Source: Isosphaeraceae bacterium EP7
GTDB taxonomy: Bacteria; Planctomycetota; Planctomycetia; Isosphaerales; Isosphaeraceae
Assembly: GCA_038400315.1 (NCBI GenBank)
Contig: CP151667.1
Location: forward strand, 434,001-498,000
Length of the DNA: 64,000 nucleotides
Reading direction: 5' to 3'
The notes beneath the pieces are model-generated. The model had not been told where the DNA came from. It saw only the letters and a list, made by a program, of their open reading frames with translations, and did no database searches. Below are positions 1-64,000 of the stretch, one piece after another; position 1 is the stretch's first letter, and the number at the start of each line of letters is the position of its first letter. The translations under genes and the position numbers were made by a program.

Positions 1-119
1 AGGCTGGGCAAGATCATCGGAGGGAGCTTAATCGTCGCCTTGATCGAGTGCGGTCATGCGAGACCGGACTGACCTAACCCGCTCTTCCTGAGGGTCCCAC
101 AAGCGAGAGGAGTCGGATC

Positions 120-1193
120 ATGGCAGAAGCGACGGTCCCCTACGGACGAAAGACGCAACGAGCGTCTGCCGTCAAGGAAGTTCACATTCTCTGGATCACG
201 GCCGGTCTCGGCTGCGATGGCGACTCGGTCTCGATCACGGCGGCCACCCAGCCCAGCATCGAGGATGTCCTGCTCGGCGCCATTCCGGGGCTCCCCAAGG
301 TCCACCTTCATAATCCCGTGCTCGCCTTCGAAAATGGCGATGAGTTTATGAGCTACTGGTATCGGGCCGACGAGGGCCGGCTCGAGCCATTTGTGCTGGT
401 CGTCGAAGGGTCGATCCCCAATGAGAAGATCAAGGAGGAAGGGTATTGGGCCGCGCTCGGTACGGACAAGAAGACCGGGCAGCCGATCACGACCTGTGAG
501 TGGATCGACCGTCTCTCCCCCAAGGCCACGGCCGTCGTGGCGATCGGCACCTGCGCGACCTACGGCGGCATCCATGCGATGGAGGGGAACCCCACCGGCT
601 GCATGGGCCTGCCCGACTACCTCGGCTGGCACTGGAAATCCAAGGCGGGCCTGCCGATCGTCTGCGTGCCGGGCTGTCCCGTTCAGCCCGACAACTTCAT
701 GGAGACGCTCCTGTACTTGCTTTACCAGCTGGCGGGTCTCGCGCCGATGATCCCGCTGGACGACTGCCTCCGGCCCACCTGGCTCTTCGGCAAGACCGTG
801 CACGATGGTTGCGACCGCGCGGGGTACTACGAAGAGGCCAATTTCGCGACCGAGTACGGGTCTCCGAAGTGCCTGGTCAAGCTCGGCTGCTGGGGGCCGG
901 TGGTCAACTGCAACGTTCCCAAGCGAGGCTGGATGGCTGGCATCGGGGGCTGTCCCAACGTCGGTGGGATCTGCATCGGCTGTACGATGCCGGGGTTCCC
1001 CGACAAGTTCATGCCGTTCATGGACGAGCCGCCAGGCGCACGACTGTCATCGACCGCGATCGGGTTGTACGGCCGGATCATCCGAAAACTCCGCCACTGG
1101 ACCATGGACACGGCCAACAAGGAGCCCAAGTGGCGTCACAATCGTCCCGAGTTGACCACCGGATACCGCCCTCAAACACCCGTCAGGTCATAA
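120..1193 (+). CDS. hhyS: [NiFe] hydrogenase small subunit, group 1h-like
   Basis: Electron-transfer subunit of an uptake [NiFe] hydrogenase, carrying the Fe-S clusters that take electrons from the active site in the large subunit. The protein has 357 residues. The usual N-terminal CxxC proximal-cluster motif is replaced by GCDGDS (residues 31-36), a single Cys followed by two Asp. This recalls group 1h enzymes, whose proximal cluster has three Cys and one Asp ligand. More Cys motifs follow: GTCATYGG, PGCPV, KLGCWGP, NCNVP and GGCPNVGGICIGCTMPGFP. No twin-arginine signal or C-terminal anchor is visible, so a cytoplasmic enzyme is inferred. AGAGGAG lies 7 nt upstream of the ATG. The large subunit follows after 12 nt. 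Assignment as a hydrogenase small subunit is firm; the 1h subgroup rests on the Asp motif and the operon neighbours. Confidence 0.93.
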   Translation: MAEATVPYGRKTQRASAVKEVHILWITAGLGCDGDSVSITAATQPSIEDVLLGAIPGLPKVHLHNPVLAFENGDEFMSYWYRADEGRLEPFVLVVEGSIPNEKIKEEGYWAALGTDKKTGQPITTCEWIDRLSPKATAVVAIGTCATYGGIHAMEGNPTGCMGLPDYLGWHWKSKAGLPIVCVPGCPVQPDNFMETLLYLLYQLAGLAPMIPLDDCLRPTWLFGKTVHDGCDRAGYYEEANFATEYGSPKCLVKLGCWGPVVNCNVPKRGWMAGIGGCPNVGGICIGCTMPGFPDKFMPFMDEPPGARLSSTAIGLYGRIIRKLRHWTMDTANKEPKWRHNRPELTTGYRPQTPVRS

Positions 1194-1205
1194 AGGAGAG
1201 GCTCG

Positions 1206-3011
1206 ATGGCCATCGATGTCACCCCCGAGAAAGACGTTCGCGCCTCGGCCGGCAACCTGGTCGAGATGTCCTGGGATCCGATCACCCGGATCGTGGGGAG
1301 CCTGGGGATCTACACGAAGATTGATTTCGCGGCCCGCAGGGTCGCCGAATGCTATAGCACCTCGTCGATCTTCCGGGGCTACAGCATCTTCATGAAGGGC
1401 AAAGACCCCCGCGACGCCCACTTCATCACGAGCCGGATCTGCGGGATTTGCGGGGATAATCACGCAACCTGCGCGTGTTACGCTCAGAACATGGCCTTCG
1501 GCATCCGCCCGCCCAACATCGCCGAATGCATCGTTAACCTCGGCGAAGCGGCCGAGTACATGTTTGACCATAACCTGTACCAGGACAACCTGGTCGGCGT
1601 CGACTTCTGCGAAAAGATGGTCAAGGAGACCAACCCTGGCGTTCTCAACCTGGCCGAGCGGACCGAGTCGCCCCACGCTGAACTGCACGGCTACAAGACG
1701 ATTGCCGACATCATGCGCGCCCTCAACCCGTTCACCGGCACATTCTACCTGGAAACCCTCCAGATGAGCCGGATGACCCGCGAGATGTTCTGCCTGATGG
1801 AAGGGCGGCACGTTCACCCCTCGACACTCTACCCTGGAGGCGTTGGCACAGTCCCCACGGTCCAACTCTTCACGGACTACCTCGTTCGGCTGATGAAGTA
1901 CGTCGAATTCATGAAGAAGGTCGTGCCGCTCCATGACGACCTGTTCGACTTCTTTTACGAGGCCCTGCCGGGCTACGAGGAAGTGGGTCGACGGCGGATC
2001 TTGCTCGGTTGTTGGGGCTCGTATCAGAACCCTGACGTCTGCGATTATACGTACAAGAACATGACCGAGTGGGGCCGAGCGATGTATGTCACGCCGGGGA
2101 TCGTGGTCGACGGCGAGCTCGTCACGACCGACCTGGTCAAGATCAACCTCGGTATCCGGATCTTGTTGGGGAGTTCTTACTACGACGACTGGCAAGAAAA
2201 CGGCGAGATCTTCGTCAAGCACGACCCGCTCGGCAACCCGGTCGACCCCCGTCATCCCTGGAACCAGACGACGCTGCCGAGGCCGCAGAAGCGCGACTTC
2301 AAAGACAAGTATACGTGGGTCATGTCGCCCCGCTGGTACGATGAACGGACCAAGGACTACCTCGCTCTCGATACTGGCGGCGGCCCGATTGCCCGGCTCT
2401 GGGCGACTGCGCTGGCAGGGATCGTTGACATCGGCTACATCAAATCCACCGGCCGAAGCGTCAAGATCTATCTTCCCAAGACCGCCTCGAAGCCCGAAGT
2501 CGAGTTTGAGTGGAAGATCCCCGAGTGGAGCAACGCCCTCGAACGCGACCGGGCGCGCACCTATTTCCAGGCCTATTCCGCGGCGGCGGCGCTTCACTTT
2601 GTCGAGCAAGCCCTCAAGGAACTTCATGCCGGCCGGACCAAGACTTGGACCGAGTTCAAGGTTCCCGACGAGGCGATCGGCTGCGGATTCCACGAGGCGG
2701 TGCGAGGCGTCCTCTCGCACCACGTCGTGATCCGCGGCGGTAAAATCGCGAACTACCACCCCTACCCTCCGACCCCCTGGAACGCCAATCCTCGCGACTG
2801 CTACGGGACACCTGGCCCTTATGAAGACGCGGTGCAGAACACCCCGATCTTCGAGGAGAACGGGCCCGATAAGTTCAAGGGGATCGACATCATGAGGGCG
2901 GTCCGCAGCTTCGATCCGTGCTTGCCTTGCGGCGTTCATATGTTCCTGGGGAACGGCAAGACTCTTGAGGTCCGCCACTCCCCTATGTTCGGCTCTCAAC
3001 GCCCGGAGTAA
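1206..3011 (+). CDS. hhyL: [NiFe] hydrogenase large subunit, group 1h-like
   Basis: Catalytic subunit that oxidises H2 at the NiFe(CN)2CO centre. The two ligand motifs are intact: RICGICGDNH at residues 77-86 (Cys79, Cys82) and DPCLPCGVH at 570-578 (Cys572, Cys575). A 23-residue tail follows His578, where a maturation protease would be expected to cut after nickel insertion; the candidate protease is encoded at 6237. At 601 residues it matches the family. AAGGAGAG sits just before the ATG, and the next gene starts 7 nt after the stop. The DPCLPCGVHM form of the C-terminal motif is one I associate with group 1h. No frameshift or missing ligand was seen. Confidence 0.95.
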   Translation: MAIDVTPEKDVRASAGNLVEMSWDPITRIVGSLGIYTKIDFAARRVAECYSTSSIFRGYSIFMKGKDPRDAHFITSRICGICGDNHATCACYAQNMAFGIRPPNIAECIVNLGEAAEYMFDHNLYQDNLVGVDFCEKMVKETNPGVLNLAERTESPHAELHGYKTIADIMRALNPFTGTFYLETLQMSRMTREMFCLMEGRHVHPSTLYPGGVGTVPTVQLFTDYLVRLMKYVEFMKKVVPLHDDLFDFFYEALPGYEEVGRRRILLGCWGSYQNPDVCDYTYKNMTEWGRAMYVTPGIVVDGELVTTDLVKINLGIRILLGSSYYDDWQENGEIFVKHDPLGNPVDPRHPWNQTTLPRPQKRDFKDKYTWVMSPRWYDERTKDYLALDTGGGPIARLWATALAGIVDIGYIKSTGRSVKIYLPKTASKPEVEFEWKIPEWSNALERDRARTYFQAYSAAAALHFVEQALKELHAGRTKTWTEFKVPDEAIGCGFHEAVRGVLSHHVVIRGGKIANYHPYPPTPWNANPRDCYGTPGPYEDAVQNTPIFEENGPDKFKGIDIMRAVRSFDPCLPCGVHMFLGNGKTLEVRHSPMFGSQRPE

Positions 3012-3018
3012 CCACCGG

Positions 3019-3588
3019 ATGAACGCCACCGACACCGACTTCCGCGGCCGGATCGGTCGGATTGAAACGCTGATCGAAGAGATCGAGCGCTTCGCCGACC
3101 CGTCCGCGCAGGCACAGGCCCGTGAGATCGTCCAGGCACTGCTCGAATTCCACGGTGCCGCCTTGGCGGCCCTGATCGGCCACGTCACCAGAGTTGGCTC
3201 CCCCGGCCTCGCGATCATGGAAGCGATCGCGCGTGACGACCTGACCTCCAACCTCCTCCTGCTTCACGATCTCCACCCTCACGACCTCGGTGCGCGGGTC
3301 GCACAGGCCCTCGACCGCGTCCGCCCCCAACTCGCCACGCACGGTGGTGACGTCGAGCTGCTGGGTATCGATGACGGAGTCGTCCGGCTCAGGCTGAAGG
3401 GAAGCTGTCAAGGCTGCCCCTCCTCGGCCGCAACACTGAGGCAAACCATCGAGAGGGCCATTCTCGACGCGGCTCCCGACGTCGCGGCCATCGAGCTCGA
3501 GGGGCCCGCCGAACCCTCCCACTTGGCCTCGCTCCCGATCGTGACGATTGGGGCTCCATCACCGATCCGGATCGGAGGGGATCGATGA
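3019..3588 (+). CDS. Nfu/NifU C-terminal-domain protein of the hydrogenase operon
   Basis: A 189-residue protein with a helical N-terminal half (about 1-85) and an Nfu-type domain (about 90-165) that ends in SCQGCPSSAATL. Cys130 and Cys133 form the CxxC that binds a transient Fe-S cluster in Nfu proteins. The family donates clusters to apo-proteins, so a role in loading clusters into the small subunit is a reasonable inference. The ATG at 3019 is preferred over upstream in-frame starts because those lie inside the large-subunit gene. Its TGA overlaps the next ATG by 4 nt (ATGA). The N-terminal half has no motif I recognise. Confidence 0.8.
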   Translation: MNATDTDFRGRIGRIETLIEEIERFADPSAQAQAREIVQALLEFHGAALAALIGHVTRVGSPGLAIMEAIARDDLTSNLLLLHDLHPHDLGARVAQALDRVRPQLATHGGDVELLGIDDGVVRLRLKGSCQGCPSSAATLRQTIERAILDAAPDVAAIELEGPAEPSHLASLPIVTIGAPSPIRIGGDR

Positions 3589-4232
3589 TGCCGTCGACGG
3601 AACAACGCCCCTGGAGCGTCCTCCGCCAGTTCGTTCGCCCTCGTCCCCCGGCCGAGCGATGCGAACTCTGCGGGGCTTCGATCGCTCCGGAGCATTCACA
3701 CCTCCTGGAGCCATCGACACGACAGCTTCATTGCGCGTGCACGGCCTGCTCGATCTGCCTCAGTGGCCTGCAAGATGCCCGCTATCAGCGCGTCCCTCCA
3801 CGCGCCGATTCGCTCGACGATTTCCGAATGAGCGAGGAGATCTGGGAAGATTTTCATCTCCCGATCAACCTCGCGTTCTTCCTCCATAATTCTGCCGCCG
3901 GCCGCGTGCAAGCCTATTTCCCGAGCCCGGCCGGGGCCACCGAATCGCTCCTGACCCTGGAAAGCTGGGACCGGCTCGTCTCGGAAAACCTCGTTCTCCG
4001 CACTCTCCAACCAGACGTCGAAGCCCTGCTCGTCAACCGTCTGAACGGGTCAAATGCGACGTATCTCGTCTCGGTCGACGAGTGCTACAAGCTTGTCGGC
4101 TTGATCCGAGCGTACTGGCACGGCTTCTCGGGGGGCGCGGCCGTCTGGGGGCAGATTGTCGCATACTTCGAAGGGCTCGAGGCGCGGTCTAGACCGTCGG
4201 GAGGGACCCCCCATGCCCGAGTTGAACTTTGA
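3585..4232 (+). CDS. Cys-rich hydrogenase-operon protein, DUF5947-like
   Basis: A 215-residue protein with a metal-site signature near its N-terminus: CELC (Cys26, Cys29), HSH (His37, His39) and HCACTACSIC (Cys50, Cys52, Cys55, Cys58). Six Cys and several His would suit a zinc ribbon or an Fe-S cluster. The remainder looks globular, with WEDFHLPINLAFF and a Trp-rich C-terminal part. It resembles the DUF5947 family, which I associate with group 1h hydrogenase operons; its function is unknown. ATG 3585 overlaps the preceding stop, and a second ATG at 3588 is equally possible. GGAGGGG lies just upstream. Its 3' end overlaps the next gene by 20 nt, which suggests translational coupling. Confidence 0.72.
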   Translation: MMPSTEQRPWSVLRQFVRPRPPAERCELCGASIAPEHSHLLEPSTRQLHCACTACSICLSGLQDARYQRVPPRADSLDDFRMSEEIWEDFHLPINLAFFLHNSAAGRVQAYFPSPAGATESLLTLESWDRLVSENLVLRTLQPDVEALLVNRLNGSNATYLVSVDECYKLVGLIRAYWHGFSGGAAVWGQIVAYFEGLEARSRPSGGTPHARVEL

Positions 4233-4872
4233 GGTCGAGCGGGCCGAGCCTGTCCCGCACGCAGCGTCTCCGCTCCTCTACCTCAAGCTGAAAATCACCG
4301 ATGTCGCGGGTCTCGAGGCCTTGCCGATCCCGGCCGTTGCGCTCCGGTGTCAGATCCGGATCGAGCCGACTCGCAGGAAATACGTCGTGTCCGAACAACA
4401 GCGGCTCCTCGACCTCTTCGGCGAGCCCGCACGCTGGGGCCAGACGCTCAGGAGCATGCTCTGGACCCACACAAGCCTGATTGTGCCGCCGTTCACCACT
4501 CAGACGGTCGTCGATCTACCGGTTCCCTGTACGTATGATTTCAACCTCGCAGCAACCAAGTATTTTTATGCCCTGGAGGATGGTGACGTTCCCCTCTGCC
4601 TGCTCTTCAGCGGGACCATTTTCTCCGCGGAGGAGGAGGACGGCCCGCTCCAGGCGACCCCGATCTCGTGGGAAAAGGAGGCCGATTTCCGGCTCCCGGT
4701 TCAGGCCTGGAAGGCGATGATGGATCACTATTATCCCAACATCGCCTGGCTCTGCCTGCGTCAGGACGTGTTCGACCAGCTCTATCTCTTCAAGAGCCGG
4801 CTCGGTCTGTCGTCGTGGGAACAGGCATTGGAGCGACTTCTGGACGCCAGCCGAGAGCAGGTGGAACCGTGA
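4213..4872 (+). CDS. Hydrogenase-operon protein, DUF6084-like
   Basis: A 219-residue protein without Cys-rich motifs, signal peptide or membrane segment. Visible landmarks are PELNFEVERAEP at the N-terminus, LRCQIRIEP, LLDLFGEPARWGQTLR and WLCLRQDVFDQLYLFKSR near the C-terminus. These resemble DUF6084, another uncharacterised family that I associate with group 1h clusters. The ATG at 4213 was chosen because GAGGGAC lies directly upstream and the similarity begins there; earlier in-frame starts fall within the preceding gene. The TGA overlaps the following GTG (GTGA). A role in assembly or electron transfer is inference from position only. Confidence 0.7.
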   Translation: MPELNFEVERAEPVPHAASPLLYLKLKITDVAGLEALPIPAVALRCQIRIEPTRRKYVVSEQQRLLDLFGEPARWGQTLRSMLWTHTSLIVPPFTTQTVVDLPVPCTYDFNLAATKYFYALEDGDVPLCLLFSGTIFSAEEEDGPLQATPISWEKEADFRLPVQAWKAMMDHYYPNIAWLCLRQDVFDQLYLFKSRLGLSSWEQALERLLDASREQVEP

Positions 4873-5945
4873 ATCGACACATGGTGGACCGGCTCGTCAA
4901 CGCCCTCCTTTATGAAGGCTATCTGCTCTATCCCTATCGACCCTCGGTGAAGAACCGCCAGCGCTGGTCGTTCGGAGGTCTGTATCCGCCATCGTGCACC
5001 GCCGGCCGCATTGGATCCGATACCAGCGCAATGCAGGCGCAATACCTCGCGACGGGCGGCCCTGAAACGATCCTGACAGTCTCGGTCAGGTTTCTGCATG
5101 TCGTCTTACGTCGTGTCGGTCAGCTTGAACGACCACAGGTCGAATGGCCCGGCGACGGGTCGATCCCTGTCCGTTTCGTCGAGTCGCTCGCGGTCGGTGA
5201 TACAGTCATTCACTCCTGGCAGGAGGCAGTCGAACGGGAGATCCCGCTCGATGACGTGGCCATGAGCGAGCTCGTCGCCAGCCCTTGCCGAGTCGAATTC
5301 GGCTTCGGCCCCGGGACGGAACGCGAACCGATCCGCGAGCCTTCAGGGGCGATTCTTGGGCTCTTCGAGCGTCAGCTCCGCCGAATTGAAGGGGTCGTCG
5401 ACCTCTCGGCTGAGCGTGTTCGCGAAGGCGTCTATCAGATCACGGCCCGAGTCGAGAATCGGACGCCGCTCGTGACCGTCACGCCCGATAATCGCGACGA
5501 GGTGCTCCTGCATGCTCTGTCCTCGACGCACATCATTCTCGGCACCGAAAATGGATCGTTGATCTCTTTACTCGATCCGCCGGAGCCACTTCGCGAGCTT
5601 GCGGCCGGCTGTCAGAACGTCGGAACCTGGCCCGTGCTGGTCGGGGCCGAGGGTGAGACCGACACGATGTTGTCATCGCCGATCATTCTTTACGACTATC
5701 CGCAGATCGCGCCGGAGAGTCCTGGCGACCTGTTTGATTCGACCGAGATCGACGAGATCCTCACGCTCAGGATCATGACTCTGAGCGACGAGGAGAAGCG
5801 TTCGATGGTCGCGCTCGACGAACGCGGCGGAGCCATCCTGGCTCGCGCTGAATCGATGGTGCGTGGAGAGCTGATGAGCCTGCACGGCACCTTCCGGGAA
5901 CGACGACCGGCCTCGGGAGGGCCAGAACATGGATCTCTGGGGTGA
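4869..5945 (+). CDS. Conserved hypothetical protein of the hydrogenase operon (358 aa)
   Basis: I do not recognise a named family. The protein opens with DRLVNALLYEGYLLYPYRPS and then RQRWSFGGLYP, continues as a mixed alpha/beta protein, and ends in a charged Arg/Glu-rich tail. There is no Cys motif, signal peptide or membrane span. The start is either GTG 4869, which overlaps the preceding stop as GTGA, or ATG 4881 four codons later; coupling favours GTG. The 3' end overlaps the next gene by 17 nt. It sits between the DUF6084-like gene and the protease cassette and is surely co-transcribed, so it probably serves hydrogenase assembly or partner binding, but nothing in the sequence shows how. 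Confidence 0.68.
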   Translation: MNRHMVDRLVNALLYEGYLLYPYRPSVKNRQRWSFGGLYPPSCTAGRIGSDTSAMQAQYLATGGPETILTVSVRFLHVVLRRVGQLERPQVEWPGDGSIPVRFVESLAVGDTVIHSWQEAVEREIPLDDVAMSELVASPCRVEFGFGPGTEREPIREPSGAILGLFERQLRRIEGVVDLSAERVREGVYQITARVENRTPLVTVTPDNRDEVLLHALSSTHIILGTENGSLISLLDPPEPLRELAAGCQNVGTWPVLVGAEGETDTMLSSPIILYDYPQIAPESPGDLFDSTEIDEILTLRIMTLSDEEKRSMVALDERGGAILARAESMVRGELMSLHGTFRERRPASGGPEHGSLG

Positions 5946-6240
5946 ACTCGAAGGGCCTCCGCTTCAGAGCGTCCACGTCGTCGGGGCCGAGCTTCGCGTC
6001 GGCGACCCCGTCCGCCTTCGGCCGCTCGGCGACACCGATATCATGGACATCGCCCTCAAGGGCAAATCTGCCGTCATCGCCTCGATCGAGCAGGATTACG
6101 AAAATAGAATCCACATTGCCGTGATTGTCGATGACGATCCCGGCCGCGATCTCGGCCTGTCAGGGAAGCCCGGTCACCGCTTCTTCTTCCGGCCGGAAGA
6201 GGTCGAGCCGATCATGGACGAACGAGGGGAGGCATCATGA
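5929..6240 (+). CDS. Small conserved hydrogenase-operon protein (103 aa)
   Basis: A 103-residue, probably beta-rich protein with GDPVRLRPLGDTDIMDIAL, SIEQDYENRIHIAVIVDDDPG and a PGHRFFFRPEEVEP end. It starts 17 nt inside the preceding gene and its TGA overlaps the protease ATG (ATGA), so translation of all three is probably coupled. It has no Cys, signal peptide or membrane segment. Size and beta content might suggest a small chaperone-like fold in the manner of HypC, but the HypC N-terminal MC motif is absent, so I do not call it HypC. Adjacency to the protease suggests a maturation role, which is inference. Confidence 0.68.
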   Translation: MDLWGELEGPPLQSVHVVGAELRVGDPVRLRPLGDTDIMDIALKGKSAVIASIEQDYENRIHIAVIVDDDPGRDLGLSGKPGHRFFFRPEEVEPIMDERGEAS

Positions 6241-6752
6241 CTCCTCGACTCCTCATCGCCTGCATCGGCAACATCTTCCTGGGAGACGACGCGTTCGGGT
6301 GCGAAGTGGCGCGTCGCCTGTCGGTGCGTTCACGGCCGGAAGGGGTCCGCCTGGTCGATTTCGGGATTCGCGGGTTTGACCTGGCCCTCGCCTTGCTTGA
6401 TGAGGCCGTCGACGTCGCGATCCTGGTCGACGCCGTCCCTCGCGGCGAGCCGCCCGGCACTCTCTATCTCATCGAGCCCGATTGGGAAGCGGGGGCCGAC
6501 GTCAACGAGCCGACACCCTTCGAGACGCACTCTCTCGATCCTGTCAAGGTCCTCCGCCTCGTGCTCACACTTGGTGGACGTTCCAAGCGTGTCCTCCTGG
6601 TTGGCTGCGAGCCGACTCCGTTCGACGAAGATAACGATCCGCCTGCCGATTTGAGCTCGCCCGTTCAGGAGGCTCTCGATGAGGCCGTGCGGATGGTCGA
6701 GTCACTCGTCGTTCAGATTCGCGAGGGTCGAGAAGTCATTGCCATGCAGTAA
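6237..6752 (+). CDS. Hydrogenase maturation protease (HupD/HybD family)
   Basis: Endopeptidase that removes the C-terminal tail of the [NiFe] large subunit once nickel is in place. The 171-residue protein carries the family opening CIGNIFLGDDAFG (residues 9-21), VDAVPRG (64-70) and THSL (97-100). Asp18, Asp65 and His98 line up with the nickel-sensing ligands Glu16, Asp62 and His93 of E. coli HybD, with Asp in place of the first Glu. The ATG overlaps the preceding stop. The likely substrate is the 23-residue tail after His578 of the large subunit encoded at 1206. A 36-nt gap separates it from the next small gene. Confidence 0.88.
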   Translation: MTPRLLIACIGNIFLGDDAFGCEVARRLSVRSRPEGVRLVDFGIRGFDLALALLDEAVDVAILVDAVPRGEPPGTLYLIEPDWEAGADVNEPTPFETHSLDPVKVLRLVLTLGGRSKRVLLVGCEPTPFDEDNDPPADLSSPVQEALDEAVRMVESLVVQIREGREVIAMQ

Positions 6753-6788
6753 TCCACGGCTAGTCGTTTCGATGGAGGAGCATTCATC

Positions 6789-6923
6789 ATGCGAATTATT
6801 CAAGACATTGCCGAATTCCTGGCCGGAGTCGTCATTGCACTGGTGACGTTGCTGATCCTGGCCGTGGGCGCGCTATTCGCATTCGGATCGATGGGAAAAT
6901 ACATCAGAAATAAATCGATGTAG
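6789..6923 (+). CDS. 44-residue single-span membrane protein in hydrogenase operon
   Basis: A short gene encoding 44 residues. It has an amphipathic start (MRIIQDIAEF), one hydrophobic segment at about residues 11-33, and a basic end, GKYIRNKSM. GGAGGAG at 6774-6780 lies 8 nt before the ATG, one of the best ribosome-binding sites in the operon, and the next gene, hypA, begins 9 nt after the stop. The C-terminal pattern, an aromatic/basic run ending in SM, recalls the small DUF6893-type proteins that I associate with actinobacterial hydrogenase operons, from memory. It could tether or localise the otherwise soluble hydrogenase at the membrane. That role is inference. Confidence 0.66.
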   Translation: MRIIQDIAEFLAGVVIALVTLLILAVGALFAFGSMGKYIRNKSM

Positions 6924-6932
6924 GGTGAGTCT

Positions 6933-7262
6933 ATGCACGAGCTGGCAATCGCGCAAGAGATCGTCGCGATCGTGTCCGATTGCGCCGCCGGCGCGCGGGT
7001 CACACGCGTGGTCCTGGAAGTCGGCAAGCTTGCGGCGGTCTTGCCCGATGCGGTCCAGTTCTGCTTCGAGCTCTGCGTCGAGGGAACTTCGCTGGAAGGG
7101 GCGAGCTTGGTCATCATCGAGACGCCCGGGCTGGCACGCTGTCGCGAATGCGGGGGGAATGTCCCACTCGTCCGCCCGTTTGGACGTTGCGAATGCGGCG
7201 GCACCGACCTGGAGTGGCTCTCCGGCGAACAACTGAAAATCAAGGAATTCGAGGTGGTTTAA
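6933..7262 (+). CDS. hypA: Hydrogenase nickel incorporation protein HypA
   Basis: Nickel metallochaperone that works with HypB to insert Ni into the large subunit. The 109-residue protein begins MHELAIAQEI, with His2 in the conserved nickel-binding MHE motif. The zinc site is CRECGG (Cys70, Cys73) and CECGG (Cys86, Cys88). The second half is CxC rather than the usual CxxC, so the loop geometry may differ from enterobacterial HypA. The stop codon shares a base with the hypB ATG (TAATG), a classic coupling arrangement. GGGTGAG lies just upstream of the start. Confidence 0.92.
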   Translation: MHELAIAQEIVAIVSDCAAGARVTRVVLEVGKLAAVLPDAVQFCFELCVEGTSLEGASLVIIETPGLARCRECGGNVPLVRPFGRCECGGTDLEWLSGEQLKIKEFEVV

Positions 7263-8164
7263 TGTGTACAACATGCGGGTGCTCCGATCATTCACGGCCC
7301 AGGCTCACCGACCTTGAGACCGGACTGATCATCCCCCTCGACGATCACGATGAACACTCCCATGCATTTGATCATGGCCATGATCATCATGGTGACGGTC
7401 ACGACCATTCGCATCACCACAGCCATCAAACGACCAAGATTTCCCTGGAAACGGCCGTTCTCGCCAAGAACGACCGCCTGGCCGAGCGAAACCGGAACTG
7501 GCTTGCCGGTCGCGACATCCTTGCACTCAACCTGGTCAGCTCGCCCGGGGCGGGAAAGACCAGCTTGCTCGAACGGACCATCAGCGACCTCGCAGGCGTT
7601 CTTCCGCTCTCGGTGATCGAAGGTGATCAGGAAACCCTGAATGACGCCGAGCGAATCCGCGCGACCGGGTGCCGGGTCGTTCAGATCAACACCGGCACCG
7701 GCTGCCATCTCGACGCCGGGATGCTTGCACGGAGTCTTGATCAGCTCAATCCGCCGCCAGGCTCGGTTGTCCTGATCGAAAACGTCGGCAATCTCGTCTG
7801 CCCAGCCCTCTTCGATCTCGGCGAGCACGCCAAGGTGGTGATTGTCTCCGTCACCGAGGGCGACGATAAGCCTCTCAAGTATCCTCACATGTTCCGAGCC
7901 GGCTCGGTCGTCATCCTCAACAAGATCGATCTGCTCCCCTACGTGCTGTTCGACGAATCCCGGTTCCTCGACCACGTCCGCCAGGTCAACCCTGCTCTCC
8001 GCGTTCTGCGTCTCTCCGCGATCCGAGGCGACGGCCTATCTGAGTGGTATCGATGGCTCTGCACACAGTCGACGGAGCGTTCTCGACCGAACTCCGCGGT
8101 TCCTCAACATGAGGAGGAGACGGAGAGTTCGAAGAGCCGACCGACTCCAGTCCGGCCAGCGTAG
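7262..8164 (+). CDS. hypB: Hydrogenase nickel incorporation GTPase HypB
   Basis: GTPase that drives nickel delivery to the hydrogenase large subunit. The 300-residue protein has the N-terminal high-affinity nickel motif CTTCGC (Cys2, Cys5, Cys7), a His-rich nickel-storage stretch at about 29-55, a P-loop SSPGAGKT (93-100), and the GTPase motifs EGDQET, ENVGN and NKIDLLP. Both nickel-binding regions are present, so it may store as well as insert nickel. The last 30 residues after the GTPase core are polar, with several Ser, Arg and Pro, and look disordered. It is the last gene of the operon; no hyp gene follows in the window. Confidence 0.95.
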   Translation: MCTTCGCSDHSRPRLTDLETGLIIPLDDHDEHSHAFDHGHDHHGDGHDHSHHHSHQTTKISLETAVLAKNDRLAERNRNWLAGRDILALNLVSSPGAGKTSLLERTISDLAGVLPLSVIEGDQETLNDAERIRATGCRVVQINTGTGCHLDAGMLARSLDQLNPPPGSVVLIENVGNLVCPALFDLGEHAKVVIVSVTEGDDKPLKYPHMFRAGSVVILNKIDLLPYVLFDESRFLDHVRQVNPALRVLRLSAIRGDGLSEWYRWLCTQSTERSRPNSAVPQHEEETESSKSRPTPVRPA

Positions 8165-8575
8165 TTCGGCTTCAACGGGGGTGCATTGGCGTGGCGGATG
8201 TACGAGGCCACTAGGTCCGGTCGCAGGTGTAGGGCGGATCGCTCGACGAACGGCCGGGAGCGATGTTCCGCGGCGACATCCGTCAGCAGTCGGTGAGACC
8301 TTGTCTAGCGCCACAACTCCTCGCCCGTGTTGGCGTCCGGGGGTAGGTGCCCCGATCTTCTCGGGGTGCCTGCGACTCCTTGGAGGAATTCCGCTTGTCC
8401 ACCGGGCATTTCCGTCGGCGGCCGCCATGACTGCGCCCTAGCTCACGGCGATGCGGAGGGGTAAATCCACTTTTCGATCGAGACCGGCGGTATCGTGCCG
8501 CTCCTACGAAATCACTGCCAAGGCGAGATCCACGCTCAAGAATCCACTGACGCAAGTCTTTAGAGATTAACGGAT
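8165..8575. other. Gene-free spacer between hypB and tRNA-Leu
   Basis: About 410 bp with no open frame of convincing composition on either strand and no clear hairpin terminator for the hydrogenase operon. The stretch is as GC-rich as its neighbours. The minus-strand part next to the tRNA is its downstream flank. I see nothing else that can be supported. Confidence 0.5.
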
Positions 8576-8657
8576 TGCGAGAGGAGGGGGTCGAACCCTC
8601 ACGCCTTTCGGCACAGGAACCTAAATCCTGCGCGTCTGCCAGTTCCGCCACTCTCGC
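8576..8657 (-). tRNA. tRNA-Leu (anticodon UAG)
   Basis: Read on the minus strand, the gene starts GCGAGAGTGGCGGAA and ends with the matching acceptor arm CTCTCGC plus discriminator A. The anticodon stem CAGGA/TCCTG encloses loop TTTAGGT, giving anticodon TAG, which decodes CUA/CUG leucine codons. A long variable arm (TGCCGAAAGGCGT) marks a class II tRNA, as expected for Leu. The T arm is GAGGG-TTCGACC-CCCTC. CCA is not encoded. It is 82 nt long and stands alone. Confidence 0.95.
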
Positions 8658-8847
8658 TCGCCCGGATTCGGGACGAGGCCAGAATACCTCATTCTCGGGG
8701 GGATCGCCATCGCATCCTGGCATGGAGGCGGCTGGTGGGTGACGGCGGGGCCGTGGTTGGTCTAGGATAGATGGGCCTAGCGTTGCGACGGGGCGACGAT
8801 GCGCGGGGCCTTGATGGGGCCTGGGGCGGGTCGGGGGTTTGATCGGG

Positions 8848-9753
8848 ATGATCTCAACTTCGGGGCTGACGAAGCGGTATGGCTCGACGTTCGCCCTGCG
8901 AGATTTCACGCTTGAGGTCAAGACGGGCGAGGTCTTCGGGCTGCTCGGGCCGAACGGGTCGGGGAAGACGACCGCGATCCGCCTGATCCTGGGGATGCTC
9001 CGGCCCAGCGAGGGGTCGGCCAGTGTCGACGGGTTCGATTGCTGGCGGCAGAGCGTCCGGGTCCGCGAGAGGGTCTCGTACCTGCCGGGCGAGCTGCGGC
9101 TGCCCGGGGCGATGACCGGGCGCAAGGTCTTGAAGTACCTGGGCGACCTGCGTGGCGGTGGCTCTCTGGAGCGGGCCGAGGCGATCGCCGATCGCGTGAT
9201 GCGGCTGGACCTCGACCGCAAGGTGCGGGCCTATTCCACCGGGATGAAGCAGAAGCTCGCGCTGGCGCAGGCGTTCTCGGACCCCGTGGACATCCTGATC
9301 CTCGACGAGCCGACCTCGGCGCTCGACCCGTCGGCGCGGGGCGACGTGCTCGGGCTGGTCAAGGCGGCCAAGGCGGCCGGTCAGACCGTCATCTTCTCGG
9401 GCCATGTCCTGTCCGAGGTCGAGGCCGTCTCGGACCGCGTGGCGATCATGCGCAAGGGACGCCTGATGCACGTCGAGGACATGCACGCCAGGCGCAGCCT
9501 TCGGATGCTGCTGATACGATATGCCTCGTCCGAGGTGCCCGTGCCGCCCGACGAGCTTGAGCTGACCCGCCGCGACGCGCCCGGCGAGGCCCTGCTGTAC
9601 GAGCATCGCGGAGAGGTCGGCCCGTTGCTGGGTTGGCTGGCCTCGCAGCCGGTCGCCGACCTGGCCATCGGGACCGAGGACTTGCAGAGCCTCTACGACA
9701 CTTTCCACGGCGCCAACGCCGTCGACCTGCCCGACGAGGCCGCAACTTCATGA
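8848..9753 (+). CDS. ABC-2 type transporter ATP-binding protein
   Basis: ATPase subunit of an ABC exporter, 301 residues. Walker A is GPNGSGKT (34-41), the signature is YSTGMKQK (about 129-136), Walker B is ILILDEPTSALDP (about 149-161), and the switch His is in SGHVLSEVE. The C-terminal 80 residues form the extra domain usual in drug or lipid ABC-2 ATPases. The ATG at 8848 is chosen over an in-frame TTG at 8839; a G-rich run lies about 10 nt upstream. Its stop overlaps the permease ATG (ATGA), so the two form one transporter. The substrate is unknown. Confidence 0.9.
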   Translation: MISTSGLTKRYGSTFALRDFTLEVKTGEVFGLLGPNGSGKTTAIRLILGMLRPSEGSASVDGFDCWRQSVRVRERVSYLPGELRLPGAMTGRKVLKYLGDLRGGGSLERAEAIADRVMRLDLDRKVRAYSTGMKQKLALAQAFSDPVDILILDEPTSALDPSARGDVLGLVKAAKAAGQTVIFSGHVLSEVEAVSDRVAIMRKGRLMHVEDMHARRSLRMLLIRYASSEVPVPPDELELTRRDAPGEALLYEHRGEVGPLLGWLASQPVADLAIGTEDLQSLYDTFHGANAVDLPDEAATS

Positions 9754-10700
9754 ACGCCGCCTGGGCCTTCTTCCGCAAGCAACTGGGCGAGTCCCGCTGG
9801 AACCTCGGCCTTTCCGCCGCGGCATTGCTGGGGCTGTCGTATCTGCTCGTCTACGTCGCCTCACGCGCCGAGGGGCAGGTCCAGCCGGGCCAGCCCGATG
9901 CGCCGCCGATGAACGTGTTGACGCGTGCCGGGCAGTTCTTCGGCCAGCAGTACATGATGTTCCTGGTCACCTCCCCCAAGGAGATTGACTTCCGCCGTGC
10001 CATGGCCGCCGCCCGGCCCAACCCCAACGGCAACGGCCGCGGCACCCTCCGGGCCTTCGGCGGCAGCTCGTTCGACAATTCGTCGATCGCGCTCGAAGTG
10101 GCCCTGTGGAACCACCCGTTCATCCTGCTGCCGCTCGCCCTCTGGGCGATCGGGCGCGGCACCGGTGGCGTGGCCGGCGAGATCGAGAAGGGGGGCCTCG
10201 ATCTGGTCCTCTCCAGGCCGATGAGCCGCACCGGCTACCTGGCCAATCAGGTGGCCGTCACGCTGCTGGGCCTGGTCGTGCTGGGCGGTGCCTTGATCGT
10301 GGGCAATCAGATCGGCGGCTACCGGTTCACGGTCCTGTCGCCCCCGCGCTGGACGGCCTTGCTCCCGGCGGCCTTGAACTACGCGGCGCTCGGGCTTGCG
10401 ATGTATGGCGTGACCCTCTGGCTGTCGTCGATGGACGTCGTCCGCTGGCGACCGACCACGCTCGCATCGATGCTCGCCCTGGGGAGCTTCATCCTCCACG
10501 TCATCGTCAACCTGCCGACGATGGAGGAATACCTCTGGATGGACAAATTCTCCATCTATCACGCCTACGACCCCGTCGAGGCCGTCGTCAAGGGCGAGGT
10601 TCTTCGCACCAACCTCGCGGTGCTGGGGGGCATCGGCGGCGCGGGCCTGGCGCTGGCGTTCACCTGCTTCGCGGCTCGCGACCTACCCGCGAATAGCTAG
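9750..10700 (+). CDS. ABC-2 type transporter permease
   Basis: Membrane subunit partnering the ATPase at 8848. The 316-residue protein has a short cytoplasmic start (NAAWAFFRKQLGESRWN), a first span at about 18-36, a long extracytoplasmic loop of roughly 80 residues, and five further hydrophobic segments in the second half. The motif GEIEKGGLDLVLSRPMSR is typical of ABC-2 permeases between spans two and three. The ATG overlaps the stop of the ATPase gene, giving strong coupling. What it exports cannot be read from the sequence. Confidence 0.85.
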   Translation: MNAAWAFFRKQLGESRWNLGLSAAALLGLSYLLVYVASRAEGQVQPGQPDAPPMNVLTRAGQFFGQQYMMFLVTSPKEIDFRRAMAAARPNPNGNGRGTLRAFGGSSFDNSSIALEVALWNHPFILLPLALWAIGRGTGGVAGEIEKGGLDLVLSRPMSRTGYLANQVAVTLLGLVVLGGALIVGNQIGGYRFTVLSPPRWTALLPAALNYAALGLAMYGVTLWLSSMDVVRWRPTTLASMLALGSFILHVIVNLPTMEEYLWMDKFSIYHAYDPVEAVVKGEVLRTNLAVLGGIGGAGLALAFTCFAARDLPANS

Positions 10701-10802
10701 TCCTCGGGGAATGGCCCTGGCGGCATCCACGCAAATGTGGGATGAATATGATCTTGTATCGGGGCTTCGCCACCTCCATCTCGAGATCGAGGGCCGATCG
10801 CC

Positions 10803-11318
10803 ATGGATGAGATCAGGACATTCGAAGACGCTTTCCGAGACGGCCTTGCCAGCATCTATGACACCGAGCTCCAGTTCCTCGATGCCCGCCGGTCGATGCT
10901 GGAGCGGGCGTTCGACCCGGCGCTGAAGCGGATGATCCGCGACCAGATGGGCCAGGCCGAAGAGCAGATCGGGAATCTGGAACAGGCCTTCGCCACGCTG
11001 GGCCGGGCGACGAATCGGATCCGATGCGAGGCCGCCACGGGGCTCGTCGGTGCCTTGGAAGCGGGGATGGGGCGGGCTTCCGGGGTGTCCGAGCTGATCG
11101 ACTGCGTGATCGCCCAGACCCTAGGCAAGATCGAGCATCACGCGGTGTGCACCTATCGAGGGCTCGCGGCCGCCGCGGAGCTGATGGATGAGCCCTCGCT
11201 GGCCGAGTTGCTCGGCCGCAACCTGGATCAGGGGGAGGTGGCCCTCCAGAAGGCAGAGACCGCCATCAATCGCCTGCTCCGCACCGCCTTCCATGCCAGG
11301 GACCGAGAGCACGCCTGA
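10803..11318 (+). CDS. YciF/DUF892-type ferritin-like protein
   Basis: A 171-residue all-helical protein resembling the YciE/YciF (DUF892) stress family, which has a ferritin-like four-helix bundle with a diiron-type site. Visible elements are LASIYDTELQFLDARRSML, EEQIGNLEQAF, KIEHHAVCTYRGL and NLDQGEVALQKAE, giving Glu and His residues in register on separate helices. No signal peptide is present. The ATG at 10803 is used; little ribosome-binding sequence precedes it. A perfect palindrome lies just after the stop. Its exact substrate is unknown; the family is linked to general or oxidative stress. Confidence 0.72.
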   Translation: MDEIRTFEDAFRDGLASIYDTELQFLDARRSMLERAFDPALKRMIRDQMGQAEEQIGNLEQAFATLGRATNRIRCEAATGLVGALEAGMGRASGVSELIDCVIAQTLGKIEHHAVCTYRGLAAAAELMDEPSLAELLGRNLDQGEVALQKAETAINRLLRTAFHARDREHA

Positions 11319-11335
11319 ACTAGCGAGGGGGTGCG

Positions 11336-11373
11336 GCGCCGGCCCGGCCTCCTGCAGGAGGCCGGGCCGGCGC
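11336..11373. terminator. 38-nt perfect palindrome between convergent genes
   Basis: Two 19-nt arms starting GCGCCGGCC and centred on CTGCAG are exact reverse complements with no loop bases. The element lies 18 nt after the plus-strand DUF892 gene and 7 nt before the end of the minus-strand gene. It is therefore placed to act as a bidirectional terminator. No U-tract follows on either strand. Confidence 0.6.
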
Positions 11374-11379
11374 GACGTC

Positions 11380-12201
11380 CTACTCGGCCCGACGCTCGTA
11401 GCGGTCGAAGCTCAGACGCTTCGCGTCGCCGCGCATCGATTCGACCCGGTCCAGCGCCTTCGTCTCGGATCCGGCAAGGCTCGGCGTCAGCAGGTAGGTC
11501 GAGCGGAGCCTCACGGGCTTGCCGGCCAGCCGATACAGGGCCGATAGCTCGGTCAGGCGTAGGTTTCGCTCGCGGGTCATGGCCCTCAGCGCTTCGAGCC
11601 TCGGGAACGGCGGGATCGACGACGGGTCGCGCAGGGCCGCCAGCTTCCAGGAGACGCCCAGGATGTCGGCCACAAGCTCGAGCCGCGCAGGGACGGCGTC
11701 GGGCATGCCCAGGGCGTCGATCTCGGTGGTGTCGTTCGCCATGTGGAGCTTGCCCAGTGCGGCATCGAAGGTCGGCGTGAAGTGCGGGTCGAGGAGGTCG
11801 CGGCTCATCTGCGCGGCCACCCGATTGGCCCTCCCTCCCTCGGCCTCGCGCTTGCCGATGACGCCGTCGATGGCCTTGCGCAAGGCGGTCTGCGATTCGT
11901 CCAGCTTCTTCACCGGCAGCTCGGCCGTCAGCTTCCTCGCCATGTCGAGCAGGTGGATGCGGCCCCCCTCCGGGTCGTAGATGACGACCTCCTCGGGAGT
12001 CTCCGAGTCGAACATGTAGACGCGCCCGCCGTGGGCCACGATCTCGGCGCGGCCAACGGGCTCGGGCCCGCTGTAGTAGCGGGTCACCTGGATCTTGAAC
12101 CCCGACGCCGCGGGCTTTGGCGGGGCCAGCGGTTGAGCGAGGGCCCGGGGAGCGAGCGAGGTCCAGCCGAGCCCCAGGGCGAAAATGATCGAAATCCTCA
12201 T
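11380..12201 (-). CDS. Secreted hypothetical protein
   Basis: A 273-residue protein with a Sec-type signal peptide (MRISIIFALGLGWTSLAPRA, likely cleavage near AQP at about 22-25). The mature part contains GFKIQVTRYYSGPEPVG, VYMFDSETPEEVVIYDPE and a long helical stretch, MARKLTAELPVKKLDESQ. It looks like the planctomycete family of periplasmic hypotheticals that read a stored value in a cell-envelope protein, but I cannot name it. The ATG at 12201 is preferred because the signal peptide begins there. It converges on the DUF892 gene across the palindrome. Confidence 0.65.
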   Translation of the reverse strand: MRISIIFALGLGWTSLAPRALAQPLAPPKPAASGFKIQVTRYYSGPEPVGRAEIVAHGGRVYMFDSETPEEVVIYDPEGGRIHLLDMARKLTAELPVKKLDESQTALRKAIDGVIGKREAEGGRANRVAAQMSRDLLDPHFTPTFDAALGKLHMANDTTEIDALGMPDAVPARLELVADILGVSWKLAALRDPSSIPPFPRLEALRAMTRERNLRLTELSALYRLAGKPVRLRSTYLLTPSLAGSETKALDRVESMRGDAKRLSFDRYERRAE

Positions 12202-12352
12202 GGCTGACCCCCCAGGACTGCAAGCCCCTCGATCGACCCGACGCGCCCGGCTATGGTAACGGCCGGCGGCCCAACCGTGCAGGTCCAGAACTCGCCGCCC
12301 GCCTGCTTCGTCCCTGGCCAAAGGCGCCGCCCGAGGCGCGGAGGACCCGCCC

Positions 12353-14440
12353 ATGAAAGTGCGACCGACCTTCACGACGGCTGTTCTGGCGCTCTTGCTC
12401 ACCACGGCCACGACCAACGCTGCCGACCCCAAGCCCGGCGAGACGCCGCCGCTGGCGGAGTACTTCCGCGTCGAGAGCGCCAAGATCGAGGCCAAGCCGC
12501 TGCTGGGCATCGACTCGGCGGACGCCTGGAAGGCGAAACGACCCGAACTGAAGCGGCAACTCGCCGAGATGCTCGGCCTCGACCCCGGCCCCGAGCGGGT
12601 CCCGCTCGACGCCCAGGTCACCGGCACGGTCGAGGCCCCCGATTTCGTGATCGAGAAGATCCTGTTCCGCTCCGCCCCCGGGCTGGTCGTCACCGCCAAT
12701 CTGTACCGGCCCAAGGTGGTCGACAAGGACAAGAAGCTGCCGGCGGTGCTCTACGTCTGCGGGCACGGGCGGGAGGAGATCGATGGACTGATCCTGGGCA
12801 ACAAGGCGCATTACAAGCACCACGCCGCCTGGTACGCCGCCAATGGGTATGTCTGCTTGGTGCTCGACACGCTCGAGCTTGGCGAGGTGCCGGGCCTGCA
12901 TCACGGAACGTTCAGGTACGGCATGTGGTGGTGGCTCTCCCGCGGGTACTCTCCCGCGGGGGTCGAGGCCTGGAACGGGATGCGGGGGATCGACTACCTC
13001 GTCTCCAGGCCCGAGGTCGACGCGACCAAGATCGGCGTGACGGGCCGATCGGGCGGCGGCGCGACGAGTTGGTGGGTGGCCGCGATGGACGACCGCGTGG
13101 CCGCTGCCATTCCCGTGGCCGGCATCACCGACTTGCACAATCACGTCGTCGACGGCATGGTCGAGGAGCATTGCGACTGCATGTATCCAGTGAACACCTA
13201 TCGCTGGGACTTCGACACACTCGCCGCCCTGGTCGCGCCCCGGCCCCTCCTCGTCGAGAATACCGATGCCGACCCGATGTTTCCGGAGGACGGAGTCCGA
13301 CGGATTTACGCTCAGCTCCAGCGGGTCTACGGCTGGTACGGGGCCGCCGACAAGCTCGGCCTGGTCGTCGGCAAGGGGAAGCACGTCGACACCGAAGAGC
13401 TCCGTCACCCCTCCTTCGCTTTCATGAACAAATGGCTCAAAGGGACCGATGCGAAGGTCGAGGAACCGCCCCGACCCATCGATCAGAAGGACCTGCGCGT
13501 GATCGCCGAGGACTCGGCCCTGGGACCGAGGGCCGCGAACGCGTTGATTCAGGAGACGTTCATCAAGGTCCCCACGCCGCCGAACATGCCGCCGACCCGA
13601 AACGCCTGGCCGGCGCAGCGGGCCCAATGGCTGGAGGAGATACGGGCCAAAGTCTTCGGCGGCTGGCCGGCCGAGGGTGAACTGTCCACGCCCGAACCGC
13701 AGCCGGTCATCGATCGCACGACGAAGGGAATCCGGATGCGCTCGTATGATTACGAGAGCCAGCCCGGCGTCACCTTGCGCTTCTGGTGGATCGAGCCCGC
13801 CGGCCGCGCCGCCGGGCCGCGCAACATGGCGATCCGAGTGCTCGACGAGGCCGCCTGGGAGGGCGAATGGTCGCGCATCATCGCGGCGCTGGAAGGGACA
13901 GGGCCCGTCTCGGATCTCAACACCGGCGCCTGGGTGACCGGTGTCCTTCCATTGAGGCTGTCCCGCGACCGGGCCCTCGTCCTGCTCGCCCCGCGCGGTG
14001 TGGGCCCGTCGGCCTGGCCTGAGACGAAGGACAGCAACATCCGCAGGCGGTTCTACCTGCTGGGCCAGACCCTCGACGGCATGCGAGTCCTGGACGTGCG
14101 CCGGGGGATTGCCGCGATGCGCCGTGTCGTCGAGGTTCCCCAGGGGGCCAACCTCGCCCTGATCGGCGAGGGGCAGGCCGCCCCGCTGGCCATGTGGGCC
14201 GCCGTTTTCGAGCCCTCCGTCTCCGATCTCGTCCTCGAATCGCCCCCGACCAGCGTGCGCGAAGGACCCGCGTTCCTGAACCTGGAGCGGCTGATGACCC
14301 AGGCCCAGGCGCTTACGCTGGTGCATCCGCGCGAGGTCGTCATCCGCCGTTCCACGCCCGATGCCTGGCGCTGGGCGGCGCGCCAGGCCGAGACGCTAGG
14401 CGCCCCGGTCGGCAGCTGGCCGTCATTCGCCCCGCGCTAG
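12353..14440 (+). CDS. Secreted alpha/beta hydrolase, acetyl xylan esterase-like
   Basis: A 695-residue secreted hydrolase. A signal peptide (about 1-23, ending TNAA) is followed by an AXE1/Abhydrolase-type domain at about 60-370. The nucleophile elbow is GRSGGG, the acid is in ENTDADPMF, and the His is in GKGKHVDTEE, so a full Ser-Asp-His triad can be proposed. A second, C-terminal part (about 420-690) looks like another hydrolase-like fold without a clear triad. Such proteins in planctomycetes are thought to deacetylate plant or algal polysaccharides; the real substrate is not shown. Its 3' end overlaps the convergent minus-strand kinase by 18 nt. Confidence 0.8.
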   Translation: MKVRPTFTTAVLALLLTTATTNAADPKPGETPPLAEYFRVESAKIEAKPLLGIDSADAWKAKRPELKRQLAEMLGLDPGPERVPLDAQVTGTVEAPDFVIEKILFRSAPGLVVTANLYRPKVVDKDKKLPAVLYVCGHGREEIDGLILGNKAHYKHHAAWYAANGYVCLVLDTLELGEVPGLHHGTFRYGMWWWLSRGYSPAGVEAWNGMRGIDYLVSRPEVDATKIGVTGRSGGGATSWWVAAMDDRVAAAIPVAGITDLHNHVVDGMVEEHCDCMYPVNTYRWDFDTLAALVAPRPLLVENTDADPMFPEDGVRRIYAQLQRVYGWYGAADKLGLVVGKGKHVDTEELRHPSFAFMNKWLKGTDAKVEEPPRPIDQKDLRVIAEDSALGPRAANALIQETFIKVPTPPNMPPTRNAWPAQRAQWLEEIRAKVFGGWPAEGELSTPEPQPVIDRTTKGIRMRSYDYESQPGVTLRFWWIEPAGRAAGPRNMAIRVLDEAAWEGEWSRIIAALEGTGPVSDLNTGAWVTGVLPLRLSRDRALVLLAPRGVGPSAWPETKDSNIRRRFYLLGQTLDGMRVLDVRRGIAAMRRVVEVPQGANLALIGEGQAAPLAMWAAVFEPSVSDLVLESPPTSVREGPAFLNLERLMTQAQALTLVHPREVVIRRSTPDAWRWAARQAETLGAPVGSWPSFAPR

Positions 14441-15109
14441 GCCCAGCACGGCCAGGGTCTCGGCATAGACCGCGTCGGGGCCCTGGTCGCCGTCCACCAC
14501 ATAAATCCGGTCGGGGACCGTCGCCCGCAGATGCGCCAGGATCGGCCCCGCGTGGTCGTCATAGACCTGCTGCCGCCGGGAGACGACCTCGATTGCGTCG
14601 TCGGGCCTGCGCACCAATGTGGCCCCGTCGTTGTCGCAATGCTCGGGCACGATGGGGGGCTTGGCCTGGAGGTGATAGGTCGCGCCACATTGCGGGCAGA
14701 CGCGTCGGCCTGTCATCCGGGCCTCGGCCGCCTCGCGCGTCAGCGCGATCTCGAGATAGCCGTCGATGCCGAAGCCGAGCGTCTGTTCGAAGCCTTCAAG
14801 GATGGCCACCTGGCCCATCGTCCGGGGGAACCCGTCGAACAGCAGCCGGCGGTCGCCCGGGGCCTTCAGGTCGGCCTCCAGCAACTCGACGATGAGCGCG
14901 TCTGGGACGAGGTTGCCGCTGGCCAGGGTGGCCTCGACGCGCTTGCCCAGCGAGTCGCCACGGCGAACCGCCTCGCGTAACAGTTCGCCGGTGCGAACCA
15001 GGGTGTAGCCGTAATCCTTGCCCAGGCGTTCGGCCAGGCTGCTCTTGCCGCTGCCGGGACGCCCGAAGGCCACCAGGTGCCGCGGGGGGAACGAAACGGT
15101 CGCGGACAC
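14423..15109 (-). CDS. Adenylate kinase-like nucleoside monophosphate kinase
   Basis: P-loop kinase expected to move a phosphate between ATP and AMP or another NMP. It has GRPGSGKSS as P-loop, FDGFPRT as the NMP-binding core, and a zinc-type LID, CPQCGATYH followed by HCDND. GTG 15109 is proposed as start because GGAG lies 9 nt upstream, giving 228 residues; an in-frame TTG at 15196 would add 29 residues of low-complexity character. The P-loop differs from the usual GPPGAGKGT, so it may be a paralogue with altered specificity rather than the main Adk. It diverges from pdxH. Confidence 0.75.
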   Translation of the reverse strand: MSATVSFPPRHLVAFGRPGSGKSSLAERLGKDYGYTLVRTGELLREAVRRGDSLGKRVEATLASGNLVPDALIVELLEADLKAPGDRRLLFDGFPRTMGQVAILEGFEQTLGFGIDGYLEIALTREAAEARMTGRRVCPQCGATYHLQAKPPIVPEHCDNDGATLVRRPDDAIEVVSRRQQVYDDHAGPILAHLRATVPDRIYVVDGDQGPDAVYAETLAVLGLARGE

Positions 15110-15237
15110 TCGGATGCACTCCGTCAAAGGGACGATTCGGCTCACGTGGCCGGGTTGATACAATAGGCCCGGAGGCCGCTCGACCGCGAGCGGCAAGGCC
15201 CAAAGCCCCGCGTACGGCGGGCACGGAGCGACCCGCG

Positions 15238-15882
15238 ATGCAGCCCGAGGCCACCTCGTTCCGCAAGGATTATACCCGACATACGCTCGACGAGCGCGGA
15301 GTCGACGCCGACCCCATCGCGCAGCTCGGCGTCTGGCTCGAAGAGGCCGTTCTCGCCGACGTCCCCGAGCCCAACGCCATGACCCTGGCCACCGCCACCC
15401 TGGACGGCCACCCCTCGGCTCGTATCGTCCTGCTGCGGGGCCTCGACCGCCGCGGGCTCACCTTCTACACCAACTACGACAGCCGGAAGGGCCACGAACT
15501 CGCGGCCAACCCCCACGCCGCGATCGTCTTCTTCTGGCCCACCCAGGAGCGTCAAGTCCGCGTCGAGGGCCGGATCGATCGGGCTCCCGCCCCCGAGTCC
15601 GACGCCTACTTTCAGAGCCGGCCCCTCGCCTCGCGTCTGGGAGCCTGGGCCTCCGACCAGAGCCAGATCATTGCCGGACGGGATGCCCTCGAAGCCCGCT
15701 ACGCCGATCTCGAAAAAGCTCACCCCGACGGAGACGTGCCCCGCCCCCCTCATTGGGGAGGCTACCTCCTCGCCCCCACCGCCATTGAATTCTGGCAAGG
15801 CCGCGCCAGTCGCCTCCACGACCGCCTGCGTTATGAGCTCGACGGAGAGGGACGCTGGAGCTTGCAACGCCTTTCCCCCTGA
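15238..15882 (+). CDS. pdxH: Pyridoxamine 5'-phosphate oxidase
   Basis: FMN enzyme that oxidises pyridoxamine or pyridoxine 5'-phosphate to PLP, the last step of the salvage and DXP-dependent B6 routes. The 214-residue protein shows FRKDYTRHTLDE, the FMN-binding SARIVLLRGLD and FYTNYDSRKGHEL, VRVEGRIDR, SRPLASRLGAWASDQSQ and the C-terminal WGGYLLAPTAIEFWQG with RLHDRLRY. Length and motif order are those of PdxH. It starts at an ATG a short distance from the divergent kinase gene. Confidence 0.95.
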   Translation: MQPEATSFRKDYTRHTLDERGVDADPIAQLGVWLEEAVLADVPEPNAMTLATATLDGHPSARIVLLRGLDRRGLTFYTNYDSRKGHELAANPHAAIVFFWPTQERQVRVEGRIDRAPAPESDAYFQSRPLASRLGAWASDQSQIIAGRDALEARYADLEKAHPDGDVPRPPHWGGYLLAPTAIEFWQGRASRLHDRLRYELDGEGRWSLQRLSP

Positions 15883-16028
15883 AGATGCTAATTTCGAATG
15901 AACTGCCGCCATGTTCCTCGGAGAGAACTTCCCCGGCTCGCCCCCTCGACTTCGTCGCCGATGACTTGGCCCCCCCCGCCCTGTACACTCGGGCCGTCAT
16001 CCGGCATTTCGTGAGGGAGGCCGCTGCC

Positions 16029-17726
16029 ATGCGTCGTCGACAGTTCCTGGAAGGTTGCGGACTGGGGCTGACGGGGCTGCTGGCCGCGGAGTCGGGGCTT
16101 GCTCCGGCGGCCATGGTCCTGGATGGGCTCGCGGGGGCCGAGATCGCCGCGGATCTCGTCATCGTCGGCGCGGGAGTGGGCGGGTGCGCGGCGGCCCTGG
16201 CGGCCCTGAAGGCGGGCAAGACGGTCGTGATGACCGACCCGACAGACTGGGTCGGCGGCCAGCTCACCCAGCAGGCGGTGCCCCCCGACGAGCATCCCTG
16301 GATCGAGCAGTTCGGCGGCAATGCCTCGTATTTCGCGTTCCGGCGGGGCGTGCGCGACTACTATCGCCGGCACTACCCCCTGACGGCTGAGGCCTCCGCT
16401 CGCCTGAACTTGAACCCGGGCAATGGGACGGTCTCCAAGCTCTGCCACGAGCCTCGAGTTGCGCTCGCGGTGCTGACGGAGATGCTCGCCCCCTATGCCT
16501 CGGGCGGCCGGCTGATTGTGCTCCTGGAGCACGAGCCGGTCGCGGCCGACGTCCAGGGCGATCGCGTCCGCGCCGTCACCGTGAAGCATTCGCCTACCGG
16601 CCGATCCCGCACCCTGGTCGCCCCCTATTTCCTCGACGCGTCGGAGCTGGGCGACCTGCTGCCGCTGGCCGGCGTCGAGTTCGTCACGGGCTTCGAGGCC
16701 AAGGGCGAGACCGGCGACCTGAGCGCCCCGGACGTCGCGCAGCCCGAGAATCAGCAGTCGTTCACGTGCTGCTTCGCCATGGACCACGTCCAGGGGGAGG
16801 ACCACACGGTCGACAGGCCGGCCGAATACGCATTCTGGCGCGACTATGTGCCGAAGCTCACCCCCGCCTGGCCGGGCAAGCTGTTCGGCGACGCCTCCGA
16901 CCCCAAGACGCTCAAGGGCCGCACGCTCATCTTCGACCCCACCGGCGAGGGCAAGGGGTTCTGGAACTACCGCCGGATTGCCGACGCCCGCAACTTCGCC
17001 CCCGGCACGTATCCCGGCGGCATGACGCTCGTGAACTGGCCCCAGAACGACTACTGGCTGGGCAACCTCATCGGCGTGACCCCGGACGAGGCCAAGGCGC
17101 ACGTCGCCCGCGCCAAGCAGCTCAGCCTGTCCTTGCTCTATTGGCTCCAGACCGAGTTCCCCCGTCCCGACGGCGGCGCCGGCTACAAGGGGCTGCGGCT
17201 CAGGCCCGACGTGGTGGGGACCGCCGACGGCCTGGCAAAATATCCTTATATCCGCGAATCCAGGCGCATCCGGGCCGAGTTCACCGTGCTCGAGAAGCAC
17301 GTCGGCACCGAGGCCCGGCGCGCCGCACTGGGTCGTGAGGACGTGACGGCCGAGGCGTTCGGCGACTCTGTGGGAATCGGCAGCTACCGGATCGATCTGC
17401 ACCCCAGCACGGGCGGGAATAACTACATCGACGTCAGCTCGCTGCCGTTCCAGGTCCCGCTGGGCTCGCTCATCCCGCGCCGGGTGGAGAACGTCCTGGC
17501 CGCGTGCAAGAACCTGGGCGTGACCCACATCACCAACGGCTGCTATCGCCTGCACCCCGTCGAGTGGGCCATCGGCGAGGCCGCCGGCGCCCTGGCGGCC
17601 TTCTGCCTCGACCGCAAGCTTTCACCCCGCGCCGTCCGCAACACCCAGCCGCGGCTCCGCGAATTTCAGGCGAGCCTCACCGCGCGGGGCGTCGAACTGG
17701 ACTGGCCCAAGCTCACTCCTCGCTGA
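16029..17726 (+). CDS. Exported FAD-dependent oxidoreductase
   Basis: A 565-residue flavoprotein of the FAD_oxidored type. The N-terminus MRRRQFLEGCGLGLTGLLAA resembles a Tat-type signal with Arg residues before a hydrophobic segment. The dinucleotide-binding fold follows: DLVIVGAGVGGCAAAL at about 42-57. Further landmarks are DWVGGQLTQQAVPPDEHP, FLDASELGDLLPLAG and, near the end, NGCYRLHPVEWAIGEAAG. Planctomycetes carry many of these next to sulfatases or DUF1549 genes, with unknown substrates. The upstream in-frame extension from 15885 is rejected because it has no coherent protein composition before residue 49. Confidence 0.82.
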   Translation: MRRRQFLEGCGLGLTGLLAAESGLAPAAMVLDGLAGAEIAADLVIVGAGVGGCAAALAALKAGKTVVMTDPTDWVGGQLTQQAVPPDEHPWIEQFGGNASYFAFRRGVRDYYRRHYPLTAEASARLNLNPGNGTVSKLCHEPRVALAVLTEMLAPYASGGRLIVLLEHEPVAADVQGDRVRAVTVKHSPTGRSRTLVAPYFLDASELGDLLPLAGVEFVTGFEAKGETGDLSAPDVAQPENQQSFTCCFAMDHVQGEDHTVDRPAEYAFWRDYVPKLTPAWPGKLFGDASDPKTLKGRTLIFDPTGEGKGFWNYRRIADARNFAPGTYPGGMTLVNWPQNDYWLGNLIGVTPDEAKAHVARAKQLSLSLLYWLQTEFPRPDGGAGYKGLRLRPDVVGTADGLAKYPYIRESRRIRAEFTVLEKHVGTEARRAALGREDVTAEAFGDSVGIGSYRIDLHPSTGGNNYIDVSSLPFQVPLGSLIPRRVENVLAACKNLGVTHITNGCYRLHPVEWAIGEAAGALAAFCLDRKLSPRAVRNTQPRLREFQASLTARGVELDWPKLTPR

Positions 17727-17744
17727 GCTTCAGCGTTGGTTCGC

Positions 17745-17975
17745 TCAGTATCCCGCACCCGACCACTCGTAATAAGGCGGCTCCAGGGTCCCCCCGTCGT
17801 ATCCCTCGGCGATCTGGCCGCGGATCATCGACAGCAGGGAATCGGCCAGGGCGTCGGTCAACGACGGCGAGGCGCCCAGGATCACCAACACGCCGCCCGG
17901 CTCAACCAGGCCACGCAGGACGACCTCGCCGGTCACTCGGTTCTCGACCAGGAAATCGGTCAGTTCATCTTCCAT
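17745..17975 (-). CDS. Small hypothetical protein next to serine protease
   Basis: A 76-residue protein (MEDELTDFLVENRV...) with a central hydrophobic part, GVLVILGASPSLTDALADSL, and a Tyr-rich end. Its start lies 11 nt inside the 3' end of the upstream minus-strand protease gene, so the two are probably translated together. I do not recognise the family. The hydrophobic part is interrupted by polar residues and is not a clear membrane span. It may be a partner or regulator of the protease, which is inference from the overlap. Confidence 0.55.
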   Translation of the reverse strand: MEDELTDFLVENRVTGEVVLRGLVEPGGVLVILGASPSLTDALADSLLSMIRGQIAEGYDGGTLEPPYYEWSGAGY

Positions 17976-18834
17976 GCGAGCGACTCCCCGCGGCCGTCGG
18001 TACGGGCACGATACGCCGCGCGCCGGGGGCAATCTCGCCTCGACGGAACGAGGCCGAGCGGTCGGCGAGCGGTATCTGCTCGGACTGCGCGATCAGGTCC
18101 ATCAGGCCTCGTTCCTGGAGCACCAGGCGGATGTTCGAGGCGCCCGCGAATACGCCCCGGGTCCGCCCCTCGTCGAATTCGGCCCGCCCCACGCAGACGC
18201 CGATGAGGAGGGCGTCCTGGTACAGGCCCCCTCCCGAACGGCCGTGCTCCGGGGCCTTGGTCGTGACCAGGAACGGGCGTTCTTCTTCTTTCTGCGTCAT
18301 GTCCAGCCAGGCGACGCCTCGCATGGTCGTGGACCATCGGCTGAGATTCGTCGCCAGGTCGATTCCCACCGAGGTGACCTTCGAGCCCTGGGCGGGCTCC
18401 TCATCGCCGGCCGTCAGCCGGGCCACATAAGGCAAGGCCCTCATCCCTCGGATGCGTACCACCGCGACGTCTCCGTGGCGGTCGTCCCCCACCCGATCCC
18501 CCTTGACGGCCATCGGCCGGGCACCCGCCGCGGCGGGCTCCGCCTCGCGGCCGAGGTTGTACCGATGCAGTTCGACGACGATCGGCTCGCGGCCGTTGAC
18601 GACGTGCGAGGCGGTCAGCACCAGGGTCTCGCCCGCGACAGACGCGATGATCGTGCCGCTGCCCACGGTCCTGCCCTGCCGGATGAGGACCGTCGGCCGG
18701 ATCGTCAGGTCATCTTCGGCGTTCGCCTTCGGGCTCGCGACGCCGCTTCCTGGAAGCTCGGCCGCGTGCGCGCCGGGCCCAGCCGCCAGCAATGCGAGCG
18801 CGAAGCCAATCGCGACGACGGATCGCTGTTGCAT
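17965..18834 (-). CDS. Secreted trypsin-like serine protease
   Basis: A 289-residue chymotrypsin-fold protease with a signal peptide (about 1-24, ending AHAA). The catalytic triad reads as His77 in TASHVV, Asp122 in HGDVAVVRI and Ser200 in GRSGGGLY. This matches the HtrA/DegP-like catalytic arrangement, but no PDZ domain follows; the C-terminal 70 residues contain LIGVCVGRAEFDEG and a helical, Arg-rich end. It probably acts in the periplasm. It overlaps the 76-residue gene at 17745 by 11 nt. Confidence 0.85.
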   Translation of the reverse strand: MQQRSVVAIGFALALLAAGPGAHAAELPGSGVASPKANAEDDLTIRPTVLIRQGRTVGSGTIIASVAGETLVLTASHVVNGREPIVVELHRYNLGREAEPAAAGARPMAVKGDRVGDDRHGDVAVVRIRGMRALPYVARLTAGDEEPAQGSKVTSVGIDLATNLSRWSTTMRGVAWLDMTQKEEERPFLVTTKAPEHGRSGGGLYQDALLIGVCVGRAEFDEGRTRGVFAGASNIRLVLQERGLMDLIAQSEQIPLADRSASFRRGEIAPGARRIVPVPTAAGSRSHGR

Positions 18835-19063
18835 GCCGCCCCTCAGGAATCGACCGAGTCAACGCTTACACACTCGATCGAGCGATTGTCGGCGAGTCAC
18901 CCCGCTCCGGCAAGGGTCACGCCCTGGATGTTGGCGACCGGGCAGCAGAGGCAGTTGGCCCTTTCGCCCGCCCCGAATCGCCGGCTTCGAACGGAGATGG
19001 CCCCCGCAGGTCGATTGCGGGGACCTTAAATCAGCGCGCTCGGCGGTTGCCGTGGCCCTCCGA

Positions 19064-19753
19064 TCAGCCGAAGACTCGAGGGATGTTGATGCTGTAGAAC
19101 TCGGCCTCGAGTTGCTCCAGCAGCAGGGCGAAGTTCAGGATGTTGATGTCGTTGGCAGCCGAGCTGACGTCATCGTAGCCTGGGGCCGGGCCGCCATTGA
19201 GGCTGGCGACGTACGGGCTGACGGCGTTGACGACCTGGCTGACCAGCAGGCCATTGGCGAACGAGTTGCCGTTCGGCAAGACCGGCGTATTCACCAGCGT
19301 GTTGAGGTAGCCCGCGTGGTAGGCTTCCGCCAGCGCGATCTGGTTGGCGATGAAGCGAGTCTGGGCGTCGAAGATGAAGAAATTGGCCCGCAGATAGGCC
19401 CCAACGCCGATGTTCTCGAACGCCTGGGACAGGCCGGCGAATTGCGCGGCGCTGCCGGCCACCAGGTTCTGGAACGTCGGCTTGGGCCGGGCATTCGCGC
19501 CCAGCAGCGAGGTCAGCACGGAGACGTGATTCGCCTCGTCGTTGCCGATCTCACGGAAGTTGCGGGAATTCCAGCCCGAGTACAGCGACGGAAGGGTGCC
19601 GAGGCTGCCCGCCTTCGCCACGCCACTCATCGCCAGGGCCGCCGGGATCGCCAGCGTCGAGCGCATCAGGAAGGACCGACGGCCACGGCCTGCGGCCGGC
19701 TCATCGACGACTTCGGACGTGGAGGACACTTCGCGGTCGAGTTCGTTCAGCAT
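19064..19753 (-). CDS. Tat-exported ferritin-like domain protein
   Basis: A 229-residue protein of the Ferritin_2 (PF13668) type. A twin-arginine-like segment, GRGRRSFLMRSTLAIPAALA, at about 22-41 suggests export. The mature part is helical with NDEANHVSVLTSLLGA, a second helix around FENIGVGAYL, then ALAEAYHAGYLNTL and LLLEQLEAEFYS. Glu and His in these helices could form a diiron site, but I cannot match each ligand with certainty. ATG 19753 is chosen as the start of coherent sequence; 22 further upstream residues are possible. Confidence 0.72.
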   Translation of the reverse strand: MLNELDREVSSTSEVVDEPAAGRGRRSFLMRSTLAIPAALAMSGVAKAGSLGTLPSLYSGWNSRNFREIGNDEANHVSVLTSLLGANARPKPTFQNLVAGSAAQFAGLSQAFENIGVGAYLRANFFIFDAQTRFIANQIALAEAYHAGYLNTLVNTPVLPNGNSFANGLLVSQVVNAVSPYVASLNGGPAPGYDDVSSAANDINILNFALLLEQLEAEFYSINIPRVFG

Positions 19754-20363
19754 GCTTGAATCTCTCTTGTTAGCTCGGTCGAGGTGTGGAGAGTCAACCC
19801 GGGCTGCCCATGAAGGCACCCAGGCCGGCGGTCATGTCCCGCCACGGGCAATCAAGAACGAGGGCAATGCGTGGAGATTTCGCGTGGATCCAACATCAGT
19901 CGAGCTTTCCCGCGACGATTCGTCGATCCGGGGAGTCGGCGCCGAGGATCCCACTCGCGCGCAGACAGATCGCCATGTATCTGATGTCGAAATCTCTGGA
20001 ATCGGCCGAGATGTCCAGCAATTGCTGCGCCGGGTGAGGGGATGCTCGGATTGAGAAACGCCCGCGGCTTCGAGAGGCGTGTCGTTCCGCGACGTTTCAA
20101 GGGCATCGCACGTCGCACGAGCGCGGTGATGTTCCGAATCGGGTCGGGCGGGGAAACCACCCCGTTGCACCGCTTCCCGCTCTTGCGCATTACGAAGCGC
20201 AGAAAACAATCACCTCTCGATTCGGCTTGCGTGTCCCCGAAGGTGATCGGGGTTCTGCCCCTCACCGGCTGGCACCGACCCGCTTCATGGCCGAGACGCC
20301 GGCCGGGTGGGATCGTCCCTCACTCCCTCGACTCGGCCCTGGCTCCTCGGCATCGATCCAGGA
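19754..20363. other. Gene-poor spacer, about 610 bp
   Basis: No reading frame here has convincing protein composition, and no RNA gene, repeat or hairpin was recognised. It contains the upstream region of the minus-strand ferritin-like gene and the downstream region of the minus-strand DUF2721 gene. Confidence 0.45.
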
Positions 20364-20987
20364 TCATTTGAGGAGGATGGACGTCTCGGGCGGCGGCTTC
20401 GAGCCCGAGGTTGGGCCGTCGACGGGCGGGGATGGGGCGAACGGGACGAGATCGCGGCCGTCGGCGCGGCGTCGGTCCTGTAATTCGCGGTAGAAGCGGA
20501 CCTCGCGGCGGTTCGATCGCAGCGCCTCCAACGCCTCACGGACCATATTCAGGCAGGCGACCAGCATCAGGGTCACGCCGACGAGCGCCGTCAGGGTGGG
20601 CAGGGCCACCAGCCTGTGGTTGCCGGCCAGCACGTCGAGCGCCAGGGAGAGGCTCGTCAGAATGAACGCGCCGAAGGCCAGGTACAGCATCGTCAGGGCG
20701 TAGCGGATCCGGTCGCTGCGCCAGATGAGCCGGCCAAGCTGATCATTGATGTGCGTCAGCCGGGTCGCGAGATAATCCAGCTTGGTGTCGCCCCGGCCGA
20801 TCGAGTCGCCCAGGTCGTTCAGCACGCGGATCCGGTCGACGATCCTCGACATCCGGTTGGACGTCGAGATGATCAGCGACCCGTTGGCCGTCAGGAAGAT
20901 CGCCGGAGTGATCATGGCCGACAGGGTTGCATACGTCGACGACGAGGAGGCGGAGAGGGGCATCAAACTCGGCGGGCCGTCGAACAT
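20364..20987 (-). CDS. DUF2721 family membrane protein
   Basis: A 207-residue membrane protein with a first hydrophobic segment around 15-35 (MITPAIFLTANGSLI), the family hallmark STSNRMSRIVDRIRVLNDL, and two further spans, MLYLAFGAFILTSLSLAL and LTALVGVTLMLVACLNMV. The C-terminus is polar with SNRREVRFYRELQDRRRA and a Pro-rich end. These are typical DUF2721 features; function is unknown. The start at 20987 is proposed from AGAGGA about 11 nt upstream; ATG 20963 or 21038 are alternatives. Confidence 0.75.
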   Translation of the reverse strand: MFDGPPSLMPLSASSSSTYATLSAMITPAIFLTANGSLIISTSNRMSRIVDRIRVLNDLGDSIGRGDTKLDYLATRLTHINDQLGRLIWRSDRIRYALTMLYLAFGAFILTSLSLALDVLAGNHRLVALPTLTALVGVTLMLVACLNMVREALEALRSNRREVRFYRELQDRRRADGRDLVPFAPSPPVDGPTSGSKPPPETSILLK

Positions 20988-21262
20988 CGGGGTCGGAGTC
21001 CTCTTTGCGCCTACGCCCGCCCGCTTCGTCCACGCCATTCCACGCCGGGCCGGCGATCGCGCTTCGAGTCTGTCGCCCCAGGTCCCCCGCGTCCAGCCCT
21101 CCCGGGCCACTTGCCGGCCAGATTGAGCGTTGGACCCCGGGACGACGGACGGCAGGTGCATCGCCGCGCCAATTTGTTTAGGATCTGTTGAACACGATCG
21201 GTCGATTGAGGAAGGTCGCTCTCAGCCCGAGAACCGCGACGCCGGCCCGGAGCATCGATCCC

Positions 21263-24200
21263 ATGCCGCCAGAGGTTTCCCGAGCCGATCGGGGTCGTTC
21301 CGCCCGGCCGTTCCTCCAGATCGGCGCCTTCGCGGCGGTCCTCCTCGCCCGCGTGGCCGCCGCAGCCGAGGACGAGGCGTCGCGGCGTTCGTTCTTCGAG
21401 TCCAAGATCCGGCCCGTGTTGGCCATCCACTGCTATGACTGCCACGGCGCGTCCAAACAGGCGGGAGGTCTGCGGGTCGACTGGAAGGGTGGCCTGATCG
21501 AGGGGGGCGATTCCGGCCCGTCCGTCGAGCCGGGGGACGCCGACGGGAGCCTGCTCGTCCGGGTCATGGAGCATGCTGAGCCCGGCCTCGAGATGCCCCA
21601 GAAGGCCCCGAAATTGCCCGAGTCCGCCCTCAAAGACCTCCGTGATTGGGTCATGTCCGGGGCATACGACCCCCGCGACGTCGCGCCCTCTCCCGAGGAT
21701 TCAGGCCGCCAGGAGTGGGAAGCCAAGCTCGGGGAACGCCGGTCCTGGTGGAGCCTCCAGCCCATCGCCCGACCGGCCGTCCCTTCGACCCGCGACGCCC
21801 GCTGGCCGGAGGGGCCCGTCGACCGCTTCGTCCTGGCGAAGCTCGAACGAGCGGGCCTCGCCCCGTCGGCCCCGGCCGATCGGGCGCCCCTGGCTCGCCG
21901 GCTCGCCTTCGTGCTGACGGGCCTTCCTCCAGGCGAGGACATGATCAGGTCATTCGTCGGAGACAGCTCGCCCGAAGCCTATGAGCGGCTGGTCGACCGA
22001 CTCCTCGACTCGCCCCACTTCGGCGAGCATTGGGCTAGGCACTGGATGGACGTGGTGCGCTACGGCGACACCTACGGTTATGAGTGGGACATCCCCGCGA
22101 AAGGGGCCTGGCGCTATCGAGACTATCTCGTCCGCGCCTTCAACGCCGACATCCCGTTCGACCAGTTGACCCGCGAACAGATCGCCGGCGACCTGCTGGA
22201 GCGGCCCAGGCTCGACCCCGCCGGCGAGACGAACGAGTCGCTCATCGGCCCCATGTTCCTCCAGATGGGCGAGAACCGGCACGGCGACAGCGCCCAGTTC
22301 GACGGCATCCATCAGGAGATGGTGCACAACAAGATCGACGCCTTCTCCAAGGCCTTTCAGGGGACGACCGTCGGCTGCGCCCGCTGCCACGATCACAAGA
22401 TCGATGCCGTCTCCCAGCGCGATTACTACGCCCTGGCCGGCGCCTTCATGAGCCCTCGGTGGGTCACCCATACGCTCGACACCCCTGCCCGAGGCGCCCG
22501 GGCGCTCGACGAGCTGAGACGGCTGAAGGGCCCGTTGCGCCGGGCTCTCGCGGATTGGTGGCTGGGCGAATCTCGCGGCTGGGCCGGGGAGTTGCTCGCG
22601 ACGCCATCCCCCTCCGACGCGCCGACCGCCTGGGGGCGAGCCACGTCCGCAGCCGGCGCAGAGCCCCCCTGGGAGCATCCACTGCGGGCCTGGGTCGCGC
22701 TCGCCAAGGTGGCCCGTGACAAGGGGGACCTTGCCGCCGCATGGTCCTCGATCGCCGCTGGTTACGCCGGGGAGCACAAAACGCGTGCGGATGACAACGC
22801 CTCGAAATTCAAGGTCGTCGCCGACTTCTCCAAGGGGCTTCCCCCGGGTTGGTCGGTCGACGGAGTCGGACTCCGCGACGGGCCCGTCCGTCCCGGAGAC
22901 TTCGTCGTCGCGCTCGAAGGGCCGGCGGCCCTCGTCGCCGTTCTGCCGGGCGGCCTGTTCACCAATGCGCTCTCGCCCAGGCTCAACGGCGCGCTGAGAT
23001 CGCCCTATCTGAAGTCGCTTCCCGCCGCCTGGCTGAGCCTGGAGACATGCGGGGCCGAGTTCGCGGCCGAACGCACCGTGGTCGACAACGCGTTCCTTAC
23101 CGAGCGGCAGGAATATCTCGCGCGGCCCGCCCCGGCCTGGTCGACCGTCCCCCCCCTGCCCGAGCTGGCCGGGCGCAACGTCTACCGCGAGCTGGCGACG
23201 AAGACGAGCAACCCGAACTTCCCGCCCCGCGTCGGCCTCGGCGGCGCCTGCACCGACGCGCAGGCGGCCGATCCCAGGAGTTGGTTCGGCGTCACCCGAG
23301 CCGTCGTCGGCAGCGCCCAGGGAACGCCCCGCGACGATCTCGCCCAATTCCTCCCGCTCTTCGAGGGGCCCGCACCCACGACCCTGGCCGAGGTGGCCGC
23401 CAGGTATTCACGCTGGTGCCGCGCCTCGCTGGAGCGCTGGGCCGGCGACGAGGCGACCGACCACGACGCGATCAGACTGAACTGGCTCCTGACGCAAGGC
23501 ATGCTGACCAACCGATGGGATGGCCCTGCTCCGTTCGGGATCCGCGACCTGGTGAACGCCTACCGGGCGGCCGAACGCCTGGTGCCCGACCCTCAGACCG
23601 TCAATGGCCTTGCCGACCTCGACGACGGCGAGAACTATCGCCTCAACGTCCGAGGCGAGTACGACAAGCTCGGCGCGGCCGTGCCACGTGGCTATCTGGG
23701 CGTGCTGGCCGAGGGCCGCTCGGCCCCGGAGTTCTCGGACCGCAGGAGCGGACGACTCGAACTGGCCGAACGCGTCGCCTCGGCCGACAACCCCCTGACG
23801 GCGCGGGTCTACGCCAACCGGGTCTGGCAGTGGGTTTTTGGCACTGGAATCGTCGCCACGCCCGACGACTTCGGCAAGCTCGGCGACCCGCCGTCGAACC
23901 CCGAGCTGCTCGACTGGCTGGCCGCGCGGCTCGTCGATCGAGGCTGGTCGACGAAGGCCCTGGTTCGCGAACTGGTCCTGACCGCCACCTTCCGCCAGGG
24001 GAGCATCGCTGCGCCAGGTGCCACCGAGGTCGACCCCGGCAACCGCCTGCTCCACCACGCTCCCCTGCGGCGTCTGGAGGCCGAGTCGGTCCGAGACGCG
24101 ATCCTCGCGGCCTCGGGGCGGCTCGATTTGCGGCTCTCCGGCCCGACGATCGACCCCCACAGGGCGAACGAAGACCCCCAGAAACGCCTCGTCTCCGGGC

Positions 24201-24625
24201 CGCTCGATGGCGACGGCCGCCGTTCGCTCTATATCAAGTCGACCTTGATGGAACCGCCCAGGTTCCTGGCGACGTTCAACCAGCCCCCGCCCAAGATCCC
24301 GGCCGGCCGCCGCGACCTGACCAACGTTCCCGCCCAGGCCCTCGCCCTGCTCAACGACCCATTCGTCCAGGGACAGGCCAGGCTCTGGGGAGAACGCCTC
24401 GCCGCGGGACCGCCCGCGTCGGTCGATGCGCGGCTGACGACGATGTTCAACCTGGCCTTCGGCCGACCGCCGAGGGCCGACGAGCTTGGCCGCTGGGCGG
24501 GCCTGGTCGACGCTCTCGCCCGCGGGCGTGGGGTCGGCCCTCACGACGTGCCGACGTGCGCGCCGGTCTGGTCCGACGTGGCGCATACGCTGTTCAATAC
24601 CAAGGAATTCCTCTACCTCCGCTGA
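21263..24625 (+). CDS. PSCyt1-DUF1549-DUF1553 planctomycete cytochrome-like protein
   Basis: A large secreted protein of 1120 residues with the standard planctomycete domain order. After a hydrophobic leader (about 18-36) comes a PSCyt1 cytochrome c-like domain with heme motif CYDCH (Cys57, Cys60, His61), then DUF1549 with FGEHWARHWMDVVRYGDT and CARCHDHK, and finally DUF1553 with ANRVWQWVFGTGIV and PRFLATFNQP. It probably binds heme c and pairs with the DUF1501 protein encoded 65 nt downstream. An in-frame TTG at 21188 is a possible earlier start; ATG 21263 puts the leader near the N-terminus. The biological role of the family is not settled. Confidence 0.88.
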   Translation: MPPEVSRADRGRSARPFLQIGAFAAVLLARVAAAAEDEASRRSFFESKIRPVLAIHCYDCHGASKQAGGLRVDWKGGLIEGGDSGPSVEPGDADGSLLVRVMEHAEPGLEMPQKAPKLPESALKDLRDWVMSGAYDPRDVAPSPEDSGRQEWEAKLGERRSWWSLQPIARPAVPSTRDARWPEGPVDRFVLAKLERAGLAPSAPADRAPLARRLAFVLTGLPPGEDMIRSFVGDSSPEAYERLVDRLLDSPHFGEHWARHWMDVVRYGDTYGYEWDIPAKGAWRYRDYLVRAFNADIPFDQLTREQIAGDLLERPRLDPAGETNESLIGPMFLQMGENRHGDSAQFDGIHQEMVHNKIDAFSKAFQGTTVGCARCHDHKIDAVSQRDYYALAGAFMSPRWVTHTLDTPARGARALDELRRLKGPLRRALADWWLGESRGWAGELLATPSPSDAPTAWGRATSAAGAEPPWEHPLRAWVALAKVARDKGDLAAAWSSIAAGYAGEHKTRADDNASKFKVVADFSKGLPPGWSVDGVGLRDGPVRPGDFVVALEGPAALVAVLPGGLFTNALSPRLNGALRSPYLKSLPAAWLSLETCGAEFAAERTVVDNAFLTERQEYLARPAPAWSTVPPLPELAGRNVYRELATKTSNPNFPPRVGLGGACTDAQAADPRSWFGVTRAVVGSAQGTPRDDLAQFLPLFEGPAPTTLAEVAARYSRWCRASLERWAGDEATDHDAIRLNWLLTQGMLTNRWDGPAPFGIRDLVNAYRAAERLVPDPQTVNGLADLDDGENYRLNVRGEYDKLGAAVPRGYLGVLAEGRSAPEFSDRRSGRLELAERVASADNPLTARVYANRVWQWVFGTGIVATPDDFGKLGDPPSNPELLDWLAARLVDRGWSTKALVRELVLTATFRQGSIAAPGATEVDPGNRLLHHAPLRRLEAESVRDAILAASGRLDLRLSGPTIDPHRANEDPQKRLVSGPLDGDGRRSLYIKSTLMEPPRFLATFNQPPPKIPAGRRDLTNVPAQALALLNDPFVQGQARLWGERLAAGPPASVDARLTTMFNLAFGRPPRADELGRWAGLVDALARGRGVGPHDVPTCAPVWSDVAHTLFNTKEFLYLR

Positions 24626-24690
24626 CCGCGAAGGGCCCCCGACGAGCAACCTCGCCCGGCGCCGGAACCAGAGAGATCGGAAGTCCATCC

Positions 24691-26112
24691 ATGAACGAAA
24701 CCCCCTGCCCTGGACATGGCAACCGTCGCCTCCGGTCCCGCCGCGAGTTCCTCAACTCCGCCTCGTGCGGCTTCGGCATGCTGGCGCTGGCCGGGCTGAT
24801 GAACGAAGAGGCCCGCGCCTCGGGGGGCGCTCCCCCACGCGCCCGCAGCGTCATCTTCTGCTTCATGGATGGCGGCCCCAGCCACGTCGACACGTTCGAC
24901 CCCAAGCCGGCGCTGGCCAAACATCAAGGGAAGCCCATCGGCGAGGCGGCCGTCTCCAAGAAGTCGCAGTCGGCCGCCAGCCGGGTCTGGCTGGGTAGCC
25001 CCTGGACGTTCCGCCAGCGTTGCCAGAGCGGGCTCTGGGTCAGCGATCTGCTGCCGCACCTCGCCGGGGTCGCCGATGACCTCTGCGTCGTCCGCTCGAT
25101 CGTCGGCGAGCAGCCGCTGCACGGCCAGCAGAGCCTCTTGCTGCATACGGGGCGCGTGACCGGCCAGGCGCCCAGCTTCGGCTCGTGGGTTTCCTACGGC
25201 CTCGCCACCGGCAACGCCAACTTGCCGGGATATGTGCTGCTGAACAACGACTGGATTCCCAACGGCGGCCTCGAGAACTTCGCCCCCGCCTTCCTCCCCG
25301 CCGTCCACGGCGCGACGATGATCCGGTCGAAAGGTGTCCCGGTCGACGACATCGTCCCGGCCGACTCCTCGGTCATCCAGCGTCTGAAGCTCGACCTGCT
25401 CGCGGCCCAGGATCGTTCCTTCGCCGCGGAGTCGACCGACGGGGCCGCCGTCGAGTCGGCGATCCAGAACTACGAGGCCGCGTTCCGCATGCAGTCGTCC
25501 GTCCCCGAGGTCGCCGAGGTCGCCGGCGAGTCCGCCGAGACCCGCCGCCTCTACGGACTCGATCGCCCCGACGACTACCAGAAGTTCTATGCCCTGCAAT
25601 GCTTGCGTGCCCGCCGCCTGGTGGAGCGAGGCGTCCGGTTCGTCGAGATCACCTGCCCGCTGACCCACGCCAATAACTCACCCTGGGACCAGCACGGAGA
25701 GTTGAAGAAGTACCACAACGAGAATGCGATGATCACCGACCAGCCCGTCGCCGCGCTCATCGCCGACCTCAAACGCCGGGGCCTTCTCGACTCCACCGTC
25801 GTCGTCTGGGCCGGCGAGATGGGCCGGACCCCGCACACTGGGGTCGTCAGCGAGACGGCGGGCCGCGATCACCACGTCAACGGTTACACCGTCGTCCTGG
25901 CCGGCGGCGGTTTCAAGGGTGGCAGTACCTTCGGCGCGACCGACGAATTCGGCAACTCCGTCGCCGAGAACCCGCTCACCATCCATGACATCCACGCGAC
26001 CGTCCTGCACCAGCTCGGCCTGGACCACGAGGCCCTCACCTTCCGCTACGGAGGCCGGGACCACAGCCTCACCGACGTCCACGGCCGCGTCGTCCGAGAG
26101 ATCCTCGCCTAA
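24691..26112 (+). CDS. DUF1501 family exported protein
   Basis: A 473-residue protein of the DUF1501 family, related in fold to sulfatases and phosphatases. A Tat-like leader with SRREFLNSASCGFGMLALAG (about 16-35) is followed by IFCFMDGGPSHVDTFDPKP (metal-site region), EITCPLTHANNSPWDQH, VVVWAGEMGRTPHT and GRDHHVNGYTVVLAGGGFKGG. These Asp/His motifs suit a two-metal hydrolase site. It is the usual downstream partner of a DUF1549/DUF1553 protein, as here. The ATG at 24691 is the first of the coherent reading; the long upstream open frame is a shadow of the previous gene. Confidence 0.9.
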   Translation: MNETPCPGHGNRRLRSRREFLNSASCGFGMLALAGLMNEEARASGGAPPRARSVIFCFMDGGPSHVDTFDPKPALAKHQGKPIGEAAVSKKSQSAASRVWLGSPWTFRQRCQSGLWVSDLLPHLAGVADDLCVVRSIVGEQPLHGQQSLLLHTGRVTGQAPSFGSWVSYGLATGNANLPGYVLLNNDWIPNGGLENFAPAFLPAVHGATMIRSKGVPVDDIVPADSSVIQRLKLDLLAAQDRSFAAESTDGAAVESAIQNYEAAFRMQSSVPEVAEVAGESAETRRLYGLDRPDDYQKFYALQCLRARRLVERGVRFVEITCPLTHANNSPWDQHGELKKYHNENAMITDQPVAALIADLKRRGLLDSTVVVWAGEMGRTPHTGVVSETAGRDHHVNGYTVVLAGGGFKGGSTFGATDEFGNSVAENPLTIHDIHATVLHQLGLDHEALTFRYGGRDHSLTDVHGRVVREILA

Positions 26113-26177
26113 GGGGGCGGGCAACGATCACGCGGCCAATTTCGCCGTCATTCGTTGGATGGCGGAGCTGGAAGCCG

Positions 26178-26525
26178 CTACTTGAGCCATTCCTTCCGTT
26201 CAGCGGCCTCGATCAAATCCCCGATCGTGATGGGCGAGAGTCCCCAGACCTCGTGGGGGTCTCTCCGAAGTAGGAATTCCTCGATGAACCAATGAAGCAT
26301 CGCGAGCGGGTTGCCGCTGGCTTCCGGCCCGAAGTGCTTCGACGCATCAAACCGGGACAGGTCGACCTCGAACTCCTTGCCGAATGCTTCGATCAGTTCC
26401 CAGCCGTCCGCACCATCCGTACCGAGATCGCCGAAGAGTGTGGTCTCAGGGGTGAGACGTTCGGGATCGGTCATCGTCGCGCTTGCCACGAAGGCCTTGA
26501 CCCTTGCCTCGAGGTTGGTACTCAT
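26178..26525 (-). CDS. DUF1493 family acyl-carrier-like protein
   Basis: A 115-residue protein with an acyl-carrier-like layout: LTPETTLFGDLGTDGADGWE (about 25-43), LIEAFGKEFEVDLSRFD, then SPITIGDLIEAAERKEW at the end, which is the DUF1493 C-terminal hallmark. The place where a true acyl carrier has the Ser of DSL reads DGADG, so a phosphopantetheine arm cannot be attached there. It may therefore bind partners without carrying acyl groups. It lies 13 nt after the end of the minus-strand gene upstream of it, the subtilase. Confidence 0.75.
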   Translation of the reverse strand: MSTNLEARVKAFVASATMTDPERLTPETTLFGDLGTDGADGWELIEAFGKEFEVDLSRFDASKHFGPEASGNPLAMLHWFIEEFLLRRDPHEVWGLSPITIGDLIEAAERKEWLK

Positions 26526-26538
26526 CGTGGGCCTGCCA

Positions 26539-28584
26539 TCAGAGGTTGCCCAGGAAGGTGGCCCAGCCCTTCACGCCGGCGTTGGCCTTGAGGGTGGCCA
26601 GGGACTCGGTCCGGAGGAGGCCCTGCTGGTACCAGGCGGCGACCTTGGCTTGCTTGGCCTCGGGCGAGCCCATGATGGCGACCGCGACGTCGCCCCGGTT
26701 GGCCAGGCCGCTATCGAGCAGGCCGACGAACTGGGCGTAGCCGGTCGCGTCGGCGGGCCTGCCCAGGAGGTCCTGGTACAGGGCGGACACGTAGCCGGCG
26801 TTGGTCTTGCCTGAGCGGTTCAGGAACTCGGACGAGCCCAGGATCCAGGTCCGCACCAGGGCGTCGCCGGCGGTGCCCGCGATCAGGGTGTGAGCATAGG
26901 CCAGCACGCCGGTGTCGGCCTTCAGGTTCAACAGCGACGCGATGCGGCCCAGGTCCGATTGGTACCAGCGGGCGACCTTCGTCACCAGGGCCTCGGCCGA
27001 TCCCATCATCCAGCGTGCCACATCGACACGGCTGGCCCCGCCGGCGATCAGGCCCGTGAAGTAGGCCAGGCCCGCCGCGTCGGGCGTCCGGCCCATCAGG
27101 TCGGAATAGAGGCCCGTGAGGAATCCGGCGGTCGTCCCGCCGTGCTTGGCCAGGTACTCGTCCGAGGCGTAGATCGACGCCCGCACGTCGTCGTCGCTCG
27201 ACGCGCCCACCTGGAGGTTCAGGACGCCGCCGACGCTCGTCCCGTCCGACGGTGTGATCGTGGGCGGGGTTGTGATCGAGGAGCCGGTGTTCCCGGCGCC
27301 GGCCAGGGTCAGGGCCGCGGCCGCGTCGATGATCCCGGGGGCCTGCGCCTTGCCGGCCAACGAGGCCAGCGGCTTGACGGTGGCCTTGATGATCGCGATG
27401 ACCTGCTCGGGCGTGTCCTGCGGGTACAGGCCCAGGATCAGGGAAACGACCCCCGCGACGTGCGGGGTCGCCATCGACGTGCCCGAATAGCTTGAGTACC
27501 GCCCGCCGTTGATCGTGCTGACGATGCCCACGCCGGGGGCGGCCAGGGTCACGCTGTTCGCCCCGTAGTTGGAGAACGAGGCGAGGTTGCCGCTGCTATC
27601 GACCGCGGCCACCGAGATGATGTTCGAGGCGCCGTAGTCGGCAGGGTATTCGGGCGACCCGTCGGTATTCGTTCCGTCATTGCCGGCGGCCGCGACGAAC
27701 AGGACTCCTTTCGTGCCGGCGAAGCGAATGGCGTCGAGCATCGCCGACGAATAGTCCCCGCCCCCCCAGCTGGCGTTGATGACCCGGGCCCCCTTGGCCA
27801 CCGCGTAGTAGATGGCCGCGATCGCCGCGCTATCGGTGCCGCTCCCCTTCGAGTCCAGGATCTTCAGGGGCATGATCTGGGCCTTCCAGTTCACCCCCGT
27901 CACCCCGACTCCGTTGTCCGAGGCCGCCGCGATAGTCCCCGAGACGTGGCTGCCGTGGCCGTTGTTGTCTCGCACGTCGTTGGTGTTGTTGACGAAGTTC
28001 CAGCCATTGTAGTCGTCGACATAGCCGTCATTCTCGTCATCCACGCCGTTGCCGCTGATCTCGGCGGTGTTCACCCATACCTTCGAGGCCAGGTCGGGGT
28101 GCGTGATGTCGATGCCCGTGTCCAGCACCGCCACGATCGTCGCCGAGGTGCCGGTGGTGATGCTCCAGGCCTCGGGCGCGTTGATGTCCACGTCGTTGGC
28201 GTTATTCAGCCCCCAGAGCTGCGAGTACCTCGCGTCGCTCGGGTCGGCCGCGCCAGAGACCTGGAAGGTCTTGTCGGCCTCGGCATACATCACGTTCGGG
28301 TCGGCGATCAGCGCCTGCAACGCGTACCACTGAGCCACTCCGGAACCCAGCACGATGTGCTTCGGCCCGTTCTCGTACGACTCGACGACGGTGGCGCCCA
28401 GGGAGTTCAGGGTCAGGGCGATCGAGTCGGCCCTGGCCGTATCCTTGAACCGGACGAGCACGCTGTTGGTCACGACCGACGCGGCCAGGGAGGTCGCCCC
28501 GCTCATCTGGCGGCGGACTTCGAGGCAATCCAGCGTTGGGCGGAAGCGCAGGGCGGCCTGGGCTCGTCGGGTGGAACGTGCCAT
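26539..28584 (-). CDS. Extracellular subtilisin-like protease with DUF4214-like tail
   Basis: A 681-residue S8 peptidase. The N-terminus has the planctomycete extracellular motif (RFRPTLDCLEVRRQ, about 13-26), followed by an I9-like propeptide (about 38-108) and the catalytic domain with Asp155 (AVLDTGID), His210 (NNGHGSHVSG), Asn302 (AAAGNDG) and Ser370 (SGTSMATPHVAG). From about 490 to the end there are two or three copies of a DUF4214-like unit, e.g. GLYSDLMGRTPDAAGLAYF and ALYQDLLGRPADATGYAQF. Such tails are thought to bind surface polymers. ATG 28584 begins the conserved motif; 41 residues of upstream extension are not protein-like. Confidence 0.9.
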   Translation of the reverse strand: MARSTRRAQAALRFRPTLDCLEVRRQMSGATSLAASVVTNSVLVRFKDTARADSIALTLNSLGATVVESYENGPKHIVLGSGVAQWYALQALIADPNVMYAEADKTFQVSGAADPSDARYSQLWGLNNANDVDINAPEAWSITTGTSATIVAVLDTGIDITHPDLASKVWVNTAEISGNGVDDENDGYVDDYNGWNFVNNTNDVRDNNGHGSHVSGTIAAASDNGVGVTGVNWKAQIMPLKILDSKGSGTDSAAIAAIYYAVAKGARVINASWGGGDYSSAMLDAIRFAGTKGVLFVAAAGNDGTNTDGSPEYPADYGASNIISVAAVDSSGNLASFSNYGANSVTLAAPGVGIVSTINGGRYSSYSGTSMATPHVAGVVSLILGLYPQDTPEQVIAIIKATVKPLASLAGKAQAPGIIDAAAALTLAGAGNTGSSITTPPTITPSDGTSVGGVLNLQVGASSDDDVRASIYASDEYLAKHGGTTAGFLTGLYSDLMGRTPDAAGLAYFTGLIAGGASRVDVARWMMGSAEALVTKVARWYQSDLGRIASLLNLKADTGVLAYAHTLIAGTAGDALVRTWILGSSEFLNRSGKTNAGYVSALYQDLLGRPADATGYAQFVGLLDSGLANRGDVAVAIMGSPEAKQAKVAAWYQQGLLRTESLATLKANAGVKGWATFLGNL

Positions 28585-29023
28585 GGGTGTCTCATCAAGG
28601 TGCGTGTCGAGTGCCTGCGCCGGGCCCGCGAAGGGGCTGGCCGCATTCCTTGGCGGACGATCCGAGAGAAGAGAGGGGCGACCCGATCCTAGTGCCGCGC
28701 CCGCCAAAAGAGCGAGAGGTAGCCGACGTTCCGCACACCAATTCTTCCGATTACGGCCCGACGTCGCTTAAACCTAGGCCACTTCGACATTGATCGCTTG
28801 AAGAGAGTCGAGATTTCTAAACATCAATCCAAGATTGCATTCAAGAGTGGTGAGGGAGTAGATGCAAATCGTGGAGTCGTGGCGACTTGGGGGAGAGCGT
28901 CCTGGATTGCCAGGTGGGCCAGCAATCCGGATTCCGCCCGCCGCCCGCGCCGTGACGCAGCCCGCCGCCTTCCGGCGGGCTGACGCATGAGGCCGGAGGC
29001 GGGCTGTTTTGTCACGGGACTGC
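28585..29023. other. Spacer between subtilase and MoeA-like gene
   Basis: About 440 bp. The part up to about 28870 lies upstream of the minus-strand subtilase and is relatively AT-rich around 28790-28850, where a promoter would be expected; a loose minus-strand match (TTGAAT then TTTAGA) can be read but is weak. The part near 28958-28982 holds a strong hairpin. No reading frame is supported. Confidence 0.45.
28958..28982 (-). terminator. Hairpin downstream of MoeA-like gene
   Basis: A 10-bp perfect stem, CAGCCCGCCG paired with CGGCGGGCTG, with a 5-nt loop. It lies about 40 nt beyond the end of the minus-strand gene at 29024. No U-tract follows, so termination strength is uncertain. Confidence 0.45.
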
Positions 29024-30241
29024 TCAGGCCCAGGGGGCGCCCAGGGGTAGGATCTCGGTCAGCTCTCCCGTCTGCCAGGCTCCGGCGCGGGGGGCCAGCA
29101 AGGCCAGGGCGTCGGCGGCGGCCAGTCCCGGCAGGTCGGCCGGGCCACGGTGGGCCACGGGCCTGGCGTGCAGCGTCCCATCGGCGGAGACACGCACGGT
29201 CACGGGCACGACCTGGGCCCGCTCGGCGTGCGCCACGTGCCCCTCGTCGAGCCGGGCCGGAAGTCCCCCGAGCCGGTCGTCCCGGCCGTGCAGCCGAGCC
29301 ACGAGCGGGCCGACCAGCAGGACGGTGCCGATGAGGGCCTCGGTCGGCCGGGCCGACAGGTGGAAGACGTGGTTGACCACGCCGCCCTGGCCGTCGCGGA
29401 TGACTCCGTAGCCGATCCGCCCGCCGGGCTGCATCGCCACGCCGTCGAAGAGCATCTCGACCCCGGCACGACGGAGCGCCCTGGGCACGGCGCCTCCGTG
29501 CTCGCCGAGCACCAGCACCACCGACGCATTCAGGGCCCGATCCAGCGCCGAGTCGGCCTGGTCGCTCCCGACGGCGCCCAGGTCTTGCGCCGCGGCGCCC
29601 CAGGCCAGGCAGGGGACGAGGACGGCCAGGTTGGCCGCGCTGCGCTCGCGGTTCAAGGTGGGCGCATCGACGGGGTTGACCAGCTCGTCGCCCACGGCGA
29701 CCACGGCCACGCGGGCCCTGCGGTGGCAGATCGGGTAGACGCACCCCTGGGAGGCCAGCAGCGGGATGGTCGAAGGCCGGACGACCGTGCCGGCCGGGGC
29801 GATGGCGTCGCCCGCCTCCAGCAGCTCGCCGCGCGTGGCGACGTTGTCGCCGACGTCGGCGCCATTAAGGATCTCGACCAGCCGGCCGTGCCCCTCGTGG
29901 GGCTCGGCGCGGGCGTCGTGCATGGTCAGCACGGCGTCGGCCCCCACCGGCATGGGCGCCCCGGTGCGGACGCGGGCCGCCTCGCCGGCGTGGACCTGAA
30001 GGCCCATCCCGTCGCCGAAGCCTTGGGCGTCGACCACCCGCAGCCGGGCCCCGCGCCAGGCGTCGACCCCGCGCACCGCGTAGCCGCCGCGGCGGGCACG
30101 GTCGAACGGGGGAAGGTCGACGTCGGCCATCGCCGGCTCGGCCAGGACCAGGCCCAGGGCCTCGGTCAGCGCCACCGAGATCGGTTCGCCGGGCCGGGCC
30201 CCGTCCAGTATGGCGTCGCGCGCCTCGCTCAAGGACAGCAT
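29024..30241 (-). CDS. Diverged MoeA-like protein
   Basis: A 405-residue protein with the overall MoeA layout: an N-terminal part with LSLSEARDAIL, domain III with PPFDRARRGGYAV (44-56), VRTGAPMPVGADAV (91-104), and the MogA-like part with VAVGDELVNP (182-190). MoeA inserts molybdenum into the pterin cofactor. Several hallmark sites are changed: the AMDGYA Asp is Gly52, the GGVSVGD region reads GEHGGAVPRAL (246-256), and the GLPGNP loop reads HLSARPTEAL. It is therefore unlikely to be a normal MoeA and may be a paralogue with another role. ATG 30241 starts the conserved sequence. Confidence 0.7.
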   Translation of the reverse strand: MLSLSEARDAILDGARPGEPISVALTEALGLVLAEPAMADVDLPPFDRARRGGYAVRGVDAWRGARLRVVDAQGFGDGMGLQVHAGEAARVRTGAPMPVGADAVLTMHDARAEPHEGHGRLVEILNGADVGDNVATRGELLEAGDAIAPAGTVVRPSTIPLLASQGCVYPICHRRARVAVVAVGDELVNPVDAPTLNRERSAANLAVLVPCLAWGAAAQDLGAVGSDQADSALDRALNASVVLVLGEHGGAVPRALRRAGVEMLFDGVAMQPGGRIGYGVIRDGQGGVVNHVFHLSARPTEALIGTVLLVGPLVARLHGRDDRLGGLPARLDEGHVAHAERAQVVPVTVRVSADGTLHARPVAHRGPADLPGLAAADALALLAPRAGAWQTGELTEILPLGAPWA

Positions 30242-30582
30242 TCGTCGTGATTCCCGTCCGTCGAAGAGTTTGGGCGCATCGACGCGCCCCCTCGGGGCCA
30301 CCCCCCGAACCGCCCCATTTCCGGGCGGGGTCGCATTGTAGCGACGATGACTTTGGGGCCAACCCCGAACCCCGAGGGAGACATTGCGACCTTTCTCGAC
30401 GGAATCATTGGCCTTGACCGCCCGCTCTGGCCGATTCCTTCCGTGTGACCGTGCCAGACGGCCCAAGCCCACGGATGTCGGCGAAGGCCCCTGGTGTCGT
30501 GTCTCGGACCCAGACTCAGGATGATCGACGGCCCCGAAGGGATTTCTCCCGAGGCGGGGCCGTACCATGGAGGGTGGAAACG
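30242..30582. other. Divergent intergenic region
   Basis: About 340 bp between the divergently oriented MoeA-like and lipoprotein genes, which must hold promoters for both. No consensus promoter stands out by eye. GGAGGGTGG just before 30583 is the ribosome-binding site of the lipoprotein gene. Confidence 0.4.
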
Positions 30583-31050
30583 ATGGTGTGCCCCCGCACG
30601 AGCTCGCCGCGCCGGCCGAATGGTCGCCGCCTGGCGCTCTGGGCTGGGCTTGTCGTCGGCGGGTTCCTACCGTCGACCGGCTGCCAGGTCGAATACGCAG
30701 GCATGACGCTCCCCTCGGGCAAGTACATGCGGGACGACGTCCAGTACTTCGCCCCCGGGCCGAACTTCCCCTGGGCCAACACCCAGGCCGCCACCCAGCG
30801 GGCCCGCATGGAGGCCATGGGCATCTCGCCGACGGACGCCCCCGCGGGCGCCTCCAACGCCGGAAACGCCGCCCCGGGCAGCCCGGCCGTCATCCCGGTG
30901 GTCCCCGGTCAGCCCAACCCGCTCCAGGAGCAGGAAGGCCGCCCCGACCTCCTCGAAGTCGGCGGAGTCCAGCCCGGCGGTCCCCCGGCCGGGGCCAACC
31001 AGCCCCTGCCCGCCCCAACTCCTCCCCCGCCCCCGCCGGGCAATCCTTGA
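30583..31050 (+). CDS. Putative planctomycete lipoprotein
   Basis: A 155-residue protein with a positively charged start, a hydrophobic stretch (LALWAGLVVGGFLPS), and a lipobox-like STGC at about 33. After the Cys comes QVEYAGMTLPSGKYMRDD and a PGPNFPWANTQAATQ stretch I have seen in planctomycete hypotheticals, then a long Pro/Gly/Gln-rich tail ending in a run of prolines. Attachment to a membrane by the Cys is probable. A GGAGGGTGG site precedes ATG 30583. Function is unknown. Confidence 0.65.
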   Translation: MVCPRTSSPRRPNGRRLALWAGLVVGGFLPSTGCQVEYAGMTLPSGKYMRDDVQYFAPGPNFPWANTQAATQRARMEAMGISPTDAPAGASNAGNAAPGSPAVIPVVPGQPNPLQEQEGRPDLLEVGGVQPGGPPAGANQPLPAPTPPPPPPGNP

Positions 31051-31916
31051 TCAGATAGGGTCGGTGGCCGGGGACGAAACCCGGCCGCCAACCCGACCAA
31101 TTCCCCCCGAACTGCGGCCGGGCTCTTGCTCTCCCGACCGCCATGACGACCCCGGACCGGGCCCTCGGTCCGGGGTTGCCTTCGCGCGCCGCCCGCGACC
31201 ACGCCCCGGTCGAAGATAAGCCGGGGAGACGCCCGGATCTGAGGCGTGGAACCCTACTCGGCCGGCCGCGCTGGACGATCCGTCGATCTCGCCGCCGGCC
31301 GGAAACCCCAGCTCGTGCCCCGGCAACGACCGGGCCGCTCGAGCATTGGCAGCCCGATGGCGGTCGTGTCGGAAGGCCCTCGCAGCGTGCCGCCCTGAAC
31401 ACACCGGGATCTTTTCGAATATCGATCCAACCGAGAAGTGTGTAAATTGCACGTCTGAACGTGTGGGCGTTGCCAATCGGCCCGCGATGGGCACCGGGAA
31501 TGGGCGAGGCAGGCTCGGTCGAGCCCGCGACCGCCCGCCCGCTCGGCGGCCCGTCTCCCACCGTTCGGGCCCGGCGCGTCGAACCGAGCTTCGTCCCGGC
31601 GAGAGGCCCCGGCCAGGCTACACAAAGAGCCCCGTCGTCCGGCGGCGGCCCAGGATGCGTCCCGAGGGAACGGGGCTCGCGCGGTCACCCTTGAACACGC
31701 CGAGGCGCCTGTTCGGCAGGGCCGCAGCGTGAGGCTGCGAGTCGTGCCGTGATCGGACCGGGGCATTCCTCGGGCGAGGGCCGGAGGGTCGAGAGGAACA
31801 TCCAATTCCGTCGTGGCCTGCCGGGCTGGGTCCTGCGTCGAGGATCCTGACCCGGAGCACACCCGGAGGCCCGCCGGGTCTCCTGCGTCTTCCCTGCAAC
31901 TTTGGAGTTGACTCTC
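31051..31916. other. Long spacer before the RTX-like gene
   Basis: About 865 bp without a supportable reading frame on either strand. It contains the hairpin at 31149-31176 and, from about 31430, a short relatively AT-rich piece (TGTGTAAATTGCACG) within otherwise GC-rich DNA. I see no RNA gene or repeat. Confidence 0.45.
31149..31176 (+). terminator. Terminator-like hairpin after lipoprotein gene
   Basis: An 11-bp stem, ACCCCGGACCG paired with CGGTCCGGGGT, with a 6-nt loop, about 100 nt after the stop of the lipoprotein gene. Only a short T run follows. Confidence 0.5.
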
Positions 31917-33512
31917 ATGTGGAAGCGTAAAAAACGCGTCGCGCACTCCAGTCGTCCGCACGGCCTGCGGCCGTCGAGGCGAGCTCGCCCGGTCGAGCTC
32001 GATCGCCCCGAGCTGCTGGATTGCCGCGTCCTGCCGGCGGTCACGGCCACGTTCTCGGCCGCGCAGGGAGTGCTGACGGTCTTCGGCGATGCCCTGGCCA
32101 ACTCCGTCTCGGTCTCGCGGAACGCGGGCGGGACGCTCCTGGTGAACGGCGGCGCCGTGCCGATCCAGGGCGGGACGGGGACGGTCGCCAACACCCGGCT
32201 GATCCAGGTCTTCGGGATGGGCGGCAACGACGTCCTCAACCTGAACGAGGCCAACGGCGCATTGCCGAAGGCGGACCTCTTCGGAGCCGCCGGCGACGAC
32301 GTCCTCACCGGCGGCTCCGCCATCGACCAGCTCTTCGGCGGCGACGGCAACGACATGCTCTTTGGAAAGGGGGGAGGAGACCTGCTGATCGGTGGCGGCG
32401 ACAACGACATGCTCTTCGGCGGCGACGGCGACGACCTGGTCTTCGGTCAGGCGGGCAACGATCGGCTGGTCTGGAACCCCGGCGACGACACCGACCTGAA
32501 CGAAGGGGGCACGGGCGTCGACACCGTCGAGGTCAACGGCGGCAACGGTGCCGAGCAGTTCACCGCGGTCGCGAACGGCACCCGGGTCCGGTTCGACCGC
32601 ACGAACCCCGCCCCGTTCAGCCTGGACATCGGCACGTCGGAGAACCTTGTCGTGAACGCGAACGGCGGCGACGATACGTTCTCGGCCGGCAACGGGCTCG
32701 CCGCGCTGATCCAACTCACGGTCGACGGCGGCACGGGGAACGACACTCTCCTCGGCGGCGACGGCGCCGACATCCTCCTGGGCGGCACCGGCAACGACCG
32801 CATCGACGGCAACCGCGGCAACGACGTGGCGCTGATGGGCTCCGGCGACGACACCTTCGTCTGGGACCCGGGCGACGGCAGCGATGTCGTCGAGGGGCAG
32901 TCCGGCTCCGACACGATGCTGTTCAACGGCGCCAACATCGGCGAGTTGATCGACGTCTCGGCGAACGGCGGCCGTGTCCGATTCTTCCGCAACGTCGCCA
33001 ACATCACCATGGACCTCAACGACGTCGAGCGCGTCGACTTCAACGCCCTTGGCGGAGCCGACATCATCACGGTCAACGACCTGAGCGGCACCGACCTGAC
33101 CGAAGTCAATCTCGACCTGGCCACACCTCCGGGGAGCGGCACGGGCGACGCCCAGGCCGACTCCGTCATCGTCAACGGTACCAACGGGGACGATGTCATC
33201 GTCATTGCCGGCGATGCCGCGGGCGCCTCGGTGATCGGCCTTGCGGCGCGCGTCAACATCAAGGGTGCGGAGGCCGCCAACGACCGGCTGATCATCGCCG
33301 CCCTGGCAGGCGATGACGTGGTGGAAGCCTCGAGTCTGGCCGCGGGAGCGATCGGCCTCACGGCCGACGGCGGTGTGGGCGACGACATCCTCATCGGCGG
33401 CGACGGTGCCGACGTCCTCCTCGGGGACGAGGGCGACGACGTCCTCCTCGGCGGCCCCGGCCTCGACGTCCTCGACGGAGGGACAGGCGATAACGTCGTG
33501 ATCCAGGGTTGA
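31917..33512 (+). CDS. Extracellular RTX-like calcium-binding repeat protein
   Basis: A 531-residue protein. The basic N-terminus (WKRKKRVAHSSRPHGLRPSR) is followed by the planctomycete extracellular motif DRPELLDCRVLPAVT. From about residue 100 there are hemolysin-type GGxGxDxL repeats (for example GGDGNDMLFG and GGTGNDRIDG) in two or three blocks, with beta-rich linkers between them. Each repeat binds calcium in the RTX family, so the protein should fold outside the cell where calcium is high. No protease or lipase domain is visible. The start is ATG 31917; an in-frame TTG lies 15 nt upstream. Confidence 0.82.
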   Translation: MWKRKKRVAHSSRPHGLRPSRRARPVELDRPELLDCRVLPAVTATFSAAQGVLTVFGDALANSVSVSRNAGGTLLVNGGAVPIQGGTGTVANTRLIQVFGMGGNDVLNLNEANGALPKADLFGAAGDDVLTGGSAIDQLFGGDGNDMLFGKGGGDLLIGGGDNDMLFGGDGDDLVFGQAGNDRLVWNPGDDTDLNEGGTGVDTVEVNGGNGAEQFTAVANGTRVRFDRTNPAPFSLDIGTSENLVVNANGGDDTFSAGNGLAALIQLTVDGGTGNDTLLGGDGADILLGGTGNDRIDGNRGNDVALMGSGDDTFVWDPGDGSDVVEGQSGSDTMLFNGANIGELIDVSANGGRVRFFRNVANITMDLNDVERVDFNALGGADIITVNDLSGTDLTEVNLDLATPPGSGTGDAQADSVIVNGTNGDDVIVIAGDAAGASVIGLAARVNIKGAEAANDRLIIAALAGDDVVEASSLAAGAIGLTADGGVGDDILIGGDGADVLLGDEGDDVLLGGPGLDVLDGGTGDNVVIQG

Positions 33513-33532
33513 TCCGAATCCCGCAGGAGTCA

Positions 33533-33566
33533 GCGGGCGGCGCCGGATCTGGCTGGCGCCGCCCGC
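33533..33566 (+). terminator. Hairpin after the RTX-like gene
   Basis: A 12-bp perfect stem, GCGGGCGGCGCC paired with GGCGCCGCCCGC, around a 10-nt loop, 20 nt after the stop codon. It is placed as a terminator but has no U-tract. Confidence 0.55.
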
Positions 33567-33726
33567 GCCAGGGCTGCCTCGCCGCGGAGCCGAGCCGTGG
33601 GCCGCGCCTCATCCCGGAGCCAGTTCTTCACCGTCGAATGCCTCGGGTAGTCGGACGCGGGCCCGGCGGCGACAATGGAACGTTGCCAGCCCGGCCCGAT
33701 CTCGATCCCCGACGGAGGCATGACGG

Positions 33727-34416
33727 ATGCTTGAAGCCAGCGAGGAGCTATCGGTCGTCGAGGGCTACACAGCCTGGGCGTCGTGCTATGACGACGACGG
33801 GAACCCGCTCGTCGCCATGGAAGGCCCGGCCGTTCGCGCCCGTCTCGGCGACCTTTCCGGTGTGCTCGCCCTGGACATCGGCTGCGGCACCGGCCGGCAT
33901 ACGCTCTCGCTGCTGGACGCCGGCGCCCGAGTGGTGGCCACCGACGCCACCCCCGCGATGATGGACCTGGCCCGCGCCAAGCTCGCCGGCCGTCCCGTGA
34001 CCTGGGTGCGCCACGCCCTGCCCGAACCCCTCCCCCTGCCCGATCATTCCGTCGAGCTCGCCCTGATGGGACTCGTCGCCGAGCACCTTCCCGACCTTCC
34101 CGCGGCCCTCGCCTCGGTCGTCCGCACCCTCCGCCCCGGCGGCCGCCTGATCCTCACCGCCCTGCACCCCGACCGCACCGCCGGCGGCCAGCGCGCCCGC
34201 TTCATCGACCCATCCACCGGCCTCCGCCAGCCCATCACCACCATCCATCGAAACGTCTCGGACTATCTGGAAATCGCCCACTCCGTCGGCCTGTCGCTCA
34301 TCGATGAGCAACCCCTCATCGTCTCCCCCGAACTTGCCCTGACCCTCCCTCGCGCCGCCCGCTACAGCGGCTTGCCCCTCGGCTGGCTCGGGCACTGGAG
34401 CTCGCCCGTGGCCTGA
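33727..34416 (+). CDS. Class I SAM-dependent methyltransferase
   Basis: A 229-residue methyltransferase. The SAM-binding motif I is VLALDIGCGTGRHTLSLLD (about 46-64), motif II is VVATDATPAMMDLAR, and the later region has LRPGGRLILTALHPDRT. The rest, from RARFIDPSTG to the end with LGWLGHW, is probably the substrate-recognition part. The substrate cannot be told. GGAGGC lies 7 nt upstream of the ATG. The last ~77 residues are repeated as a broken copy at 36538-36771. Confidence 0.85.
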   Translation: MLEASEELSVVEGYTAWASCYDDDGNPLVAMEGPAVRARLGDLSGVLALDIGCGTGRHTLSLLDAGARVVATDATPAMMDLARAKLAGRPVTWVRHALPEPLPLPDHSVELALMGLVAEHLPDLPAALASVVRTLRPGGRLILTALHPDRTAGGQRARFIDPSTGLRQPITTIHRNVSDYLEIAHSVGLSLIDEQPLIVSPELALTLPRAARYSGLPLGWLGHWSSPVA

Positions 34417-35025
34417 TCCGCCGGGGACGCTTCGCGTGCCGACCGACTCGCGGCTCCTCGATCAGTCCACCTCGGGCCGCGACGAGGCCGCGGCATTCGC
34501 GTCCTCGTCCCTGGTCGAGCGGCAAGGCCCCATGGTCCTCGGCACCGGCCGCGGTATTCTCGGCGATTGCCCCGTGCCACCTCCCTCGGGGAAGCCTAAT
34601 AATGCTCAGGCGAGATCGTCAGCGGACCGAATTGCCCGGGATTCTCGCGACGTCGGATGATGGATCGGGAGGAGGTCGGGATGGTGGGCATGCGAACCCG
34701 GTGACGCGATCGAACCGCCCTGGCCCGCTCGGATTCCGTTCAAGACGTCCAGATCAGTGGCCCCGAACCGCCTGGGCCGTGGGGGCATGAAAGAAGGATC
34801 GTTCGAGGTCAACGGTGGAGGTGCTGCTTACAAAGGCCGACTCAATGGGTGCGGATTTAAGGTTTGCTCTTCATCGCCTAGGTAGCTAGGATCTCCGGAC
34901 TTCGGTGCCGGGGCGTCCTCCGATTGTCGAGCTGCGAGTGCTTTGCTCGTCGGCAAGTTCGATTGCAACACATCGGCGGATCCGTGCGCAAGATTGTCAC
35001 GATTGCAAATCGAGAGAGTTCACTG
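34417..35025. other. Spacer with no supported gene
   Basis: About 610 bp between the methyltransferase and the PEP-CTERM gene. Short reading frames on both strands lack protein-like composition and ribosome-binding sites. The last 150 bp should carry the promoter of the PEP-CTERM gene, but I cannot pick one with confidence. Confidence 0.45.
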
Positions 35026-35694
35026 ATGACGAAGAAGCTTGTCATTTCGACGGTGCTGCTTGCCGCGTCGTTCACGACTCAGTCGCATGCCGACACGTTC
35101 AACTTCAGCTTCACCGGCGCGGGGGTCAGCGGCAACATCGAGTTGACCTATGGCCCGGCGACGGACGCGAAGTATTCCCAGGCGTTCGAGGTGACCGGGA
35201 TCAGCGGCACCTTCACCGACACCAACAATGGCCTGAACATCGTCGATGCGGCGATCGGCTCCCTGGTGCCGATCACGCACGCCACGCCCGATGCCACCAA
35301 TCTCCTGGCGCCCGACGATTTCAGTCGGTTCGCGGTCGCGGCGGGCCTTCCCCCGATGAACAACGGCACTCTGAGCTACACCAACCTGTTCTGGCCGGGC
35401 GGCTCGCCGCAGACCGCGTCGGACTACCCGTTCCACGGCGGATTCCTCGATATCTACGGGCTGCTCTTCGAGATCGGCGGCGGCCGATACGTCAACCTGT
35501 GGAGCAACGGCATTCTTCCCGGGACCTCGAACGTCGATTACGGCGTCGCGGTCGTGACTCGGTCGGACGCATTAGATTATGTCGGCAGCGTCTCGGTCGT
35601 CCCGGAGCCTAGCGCCATCGTCCTGGTCGGCATCGGGCTGGTCGGTGCGCTGGCATGGCGCCGTGATCCTCTCCGAGGTCGCACCTCGCGCTGA
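35026..35694 (+). CDS. PEP-CTERM sorting-domain protein
   Basis: A 222-residue secreted protein. The signal peptide (MTKKLVISTVLLAASF, cleavage near SHA-D) is followed by a beta-rich domain, and the C-terminus is a PEP-CTERM signal: VVPEPSAIVLVGIGLVG, a hydrophobic span and a WRR-basic end. In this sorting system an exosortase recognises the PEP motif and the protein is displayed at the surface. No exosortase is encoded in the window. ATG 35026 is chosen because the signal peptide begins there. Confidence 0.85.
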   Translation: MTKKLVISTVLLAASFTTQSHADTFNFSFTGAGVSGNIELTYGPATDAKYSQAFEVTGISGTFTDTNNGLNIVDAAIGSLVPITHATPDATNLLAPDDFSRFAVAAGLPPMNNGTLSYTNLFWPGGSPQTASDYPFHGGFLDIYGLLFEIGGGRYVNLWSNGILPGTSNVDYGVAVVTRSDALDYVGSVSVVPEPSAIVLVGIGLVGALAWRRDPLRGRTSR

Positions 35695-35999
35695 ACCATC
35701 GAGATGGTCTGAAACTTCGCGAGCGATCATCTCGACCGACGTCGATTTCGAGGGGCCGTCTCCGCGGTGGCCTGGGTCGTTGCACACGCACCCCAGGCGA
35801 GCGGCGAGGACGGCCCTTCATGGTTTGGACGAGTGACGCTCGGCCGTCGCTCGAAGCCCGGCCTCCCGTTTTTCGCCACGCCGACCTTTGCCCGATTCGT
35901 CACCTTCCTCGGGTGGGCTCGCCGCCGGGCCGGAAGCATGCTGGCTTCTCGGGGCAAAGTTGATCCCGCCAAAGCCCTCATATCGTCGGTGGCCGACCG
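35695..35999. other. Spacer after the PEP-CTERM gene
   Basis: About 300 bp between convergent genes (PEP-CTERM on plus, DUF3592 on minus). No convincing frame, repeat or hairpin was seen. Confidence 0.4.
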
Positions 36000-36461
36000 C
36001 TAGCCCGAGGCCCATGAAGCGCCCAACCAGGTCACGACCGAGCCGAGGAAAAGCAGCCCGGCGAAGGCGGCGACCGCGACCGACAGGGCTGCGGATCCGG
36101 GCTCCAGAACCGCCTGCTCCGGGCGGCTCGGGTGGTGGTAGACGGTCACGGCCGAGCCGACGGGGTACTTGGCGATCGTGGCCTCGGCCCCGGCACGCGA
36201 GCCGATCCACGTATGGAAGGCAAAGTGCCGGCTCTCGCGTGACACTCCGCCCGCCTCATAGGTGAAGCGGACGCGCGGGCCGAATGCGCCGCCGCCTGAT
36301 TCGTGGTTTTCCTCTTCGACCACCGACTCAACGATCGTGCCCGCGCACCGAGGCCAGCGTCTCGCACGGAGATGGTCGATCGCCAGCGTCGCGAGGTAGG
36401 CGAAGATGAGGGAGCACAATCCGGCCGCGGGCAGCCAGATGTTGAGATAACCGGCGAGCAT
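36000..36461 (-). CDS. DUF3592 family membrane protein
   Basis: A 153-residue protein with an N-terminal membrane span (about 5-27), a soluble beta-rich part with WPRCAGTIVESVVEEE, PRVRFTYEAGGVSRES and YPVGSAVTVYHHPSRPEQAVLEPG, and a second span near the C-terminus (AVAAFAGLLFLGSVVTWL). The GTI-V and YHP-P motifs are typical of DUF3592, whose function is unknown. The extracytoplasmic loop lies between the spans. Confidence 0.82.
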   Translation of the reverse strand: MLAGYLNIWLPAAGLCSLIFAYLATLAIDHLRARRWPRCAGTIVESVVEEENHESGGGAFGPRVRFTYEAGGVSRESRHFAFHTWIGSRAGAEATIAKYPVGSAVTVYHHPSRPEQAVLEPGSAALSVAVAAFAGLLFLGSVVTWLGASWASG

Positions 36462-36537
36462 GCGCGCCTCCGAGGCTCGAGTCCTTTCCCCGATGCGATC
36501 TTACTCGACTCGTCTTGCGACTTCGATCGATAAGCCG

Positions 36538-36771
36538 GGGCACGCAGCGAGCCCGCTTCATCGACCCCGCCACCGGCCTGCGCCAGCCCATCACCACCAT
36601 CCACCGAAACGTCTCGGATGATCTGGACATCGCCCGATCCGTCGGCCTAGCCCTGCTCGACGAGCAACCCCTCATCGTCCCCCCGAGCTGGTCGCCTCGC
36701 ACCCCTGCGCCGCCCGCGACGTCGGCCAGCCCCTCGGCTGGCTCGGCCATTGGCATACGGCTCGGGCCTGA
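36538..36771 (+). pseudogene. Broken 3' fragment of the methyltransferase gene
   Basis: Translated sequence such as RARFIDPATGLRQPITTIH, NVSDDLDIARSVGLALLDEQ and, in another frame, QPLGWLGHW repeats the last 77 residues of the methyltransferase at 33727. After LIV the copy has lost one base relative to that gene (GTCCCCCCGAG against GTCTCCCCCGAA), so the frame shifts before the end. No SAM-binding part is present. It is a truncated, frameshifted duplicate ending in TGA at 36769-36771. Confidence 0.82.
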
Positions 36772-37023
36772 GACGCCGGAATCGTTGCATCACCCGCATT
36801 GCCCGCGTAAGCTGTCCCGAGCGGACCGGTCGCGCGTTGAATTCGGAAATCCAGTACACTCGATCGATCCGCGCCATTTTCCTCGCCAATCGTCGGCGCC
36901 GGGACATCGAGCCAATCTCTCCCCCGGCGACCAACCGAGCGCCTTCCCGGCATCGAGGCCGGGGCTGCGTCACAGCTGTCGCCCGTAGACTTGCTGAATC
37001 CACACCTCTGAAAAGGATCAACG

Positions 37024-38154
37024 ATGCTCCGCTTCGCCGGATGTGCTTGCCTGCTGGCCTTCGCCATCGCCTCGTCGGCCGCCCCGGCCCGGGCGCAGTA
37101 CAACTACCCGCGCGGCTATTCGGGGTGGAATGGTTGGGGCGGTGGCACGGTGGGCGGGAGCCACGCCGCGGGCATGGGCGCCTTCGCCGCCGGCGCCGGC
37201 TCGTACAACGAGCAGACCTCGCAGGCTCGCGCCCAGAACGCCAACACCGCCATGCAGGTCAACCAGTACACGTACGCGGTCAAGCAGCGCAACATGCAGA
37301 ACTACGAGAACCGCCAGAAGGAGAAGGTCGCAAACGCCAAGTCGTCCACCGACACCATCTACAGCCGCATCCACGACCACCCCGAGCCCCACGACATCCG
37401 CAACGGCGACGCCCTGAACGTCGTGCTCGACGAGCTGGTCAACCCCGACGCCTACACCCAGGTCAGCCAGCGGGCCACCCAGCCCGTGGCCAGCGGCCTG
37501 GTCAAGAACATCGAGTTCGAGTTCGCCCCCCAGATGGTCGTCATCAGCCTGGACGACCTCTCCTCGCGCGGGGTGCCCGACGCCCTGCTCACCAACCCCA
37601 GCTTCCAGACCGACCGCACGGCCCTCCGCACCCTGGTCCAGAAGGCCCACGAGGAGAGCGCCACGCCGGGCGGCCAGGTCTCCCCCGAGACCCTCGCCAA
37701 CCTGCGTGTCGCCATCAAGACCCTCAAGGCCAAGGTTGACTCGACGCTCCGGGCCGGGACGGCCGACCGCGAGCAGGCCGACAACTTCCTGAAGGGCCTC
37801 TACGGCCTGACCAAGATGCTCCAGTCGCCCGACATCGCCGCCTTCCTGAAGGGCCTCAACGACCAGCCGACGACCACGATGGGCCATCTCATCACCTTCA
37901 TGCACAGCTTCAACCTGCGGTTCGGCCCGTCGAAGACGTCCGACCAGGGCAACGCCTATGACCAGCTCTATCCCATGCTCGTCGCCCTCCGCGACGGCGC
38001 CGGCGTCCCGCACCAGGGCCCGACCGGCAGCCCGCCCCCCATGCAGAGCCCCAGCAAGGTGACCAACTTCTTCTCCGGCATGGACTACAGCCACTTCGAC
38101 CCCCAGGCCAACCCCCACGCCCCCGCTCCCGCCCCGCCCGCGCCCAACAACTGA
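37024..38154 (+). CDS. Secreted planctomycete hypothetical protein
   Basis: A 376-residue protein with a signal peptide (about 1-24, ending ARAQ). The early mature part is rich in Tyr, Gly and Trp (YSGWNGWGGGTVGGSH), then comes an Asn/Gln-rich helical part (TAMQVNQYTYAVKQRNMQNY) and a globular C-terminal domain with EFAPQMVVISLDDLS, ending in Pro-rich sequence. I do not recognise a function, although I associate the layout with planctomycete hypotheticals. AAAAGGA precedes the ATG. Confidence 0.65.
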   Translation: MLRFAGCACLLAFAIASSAAPARAQYNYPRGYSGWNGWGGGTVGGSHAAGMGAFAAGAGSYNEQTSQARAQNANTAMQVNQYTYAVKQRNMQNYENRQKEKVANAKSSTDTIYSRIHDHPEPHDIRNGDALNVVLDELVNPDAYTQVSQRATQPVASGLVKNIEFEFAPQMVVISLDDLSSRGVPDALLTNPSFQTDRTALRTLVQKAHEESATPGGQVSPETLANLRVAIKTLKAKVDSTLRAGTADREQADNFLKGLYGLTKMLQSPDIAAFLKGLNDQPTTTMGHLITFMHSFNLRFGPSKTSDQGNAYDQLYPMLVALRDGAGVPHQGPTGSPPPMQSPSKVTNFFSGMDYSHFDPQANPHAPAPAPPAPNN

Positions 38155-38196
38155 GAACCGGCCGGGCGCCCACGCACGTCGATCGAGCCAAGACCC

Positions 38197-38225
38197 ATCC
38201 CCGGCGGCACGGATGCCCCGGGGAT
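38197..38225 (+). terminator. Short hairpin after the secreted hypothetical
   Basis: An 8-bp stem, ATCCCCGG paired with CCGGGGAT, with a 13-nt loop, about 40 nt after the stop of the gene at 37024. A weak terminator is possible. Confidence 0.4.
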
Positions 38226-38326
38226 TCGCGTTTCGAAGCCCGAGCGAGAGCCCCTGTCGGCCGCCCCGCCCTTGCGATACAGTCACCCCCCGCAACACCC
38301 AACGATGATGACGGAGACGCCCGACC

Positions 38327-39583
38327 ATGCACCGACGCGCCGCCCTTCTTGCCCTCCTCGCGCTCTGGGTCACTCCCCCCGCCATGGCCGAGATCCAGGT
38401 CGGCGCGGCCGTGCGCGTCATCACGCCCAACCCGCTGCTGCCCGTCTCCGGCGGCATGGGGCCCACCAAGCCGGCCCGCGAGAAGCGCGGCGAGCTGACC
38501 GCGCGGGCCATCGTCTTCAAGAAGGGCGACGTCGCCGTGGCCGTCGTCTCGCTCGACCTCCTCGGCTTCCCCTCCGTCCTCGGCGACCGCGTCCGCGCCA
38601 AGGTCAAGGGGATCTCGCCCGCCAACATCCTGATCGGTTCCACCCACACCCACAGCGCGCCCGACTGCTACGCCTTCCCCGACGGCAAGGGGGGCCACAC
38701 CGGCGACCTAGCCTACCTCGACCTCGTCTGCGACAACGCCGCGAAGGCCGTCAATGAGGCCCTCGGCAAGCTTCAGCCCACGACCCTGAAAATTGCCACC
38801 GGTGAGGCCAAGGGGAAGATCGCCTTCAACTACTATGCGCCCGAGCTGTATGACAAACGCATGAGCGTCATCCAGGCCATCGGCGCCGACGGCAAGGCGG
38901 TCGCCACGCTCGTCAACTACGCCGTCCACCCCGAGGTCCTGGGCAACGACGTCGGCATCCTCAGCCCCGACCTCGTCGGCCCGCTCACCGATTCCATCGA
39001 GGCCGACGCCGGCGGCATCGCCCTCTTCATGAACGGCGCCCAGGGCGGGATGGTCACCGCCGACAACCGCGCCACCGACCTCGTGAACGAGTCGCGCTCC
39101 TGGGACGAATGCCAGCGAATCGGCCGCCTCATGGCCTCCGAGGCCCTCCGGCTCCTGAAGGACGCCCCCGCGCAGCCCGACCCCACCCTCAACTGCCAGT
39201 CCATCGACGTCCGCTTCCCGGTCGAGTCCGAGGGCATGTGGGCCGTCATCGACGGGTCCCCCCTGAAGTATCCCCACAATGATGATCATTCCGTCACCGC
39301 ACGCATCAACCTCGTCAATCTCGGCAACGCCCAGATCCTCACCATCCCCGGCGAGGCCCTGCCCAACATTGGGTTCTACCTGAAGCGCAAGATGCGCGGC
39401 ACGCACAACCTCCTCTTCGGCCTCACCAACGACGCCTTCGGCTACATCCTCACCAAGGTCGACTTCAACAGCTTCCCCCGCTACGACTACATCACCCGCA
39501 CCTCCCTCGGCGAGATGACCGGCGAGATCCTCATCGAGCAATCCCTCGGCCTCATCGAGAAGTCACCCCGCCCCGATAAATGA
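38327..39583 (+). CDS. Neutral/alkaline ceramidase-like protein
   Basis: A 418-residue secreted protein with a signal peptide (MHRRAALLALLALWVTPPAM). The zinc-binding motif ILIGSTHTHSAPD at about 103-115 and the start IQVGAAVRVITPN are typical of the neutral/alkaline ceramidase family, which hydrolyses the amide of ceramide. The nucleophile region may be around NGAQGGM. Planctomycetes hold several such proteins; true substrate and metal use are not proven here. CGGAGACGCCC precedes the ATG. A large hairpin follows the stop. Confidence 0.8.
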   Translation: MHRRAALLALLALWVTPPAMAEIQVGAAVRVITPNPLLPVSGGMGPTKPAREKRGELTARAIVFKKGDVAVAVVSLDLLGFPSVLGDRVRAKVKGISPANILIGSTHTHSAPDCYAFPDGKGGHTGDLAYLDLVCDNAAKAVNEALGKLQPTTLKIATGEAKGKIAFNYYAPELYDKRMSVIQAIGADGKAVATLVNYAVHPEVLGNDVGILSPDLVGPLTDSIEADAGGIALFMNGAQGGMVTADNRATDLVNESRSWDECQRIGRLMASEALRLLKDAPAQPDPTLNCQSIDVRFPVESEGMWAVIDGSPLKYPHNDDHSVTARINLVNLGNAQILTIPGEALPNIGFYLKRKMRGTHNLLFGLTNDAFGYILTKVDFNSFPRYDYITRTSLGEMTGEILIEQSLGLIEKSPRPDK

Positions 39584-39600
39584 CGCGATCCGCTGCGAAG

Positions 39601-39658
39601 CGGGGAAAACGGGGGTCGGCAACGGGTCAACGCGTCGGTGCTTTTCCCCGTTTCCCCG
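39601..39658 (+). terminator. Bulged hairpin between ceramidase and glycosyltransferase
   Basis: CGGGGAAAACGGGG pairs with CCCCGTTTCCCCG (13 bp with one unpaired A) across a 31-nt loop. It starts 17 nt after the ceramidase stop. Its position also argues against the long upstream extension of the next gene. Confidence 0.5.
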
Positions 39659-39723
39659 GGGGGGCCCGACGACGCCAACTCGTCCCGATCCGGCCGGGTT
39701 CAAGCCACGCATCGAGAATTCCA

Positions 39724-41361
39724 TTGGTATTTCTGAATCATAAAAAAGCCTGGATCTGGCCATCAGTCCTCCTCCTCGGCCTGATCCTCTGGACGGCCCT
39801 CGCCGCAGGCCTGGATAACGGCCACCTCGGCGTCTTCCACGACGACGGCCTCTACCTCACCGCAGCCCGCTCGCTCCGTGACGGACTCGGCTTCGGCCTG
39901 CCCAGCCGCCCCGGCGAGCCCCCGCCCAAGTACCCGATCGGCCTGCCCGCGGTCATCGCCGTCGCCCTTCGCCTTGACCCCGCGCCGTCCACCCTGGCGC
40001 GTGAGATCGTCATCGCCCGCACCCTGGTCCTGGCCGGCGCCTGGGTCTTCTTCCTGGGCTCTTATACCTGGCTGCGCAGGGTCGGCGTCCACCCGGCCAT
40101 GGCCTGCGGCATCGTCCTGGCGTCCGCCTATCATCACGTCGTGTTGATCGGAGGGGCCATCACCATCTTCGCCGACCTCCCCTTCGCCGGGGTCGCGTTC
40201 GTCCTCATGGCTCGCTGGGCGGGGCGGGACAAAAGTCCCGCAACGGGGGCCTCCCGCAGGGCCTTCGCCGACGGCCTCATCGCCGGCTTCGGCATCCTCC
40301 TGCGCAGCAACGGCATCACACTCGCCCTTGCGGCCCTCGTCGCCGCGCTGGTCGGTCCCAAGAAACGCCCCTCGCTCGCCGCGTGCCTCGCCGGCCTGGC
40401 CCTGTCCGTCGTCCCGGCCACGTACTATGCAGGGCTTCACCCGCGGGTCGTCCCCTCCAACAGCTACTTGCTGGAGATGAAGGCCGGCTGGTCGTCGCCC
40501 GGCGCGGGCCTGAAGATCATCGCATCCAACGCCGCCGCCATGACCCTCGACTTCCCCGCCCGGGTCCTCGCCTCGCCCACCACCTTCATCACACCGATCA
40601 TCGGCGCGATGTCCGCCCATCCACGGCTCGCCACCACGTTCCGCGTCGCCCTCTCCGCCATCGTCGCAATCGGCCTCATCTCGCTGGCAAGGTCGAGTCG
40701 CCTTGTCGACCGGCCCGCCTGGATCCACGCGACCGGCACGATGGCCATCTTCCTGGTCTGGCCCTGGGGCGGAATCCTCGACCGCTTCCTCCTCGCCCTC
40801 ATCCCCCCGCTCATCCTGGCCTTCGTCCGGGGCCTCGCCACCATCGCTCGCCACCTCGGCCTCGCCCCTCGATACGCCCGCGTCCTGGCCGCCGCGGGAC
40901 TCGTCGCGGTCCTCGCGGGCAACGCCACCGTCGTCCTCCGATCCGCCGCTCTGTTTCATGCCTCGGGGCGCCAGTGGCCCGGCTCCAGCAACCGGGTCAG
41001 CCTGGGCCACGCCCTCGAACTGATCCGCCGCAAGACCGAGCCAGACGCCGTTATCGCCGGGGTCTGGCCCGAGATGATTCACCTCCACACCGGCCGAACC
41101 GTCATCCCTCTCATCGAGGACGAGTCCTTCCTCGACGATCATTACGGCGACCTTCGGCGCTTCAACCTCTGGCGAAACCTCGTCCCCAACCGCCCCCTCT
41201 ACCTCCTCCTCCGAGCCGAGAACGAAGACCCGAAACGCGCCGATCTCGCCCAATCCGCCGCCCTCGCCGCCCAGCCCGGCGTCAGTCTCCGCGAAGTCGA
41301 ACGCACCACCGACGGCCGCTATCGACTGGTCAAGATCGACGTCCTCGGCGGGACGGAATGA
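39724..41361 (+). CDS. GT-C fold membrane glycosyltransferase-like protein
   Basis: A 545-residue polytopic membrane protein with about 10 hydrophobic segments. After the first span come HDDGLYLTAARSLRDG and PPKYPIGLPAVIA, which resemble the acidic motif and early loops of ArnT/PMT-type glycosyltransferases. Such enzymes transfer sugars from polyprenyl-phosphate donors to lipids or proteins. A C-terminal soluble part of about 120 residues follows the last span. TTG 39724 is proposed because the conserved reading begins there; a longer frame from 39580 would run through the hairpin. Confidence 0.7.
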   Translation: MVFLNHKKAWIWPSVLLLGLILWTALAAGLDNGHLGVFHDDGLYLTAARSLRDGLGFGLPSRPGEPPPKYPIGLPAVIAVALRLDPAPSTLAREIVIARTLVLAGAWVFFLGSYTWLRRVGVHPAMACGIVLASAYHHVVLIGGAITIFADLPFAGVAFVLMARWAGRDKSPATGASRRAFADGLIAGFGILLRSNGITLALAALVAALVGPKKRPSLAACLAGLALSVVPATYYAGLHPRVVPSNSYLLEMKAGWSSPGAGLKIIASNAAAMTLDFPARVLASPTTFITPIIGAMSAHPRLATTFRVALSAIVAIGLISLARSSRLVDRPAWIHATGTMAIFLVWPWGGILDRFLLALIPPLILAFVRGLATIARHLGLAPRYARVLAAAGLVAVLAGNATVVLRSAALFHASGRQWPGSSNRVSLGHALELIRRKTEPDAVIAGVWPEMIHLHTGRTVIPLIEDESFLDDHYGDLRRFNLWRNLVPNRPLYLLLRAENEDPKRADLAQSAALAAQPGVSLREVERTTDGRYRLVKIDVLGGTE

Positions 41362-41411
41362 GGACGCACACCCCGGGCATGCGCCGTTTCGTCGCACCGC
41401 CGGTCTCGCCG

Positions 41412-42851
41412 TCAGAACGACCCAAACATGGACCCGAGCACGATGGTGACGACGAGCGCGATGATCACGCTCACGACGACCGTCATTACCATATCGAAAT
41501 AGCTCTCTTTGTGGCTGAGCCTGCTCACCTGGAGCACGGTCAGGACCGTGCCGTTGTGGGGCAACGCGTCGAGCGTGCCGGAGCCGATCGTGGCCACGCG
41601 GTGCATCAGCGACGGGGAAATCCCGTGTTCAACGGCGAGCTTCATGTAGCTCTCGCCGAGAGAATCGAGCGCAATCGCCATGCCGCCGGAGGCCGAGCCG
41701 GTCATCCCCGCCAGCACGTTCATCGAGACCGTGAGCGAGATCAGCGGCCCCCCTTTGATCGAGAGCAACGCGTCTCGAACCGCGGCGAACGCGGGCATGG
41801 CCGCGACCACGGCCCCGAATCCCACGAGGCTGCCGACCGTGAGCGCGGGCAAGACCGCGGAGTTCGCCCCCGCGTCCATGCTCTCTCGCAACGAGGGGAG
41901 GCGAGCGTAGTTGAGCGCGACGACCGCAAGGGCGCCGGCCAGGAGAGCCACGGCGACCGACCACGTGCCGGCGACGGCCCCGATCGTGGTCCCGCCCCAC
42001 GCTTCCTCGGCCAAGTACGACGTATTGAGGCGAGGCAGCACCACCAGCGACATCAGGAAATTCGTGAAGATCACGAGGACCAGCGGCACGATGGCCACGA
42101 GGAACGAAGGCTCGCGATCTCCCCGCTTGCCATGGAGGACCTCGGCCGGATCGAATTCGCCCACGGCCGTCGCATGCTCGCGAATCTTCTCGTCGATGAC
42201 GGGTGCTGCGTCCGAGCCGTAACCTTCGCCGGCCTTCCTCGCGGCCTTCTCGGCACGGCCGAGCCACCACATGCCGAACGCCATCGTGACGATCGACGCG
42301 ATGATGCCAAGCCCGGGGGCCGCGAACGGCGTGGTGCCGAAGTAAGGCATGGGGATCGCATTATTGATCGACGGCGAACCCGGCAGGGCCGACATCGTGA
42401 ACGTGAACGCGCCGAGGCAGATCGTGGCCGGCATCAATCGGCGAGGGATATCCGCGGCCCGGAAGATCTTCTGCGCCATGGGCACCAGGACGAAGAAGGC
42501 GACAAAGACGCTGACGCCACCATACGTCACCACCGCCGATGCGAGGACGACCGAGAGCATCGCCCTGCGCGTCCCCAACCGTTCGATCAGGAACCCCGCA
42601 ACCGAGGAGATCGATCCGCTGTCGTCCATGAGTTTGCCGAACAATCCACCGAGCAAGAACAGCGGGAACCATTGGGCGACGAATCGCGAGGTCCCGCCCA
42701 TGAACGTCTGCGTCCAATGCGCGAGGATCGGCTCGCCGGACATCGCCGCGGCCAGGATCGCCGCGGATGGGGCCACCAGCAACACGCTCCACCCTCGGAA
42801 CGCCAACCACATCAGCAGGGAAAGCGAGAGCAAGATTCCGAGGAGCCCCAT
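41412..42851 (-). CDS. GntP family permease
   Basis: A 479-residue transporter with 12 or more hydrophobic segments. It has MGLLGILLSLSLLMWLAFRG at the start, SALPGSPSINNAIP and a C-terminal DALPHNGTVLTVLQV, which match the GntP gluconate:H+ symporter family and its hydroxybutyrate-permease relatives. A hydrophilic loop at about 195-245 is the cytoplasmic insert usual in the family. The start at 42851 follows AAAGG 8 nt upstream; 42899 and 42980 are possible longer starts. The substrate, gluconate or another organic acid, is not shown. Confidence 0.82.
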   Translation of the reverse strand: MGLLGILLSLSLLMWLAFRGWSVLLVAPSAAILAAAMSGEPILAHWTQTFMGGTSRFVAQWFPLFLLGGLFGKLMDDSGSISSVAGFLIERLGTRRAMLSVVLASAVVTYGGVSVFVAFFVLVPMAQKIFRAADIPRRLMPATICLGAFTFTMSALPGSPSINNAIPMPYFGTTPFAAPGLGIIASIVTMAFGMWWLGRAEKAARKAGEGYGSDAAPVIDEKIREHATAVGEFDPAEVLHGKRGDREPSFLVAIVPLVLVIFTNFLMSLVVLPRLNTSYLAEEAWGGTTIGAVAGTWSVAVALLAGALAVVALNYARLPSLRESMDAGANSAVLPALTVGSLVGFGAVVAAMPAFAAVRDALLSIKGGPLISLTVSMNVLAGMTGSASGGMAIALDSLGESYMKLAVEHGISPSLMHRVATIGSGTLDALPHNGTVLTVLQVSRLSHKESYFDMVMTVVVSVIIALVVTIVLGSMFGSF

Positions 42852-43121
42852 GGAGCGACCTTTCTTCACCGAGCCGTCATTTTTCGGATGGGGATCCATC
42901 ACTTCGCCCGGAACTTCCGGTGCCACATCGCACATCGTCCGGCTTCCCATGTCCAACGAAAACTCTCGAAGCGGGCTCATCTCGGAAAGTCGAGCGGCCC
43001 CCCGATGGACGCGATCGATTGGTCAGAATTATCGATCTAAATAATATGATAATGATAAAATATATATGGACAATAGCGGTCGTATCATGTGGGCTGCGAT
43101 CGATGCGCGACGACGGTCGCT
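42852..43121. other. Spacer with an AT-rich island
   Basis: It contains the upstream region of the minus-strand permease and a marked AT-rich stretch at about 43026-43076 (ATAATATGATAATGATAA) in otherwise GC-rich DNA. On the minus strand this could supply a promoter for the permease. No gene is supported here. Confidence 0.5.
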
Positions 43122-43166
43122 CGACGAGGGCCGGGCCGGGAGTGCATCCCGGCCCGGCCCTCGTCG
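43122..43166 (-). terminator. 20-bp perfect hairpin after AHSA1 gene
   Basis: Arms of 20 nt (43122-43141 and 43147-43166) are exact reverse complements with a 5-nt loop GTGCA. The hairpin begins 3 nt beyond the stop of the minus-strand SRPBCC gene, so it is placed as the operon's terminator. Confidence 0.7.
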
Positions 43167-43168
43167 GC

Positions 43169-43630
43169 TCACATCCCCTTCGGCCAATGGCGGGTCTCCG
43201 CCAGCGACTCCCCCGTCTCCAGCAGGCTCTTCAAGCTCGCGAGGATATGCGGCCATCCGCCCGACACCCCCTCGATGAGCTTCGAGTCGGGCCTGTCGAT
43301 TTCATGGGAGAGGGTGAGCTTGACCGACTCGCCCACCTTCTCGAGTTCGTAGGTCATCCTGGAATATCCCTCCACCTGCACCTCGGGCGAGAGCTCATGC
43401 CGCCAGGTCAGGACGAGCTTCCGCTCCGGCTCGATCTCGAGGATCTCGCCGCTGTCGGCAACCCGCCCGTCGGGACCCTTCAACTGCCACGATGCGCCCG
43501 GCTTCCATTCGCAATCTTGCCAGGTCTCGCACCAAAATTGCCGGGTGAACTCGGGCTCCAGCAGCGCCCGCCAGAGCTTCTCCGGCGTCGTGCGGATGTA
43601 GGTCACGTACGCGAATTTCGATTCATCCAT
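43169..43630 (-). CDS. AHSA1/SRPBCC family protein
   Basis: A 153-residue protein of the AHSA1-type SRPBCC fold. It opens with FAYVTYIRTTPEKLWRALLE and contains WKPGASWQLKGPDGRV and GEILEIEPERKLVLTW, then MTYELEKVGESVKLTLSHE and PHILASLKSLLETGE near the end. The fold encloses a hydrophobic cavity for a small ligand. The ArsR-type regulator gene overlaps it by 8 nt upstream, a very common pairing in bacteria. GGAGACTCCG lies directly before the ATG. Confidence 0.88.
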   Translation of the reverse strand: MDESKFAYVTYIRTTPEKLWRALLEPEFTRQFWCETWQDCEWKPGASWQLKGPDGRVADSGEILEIEPERKLVLTWRHELSPEVQVEGYSRMTYELEKVGESVKLTLSHEIDRPDSKLIEGVSGGWPHILASLKSLLETGESLAETRHWPKGM

Positions 43631-43952
43631 CGGAGTCTCCTTCCAGCTTGCTCTTGAGCTCGGCGAGCGCGCGGAGCCGCCCTCGCTCGAATTTGCCGAT
43701 CCAGCGCTCGGAGATCTCGTGGATCGGCACGGGGTTGAGGTAATGCACCTTCTCCCGGCCTCGCCAGATCGGCACCACCAGCGACGCTTCCTCGAGCAGC
43801 TTGAGGTGCTTCGTCACGGCCTGTCGTGTCATGTTCATGCGGGCACAGAGCTGACCCAGCGTCTGCCCGTTCTCCGCGTGCAAGCGGTCGAGCAACTGAC
43901 GCCGCCCCGCATCCGCCAGCGCCCTGAACACCCTGTCGAGTTCCACGTCCAT
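43623..43952 (-). CDS. ArsR family transcriptional regulator
   Basis: A 109-residue winged-helix regulator. It begins MDVELDRVFRALADAGRRQL and carries the HTH LGQLCARMNMTRQAVTKHL followed by KVHYLNPVPI. No Cys-rich metal site is visible, so it is of the AHSA1-partner type rather than a metal sensor. ATG 43952 is chosen because a promoter's -10 element lies only 6 nt before it; an alternative in-frame ATG at 43967 would fall inside the promoter. It probably represses its own promoter. Confidence 0.88.
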   Translation of the reverse strand: MDVELDRVFRALADAGRRQLLDRLHAENGQTLGQLCARMNMTRQAVTKHLKLLEEASLVVPIWRGREKVHYLNPVPIHEISERWIGKFERGRLRALAELKSKLEGDSDG

Positions 43953-43958
43953 CGCCCG

Positions 43959-43986
43959 ATTATGCAACCAAATGGTTGCCTGTCAA
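43959..43986 (-). promoter_or_regulatory. Promoter of the arsR-AHSA1 operon with built-in operator
   Basis: On the minus strand TTGACA (43986-43981) and CATAAT (43964-43959) are separated by 16 nt. The spacer is almost filled by the 7-2-7 inverted repeat GCAACCA-TT-TGGTTGC (43979-43964), a plausible ArsR operator that would block RNA polymerase. The predicted transcription start is at or next to the ATG, so the mRNA may be leaderless. Confidence 0.75.
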
Positions 43987-44158
43987 GCCGGCAATCGATC
44001 CCGGGAGCTTCCGGATCTGGTGAACCTCGAAGTCCGCCGAGATTCGGCCGTTCGCCCGGCCGGCCCTTCCACCATGGGAGCGAGTTCGAGGGCCACGAGG
44101 TGCTTGACCTCACCGAGACAGCCATTCCCCGTCAACCCGCGAGGCAGACGCGAGGATT

Positions 44159-44689
44159 TCAATCCGCGGTCGTCGAAGGTCGCCCGTCAAGCTCCGCATC
44201 GATGAGATCGAGAAGCTCGTCAAGATCCGCGTGGATCTCACTCTCGATGGGGATCGTTTCCGCGGTCGTTTCGAGGAGGCGAACTCCGGCTTCGAGCGTC
44301 GCCTCGACTTGAGTCGGGACGATCGCTTCCAGGATGACGAGCACCTTCGCCCTGACCTCGAACGCATCGTCGAACATGAATGGCAGGATCTCGGCGAAGT
44401 CGTCGCTGCAATCGAGGCACATCAGGCCATACATCAGGCTCCCCCTGTTTCCCAAGGTCTTAGGGTCCCTGAGCAGCTCGATGAGCCTCGGCTTCGCCTC
44501 CTGAACCTTCAACTCGCCCAGCGCATAGGCCACGCCGTTGTTCGTCCTCAGGTCGCCGCGATCGAGGATGCTGAGGAGCTGCGGCACAGCCTCCCGGCAT
44601 CCCGCATCCGCGAGCTGGAACGCAGCCTCGGTCACGACCGCCGGGTCGTCCGAGTCCAAATCGGATCGGAATTGTCCTGATCGATTCAT
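44159..44689 (-). CDS. HEAT-repeat protein
   Basis: A 176-residue helical protein with HEAT-like repeats: DPAVVTEAAFQLADAGCREA, AVPQLLSILDRGDL, GVAYALGELKVQEAKPRLIE and DAFEVRAKVLVILEAIV. Such repeats form a protein-binding superhelix. There is no signal peptide or enzyme motif. AAGGGA precedes the ATG. Small HEAT proteins of this kind are sometimes immunity or adaptor proteins, but no toxin gene is beside it, so I do not assign one. Confidence 0.7.
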   Translation of the reverse strand: MNRSGQFRSDLDSDDPAVVTEAAFQLADAGCREAVPQLLSILDRGDLRTNNGVAYALGELKVQEAKPRLIELLRDPKTLGNRGSLMYGLMCLDCSDDFAEILPFMFDDAFEVRAKVLVILEAIVPTQVEATLEAGVRLLETTAETIPIESEIHADLDELLDLIDAELDGRPSTTAD

Positions 44690-44926
44690 GTTCCCTTGCC
44701 GCCATGACAGAGGGCTGAGTCGATGAAACCCCTCGCCAGGCCAGGCCCCTTACGGACGTCGTTTGATGGTTTGACCACGCCGGAGCCGATCGGGTCGGGG
44801 TGGTCGCGGAATGATGGAAATGTCATGAAGAAACCCACAATAATAGTAATGTGCAAGAATATTCCGATCGGTGTGTGTTCGTGGAGATTGCAGCGATTGG
44901 CGTCGATATCCGCGAATGGCAAATGA

Positions 44927-45133
44927 TCAACAAGACTCGAGTTGCGATGCCAAATCCAGCAATGCGTTGGCGATGTCCCTCACCTGGTCGGCGTTCAACT
45001 CGACGGGATCTCCGAATTTTGTGACGGCCTTGAGATGGATCGATGTTCCATCCTCAATCCAGGCGTAAACATCGTCGGCAGGTTGAATGACCTCGGAGCG
45101 GGATTGATCGTCCATCGGCGTTGATTCCGGCAT
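44927..45133 (-). CDS. Small hypothetical protein (68 aa)
   Basis: A 68-residue protein with ADDVYAWIEDGTSIHLKAVT and FGDPVELNADQVRDIANALL, ending LESC. GGAG lies 8 nt before ATG 45133; ATG 45115 is a second choice. It does not belong in frame with the gene encoded upstream, although the frame runs open because that gene has shifted frame. I do not recognise a function. Confidence 0.55.
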   Translation of the reverse strand: MPESTPMDDQSRSEVIQPADDVYAWIEDGTSIHLKAVTKFGDPVELNADQVRDIANALLDLASQLESC

Positions 45134-45200
45134 TCCGCAGACTCCGGATGATGAGGGGCAGGCAATGTGCTGATCCAATCGGCACTGTTGCCGTGTGAAG

Positions 45201-45472
45201 TCAGGCATCGACCGACCACACCTTGGTCCCAACGGGAACATCACTCTTTGTGAACCCTTTGAGCAGGATGACCAATTCACCTTGGGGATTGGACTGAACA
45301 TATCAATGCCACCAATCTGTGCGTCGAGTGAAGAACCATCCGGTCTCAGCAGGGTGATCGGGGCCCCGATCCGAAATCGCTCGTCACCCTCCGGTATGAT
45401 GCCGGGGACGAGTACCAGGCCGCGGTTACGGATTTCGAACGTGTCTTCGACGGTAAAAAGGAGGCGTGCCAT
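45201..45472 (-). pseudogene. Frameshifted EF-Tu-domain-like small gene
   Basis: The first part reads MARLLFTVEDTFEIRNRGLV, IPEGDERFRIGAPITLLRPD and IGGIDMF, typical of a small family related to translation-factor beta-barrel domains. Near 45286 the frame is lost by one base; in the next frame the expected end follows, GELVILLKGFTKSDVPVGTK, VWSVDA and TGA at 45203-45201. The intact product would have about 90 residues. It is either a recent pseudogene or a sequencing error. Confidence 0.65.
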
Positions 45473-45827
45473 GAGCTGATCCGCCAGAGGAGTCGGCGAG
45501 GAACGTGGCGATCGCGATGGTCACGCGTTCGAGTCAGTTGAGAAGACCTACCTCACTCGTGACATCCTTGCAATCGCCGTGCACGCCTTGCCAGTCATTC
45601 GTCCGGCTCGATTGGCCTTTCATGCGATTGGCGCCCTGAACGGGGCGGATCGATAACAAAATCCCACAAGCCTTGTCCCGCACATTCCGGGACCTACTGC
45701 ATTCGGATGACATCGCCCCAGCGCGGCAGGCTCGCTATTCGGGAGCGACTTCGACTCCGGCACGGTCGAGGCACATCGGTTCCGTTGGCGATGCCGGAGT
45801 CGACCGATTGGACCGTATCGAGGCAGT
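45473..45827. other. Spacer containing a dispersed repeat
   Basis: About 355 bp. It holds the first copy of a repeat at 45699-45759 and otherwise shows no supported gene on either strand. Confidence 0.45.
45699..45759 (+). repeat. Dispersed repeat A, copy 1
   Basis: A 61-bp element from GCATTCGG to GACTCCG, with a core CGGGAGCGACTTCGAC. It is about 84% identical by eye, with one gap, to 46744-46805 in the same orientation. The two copies flank the PEP-CTERM gene. Confidence 0.6.
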
Positions 45828-46538
45828 CTACTGACCGGGTCGGCGCCGGCGGAGTTGGCGGTAGCCGAGGGCGAGGACCGAGGCGGTGCCGCACAGCGTC
45901 AGGGTTCCGGGTTCCGGGATGGCTCGCACGTGCGAGTCGAAACTCCCGATCGAGAATTCCACGGTTGTCCCGTTGGGGTCGGTCGGGGTGAACTCGATCG
46001 TGCCGCGTTGCCGGAGTGCGTAAAGCCCGGCTGCCATCGTGAAGGTGTTCGACGAGACGGGCCCGTTCGCGAAGTCGAACTTGGCGGGCAACAGGGGACC
46101 TCGCACGATGGGGGTGGCCCGCGAGATGTTCTGCAACTCGATGACGTCCGTCACCTGGGCAATCGAGTTGACTGCACCGAATGGGTCGGTTGAGCCGGAG
46201 GCCACCGAACCCTTGAGTCCACCGATGGTGTACGCGTCGACGGGCCCGTCGACGACGCTGAATAACCTGATAATCTGCCAAGAGATGGTGATCTTCTTGT
46301 TCAAGTCACCAGGCTGAGCGAAGCTGTAGCGGAGCTTGCTGTTGACGTACTCGAACCCGTCGCTGAGGTCGTTCAGGCCTTTCCCGGCCTCCACGAGCGT
46401 ACCCCCGCCGTCCTCCGTCGGATCTGTCGTGAAGGCGGCCGCGCCCCGATCGAAGACAATGAGGCCCGCGCGAGCATTCTCGCTCGCGAACCAAAGAATT
46501 AAGATGGTGGTAAGCCCCCCGAAGACTCTGGCTTTCAT
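45828..46538 (-). CDS. PEP-CTERM sorting-domain protein
   Basis: A 236-residue protein with a signal peptide (MKARVFGGLTTILILWFASE, cleavage near ARA-G), a beta-rich central domain and a C-terminal PEP-CTERM signal, AIPEPGTLTLCGTASVLAL followed by RRRR-basic residues. It is the second such protein in the window. It is expected at the cell surface after exosortase processing. Direct repeats lie on both sides of the gene. Confidence 0.85.
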   Translation of the reverse strand: MKARVFGGLTTILILWFASENARAGLIVFDRGAAAFTTDPTEDGGGTLVEAGKGLNDLSDGFEYVNSKLRYSFAQPGDLNKKITISWQIIRLFSVVDGPVDAYTIGGLKGSVASGSTDPFGAVNSIAQVTDVIELQNISRATPIVRGPLLPAKFDFANGPVSSNTFTMAAGLYALRQRGTIEFTPTDPNGTTVEFSIGSFDSHVRAIPEPGTLTLCGTASVLALGYRQLRRRRPGQ

Positions 46539-46743
46539 CGTCTCCCCTCCTGCACTCGGTGCGTTCCGAGATCCTTGGCCACGTAGCCGTCACCTTAAAC
46601 TTCGCCGCACGATGAATCAAAAAATATCTGTTCTGCTGATGCGAAAAAGCCCCCGGCCCGTTCCCGAGTTCCTATCGCGATATCTGCCGGCGGAGGTCGT
46701 TTCGTCGCAGTCCCTCAGCTTCCTGCACTTTACGGGGCTTTCC

Positions 46744-46805
46744 GCATTCGGCTGACAGTCGCCCCAGCACGGCGGGCGTGCTGTACGGGAGCGACTTCGA
46801 CCCCG
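46744..46805 (+). repeat. Dispersed repeat A, copy 2
   Basis: A 62-bp element from GCATTCGG to GACCCCG, a direct repeat of 45699-45759, with identical core CGGGAGCGACTTCGAC. No reading frame is conserved in a way that shows coding. Confidence 0.6.
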
Positions 46806-46952
46806 TCATGAAGGACCTGTCCTCCGGCCCAAATGTGATTTTGCCATCCCACTGGTGACGGTCCTCCGGACGCGGGCCAGGACGGCGCCGAGGAACAGCC
46901 GGGCGAGCCTGGGGGCGGATCGGCGGTCGAGTGTGGTGGCGAGCCGCGTAAA

Positions 46953-47002
46953 CCACTGGCACGGGGCGGGGAGCGGGTGCGAGGATGTTATCGCTGGCTC
47001 CG
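46953..47002 (+). repeat. Dispersed repeat B, copy 1
   Basis: A 50-bp element starting CCACTGGCAC and containing TGCGAGGATG and GGCTCCG. An inverted copy lies at 48633-48685. Both contain the string CCACTGGCAC and TGCGAGGATG. Confidence 0.55.
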
Positions 47003-47070
47003 TTTTCCGAAGCTACGGCGTCGCGATTGACCTTCGAGTGAACGAGATGGTTGCAAAACGGAGGGATGGT

Positions 47071-48135
47071 ATGTGCAAGGTGTGCGTCTACTTGCCAGTC
47101 CTCTGCCTGCTCGCCTCGGTCGCGACGGCCCAACCGGAGAGGCCCGCTCCACCCACCGATCAACGTCCCGAACACCGCGCCGGTGGGCCAGGCGGAGAGG
47201 CAAAAGCCGTCGTCTCGCGCTTCCTGGGGGAATGGGGCGAGGAAGGCTCGGAACCCGGCGAGTTCCACTTCCCGATTGGGATTGCCATCAACGCCGCCGA
47301 CGAAGTCTTCGTCGCCGACTTCTACAACGACCGCATCCAGAAGTTCTCCGTGGACGGTAAGCTCCTGGCCGTCCTCCCCGTGCTGCCCAATCCGGGCGGG
47401 ATCGCGATCAGTCGCTCGGGCGACCTTTACCTCTCGCACTTTGCGGAGCGGAAGCGGGAGGAACGGACCACGGATCGGGTCTCGGTTTACGACCCGGCCG
47501 GCAAGCTGCTAAGGCAATGGGGCCGGACCGGCAGCAACGACGGCGAGTTCGACTGCCCGGGTGGCCTTGCTCTCGGACAGGATGGTCGGGTTTACGTCGC
47601 CGATCAGACCAACCGCCGCGTCCAGGTGTTCGATGGCGAGGGGAAGTTCCTGTTCAAGTGGGGTGAGCACGGGAGCAAACCGGGCCAGTTCGGTGGCAAG
47701 GTCTCGATCCGGTCGCGGGTGGGCGGGCCGCAGTTCCTGGCCTTCGACAGCACGGGGAACGTCTACACCACGGAAGGCTCGGAGGGCCGGGTGCAGAAGT
47801 TCACGCCGGAGGGCAAGTTCCTGCTGGCCTGGGGGGACAACGAGGTCAAGCCGGGAAGCTTCGGCGGCACCTTCAGCGGCTTCGGACGCGGCAAGGTGAC
47901 CCTCCAGGGGCCGGTTGCCCTCTGTGTCGACAAGCACGACCGGGTCTGGGTTAGCGCCGTCTGCGGTCGCATTCAGAGGTTCACCACCGAAGGCGAGTAC
48001 CTGGGCGGCTTCGGATCGGAAGGGACCAAACCCGGTGAATTTTTAGCCCCCCACGGGTTGGCCTTCGACAGCCACGGCCACCTCTTTGTCGTGGACGCCT
48101 TCAATCACCGCATCCAGAAATTTGCCGTTGAGTAA
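47071..48135 (+). CDS. Secreted NHL-repeat protein
   Basis: A 354-residue protein with a signal peptide (MCKVCVYLPVLCLLASVATA) and about six NHL beta-propeller repeats, for example DEVFVADFYNDRIQKFSVDG, GRVYVADQTNRRVQVFDGEG and HLFVVDAFNHRIQKF. NHL propellers bind proteins or other ligands; no enzyme domain is attached. ATG 47071 is selected for its GGAGGG site 5 nt upstream and because the signal peptide begins there. Confidence 0.85.
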   Translation: MCKVCVYLPVLCLLASVATAQPERPAPPTDQRPEHRAGGPGGEAKAVVSRFLGEWGEEGSEPGEFHFPIGIAINAADEVFVADFYNDRIQKFSVDGKLLAVLPVLPNPGGIAISRSGDLYLSHFAERKREERTTDRVSVYDPAGKLLRQWGRTGSNDGEFDCPGGLALGQDGRVYVADQTNRRVQVFDGEGKFLFKWGEHGSKPGQFGGKVSIRSRVGGPQFLAFDSTGNVYTTEGSEGRVQKFTPEGKFLLAWGDNEVKPGSFGGTFSGFGRGKVTLQGPVALCVDKHDRVWVSAVCGRIQRFTTEGEYLGGFGSEGTKPGEFLAPHGLAFDSHGHLFVVDAFNHRIQKFAVE

Positions 48136-48225
48136 CGGGAGACAACTGAACCTGCGAGCCTCGCGAAATTCCGGTTCCGCGATTCTGTGCATGTGACTCG
48201 CCAGTAGTCATGTCCCAGCATCCGC

Positions 48226-48564
48226 TCATCTGAGATCGTCGCCGGCTCCCATGAGCTCCAGGCCATAGTCGATTGCCTCGGTCAGAGAGCCCCCTTTCAC
48301 GGCGTCGAACATCGATCCAGGGCTCGACTCTGCCCAGAGACCTAGCCAGCTCACGTGACCGTCGAACCCATGCGTAATCTCTAATGCTAATCGCTCGCCG
48401 TCGTGCCGAAGACGGAGGCACGCATCTCCACGGCGAATCGCCAGGCCCCCCTCTTCGTGCGTCGCGGCCCATCCCCGCTCAGTTGTTCGTGCCCCAAAAA
48501 GTGAAAAGGTCCCCGAGTTCTCTCCCACAGCGGATCTCCCCAGTGTTGTTTGCCGCTTAACCAT
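48226..48564 (-). CDS. Possible small hypothetical protein
   Basis: A possible 112-residue protein with FSLFGARTTERGWAATHEEG, LRHDGERLALEITHGFDGHV and a C-terminal YGLELMGAGDDLR. Composition is protein-like from about residue 18. Start choice is unclear: ATG 48564 is used; 48624 is possible but would run into a repeat. I do not recognise a family. Confidence 0.4.
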   Translation of the reverse strand: MVKRQTTLGRSAVGENSGTFSLFGARTTERGWAATHEEGGLAIRRGDACLRLRHDGERLALEITHGFDGHVSWLGLWAESSPGSMFDAVKGGSLTEAIDYGLELMGAGDDLR

Positions 48565-48632
48565 CTCCAATGGACAAAGGCCTGCCCGAGCAGAACGATG
48601 GTGGTTACCATTCCTGCCAGACATCTCGAACG

Positions 48633-48685
48633 CGGAGCCGGTCGCGATGCCATCCTCGCATCCTCCACCAGGCCGGTGCCAGTGG
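48633..48685 (-). repeat. Dispersed repeat B, copy 2 (inverted)
   Basis: The minus strand reads CCACTGGCACCGGCC, then TGCGAGGATGGCATCGCG and GGCTCCG, matching 46953-47002. It lies between two small divergent hypotheticals. Confidence 0.55.
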
Positions 48686-48706
48686 GATAGGGGCGAGGTG
48701 TAATCG

Positions 48707-49036
48707 GTGAACGCATATTTCGCAGCGAGGTCCGAGGCCACACTGGAAAGTGTCTGCGAGGCGCTGAGCGCCGCGTTCGATTTGCCACCGTTCGAATATG
48801 ACAGCCACGGCACCTGGCGATACGCCTGGTCAGAGGGCCGGGGCCTGCGCCTGAACGTCACTAAGGCGAGGGACTACCGCACGGTCGAGACTTGGATACC
48901 GGGCTGCCCTAGTGGGGTCAACTACCAGGTCATCCTCACCGCGGAGAGCGAACTACCTGGCTTCGCCTTGCGGCTGGCGAAGGCCCTGGGGAGCGAGGCG
49001 GCGCGGCTCGCGATCGTGTCAGCATCCGACGTATGA
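48707..49036 (+). CDS. Small hypothetical protein (109 aa)
   Basis: A 109-residue protein beginning NAYFAARSEATLESVCEALS, with FDLPPFEYDSHGTWRYAW, RGLRLNVTKARDYRTVETW and ALRLAKALGSEAARL. The composition and regular helix-strand pattern support a real gene. The start is GTG 48707 with GGGGCGAGG upstream. I do not recognise the family, although related sequences seem to recur in planctomycetes. Confidence 0.6.
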   Translation: MNAYFAARSEATLESVCEALSAAFDLPPFEYDSHGTWRYAWSEGRGLRLNVTKARDYRTVETWIPGCPSGVNYQVILTAESELPGFALRLAKALGSEAARLAIVSASDV

Positions 49037-49249
49037 CCTCGCACTGCGGTGAAGGTGGCCTGCCTCAGTATGCGCACTCGCAAATATTTCGAGAATCCGC
49101 GCAACTTCCCCAACTTTCTAGGGAGGAAACTCGCGCATTTTCAGATTATCTCCAATAGAGGGACCGATGGCGCGATGCCGCGCCGTTGTCCCTTCGCCAA
49201 CGTCGGCGGCATCTTTGAATTCTCACCCAAGGGAAGCGACGCAGCACCA

Positions 49250-50392
49250 ATGGGCAAACTGGACGTCAGTCAGAAGCGGATCGAAGCTAATCGGCTCAAT
49301 GCGCTCAAGAGCACGGGGCCGAAGACGGTCGAGGGGAAGGATAAGTCGAGGCGGAATAGCCTTCTTCATGGGCTGGCGGGCAACGGGGTGGTGCTGCCCG
49401 CGGATGAGACGAAGGCGGCCTGCGAGCGGGCCGAGCAGTGGATGTCGTCGCTGCGACCGGCCAATGCGTTCGAGCTGGGGCTGGTCGAGACGATCGCGGT
49501 GGAGAGCGTGCGGATTGAACGGTGCCGGATCGAGGAGCGGTTGGCTCGGGACTTCAGGGCCCGGCGGGCCGTCGATTGCTGGGGGGATGAACGCCAGGCC
49601 GAGATTGAGAAGCTGGCGCGGGGGCTATCGTCTCGGCCGGCCGAGACGGCGGCGCGGCTCAGGACGACGGCTCCGGGCTGCGACTGGATGATCGACCGCT
49701 GGCGGATGCTGGGGCATGCACTGGCCAAGAACGGGAGCTGGACCGACGAGCAGGCGGGGCTGGCCCTCGACCTTCTGGGTGTCGCGGCCGAGCTTCGCGA
49801 ATTGCCCACGCAGATCGACCCTCATGACGGGTGCGAGGTGGCGATCCATCGGCGGGCGCTCGTCGAGGATCAGCTCGTCCGGCTGCACGCCCGCAAGGAG
49901 TCGACGCTCGACGAGATCGAGGACGATCATCGCGAGGCCGCCTCCCAGGGGTTGATCACCGTGGATGATCCGACGCTGGTGCTTTTGCGCCGGTATGAGA
50001 CGGCCAGCCTGCGTCGGTTGAAATGGGCGCTCGACCTGATGCACCGGGGCGACAAGACGCGGCCCGACGATCACGGCTTCGGCAAGCGCGACTTCGACCC
50101 GCCCGCCTGGAAAGGCCCAAACCCGGCCGCCGTCCCGAATTTCCCGACCCCTCGCCCGATGCCGACTACCCCGGCCCCAGGCGCGGAACGAAGCCATCTT
50201 GCCGAATCGGGGGTGCCCACTCCGACGCTCCAGGCTCGGCTTTCCGACTCGCTTCCGCGTGCGGTCGGGGCTTCGCAGCCGGTTGCGTCCGGCCGGACGT
50301 TCGTTGCGCACCAGGGGCACACGGCGTTGAATCGCCGGGCGCGTCGCGCGGCCCGCGCCGGCGCGGGTCTGGTCGCAAGTTGCGTCGGTTGA
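49250..50392 (+). CDS. Conserved planctomycete hypothetical protein (380 aa)
   Basis: A 380-residue protein whose N-terminal motif RIEANRLNALKSTGPKT, with EGKDKSRRNSLLHGLAG, is a recurrent planctomycete hypothetical family. The middle is helical and Arg/Glu-rich, and the C-terminus (about 290-380) is Pro-rich and low-complexity. No enzymatic motif is visible, and the basic N-terminus could bind nucleic acid. ATG 49250 is chosen because the conserved motif begins just after it; the open frame extends upstream to 49049 without protein character. Confidence 0.65.
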   Translation: MGKLDVSQKRIEANRLNALKSTGPKTVEGKDKSRRNSLLHGLAGNGVVLPADETKAACERAEQWMSSLRPANAFELGLVETIAVESVRIERCRIEERLARDFRARRAVDCWGDERQAEIEKLARGLSSRPAETAARLRTTAPGCDWMIDRWRMLGHALAKNGSWTDEQAGLALDLLGVAAELRELPTQIDPHDGCEVAIHRRALVEDQLVRLHARKESTLDEIEDDHREAASQGLITVDDPTLVLLRRYETASLRRLKWALDLMHRGDKTRPDDHGFGKRDFDPPAWKGPNPAAVPNFPTPRPMPTTPAPGAERSHLAESGVPTPTLQARLSDSLPRAVGASQPVASGRTFVAHQGHTALNRRARRAARAGAGLVASCVG

Positions 50393-50621
50393 GCGGGTTT
50401 GGACTGGCGGGTTGTCCGGGAAGATCGGTGCGGTGGTGGGGACGTCGTCGGCCGGCCGTGCGGGCTTGCGCGTTTGGCAGGGTTCTTCGGCCCAAACACC
50501 CCAGATGTTTGACGCGGGGTGCTAGGCTTCCTACAGTCAGGGGCTTCCGCGCGGGGGCGGCATGGGCGGGCGTCGGTTGACGCTCGCGGTCGTTAGGCCC
50601 GGCGGCGTTCGAGGGTGTTCG

Positions 50622-50942
50622 ATGATCTCGCATCACGTGGCGCAGTTGTCGCTGGCGATCTATGGCCTGCTCCTGGCGGTCGGAGGCTACATCGGGTTCC
50701 GCAAGGCGGGCAGCACGGCCTCGCTGCGGGCAGGCCTGATCGCCGGGGTCCTGGCGTTCATCGGCGCCGGGACGGTCACGGATAACGGGGTGCTCGGCCT
50801 GAAGTTCGGGGCGTTCGTCGCCGGGGCCATGGGCATCATCTTCGCCATCCGCCTGGCCAAGACGAAGAAATTCATGCCCAGCGGCCTGCTGCTGGGGCTC
50901 AGCCTCGTGGAACTCTTGATCCTGCTGCTGGCGATCCTGTAA
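50622..50942 (+). CDS. TMEM14 family small membrane protein
   Basis: A 106-residue protein with four hydrophobic segments: AIYGLLLAVGGYIGF, then SLRAGLIAGVLAFIGAG, GAFVAGAMGIIFAIR and LLLGLSLVELLILLLAIL. The spacing and the GGYIGFRKAGS motif match the TMEM14/UPF0136 family, which includes eukaryotic mitochondrial transporters; bacterial function is unknown. ATG 50622 is chosen; the upstream extension is basic and not conserved in character. Confidence 0.82.
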   Translation: MISHHVAQLSLAIYGLLLAVGGYIGFRKAGSTASLRAGLIAGVLAFIGAGTVTDNGVLGLKFGAFVAGAMGIIFAIRLAKTKKFMPSGLLLGLSLVELLILLLAIL

Positions 50943-51094
50943 GACGGCCTGACACCCTGGATTGCGGATTCTCGACGTTCAAAGGTGAGGGGCCGCGAAA
51001 CCTTGCGGCGTGGGGCGGGTTTCATGAACTGGAGAGGCGGCCGGGCGACGCACGCCCGGCCGGTCGAGGCGACCGAGGAAGAAGGGCCCTGGCC

Positions 51095-53008
51095 ATGACT
51101 CATCGCGGACGCACCAAAGGCTGGGCGGGGGCGGCGATGCTGGCGGCGGTCCTCGCCTCGGCGATGGCCCCGGCACCCGCCGACGAAACCACCCCCCCGC
51201 TGAAGGCCGATGTAGGCGCCATGCCCGCCGCCGACGCCTCGGCCGACACCCCCAAGCCGAAGCTTGCTGCCAAGAAAGGCGTCGTCCCCAAGGGTCTGGA
51301 CGAGGCCAAGAAAGCGGCGAGGAAGGCCAAGCGGGCCAAGGCCAAGGCCGAGGCGAACAAGGACAAGGATCAGGACGGCGCGAAGGACGAGCCGGCCGCC
51401 GATCCCCTGGCCGGCCGGCCCCCCCGGGTCGTGACCAAGCCGCGGATCGATGCCGCGCAGATCGACGCGATGCTGGAGGCCTCGCTGGCGGGCTCGAAGG
51501 TCAAGCCGGCCGAGCCGACCTCGGACATCGAGTTCGTGCGCAGGGCCTATCTCGACCTCGTCGGCAAGCTGCCGACCCCCGCGCAGGTCGAGTCGTTCAT
51601 GCACGACCGCCCCGGCTCCAGGCGCGATGACCTGATCGCCGGCCTCCTCTCCAGCAAGGGGTTCGGCGAGAACTGGGCGCGGTTCTGGCGCGACGTCATC
51701 CGGTCCAGGGCCCCGCAGGCCAACGCGGGCCGGGTGCGGTACGACGAGTTCGAGACCTGGCTGGCGGGCCAGCTCAACGGCGGGACCCCCTGGGACGAGA
51801 TCGTCGGCCGGATGATCACCTCCACCGGGCGGGTAGACGAAGAAGGGGCCGCCTCGTTCATCCTGGCCGAGAACGCCGACCCGATCGAGCTTGCCGGCGA
51901 GGTCTCCCGCGTCTTCATGGGCGTGCAGATCCAGTGCGCCCAGTGCCACGACCACCGGACCGACCCCTGGAAGCGCGAGCAGTTCCACGAGTTCGCCGCC
52001 TTCTTCGCCGGCACCAAGGCCAGGCGCGCCACCAAGCCGCAGGAGAAGCCCGCCGTCTTCGAGGTGATCTCCCAGCCCGGCGTCCCGCGCTACACCATGC
52101 CCGACCTGGCCGAGCCCACCAAGCTGATCCCGGTGAAGCCCAAGTTCTTCCTGGCCTCCTCGGAGCAAGCGGTCCCGGGCAACCTGAAGGCCCACGACCG
52201 CAGGGTGCTGGCCGCCAGCTACGTGACCGGCCAGGACAACCCCTGGTTCGCCCGCGCCTACGTCAACCGGGTCTGGGCCATCCTGATGGGCGAGGGGTTC
52301 TGCATGCCGGTCGACGACATGGGCCCCGGCCGCAAGATGAAGGCCGGCGACGTGCTCGACCGCCTCGCCTCCGAATGGCAAGGGGGGGGCTACGACGTGA
52401 AGTGGCTCTTCCGCACCCTGATGGAGACCAAGGCCTACCAGCGCCGGATCAGGTCCACCGCCAGCGAGGCCGGCCGCACGACGTTCGCCGCCAACTGCAC
52501 CAGCCGGCTCCGGTCCGACCAGATCTTCGACTCGCTGGCCCAGGTCCTGGGAATTGACACCACCAGCCGCGCCTTCAAGCAGGCCGCCAACGCCGAGATG
52601 AAGGGGGGCAAGGGGCAGGCCAAGGGGGCCAGGCTGGGCGGAGACCCCGCGCGTGCCCTGTTTAATGTCACCTTCGGCGAAGACCCCTCCACCCCGCCCG
52701 ACGAGGTCGTCGGCACCATCCCGCAGGCCCTCGTGCTGATGAACGGGCCGATGGTCAACAAGGGGATCGCTTACCGCAAGACGACCGCCAAGGGGGGCAG
52801 CGTCCTGGGCGAGATCCTGGACGGCTCGCCCACCCCGCACGCCGCGCTCGACCGGCTCTACCTGCGGGTGCTGGCCCGCCGGCCCACCGCCGACGAAGCC
52901 AAGATCTTCGACCGCTACCTGTCCCAGACCGGCGGCAACCTGCCCGAGGCCTTCGAAGACCTCTTCTGGGCGCTGCTCAACTCCACCGAATTCCTCAGCC
53001 GACGCTGA
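51095..53008 (+). CDS. DUF1549-DUF1553 protein lacking the heme domain
   Basis: A 637-residue secreted protein with a leader (about 8-29), a Lys/Ala-rich charged linker (about 55-100), DUF1549 with FVRRAYLDLVGKLPT, FGENWARFWRDVIRSRA and CAQCHDH, and DUF1553 with YVNRVWAILMGEGFCMP and the C-terminal NSTEFLSRR. Unlike the gene at 21263 it has no N-terminal cytochrome c domain, so CAQCH is the only heme-like CxxCH. It is followed after 38 nt by a DUF1501 gene. Confidence 0.88.
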   Translation: MTHRGRTKGWAGAAMLAAVLASAMAPAPADETTPPLKADVGAMPAADASADTPKPKLAAKKGVVPKGLDEAKKAARKAKRAKAKAEANKDKDQDGAKDEPAADPLAGRPPRVVTKPRIDAAQIDAMLEASLAGSKVKPAEPTSDIEFVRRAYLDLVGKLPTPAQVESFMHDRPGSRRDDLIAGLLSSKGFGENWARFWRDVIRSRAPQANAGRVRYDEFETWLAGQLNGGTPWDEIVGRMITSTGRVDEEGAASFILAENADPIELAGEVSRVFMGVQIQCAQCHDHRTDPWKREQFHEFAAFFAGTKARRATKPQEKPAVFEVISQPGVPRYTMPDLAEPTKLIPVKPKFFLASSEQAVPGNLKAHDRRVLAASYVTGQDNPWFARAYVNRVWAILMGEGFCMPVDDMGPGRKMKAGDVLDRLASEWQGGGYDVKWLFRTLMETKAYQRRIRSTASEAGRTTFAANCTSRLRSDQIFDSLAQVLGIDTTSRAFKQAANAEMKGGKGQAKGARLGGDPARALFNVTFGEDPSTPPDEVVGTIPQALVLMNGPMVNKGIAYRKTTAKGGSVLGEILDGSPTPHAALDRLYLRVLARRPTADEAKIFDRYLSQTGGNLPEAFEDLFWALLNSTEFLSRR

Positions 53009-53046
53009 AACCCGCTCGACGACCTTCCAATTAAGGACCCGAACCG

Positions 53047-54336
53047 ATGAGCTGGGACAAGAGCGTCGTGCGACTGGGACTTGGCCAAGGGGGCGCGGTC
53101 GTCAACCGCCGCCACTTCCTCAAGGCCGTCACCCTGGGGGCCGCCGGGGCGGCCTCGGTGAGCTTCACCGACCTGCTCTCGTTGCAGGCGGCCGACCTCC
53201 GCAAGCGGAACATGGCCTGCATCCTCCTCTGGATGGGGGGAGGCCCCAGCCAGCTTGAGACCTGGGACCCCAAGCCCGACCACGAGCATGGCGGCGGCAC
53301 CAAGTCGATCGAGACCGCCGTGCCGGGCATCAGGATCGCCAAGGGCTGGGAGAAGACCGCGCAGGTCATGGGCGACCTGGCGCTCATCCGGTCGATGTCG
53401 AGTAAGGAAGGCAACCACGACCGCGCCACCTATCAGCTTCACACCGGCTATGTGCCCAGCGGCAGCGTGCGCCACCCCGGCCTGGGGAGCCTGACCGCGG
53501 CCGAGCTGGGCGACCCCAAGTTCGACCTGCCCCACGTCGTCAGCATCGGCGGCCCCACCACAGGCGCCGGCCTGCTGGGGGCCCAATATGAGCCCTTCGT
53601 CATCCGCGACCCCGAGAAGCCGCCGCAGAACACGACCTTGCCCGTGGAAGTCCGCCGCTTCGACCGCCGGATCGGCCTGCTCGGCTCGCTCGAACAGGTC
53701 GCCTTCGGCGCCAAAGGGGGGGGCGACCGCGTGAACGACCACGCCGCGCTCTACAAGCAGACGCGCAACATGGTGCTCTCGCCGCACATGAAGGCCTTCG
53801 ACCTGGCCACCGAGGACCCCAAGACCCGCGCCGCCTACGGCGACACCCCCTTCGGCAACGGCTGCCTGCTGGCCCGCCGCCTGGTCGAGGTGGGCGTCAC
53901 CTTCGTCGAGGTGCGCTCCGGCGGCTGGGACACCCACACCCTGCTCGACCTGTCCGCGAAGGCCGCCCCCGTCGACGCCGGGGCCTCGGCACTCATCGCC
54001 GACCTCAAGAGCCGGGGCCGCCTGGACACCACCCTCGTCGTCTGGATGGGCGAGTTCGGCCGGACCCCGAAGATCAGCGCCCGCGGCGGCCGAGACCACT
54101 TCCCTCGCGCCTTCAGCATGGCCCTGGCCGGCGGCGGCGTGAAAGGGGGCCAGGTCATCGGCGCGACCACCCCCGACGGCTCCGCCGTGGCCGATCACCC
54201 CGTCGCCGTCAACGACCTGCTCACCAGCGTATTCCACTCTCTGAAAGTCGACCCCACCAAGGAGAACATGAGCCCCGCCGGCCGGCCGATCAAGATCGTC
54301 GACGGCGGCAAGCTCATCGCCCCCCTCTTCGGCTGA
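53047..54336 (+). CDS. DUF1501 family exported protein
   Basis: A 429-residue partner of the DUF1549/1553 protein just upstream. The leader has NRRHFLKAVTLGAAGAASV, a Tat-like signal with the Arg pair at about 21-22. Core motifs are ILLWMGGGPSQLETWDPKP, VEVRSGGWDTHTL, VVWMGEFGRTPK and GGRDHFPRAFSMALAGGGVK. The first metal-site motif differs from that of the 24691 paralogue, and the length is shorter. Role unknown beyond the pairing. Confidence 0.9.
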   Translation: MSWDKSVVRLGLGQGGAVVNRRHFLKAVTLGAAGAASVSFTDLLSLQAADLRKRNMACILLWMGGGPSQLETWDPKPDHEHGGGTKSIETAVPGIRIAKGWEKTAQVMGDLALIRSMSSKEGNHDRATYQLHTGYVPSGSVRHPGLGSLTAAELGDPKFDLPHVVSIGGPTTGAGLLGAQYEPFVIRDPEKPPQNTTLPVEVRRFDRRIGLLGSLEQVAFGAKGGGDRVNDHAALYKQTRNMVLSPHMKAFDLATEDPKTRAAYGDTPFGNGCLLARRLVEVGVTFVEVRSGGWDTHTLLDLSAKAAPVDAGASALIADLKSRGRLDTTLVVWMGEFGRTPKISARGGRDHFPRAFSMALAGGGVKGGQVIGATTPDGSAVADHPVAVNDLLTSVFHSLKVDPTKENMSPAGRPIKIVDGGKLIAPLFG

Positions 54337-54338
54337 GC

Positions 54339-54355
54339 CCGGCCACGACGGCCGG
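54339..54355 (+). terminator. Small hairpin after DUF1501 gene
   Basis: A 6-bp stem, CCGGCC paired with GGCCGG, with a 5-nt loop, directly after the stop. Weak evidence for a terminator. Confidence 0.3.
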
Positions 54356-54487
54356 ATCCGGATCTCGAGGCGCATGGGCGCGGCAATTGCGGGAACGGGG
54401 TACGCCCCACCCGCGGGTTGCCGCGCCCGCCGCGTGGGAGGAACCCCATAACCCCCCCATCGGTCGTCGCATCACGAGGTTCGAGCG

Positions 54488-55270
54488 ATGCAGCTATCGG
54501 GACGTGTCGCGATCGTCACGGGCGCTGGCTCGGGAATCGGCCGCGCCTCGGCGGTCCTCCTGGCCATGCAGGGCGCCAAGGTCGGCCTGCTGGCCCGGTC
54601 CCGCGACGACCTCGAGGAGGTCGCCGCCGAGATCCGGGGCTTCGGCGGCGAGGCGCTGCCGCTGGAGGCCGACGTCTCCAGGCCCGACCAGGTGGAGAAC
54701 GCCGTCGAGGCCCTCGTGGCCGATTACGGCAGGCTCGACATCGTCTTCGCCAACGCCGGGGTCAACGGCGTCTGGGCCCCGCTGGAAGAGCTTGAGCCCC
54801 GGGAGTGGCAGGAAACCCTGACCACCAACCTGATGGGCACCTTCCTGACGGTCAAATATGCCGCCCCCCACCTGAAGAAACGCGGCGGCTCGGTGATCGT
54901 CAATTCGTCGATCAACGGCACCCGCGTCTTCAGCAACACGGGGGCCACCGCCTACGCCTGCTCGAAGGCCGGGCAGGTCGCCTTCGCCAAGATGATCGCC
55001 CTGGAGCTGGCCCCGCACAAGGTCCGCGTCAACGTCATCTGCCCCGGCGCGATCGAGACCGACATCGACCGGAGCACCGAGCACCGGAACGTCGAGGACG
55101 CGCGCATCCCGGTCGAGTTCCCCGAGGGCTCCCAGCCCCTGACCGGCGGGAAGCCGGGGCGTGCCGAGCAGGTGGCACAGCTTGTGCTGTTCCTTGCCTC
55201 CGACGCCTCGGACCATATCACGGGCACCGAGATCTGGATCGACGGCGCCGAGTCGCTCCTGATCGGCTGA
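54488..55270 (+). CDS. Short-chain dehydrogenase/reductase
   Basis: A 260-residue classical SDR. The cofactor site is TGAGSGIG (11-18), NAG follows at about 89-91, and the catalytic residues are Ser140 or Ser141, Tyr156 and Lys160 (AYACSK). The acidic/basic residue after the second strand (LLARSRD) suggests NADP preference. The C-terminus has ITGTEIWIDGAESLL. It is the first gene of a four-gene redox set. The substrate is unknown. Confidence 0.9.
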   Translation: MQLSGRVAIVTGAGSGIGRASAVLLAMQGAKVGLLARSRDDLEEVAAEIRGFGGEALPLEADVSRPDQVENAVEALVADYGRLDIVFANAGVNGVWAPLEELEPREWQETLTTNLMGTFLTVKYAAPHLKKRGGSVIVNSSINGTRVFSNTGATAYACSKAGQVAFAKMIALELAPHKVRVNVICPGAIETDIDRSTEHRNVEDARIPVEFPEGSQPLTGGKPGRAEQVAQLVLFLASDASDHITGTEIWIDGAESLLIG

Positions 55271-55366
55271 GCCGATGCGGAGCCAGACGGTCGCCGTCGG
55301 CCGATCCGCTCGAAACCAAAGGCGCGGGCGTCCGCCGCCCCGCGCTTCACGGGACACAGAACGACC

Positions 55367-56146
55367 ATGAGCACCCTCAGCACCCACCCGACCGGGGCGA
55401 TCTCGGCCGAAGAGATCCGCGCCGTCGAGGACCGGAATCGATCCAGGCTCGCGCACGTCAACGTGGCCGACGCCGAGCGCTGGGCCAGCGCCGTGGGCGG
55501 CGGCCTGCTCGCCACTTATGGCCTGAAGCGCGGGTCCCTGGGCGGCCTGGCCCTGGCCGCCATCGGCGGGGCCCTCATGTATCGGGGCTACACGGGCCAG
55601 TGCGCCGTCTATCGGGCCCTGGAGGTCGACACCGCCGCCGGCACCACCGGCAAGCTGGCCGAGGAGGTCCGCGGCGGCACTCTCGTCAAGGCGTCGCTGA
55701 CCGTCGACCGGCCGGCCGCCGAGCTGTTCGCCTTCTGGAGCGACGTGGACAATCTCAAGCAGTTCATGAACCACGTCGAGTCGATCAGCCGGATCGACGA
55801 CTCCCACTCGCGCTGGGTCGTCAAGGGGCCGTTCGGCGTCAAGCTCCAGTGGGACTCGGAGATCATCACCTCGAACCCGCCCGAGGTCATCTCCTGGAGC
55901 AGCGTGCCGGGCGGCGACCTGACCAGCGCCGGCTCGGTCCAGTTCCGCCCCGCGCCCGGCGATCGCGGCACCGAGGTGACCCTGGAGGTCAACTTCGAGC
56001 CCCCCGCGGGCATCGTCGGCCAGGCCATCGCCAAATTCATGGGCGAGAGCCCCGAGCGGGTCGTCCACGACCATCTCCGCCGCTTCAAGCAGCTGATGGA
56101 GACCGGGGAGGTCGCCGCCAACGGCAGCCTCGTCCGCCCCGCCTGA
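55367..56146 (+). CDS. DUF2892-SRPBCC fusion protein
   Basis: A 259-residue protein. The N-terminal part (about 35-90) has ERWASAVGGGLLATYGLK and a GGLALAAIGGALMYRGYTG membrane segment, like DUF2892. The C-terminal part (about 105-245) is an SRPBCC (polyketide cyclase) domain with VDRPAAELFAFWSDVDNLKQ, FMNHVES and EVTLEVNFEP. The domain probably binds a hydrophobic ligand at the membrane. It shares the plus strand with the neighbouring SDR and alcohol dehydrogenase genes. Confidence 0.8.
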   Translation: MSTLSTHPTGAISAEEIRAVEDRNRSRLAHVNVADAERWASAVGGGLLATYGLKRGSLGGLALAAIGGALMYRGYTGQCAVYRALEVDTAAGTTGKLAEEVRGGTLVKASLTVDRPAAELFAFWSDVDNLKQFMNHVESISRIDDSHSRWVVKGPFGVKLQWDSEIITSNPPEVISWSSVPGGDLTSAGSVQFRPAPGDRGTEVTLEVNFEPPAGIVGQAIAKFMGESPERVVHDHLRRFKQLMETGEVAANGSLVRPA

Positions 56147-56191
56147 GCCCCGCGTCCGCTCGAACTCGACACGCACCAGGATGACACTCAC

Positions 56192-57370
56192 ATGAAGGCT
56201 CTCTGCTGGGAAGGCAAGACCGACGTCCGCGTCAACAACGTGCCCGACCCCAAGATCCTCAACCCCAAGGATGCCATCGTCCGAATCACGACGACGGCCA
56301 TCTGCGGCTCGGACCTGCACCTGTACGACGGCTACATCCCCACCATGCAGAAAGGGGACATTCTCGGTCACGAGTTCATGGGAGAGGTCATCGAGGTCGG
56401 CCGGGGCGTGCGCGAGATCAAGGTCGGCGACCGCGTCGTCGTCCCCTTCGGAATCTCCTGCGGCAGCTGCTACTACTGCAAACAAAAGCTCTCGGCGCTG
56501 TGCGACAACAGCAACCCCAACGCCTACATGCAGGAGGCCGCCTACGGCGACACCGCCGCGGCCCTCTTCGGCTACTCCCACATGTACGGCGGCTACCCCG
56601 GCGGCCAGGCCGAATATGCCCGCGTCCCCTTCGCCGACGTCGGACTGATGAAGGTGCCCGACAGCCTCACCGACGAGCAGGTCCTCTTCCTCACCGACAT
56701 CTTCCCCACCGGCTACCAGGCGGCCGACTACTGCGACATCAAGGGGGGCGACGTCGTCGCCGTCTGGGGCGCCGGGCCGGTCGGCCAGTTCGCCATCCGC
56801 AGCGCCTTCATGCTGGGCGCCGAGCGGGTCATCGCCATCGACGAGTTCCCCCACCGCCTGGAACTCGCCCGCAAGGGGGGCGCCGAGACGCTCAACTTCC
56901 GCGAGGCCGACGTCGTCGAGGCCCTCAGGGAGATGACCGGCGGCCGTGGCCCCGACAGCTGCATCGACTCGGTCGGCCTTGAGGCGCACGGCCTCACCGC
57001 CGGCAACGTCTACGACCACGTCAAGGCCGCGCTCTTCATGACCACCGACCGCATCGAGGTCCTCCGTCAGGCGATCCACGCCTGCCGCAAGGGGGGGCAC
57101 GTCTCGGTCCCGGGGGTCTACGGCGGCCTGCCCGACAAGTTCCCGATGGGCGCCCTCTTCGCCAAGGGCCTGACCCTCAAGGCCGGCCAGACCAACCTGA
57201 TGAAGTACATGAAGCCGCTGCTGGAGCGGGTCGAGAAGGGGGAGATCGACCCTTCCTTCATCATCAGCCATCGCTTCCCCCTGGATCGCGCGGCCGAGGC
57301 CTACAACCTCTTCGCCACCTCCCAGAACGAATGCACCAAGGTCGTCCTGAAGCCCCACAGCATGAACTGA
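56192..57370 (+). CDS. Zinc-dependent alcohol dehydrogenase
   Basis: A 392-residue MDR-family dehydrogenase. The catalytic zinc ligands are Cys38 (AICGSDLH), His60 and Glu61 (GHEFMGEV); the structural zinc is held by Cys90, Cys93, Cys96 and Cys104. The nucleotide fold has [17 protein letters not shown]. It resembles glutathione-independent formaldehyde dehydrogenase-like enzymes, but its substrate is not settled. It starts 45 nt after the SRPBCC gene. A strong hairpin follows the stop. Confidence 0.9.
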
Positions 57371-57381
57371 CCGACCGCGCT

Positions 57382-57416
57382 CCGGGGCGGCCCCCTCGTC
57401 CGGCCGGCCGCCCCGG
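57382..57416 (+). terminator. Hairpin after alcohol dehydrogenase gene
   Basis: A 10-bp stem, CCGGGGCGGC paired with GCCGCCCCGG, with a 15-nt loop, 12 nt after the stop. It may limit read-through into the next SDR gene. Confidence 0.5.
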
Positions 57417-57462
57417 CGTATGCCCCCCCGTCCAACCGAAGGCCCCCGTCGACAGGACCCGA

Positions 57463-58341
<879 letters not shown>

Positions 58342-58431
58342 GACGCCCGCACGGCTTGCCCATCTTCACGCCGGCGGCGGAACATCCGCCGGGGCGTCGG
58401 CTTGAGTCTCGGGCGGGTTCTTGCTGGTTGC

Positions 58432-58461
58432 TTGACAGGGGGGTTGGCCTTGTTCTAGATT
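58432..58461 (+). promoter_or_regulatory. Sigma70-type promoter upstream of tex
   Basis: TTGACA at 58432-58437 and TAGATT at 58456-58461 are 18 nt apart. Transcription would begin near 58468, giving a 5' leader of about 130 nt before the tex ATG. The -35 is perfect; the -10 matches at four of six positions. Confidence 0.6.
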
Positions 58462-58595
58462 GACCCTTCCTTTTCGGGGCGTCTCCCGGACAGTTCGCCC
58501 GCGCACACCACGCCGCTCACGCGGTTTCTCGGTCGCGGGGCGGACCAGATGGCCCACTCGGCAGTCGCCGTCCACCCTTTCAGGTGCCGTTCCTC

Positions 58596-61500
58596 ATGGA
58601 CAACCCGATTCAGGTCGACCTTGGCCGGATCGCGCAGGACCTCCAGATCCGGCGTGTTCAGGTCGAAAGCGTCGTCCAGTTGCTCGATGAGGGCAATACG
58701 GTCCCGTTCATCGCCCGCTACCGCAAGGAGCGGACCGGTAACCTGAACGAAGTGGCGATCTACGAGGTGCAGCTGCGCGTCGGCCGCCTCCGTGAGCTGG
58801 CCGAACGCAAGGAGACCGTCCTCAAGTCGATCGAGGCCCAGGGCAAGCTCACCGAAGAGCTGGCCGCCTCGATCCGCGCGGCCGAGAACTCCAAGCGGCT
58901 CGAAGACCTCTACCTCCCCTACAAGCCCAAGAAGAAGACCAAGGCGTCGGAGGCCCGCGACAAGGGCCTCGAGCCGCTGGCCTTGCGGGTCTGGAACCGC
59001 GACGAGACCCTGACCGACCTGCCCGCCGCCGCCGCCGAGTTCGTCGACGCCGAGAAGGGCCTCGACTCGCCGGAGAAGGTGCTCGAAGGCGTCGGCCACA
59101 TCCTCGCCGAGGCCATCAGCGAGATGGCCGTCGTCCGCGACGCCGCCCGCCGCGCCGTCTGGAAGACCGGCAAGATCTCCACCATCAAGGGCGAGATCCC
59201 CGAAGGCCAGGGCCTGGAGTTCCGCGACTACTTCGAGTACTCCGAGCCCATCGCCCAGATCCCGCCCCACCGCGTGCTGGCCATCAACCGAGGGGACAAA
59301 GAAGGCCCCCTGAAGGTCAAGCTCGAGGTCTCCAGGCCCGAGCTGGAAGCCGCCGTGCTCGGCTCGCTGCCGCTGGAGGGGCATCCCCAGTCCGACTTCT
59401 TCCGCGGCTCGGCCCTCGACGCCCTCGACCGCCTGCTCCTGCCCAGCCTCGAGCGTGAGGTGCGCCGCGACCTGACGGAGATGGCCGAGCGCCACGCCGT
59501 CGAGGTCTTCGCCCGCAACCTCCGCAGCCTCCTGCTCCAGCCCCCCATCCCCCGTCAGGTGGTGCTCGCCATCGACCCGGGCCTGCGGCACGGCTGCAAG
59601 GTGGCGGTGCTCGACAACTTCGGCACCCTGCTCGACAGCGGCGTCGTCTTCCCTCATGCCCCGCAGAATCGGCGGCACGAGGCCAAGATGTACCTGAAGG
59701 ATCTGGTCGGCAAGTACAAGGTCGGCGTCGTCGCCATCGGCAACGGCACCGCCTGCCGCGAGACCGAGGAGCTGGTCGCCGAGATTATCGCCGAGGGGAC
59801 CCGCTTCCAAGAGGCCGGCGAGACCCCCGAGACGTACAAGGCGAGCCACCCCCAGGTGCAGGTCCAGGCCCCGGCCCGGACTGAGCCGGCCCCCGCCTCC
59901 GAGATCGGCGAGGCCCAGGCCGCCGCCGAGGGAGAGCTGGCCGTCGAGCCGACCCCGCAGGCGGTTGACGTCGCCGAGGCGCCCCAGGAGACGCCCTCGA
60001 TGCCGGTGCCGACCACCGGCGAAGAGTCGCACAAGGACCCCACCCCGGCGCCCGACCCCGCGCCCGCGTCGGAGCCGGCCCCCGAGACCGACCCGTCGGC
60101 CACCAGCCCCTCCGACCTGCCGCCCATCTCCGGCGGCTCGGGCGAGGATGAGCCCGTGACCGAAGGCGAGGCCCCCGCAGTGACCGAGGGCGAGGCCCCT
60201 GCGGACGCCACGCCGCCGCCGTCGTCCACCCCCGAGGCGGAGTCGCCCGAGGCCGAGGCGCAGAAGGCCGACGTCCTGGCCCACAGCGACGCGACCAGCA
60301 ACCCCGCCGCCGAGTCCGAGTCGACCGAGGTCGCCGCCGAGAGCACCCTCTCCGAGGTCGTCGCCGAGGGTACCCCCTCCGAGGCCGCCCCCGATACCCC
60401 GGCCGCACCGCCCGCGCAGGCCCAGGCGCCTTCCAGGCCCCCCCGCGGGGAGCGCTCGGGCAACAAGCCCAAGGGCGATGGTGGCCCCAGGCCGCCCAAG
60501 GTCAAGCCCGGCCCGCCGCCGCCCCCCATCCCGCACGTCGCCGACCCGATCCTGGCGCAGCTCTCCTACGTCATCGTGAACGAGGCCGGCGCCAGCGTCT
60601 ACTCGGTCAGCCCGGTCGGCCGCGAGGAGTTCCCCGAGAGCGACGACAAGGTCCGCGGCACCGTCTCCATCGGCCGCAGGCTGCAAGACCCGCTCTCCGA
60701 GCTGGTCAAGATCGAGCCGCAGAACATCGGCGTCGGCCTGTACCAACACGACGTGAACCCGAAGCAGCTCAAGGAATCGCTCGAAGCGGTCATCATGAGC
60801 TGCGTGAACTTCGTAGGCGTTGACCTGAACTCGGCCAGCGTCCCGCTCCTGCGGCACGTCTCGGGCCTGAACCAGGTGACCGCCCGCCGGGTGGTCGAGT
60901 ACCGCCAGGCGAACGGCCCGTTCACCGACCGCGGCCAGCTTCTGCAGGTCGAGGGGATCGGCCCGGCCACCTTCACCCAGGCGGCCGGCTTCCTCAAGGT
61001 GCGCGAGGAGGTGGCCAATCCGCTCGACCGGACCTGGGTCCACCCCGAGAGCTACGAGGCCGCCGGCAAGCTGCTGGAGAGCCTCGGTTTCGGCCCCGAG
61101 ATCGTCACCCAGAAGGATCGCCTTCCCGAGCTGCTCGAGAAGCTCGCGACGATCGACATCCCGGCCGTCGCCCGCGACCTGAACATCGGCGAGCCGACGC
61201 TGGCCGACATCCTCGACGCCCTGGCCAGGCCCGATCGCGACCCTCGCGACGACCTGCCCAAGCCGATCTTCAAGAAGGGGATCCTCAAGCTCGAGGACCT
61301 CTCCGCCGGCATGGAGCTGAAGGGGACCGTCCTCAACGTGGTCGACTTCGGCGCCTTCGTCGACATCGGCCTGAAGGACTCGGGGCTCGTCCACATCAGC
61401 CAGCTCGCCAATCGCTACATCAAGAGCCCGCACGACGTGGTCTCGGTGGGCGACGTGGTCGACGTCTGGGTCATGTCGGTCGACCAGGAGCGCAAACGCG

Positions 61501-62171
61501 TCTCCCTGACGATGGTCCAGCCCGGCACCGAACGCCCCCGAGGGCAGCAAGGCGGACCCGGCGGCGGTGCCCCGGCCGGCGGCGGCAATGTCCGACGCGG
61601 CGAGCCTCGTCCCCCGGGCCCCGGCGGCGATCGTCGGCCGGCCCCCGGCCCTCGTCCCCCCAGGCGTGAAGGCCCGATCTTGCCCGGCGTCCCGGTCGGC
61701 CCCCCGGCCGGTTCGGCGCCCGAGCCCGGCCAGGGCCCCGGACCCGCTCCCGGAGGCAGCCGCTACGGCGGCGGCCAGGGTGGCGGCGGACGTCCCGGCG
61801 GCGGCCAGGGCGGCGGTGCACGCTACGGCGGTGGCGGCGGACGGCCCGGTGGCGGCGGCCAGGGTGGTCCCGGTCGCGGTGGACCTCGGTTCGGCGGCTC
61901 GCGTCCGCCCGAACGACCCCAGACCCCCCTGCTCCCGCCCAAGCCGGCGAAGCCGCTCCCCCCGCCCCCGCCCCTGTCTAAGGACGCGCTGGCGGGCAGC
62001 GTCCCGCTCCGCACGTTCGGCCAGCTCAAGCAGCTCTGGCAGGCCCGCGACCCCGAAGAGGGCGACGAAGGCGGACCCGGCGAGGGCCAGCCCTCATCGG
62101 GCGAGCCGCAACCGCAGCACGAGCAGCCCCCGCAGCAACAGCCGCAGGCCCCGGAAGGCGACGCCTCCTGA
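58596..62171 (+). CDS. tex: Tex-like S1 RNA-binding protein with a large insertion
   Basis: A 1191-residue Tex protein (E. coli Tex is 773). The N-terminal domain (IARYRKERTGNLNEV) is followed by the YqgF-like domain, AIDPGLRHGCKVAVLDNFG to AIGNGTACRETEELVAEI (to about 405). A Pro/Ala/Glu-rich, disordered insertion of about 225 residues (418-644) then interrupts that domain before VIVNEAGASVYSVSPVGR. HhH motifs (GLNQVTARRVVEYRQANGPF) and an S1 domain (GTVLNVVDFGAFVDIGLKDS) follow. The tail (about 976-1191) is Gly/Arg/Pro-rich with RGG-like repeats. Tex binds nucleic acid in transcription or translation stress. ATG 58596 is used; GTG 58584 is possible. Confidence 0.9.
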   Translation: MDNPIQVDLGRIAQDLQIRRVQVESVVQLLDEGNTVPFIARYRKERTGNLNEVAIYEVQLRVGRLRELAERKETVLKSIEAQGKLTEELAASIRAAENSKRLEDLYLPYKPKKKTKASEARDKGLEPLALRVWNRDETLTDLPAAAAEFVDAEKGLDSPEKVLEGVGHILAEAISEMAVVRDAARRAVWKTGKISTIKGEIPEGQGLEFRDYFEYSEPIAQIPPHRVLAINRGDKEGPLKVKLEVSRPELEAAVLGSLPLEGHPQSDFFRGSALDALDRLLLPSLEREVRRDLTEMAERHAVEVFARNLRSLLLQPPIPRQVVLAIDPGLRHGCKVAVLDNFGTLLDSGVVFPHAPQNRRHEAKMYLKDLVGKYKVGVVAIGNGTACRETEELVAEIIAEGTRFQEAGETPETYKASHPQVQVQAPARTEPAPASEIGEAQAAAEGELAVEPTPQAVDVAEAPQETPSMPVPTTGEESHKDPTPAPDPAPASEPAPETDPSATSPSDLPPISGGSGEDEPVTEGEAPAVTEGEAPADATPPPSSTPEAESPEAEAQKADVLAHSDATSNPAAESESTEVAAESTLSEVVAEGTPSEAAPDTPAAPPAQAQAPSRPPRGERSGNKPKGDGGPRPPKVKPGPPPPPIPHVADPILAQLSYVIVNEAGASVYSVSPVGREEFPESDDKVRGTVSIGRRLQDPLSELVKIEPQNIGVGLYQHDVNPKQLKESLEAVIMSCVNFVGVDLNSASVPLLRHVSGLNQVTARRVVEYRQANGPFTDRGQLLQVEGIGPATFTQAAGFLKVREEVANPLDRTWVHPESYEAAGKLLESLGFGPEIVTQKDRLPELLEKLATIDIPAVARDLNIGEPTLADILDALARPDRDPRDDLPKPIFKKGILKLEDLSAGMELKGTVLNVVDFGAFVDIGLKDSGLVHISQLANRYIKSPHDVVSVGDVVDVWVMSVDQERKRVSLTMVQPGTERPRGQQGGPGGGAPAGGGNVRRGEPRPPGPGGDRRPAPGPRPPRREGPILPGVPVGPPAGSAPEPGQGPGPAPGGSRYGGGQGGGGRPGGGQGGGARYGGGGGRPGGGGQGGPGRGGPRFGGSRPPERPQTPLLPPKPAKPLPPPPPLSKDALAGSVPLRTFGQLKQLWQARDPEEGDEGGPGEGQPSSGEPQPQHEQPPQQQPQAPEGDAS

Positions 62172-62204
62172 GCGGAATCGGCCCGGCCCTGATCGATCCG
62201 AACT

Positions 62205-62242
62205 CACGACCCCGTCGGGACATCCGTCCCCTCGGGGTCGTG
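62205..62242 (+). terminator. Hairpin after tex
   Basis: The outer stem CACGACCCCG/CGGGGTCGTG (10 bp) encloses an inner stem GGGAC/GTCCC. It lies 33 nt after the tex stop. No U-tract follows. Confidence 0.6.
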
Positions 62243-62380
62243 AACGATCGAGGCGTCGGACCGGTCCCGCCCCTTGGCCCCACGGCCCGGGTGTCTACAA
62301 TCGACCAGACAGGCGTGGCGACATCCGCTTCATGACGCCTTTCGCCTGACCCCGGCCTGCGTCCAGGAGTCAACCGCCCG

Positions 62381-63619
62381 ATGTTCGTGTTCGCCTGGCG
62401 CAACCTGCTCACACGCCCCCTGCGTACGGCCCTGGCCCTGGTCGGGCTGTCGATCCCCATCCTGGGCGTCATCGGCCTGTTCAGCGTCTCCAGCGGCCTT
62501 CGCGAGATGGTCGGCGACACGCTCAGCAAGATCACCGGCCTGATGATCCTGCGTGACAACGCGATCAGCCCGGTCTTCAGCAGCCTGCGGGCCGATCTGG
62601 AGCCGCTCCTCAAGTCGATCAAGGGAGTGCGCACCGTCGCGCCCGAGGTCTGGCAGCCCGCCCCTCGAATCGAAGGGGTGGGCTCGTTCAACACGGTCCT
62701 CGACGTCCTGACCACCAAGGACTCGTCTAAGCGGATCCAGAGCATCCTCGACACCCCGCTGGTGCAGGGTCAGGACATTCCGAGCCACCTGGCCCTTCGC
62801 AGCGGGGTCTACCCCTCGGCGATCCTACCCAAGGACGGCGGCCGATTTCTGGACGAGCGTGACCGGGGCCAGCTCAACGTCGTCATGCCCCTGAAGTTCG
62901 CCAAGAGCTTCCCGATCACCGAGGACGGCAAGGCGCGGCCCAGGCGAGTAGGCGACACGATCAAGATCGGCACGACCAAGTTCAACATCATCGGGATCTA
63001 CGAGACCGGCTCGATGTTCCTGGACGTCGTCTTCGTCATGGACATCGACGTGGCCCGGACGCTGCTGCAACTGCCCAAGGACGCCGTTTCCAGCTTCTAC
63101 GTCGAGCCGCTCGACCCGCGCGACAATGACCGGATCGCCGCCGAGGTCGAGTCGAAGGCGCAAGGCGTCGACGCCCGGAGCATGGCCGAGTTCCAGGCCA
63201 ATTTCGGCGTCGTGCTCAGCCAGCTCGACACGTTCCTGCTGATGGTGGTGAGCCTGGCCTTGCTGGTGGGCATCGTCGGCATCATTAACACGATGCTGAT
63301 GAGCACCACCGAGCGGTTCGTCGAGTTCGGCGTCCTGCGCACCAATGGCTGGTCGCAGGGCAACGTGCTCGGGCTGGTCACGGCCGAGAGCGCGGCACTC
63401 GGCCTGCTCTCGGGCCTGGTCGGCGCGGGGCTCGCCCTGCTGCTGACGACCCTGGCCAACCCGTTCATCGGCGGCGGCCTGAAGCTGTCGATCACCCCGG
63501 CCCAGTTCCTGACCGGGGTGGGCCTTTCCTTGATCACGGGGACGCTCGGCGGCCTGTATCCGGCCTGGCGGGCGGCCCGCCTGGTTCCCATGGACGCGAT
63601 CCGGCTGGGCTCGCATTGA
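62381..63619 (+). CDS. MacB/FtsX-type ABC transporter permease
   Basis: A 412-residue permease of the MacB/LolC type. An N-terminal span (ALALVGLSIPILGVIGLFSV) is followed by a large periplasmic domain (about 40-270), then three C-terminal spans: LLMVVSLALLVGIVGIINTM, then GLLSGLVGAGLALLLTTL and TGVGLSLITGTLGGLYPAW. ERFVEFGVLRTNGWS is the cytoplasmic loop that contacts the ATPase. It pairs with the ATPase at 63678. Function may be lipoprotein release or drug export; substrate unknown. Confidence 0.85.
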   Translation: MFVFAWRNLLTRPLRTALALVGLSIPILGVIGLFSVSSGLREMVGDTLSKITGLMILRDNAISPVFSSLRADLEPLLKSIKGVRTVAPEVWQPAPRIEGVGSFNTVLDVLTTKDSSKRIQSILDTPLVQGQDIPSHLALRSGVYPSAILPKDGGRFLDERDRGQLNVVMPLKFAKSFPITEDGKARPRRVGDTIKIGTTKFNIIGIYETGSMFLDVVFVMDIDVARTLLQLPKDAVSSFYVEPLDPRDNDRIAAEVESKAQGVDARSMAEFQANFGVVLSQLDTFLLMVVSLALLVGIVGIINTMLMSTTERFVEFGVLRTNGWSQGNVLGLVTAESAALGLLSGLVGAGLALLLTTLANPFIGGGLKLSITPAQFLTGVGLSLITGTLGGLYPAWRAARLVPMDAIRLGSH

Positions 63620-63677
63620 CCCCGGCCCCGCGCGCCACGCCCCCCTCGGGGTGGTCCGACGAGAGAGGCTCGCCCCC

Positions 63678-64000
63678 ATGATCGACGTGAATGAGGTGCA
63701 CAAGGCCTACCGCAGCGGCGGGCGCTGGTTCGAGGCCCTCCGGGGAGTCTCCTGCCATATCCCTCGCGGCCGGTTTGCCTTCATCGTCGGGCCCAGCGGC
63801 TCCGGGAAGAGCACCCTGCTCTACATGCTTGGGGCCCTCGACCACCCCACCTCCGGGTCGATCGAGGTCGAGGGAATCGACCTGACGAAGATGACCGAGG
63901 CGGAGCAGAACGCCTACCGCCGCGACAAGGTCGGGTTCATCTTCCAGTCGTTCAACCTGATCAGCAACCTCACCGCCGTCGAGAACGTCCTCGTCCCGTT
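63678..64000 (+). CDS. ABC transporter ATP-binding protein, partial
   Basis: The 5' part of a LolD/MacB-type ATPase that runs past the right end. Visible are VNEVHKAYRSGGRWFEALRG, Walker A GPSGSGKST (38-46) and the Q-loop region GFIFQSFNLISNLTAVENVL. The signature and Walker B lie beyond the window. It is 58 nt downstream of its permease and almost certainly forms a transporter with it. Confidence 0.9.
   Translation, partial: MIDVNEVHKAYRSGGRWFEALRGVSCHIPRGRFAFIVGPSGSGKSTLLYMLGALDHPTSGSIEVEGIDLTKMTEAEQNAYRRDKVGFIFQSFNLISNLTAVENVLVP

Follow-up and report, generated by a model that had tools for sequence, protein, structure and literature searches.

We identified a 44-residue peptide encoded between the maturation protease gene and hypA of a group 1h [NiFe]-hydrogenase operon, and we are nearly certain that it is the product of a real, unannotated gene that occurs in association with group 1h hydrogenases. 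We consider it probable that this microprotein, with its single helix, tethers the enzyme to the membrane or serves as its docking subunit, a role that we infer from the evidence laid out below. Group 1h hydrogenases allow soil bacteria to live on atmospheric hydrogen, and they are credited with a large share of the global atmospheric H2 sink. A conserved, mostly unannotated microprotein that recurs across phyla makes the question of how these enzymes are anchored experimentally testable, and the finding extends beyond a single odd open reading frame (ORF) to nearly the whole enzyme group. If the tether reading is correct, it would give a function to a Pfam domain of unknown function (DUF), and it could account for a possible failure of the structural subunits, on their own, to behave like the native enzyme.

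A small gene between the protease gene and hypA

The window, the whole 64,000-nucleotide stretch of DNA that we analysed, belongs to a 7.2-Mb planctomycete genome whose relatives include Singulisphaera. We assigned its hydrogenase operon to group 1h by its structural subunits, which are of the HofG/HofK (5AA5) type (Table 1). Public plasmid annotation misnames the group 1h small subunit as 'hydrogenase expression protein HypE' in four other loci (L149, L150, L151, and L152).

Table 1. Features of the hydrogenase operon in the window (SSU, small subunit; LSU, large subunit).
Feature	Position	Strand	Evidence and remarks
Group 1h [NiFe]-hydrogenase SSU	120..1193	+	relative of HofK, PDB 5AA5, 674 bits; tail PELTTGY
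Group 1h [NiFe]-hydrogenase LSU	1206..3011	+	best PDB match 5AA5 HofG, 1163 bits
NifU-like protein, HhyE-type candidate redox partner	2965..3588	+	contains CQGCPSSAATLRQTIE; homologs annotated NifU family; frame as listed, true start probably further in
DUF5947 protein	3585..4232	+	E 6e-65
DUF6084 protein (frame as listed)	4156..4872	+	homologs annotated DUF6084
Hypothetical operon protein (frame as listed)	4668..5945	+	true start probably near 4870 by homology
Small accessory protein	5929..6240	+	in some relatives fused to preceding gene
Hydrogenase maturation protease (hupD), HupD/HycI type	6237..6752	+	HycI 2e-14; TIGR00072
Shine-Dalgarno-like GGAGGAG	6774..6780	+	sequence; 8-nt spacer to microprotein ATG
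44-aa single-helix membrane microprotein, DUF6893-like	6789..6923	+	homologs, pN/pS, family profile, AlphaFold2, profile comparison
Conserved C-terminal tail KYIRNKSM	6897..6920	+	family form RYh[KR]hRxM-stop
HypA	6933..7262	+	7e-29
HypB (start approximate)	7262..8164	+	TIGR00073, 2e-77

An earlier note on this DNA had described a 44-residue frame at this place, with a GGAGGAG site and a 9-nt gap before hypA, and its coordinates agree with ours. The ORF starts at an ATG (6789), ends at a TAG (6921-6923) with its stop 9 nt from the hypA ATG, and encodes MRIIQDIAEFLAGVVIALVTLLILAVGALFAFGSMGKYIRNKSM. Its size is uninformative, because short ORFs are common in the window (we counted 132 ORFs of 40 aa or longer overlapping its first 16 kb) and a 44-codon ORF alone is not unusual. 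Of 74 related ORFs, 71 likewise have a Shine-Dalgarno-like site ahead of a plausible start. AlphaFold2 predicts a single helix for the window microprotein (residues 2-43, mean pLDDT 87), and the tail that ends it, GSMGKYIRNKSM, is basic, in keeping with the one hydrophobic span and basic tail noted previously.

Homologs occupy the same operon place in two Singulisphaera-type genomes of the window's family, with 65% identity (E 3e-11) in G026 and 56% identity (E 1e-9) in G009. Comparison of the three genes revealed an excess of synonymous changes, with pN/pS of 0.31-0.59 (one-sided Fisher tests, 6e-5, 0.002, and 0.04), and sets of microproteins from Burkholderiales and Acidobacteriota gave a pN/pS of 0.25. 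By eye, in unaligned sequence, the DNA just upstream of the microprotein start had no evident similarity between the window and its relatives. The frame is thus conserved in related operons and evolves under purifying selection rather than drifting at the synonymous rate, two outcomes on which the earlier note had made the gene depend. A family profile built without the window ORF and its two nearest relatives ranked this ORF first of 1256 six-frame ORFs in the window, with a weak E-value of 0.028. The expectation that gene callers would easily miss such a gene also held: matching ORFs are not listed in the PLSDB gene tables, themselves incomplete, for Cupriavidus necator pHG1, Methylocystis parvus, Mycobacterium intracellulare, and Kitasatospora plasmids.

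Family membership and association with group 1h hydrogenases

In the DNA that follows the protease gene in other operons, we nearly always found a relative of the peptide, a short ORF that encodes a single hydrophobic segment and ends in the pattern PDhxRYh[KR]hRxM, with the stop immediately after. Across a 49-member alignment, a Tyr at position -7 is present in all 49 sequences, and every sequence has the final Met, which is the last residue in 48. The window tail keeps both the Tyr and the Met, with R changed to K and RIR to RNK. Operon copies from Kitasatospora, Streptomyces, Dictyobacter, and Paraburkholderia match PF21833 (DUF6893), a Pfam family of unknown function, at 37-49 bits (E 6e-13 to 4e-9), and relatives in Actinomycetota, Chloroflexota, and Pseudomonadota score above its curated cut-off of 24.6 bits. 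The window microprotein gave no match to PF21833 at E-values up to 10 and so stays below the Pfam cut-off; a profile comparison with the family by hhalign gave 93.8% and an E-value of 1.7e-7, with the alignment reaching the C-terminus. It resembles DUF6893 proteins in its single helix, in a length range of 32-45 aa, in the C-terminal PDhxRYh[KR]hRxM-stop segment, and in its position after the protease gene of a group 1h operon, and differs in being too divergent for the Pfam model. Judging from the profile comparison, the motif, the position, and the weak rank in the leave-out profile search, we call it a divergent DUF6893-like protein. The link of DUF6893 to hydrogenase appears to be unrecorded in the open-licence literature, where we found no mention of DUF6893 or of the peptide; an earlier mention elsewhere is possible.

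The family varies in length. Acidobacteriota loci such as L080, L083, and L094 encode a long form of 65-80 aa, with approximately 25-30 residues inserted between the helix and the C-terminal motif, and one acidobacterial operon (L100:16823-17327) encodes two copies in tandem, one short and one long with a helix-tail insert.

We gathered approximately 105 loci via the large subunit, counted operons duplicated across two collections once, and took as our census the 84 operons with a protease gene and enough sequence. The microprotein was found in the locus in 74 of these 84 hupD-bearing operons, directly after hupD in 69, and elsewhere in the genome in four more cases, all acidobacterial. One copy (L105), missed by a Tyr-based pattern, was confirmed by the family profile. 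The microprotein was not found for six of the 84 operons, all planctomycete, which belong to a single large-subunit clade (support 100). Since this clade is mostly without the gene, the microprotein is dispensable or replaced there. Motif and hydropathy scans of the operons without the ORF detected no alternative anchor or C-terminal fusion.

The same association was seen at the level of whole genomes. Among 200 Streptomycetaceae genomes, 107 had both the large subunit and DUF6893, none had DUF6893 only, 24 had the large subunit only, and 69 had neither (Fisher test, 2e-33, uncorrected for shared ancestry). Our loose first filter missed true copies, as in L212, and counts of absence are therefore upper bounds. 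We inspected 12 of the 24 Streptomycetaceae genomes with the large subunit only: eight (L215-L218 and L220-L223) encode a divergent form that ends in EIPGLIREIRIWRM or a similar sequence and carries a short extension, two (L212 and L219) encode ordinary copies overlooked by the first filter, and for two (L213 and L214) no microprotein was found. The corresponding counts for 397 planctomycete-class genomes were 15 with both, one with the microprotein only, eight with the large subunit only, and 373 with neither (Fisher test, 1e-20, again uncorrected for shared ancestry). The pattern repeats in Planctomycetota, Acidobacteriota, Pseudomonadota, Chloroflexota, Verrucomicrobiota, and Actinomycetota.

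The microprotein tracks the structural subunits of the hydrogenase, not its maturation genes, as the exceptional placements reveal. In two Verrucomicrobia genomes that bear pMMO (2.2 and 2.5 Mb), and that are very probably of Methylacidiphilum type, an ORF ending in IPSFPGFVRYLRIRQM precedes the small-subunit gene, on the same strand, by approximately 80 nt, and hupD, DUF6084, and the large accessory gene lie on the opposite strand; genes for the NifU-like protein and DUF5947 were not detected near the locus. Other copies lie in the gap between the large subunit and the NifU-like gene (L212), flanked by accessory genes (L051), ahead of hupD (L146), or on the upstream side of the small subunit (L090).

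A putative membrane tether and the alternatives

Previous work describes an enzyme whose membrane partner is missing from the picture. Hyd-1h of Methylacidiphilum fumariolicum SolV has no transmembrane helix and no signal peptide, is membrane-associated via an unknown partner, and has lower affinity once isolated (PMC7174314). In the hydrogenase operons of Mycobacterium smegmatis, no cytochrome b-type membrane subunit was found, and the NifU-like HhyE is required (PMC6883350). Membrane association of group 1h enzymes is reported to be essential for high affinity, and no anchor for it is known (PMC7174314, PMC6883350).

The observations are most simply explained by a docking subunit that has one helix and a conserved tail in the cytoplasm. 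We propose that (i) the helix of the microprotein would insert into the cytoplasmic membrane; (ii) its short basic C-terminal segment (RYh[KR]hRxM-COOH) would be kept on the cytoplasmic side; (iii) this segment would bind the soluble heterodimer, or the NifU-like partner; and (iv) the enzyme, which has no signal peptide or transmembrane helix of its own, would thereby be docked at the membrane with its electrons able to reach the quinone pool. The microprotein would play a structural part and would not be redox-active. By the positive-inside rule, the C-terminus would be predicted to face the cytoplasm, where an enzyme lacking a signal peptide is located, because the C-terminal tail is more basic than the N-terminal flank (family mean net charge +3.3 for the last ten residues versus +0.7). 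What we observed is a gene conserved under purifying selection, with a conserved C-terminus and linked to the structural genes across phyla; its topology, its contact with the enzyme, its docking role, and any influence on H2 affinity are what we infer. Taken as circumstantial evidence, the association across phyla, the linkage to the structural genes, the transmembrane segment with its basic tail, and the literature argue strongly for the tether half of the earlier note's proposal, which had the peptide as either a membrane tether or a quinone-side link. We are evenly divided on the broader proposal that DUF6893-type microproteins in general are the membrane subunit that has been overlooked in group 1h hydrogenases, made of a helix and a docking motif and needed for high-affinity oxidation of atmospheric H2.

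Several observations count against a tether, namely the planctomycete clade that is mostly without the gene, a planctomycete genome that has a related ORF and no hydrogenase (G031, see below), and the enzyme of C. necator H16, which was isolated from the cytoplasm and has low affinity (as reported in PMC7174314). C. necator H16 carries the microprotein gene on pHG1, unannotated in the table that we used, and the purified preparation may have lost the peptide. No PDB chain matches the peptide, and entry 5AA5 was matched only through HofK and HofG. A possible docking site is the LTTGY tail of the small subunit (window 1140-1190), which is near-universal where the microprotein occurs. This tail is lost in most of the microprotein-less planctomycete operons (L058, L060, and L062-L064). 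We regard the covariation as a lead only, because the tail-less operons form one clade and two cases deviate: L057 keeps the tail and has no ORF, and L133 has lost the tail in a genome with a weak candidate ORF.

The main competing explanation is that the microprotein is a maturation or assembly factor outside the final complex, a membrane helper that recruits the protease or HypA/HypB or stabilises the heterodimer. The ORF most often follows hupD immediately and, in the window, immediately precedes hypA, as such a factor might. However, it stays with the structural genes in the Methylacidiphilum-like genomes, where hupD is on the other strand, and its place is unchanged in Burkholderiaceae, where hypA is approximately 6 kb off. 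A general hydrogenase maturation protein looks unlikely, since none of the 69 group-1h-negative Streptomycetaceae genomes has the ORF. We judge this explanation unlikely overall, though it deserves more weight than the others. Single-helix microproteins of such size commonly act as regulatory or stabilising subunits, and our peptide might tune activity or turnover in the manner of CydX or KdpF, with something else as the anchor; that one enzyme clade does without the gene would suit this role. On the other side, conservation is highest in the soluble C-terminus and not along a helix face, and we noticed no other conserved membrane protein in the operons examined (hydropathy was scanned in a few loci), so that we think a purely regulatory subunit rather improbable.

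The quinone-side half of the earlier proposal, a direct electron link from hydrogenase to quinone, was not supported. A membrane location is plausible for such a link, but neither Cys (8 of 49 family members) nor His (9 of 49) is conserved, which makes a heme or Fe-S cofactor unlikely, and we rejected a redox or quinone carrier for lack of conserved ligands. We give this reading almost no credence; at most, the microprotein would help to place the enzyme near quinone. Just as implausible would be a non-functional short frame, a leader peptide, a chance ORF, or true kinship with TrbC pilins. Short ORFs are common, and residues 3-36 do match the TrbC/VirB2 pilin family (PF04956) with an E-value of 6e-4. 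The match covers mainly the hydrophobic segment, however, and its 20.4 bits fall below the cut-off of 27.9. We rejected a chance ORF on conservation and selection; amino-acid conservation in at least six phyla, a pN/pS of about 0.25-0.6, and the varying operon position of the ORF argue against this set of readings.

Known systems and related ORFs elsewhere

A microprotein tether would share its task with other membrane links. Cytochrome b anchors of group 1 hydrogenases (HoxZ/HyaC type) likewise anchor a [NiFe] hydrogenase to the membrane, but these are heme proteins with several transmembrane helices and His ligands, whereas the microprotein has one helix, no conserved His, and no heme ligands, and is not a member of that class. 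HucM, from the group 2a hydrogenase Huc, is reportedly an operon-encoded, non-catalytic protein that links a high-affinity hydrogenase to the membrane, as we propose here; it is said to be larger and to oligomerise into a stalk, and the microprotein is not a member of its family. CydX-type microproteins of respiratory complexes are similar in size and one-helix architecture and serve a different partner enzyme; we know of no homology between them and the microprotein.

Two DUF6893-like ORFs lie away from hydrogenase genes. One (L197:7385-7768) is directly upstream of alternative complex III-like genes in G031, which has neither a group 1h large subunit nor HypD; its neighbours, named from sequence only, are a multiheme cytochrome and subunits of molybdopterin and NrfD type. 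This ORF could be a relict, or it could be re-used beside another quinone enzyme. The other (L198:7333-7473) is an orphan in G202, beside a formate/nitrite-transporter-like gene and with no hydrogenase genes around; the same genome encodes two group 1h large subunits, only one of which has its own microprotein copy.

Follow-up and report, generated by a model that had tools for sequence, protein, structure and literature searches.

A lineage-specific disordered loop carrying a conserved short motif splits the YqgF domain of Tex in Isosphaeraceae

Here we describe a Tex protein with a lineage-specific, motif-bearing disordered loop, encoded in a 64,000-nucleotide stretch of the genome of Isosphaeraceae bacterium EP7 (hereafter the window). 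Tex is a widespread bacterial relative of Spt6, and what Tex does is, to our knowledge, still unclear. The window protein is an ordinary Tex core with a loop added in the middle of its YqgF domain, and within this loop a 12-residue peptide, M1, is conserved in sequence that otherwise changes fast. Searches of open-access literature on Tex and disorder in planctomycetes or Isosphaeraceae, and more broadly on Tex and on planctomycete disorder, a coverage outside which most subscription papers fall, brought up no description of the insert or the motif.

Results

An ordinary Tex core with a split YqgF domain

The tex gene (58596..62171, + strand) encodes 1191 amino acids and was identified by its Pfam domains and by a fold match to Pseudomonas Tex (3bzk/3bzc). 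The ATG start was chosen since it agrees with the start of relatives, a GTG 12 bases upstream being also possible. Tex_N (58626..58835, E 8.2e-28), the Tex central region (59025..59510, E 4.2e-30), YqgF, the helix-hairpin-helix domains HHH_3 (60804..60995) and HHH_9 (61017..61247) and the S1 RNA-binding domain (61305..61511, E 2.1e-18) follow one another on the + strand in the expected order, and all exceed the Pfam cut-offs. An AlphaFold2 model of the protein, the core of which is mostly above pLDDT 90, matches Pseudomonas Tex 3bzk, 3bzc and 2oce in Foldseek, thereby assigning it the Tex fold. A Pfam scan of the protein at E up to 1 returned no SH2 family and hence nothing corresponding to the tandem SH2 of Spt6. 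Antisense to tex, a 1031-residue open frame at 58455-61550 on the - strand looks less like a gene than like the mirror frame that GC-rich coding sequence produces, and the sole match in an Rfam scan of the window was a tRNA at 8576-8657, with no RNA gene in the tex region.

The YqgF domain is matched by the Pfam Tex_YqgF profile in two pieces, with the break at profile positions 81/83. The first half (59556..59798, +) covers profile positions 1-81 of 126 and the second (60555..60686, +) positions 83-126, including the invariant Glu of strand 5, and the split sits in a single open frame without stops. Since both halves are intact here, an unbroken YqgF domain is a usual rather than a defining feature of Tex. 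The acidic residues of YqgF strands 1 and 5, D327 and E663, are invariant in 65 aligned rows. The accessible text of one source describes a relocated acidic residue carried by strand 5 in the YqgF fold, and its role (PMC3985635).

The insert is long, disordered and segregated in charge

Ordinary Tex has about 29 residues between its GNGT and EAGAS landmarks, and the window Tex has 252 more. Measured by this landmark distance, the insert of about 252 residues occupies about 59793..60560 (+), a range that contains the 59847-60527 proposed by an earlier note on this DNA, which had claimed from the letters that a large disordered insertion splits the YqgF domain. Structure prediction bears that claim out, in that residues 424-629 (59865..60482, +) are nearly all below pLDDT 50. 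In the model, the order of strands and helices puts the insert after helix 2 and before strand 5 of the RNase H-like fold; according to the accessible text of PMC3985635, insertions at this position are known from other members of that fold.

The window insert has a net charge of -34 ahead of its last 70 residues and of +1 in the next 50, in agreement with the description of it, in the earlier note, as acidic first and then basic and proline-rich. The same layout recurs across the family: Isosphaeraceae inserts are net negative ahead of the last 70 residues in 43/43 cases and net positive in the subsequent 50 residues in 36/43, compared with no more than 3 in shuffles. A basic, proline-rich patch identified by its charge (60429..60512, +), close to where the insert ends, leads into a proline run and an H-x-[AS]-D re-entry segment (60513..60560, +), in which predicted order rises towards the domain (pLDDT block means about 70-88) and which is present in 43/43 Isosphaeraceae Tex. 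The sequences in general are rich in Ala, Pro, Glu and Ser, and differ strongly between Isosphaeraceae genomes in both length and order.

General disorder of the proteome as an explanation of the insert was not supported. A simple rule of our own called 307 genes on 464 kb, which amounts to about 6 percent of the window genome. Tex was alone among them in having a low-complexity stretch of at least 100 residues inside the protein (with 120 residues flanking it on each side), and no other low-complexity stretch was as long as the Tex insert or the Tex tail.

The motif-bearing insert is an Isosphaeraceae trait

The order of the window genome consists of a single family, the Isosphaeraceae, with 45 genomes. 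Tex was found in 44 of these, G022 giving no Tex match, and both landmarks could be read in 43 proteins, in every one of which the insert adds 169-415 residues (median 259). In G018 a contig end cuts inside the insert, and this genome was used for the M1 count only; the alignment of these proteins was made without G015, G018 and G042. Since all 43 Tex proteins readable across the site, from many genera, carry extra residues, we reject an assembly artefact, which the earlier note had proposed to recognise by the absence of the insert from all relatives. Within the Isosphaeraceae, the presence of the insert is constant, and its fast-diverging sequence contains one conserved motif, M1.

Across a phylum sample, a match was obtained in 134/294 genomes, and besides the window genome only G088 has a two-piece match at this place; about a dozen genomes in which the match spanned the YqgF profile incompletely were left out of this reading. 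In the class sample, most Gemmataceae (family f94) genomes among the matches listed show a two-piece YqgF. We read 20 Tex proteins from Gemmataceae and related families over their whole length: 14, every one from f94, carry an insert at the same YqgF site, mostly of about 76-150 residues, and such same-site inserts were also seen in L052-L055; the remaining six (families f95 and f97, and two of f94) have an insert in another YqgF loop. These other-loop inserts (L212-L217, from G339, G342, G344, G393, G471 and G370) are disordered and lie at about reference residues 385-391. The M1 core was found in none of the 20. Genomes of Schlesneria and of family f2 (e.g. G335, G225) have no YqgF insert, and Tex of families f3 and f4 carries insertions near residues 225-240, with f3 having a further one near 612-655. 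With inserts at different sites in related families, Tex loops have been elaborated repeatedly in the Planctomycetia.

In a Tex tree that took 21 of the 44 Isosphaeraceae Tex proteins, all Isosphaeraceae group together (100/100), and the Gemmataceae group is their weakly supported sister (86/68). The insert may or may not have one shared origin in the two families, given this weak support and the position of the inserts of some relatives in another loop. The long motif-bearing insert is an Isosphaeraceae trait and is not planctomycete-wide. The earlier suggestion of a planctomycete-specific role for Tex holds to the extent that this is a lineage-specific elaboration, and fails in its breadth, as Gemmataceae inserts are shorter and lack M1 and other families have theirs elsewhere or none.

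A conserved peptide within the insert

M1 (60114..60149, +) reads DLPPISGGSGED in the window Tex, and its family form is E-x-L-P-P-[IV]-[ST]-G-G-[AS]-P-[DE]. The core P-[IVL]-x-G-G-[AS] is present in 44/44 Isosphaeraceae genomes, in 47 copies altogether, three genomes having two. Across these copies the position following the core proline is always I, V or L, and P or A stands at -1 in all; there is an acid at -4 in 42/47, while 37 copies have S or T, 37 have P at +6 and 38 have D or E at +7. A strict regular expression for M1 matched 35/43 inserts and nothing in any of 300 shuffles, and a relaxed one matched 41/43, compared with at most one per shuffle, G001 and G002 being missed because their S/T/A/R position is L or V. 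In 42 same-genus pairs, which are not independent of one another, mean identity was 0.89 within M1 and 0.42 across the remaining insert, with M1 the higher in 41. The Tex insert thus holds a conserved short motif within fast-changing disordered sequence, a feature of short-linear-motif docking proteins. This motif is the clearest signal in our data and suggests protein docking, which was not among the proposals of the earlier note; that note had missed M1 and, in the tail, a segment predicted to fold.

A constraint at the level of RNA, in the form of a CCNCC...GGNGG hairpin, was considered and rejected, with third-position covariation in 25/47 copies and a shuffle mean of 23.4. Since the third positions of the M1 codons vary, show no stem covariation and lie in a local RNA fold that is unremarkable (z 0.67), the constraint on M1 acts on the peptide and not on the RNA.

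We also asked where else the peptide occurs. In the window genome the M1 pattern matches at three places, namely in Tex, in MoaD and in a frame without a recognised gene, versus two for the reversed control, and across the 45 genomes a stricter pattern has 29 sites, three of which fall outside Tex. The idea of a genome-wide docking motif common to other proteins was thus not supported, M1 being at background level elsewhere. The three non-Tex M1-like peptides are in L158 (G019), L176 (G028) and L177 (G030), a count consistent with background; one of these frames has apparent stretches that we take, by eye, to be FHA- and STAS-like.

The MoaD match arises from the tail of that protein, which in the window genome contains IPPVSGG; 37/47 M1 copies fit PP[VIL][STA]GG. 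The gene (L145, 1275-1559; contig C1, about 5992968-5993249), which we take to be moaD from its own sequence and a neighbouring moaE-like frame, encodes a tail of PPVSGG-ATAEDSATEVPR, extending 12 residues past Gly-Gly, and its end overlaps the start of moaE. Several other Isosphaeraceae MoaD copies have short extensions such as SDEA, SEPR and APVR. Such extensions past Gly-Gly suggest that a trimming step may be needed.

The C-terminal tail contains a predicted folded segment

After the S1 domain the window Tex continues for 218 residues, close to the 215-residue Gly/Arg/Pro tail claimed earlier, although the tail is not uniform as that claim implied. A Gly/Arg/Pro-rich disordered linker (61563..61931, +; AlphaFold2, nearly all pLDDT under 50) is followed by a conserved and confidently modelled segment, M2 (61956..62048, +; PLSKDALAGSVPLRTFGQLKQLWQAR), which contains PLR[ST]FGQLKQLW, has pLDDT blocks of 86-91 and includes a helix at residues 1141-1151; the protein then ends in a disordered Gln/Pro/Glu-rich stretch (62058..62168, +; AlphaFold2). 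In a second model, of the insert-free Tex of G335, the M2 blocks have pLDDT 87-91, with Isosphaeraceae rows included in the alignment behind that model. Judging from pLDDT, M2 is a putative fold-back latch that may pack onto the Tex core.

Of 39 Isosphaeraceae proteins whose S1 end was located by an anchor, 35 have M2 or a close variant of it. The four misses comprise a truncated protein (G010), a variant (G011) and two proteins in which the motif lies in another frame (G028 and G031; L128 and L124), suggesting a frameshift or an assembly error in their Gly/Arg-rich tails; in G019 the S1 anchor was missed, yet M2 is present. Family f2, Schlesneria and some Gemmataceae have less strict versions of M2. 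Since the M2 regular expression failed in 17/20 Tex proteins of Gemmataceae and related families, conservation beyond the Isosphaeraceae is looser, and several ordinary Tex proteins terminate soon after S1. A search for a second M2 protein in the window genome gave none that was convincing, with one further match (E 0.012) in a 46-residue frame.

Discussion

We propose that the loop serves as a tether showing M1, as a docking peptide, to a partner protein, and that the tail ends in a fold-back latch, a reading that we believe and doubt in about equal measure. In this view, the nuclease-like YqgF domain of Isosphaeraceae Tex has gained a long, flexible extra loop between its helix 2 and its strand 5, most of it a freely changing acidic disordered spacer that would hold out the one short docking peptide, with the loop then re-entering the core via its basic patch and the proline/H-x-[AS]-D stretch. 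M1 would most likely bind a single pocket of the partner and so link it to Tex, itself expected on RNA or at RNA polymerase. M2 would fold back on the core as the latch, and the Arg/Gly-rich linker ahead of it might contact RNA. Against the docking reading we set the fact that the Tex model does not place M1 on Tex itself, and shared ancestry could explain why part of M1 has persisted, even if the remaining insert has not.

The earlier note had imagined the insert and tail recruiting RNA or driving condensates. For RNA, the net negative charge of the insert ahead of its last 70 residues in 43/43 proteins weakens the proposal, and judged by composition a mostly acidic insert would be a poor RNA recruiter; only the short basic patch towards its end, and the tail with its Arg and Gly, look suited to RNA. 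Because the loop is too acidic for a good RNA recruiter, the idea would fit the tail better than the insert. Condensate formation by the insert or the tail is possible. That it is their main role, acidic and basic blocks together with RNA bringing Tex into droplets, strikes us as unlikely, even with the segregation of charge seen in the inserts (a negative first part in all 43, then a positive stretch in 36, far above shuffles), the abundance of Gly and Arg in the tail and a precedent in Bacteroides Rho, in which, according to the accessible text, short motifs in a disordered region control condensation (PMC13269538). Charge layout leaves unexplained why a single 12-residue motif is kept amid varying composition, length and repeats, and the strongly acidic character of the insert overall disfavours RNA binding.

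M1 might instead act within Tex, as an internal regulatory peptide that masks, for example, the pseudo-active site of YqgF or the helix-hairpin-helix part of the protein until displaced. The loop adjoins strand 5, which bears the relocated acidic residue described in the accessible text of PMC3985635, here the invariant E663, and M1 is at background level elsewhere in the genomes. AlphaFold2, supplied with 65 rows, nonetheless leaves M1 undocked, with pLDDT block means under 40, yet places M2 with confidence, and we regard self-binding as quite unlikely.

A further possibility is that the insert arose largely by neutral growth of low-complexity sequence in an insertion-tolerant loop, with M1 a minor leftover. 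Insert length varies about 2.5-fold, internal tandem copies are visible by eye in some inserts, insertions recur at this and other Tex loops in related families, and the helix 2-strand 5 position is known for insertions in the RNase H fold (PMC3985635, in its accessible text). Such growth would not account for an M1 core kept in 44/44, a shared charge layout and H-x-[AS]-D in 43/43, nor for Tex being an outlier among the 307 sampled genes of its genome, so that we consider this explanation distinctly improbable.

Mimicry of a MoaD-type ubiquitin-like tail (P-P-[VI]-[ST]-G-G), with M1 bound or cut after Gly-Gly by tail-handling enzymes, would draw on the match to the genome's own MoaD (one of its two non-Tex matches), the extension of that protein past Gly-Gly and the JAMM-type (Prok-JAB) protein encoded in the genome, but is very improbable given a likeness spanning only six residues, the widespread occurrence of P-P-V-S-G-G tails among MoaD proteins, an internal location of M1 in a disordered loop with neither a ubiquitin-like fold nor a C-terminal Gly-Gly, and acids at -4 and +7 for which we know of no counterpart in MoaD tails. 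Its stronger form, in which a MoeB- or MoaE-like enzyme or the JAMM-type protein recognises M1 in Tex and may cut after Gly-Gly to give a two-chain transcription factor, is scarcely to be expected; if true, it would be a cleavage switch in an Spt6-type protein, for which we know of no counterpart.

Under the docking reading, M1 becomes a bait, the binder of which would name a Tex partner and provide a direct test of Tex function. The window Tex also predicts a C-terminal latch that would be common, in looser form, to the wider Planctomycetia.

The closest solved proteins are the structures of Pseudomonas aeruginosa Tex (PA5201; 3bzc, 3bzk, 2oce), which share the domain order and fold of the window protein (sequence E about 4e-167, Foldseek E 2.6e-54). 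Their YqgF domain is unbroken, however, with a few residues between the two stretches that are split apart here, and the alignment with P. aeruginosa Tex showed nothing in it resembling M1 or M2. Closer in descent, most Gemmataceae Tex read have a disordered insert at the same YqgF position, which is shorter and lacks the M1 core.

Rho of Bacteroides thetaiotaomicron is likewise a widespread transcription factor with a lineage-specific disordered region and short conserved motifs, as the accessible text of PMC13269538 presents it. It is a different protein, with motifs that are charged and RNA-linked there, whereas M1 is centred on Pro and Gly with flanking acids, and its region is condensate-forming, whereas the window Tex is known here from its charge layout and predicted disorder. 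The window genome itself encodes Rho twice: one copy (L218, C1:5210123-5211370, -) lies in a frame of 751 residues whose long N-terminal part looks disordered, and the other (L219, C1:1521992-1523089, +) in a frame of 451 residues that lacks such a part.

Many Spt6 chains match the window Tex model in Foldseek, a comparison that we use only for how such proteins work. In the accessible text of PMC13289920, Spt6 carries lineage-specific insertions, the metazoan insertion domain being located in S1 and predicted to form a zinc finger, whereas the insert described here is disordered and lies in YqgF. The eukaryotic Spt6 partner IWS1, as far as the accessible text of PMC13175633 describes it, acts through short motifs in disordered regions. 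Together, the IWS1 motifs and the Spt6 insertion show that this class of proteins has been elaborated in ways like those of the Tex loop.
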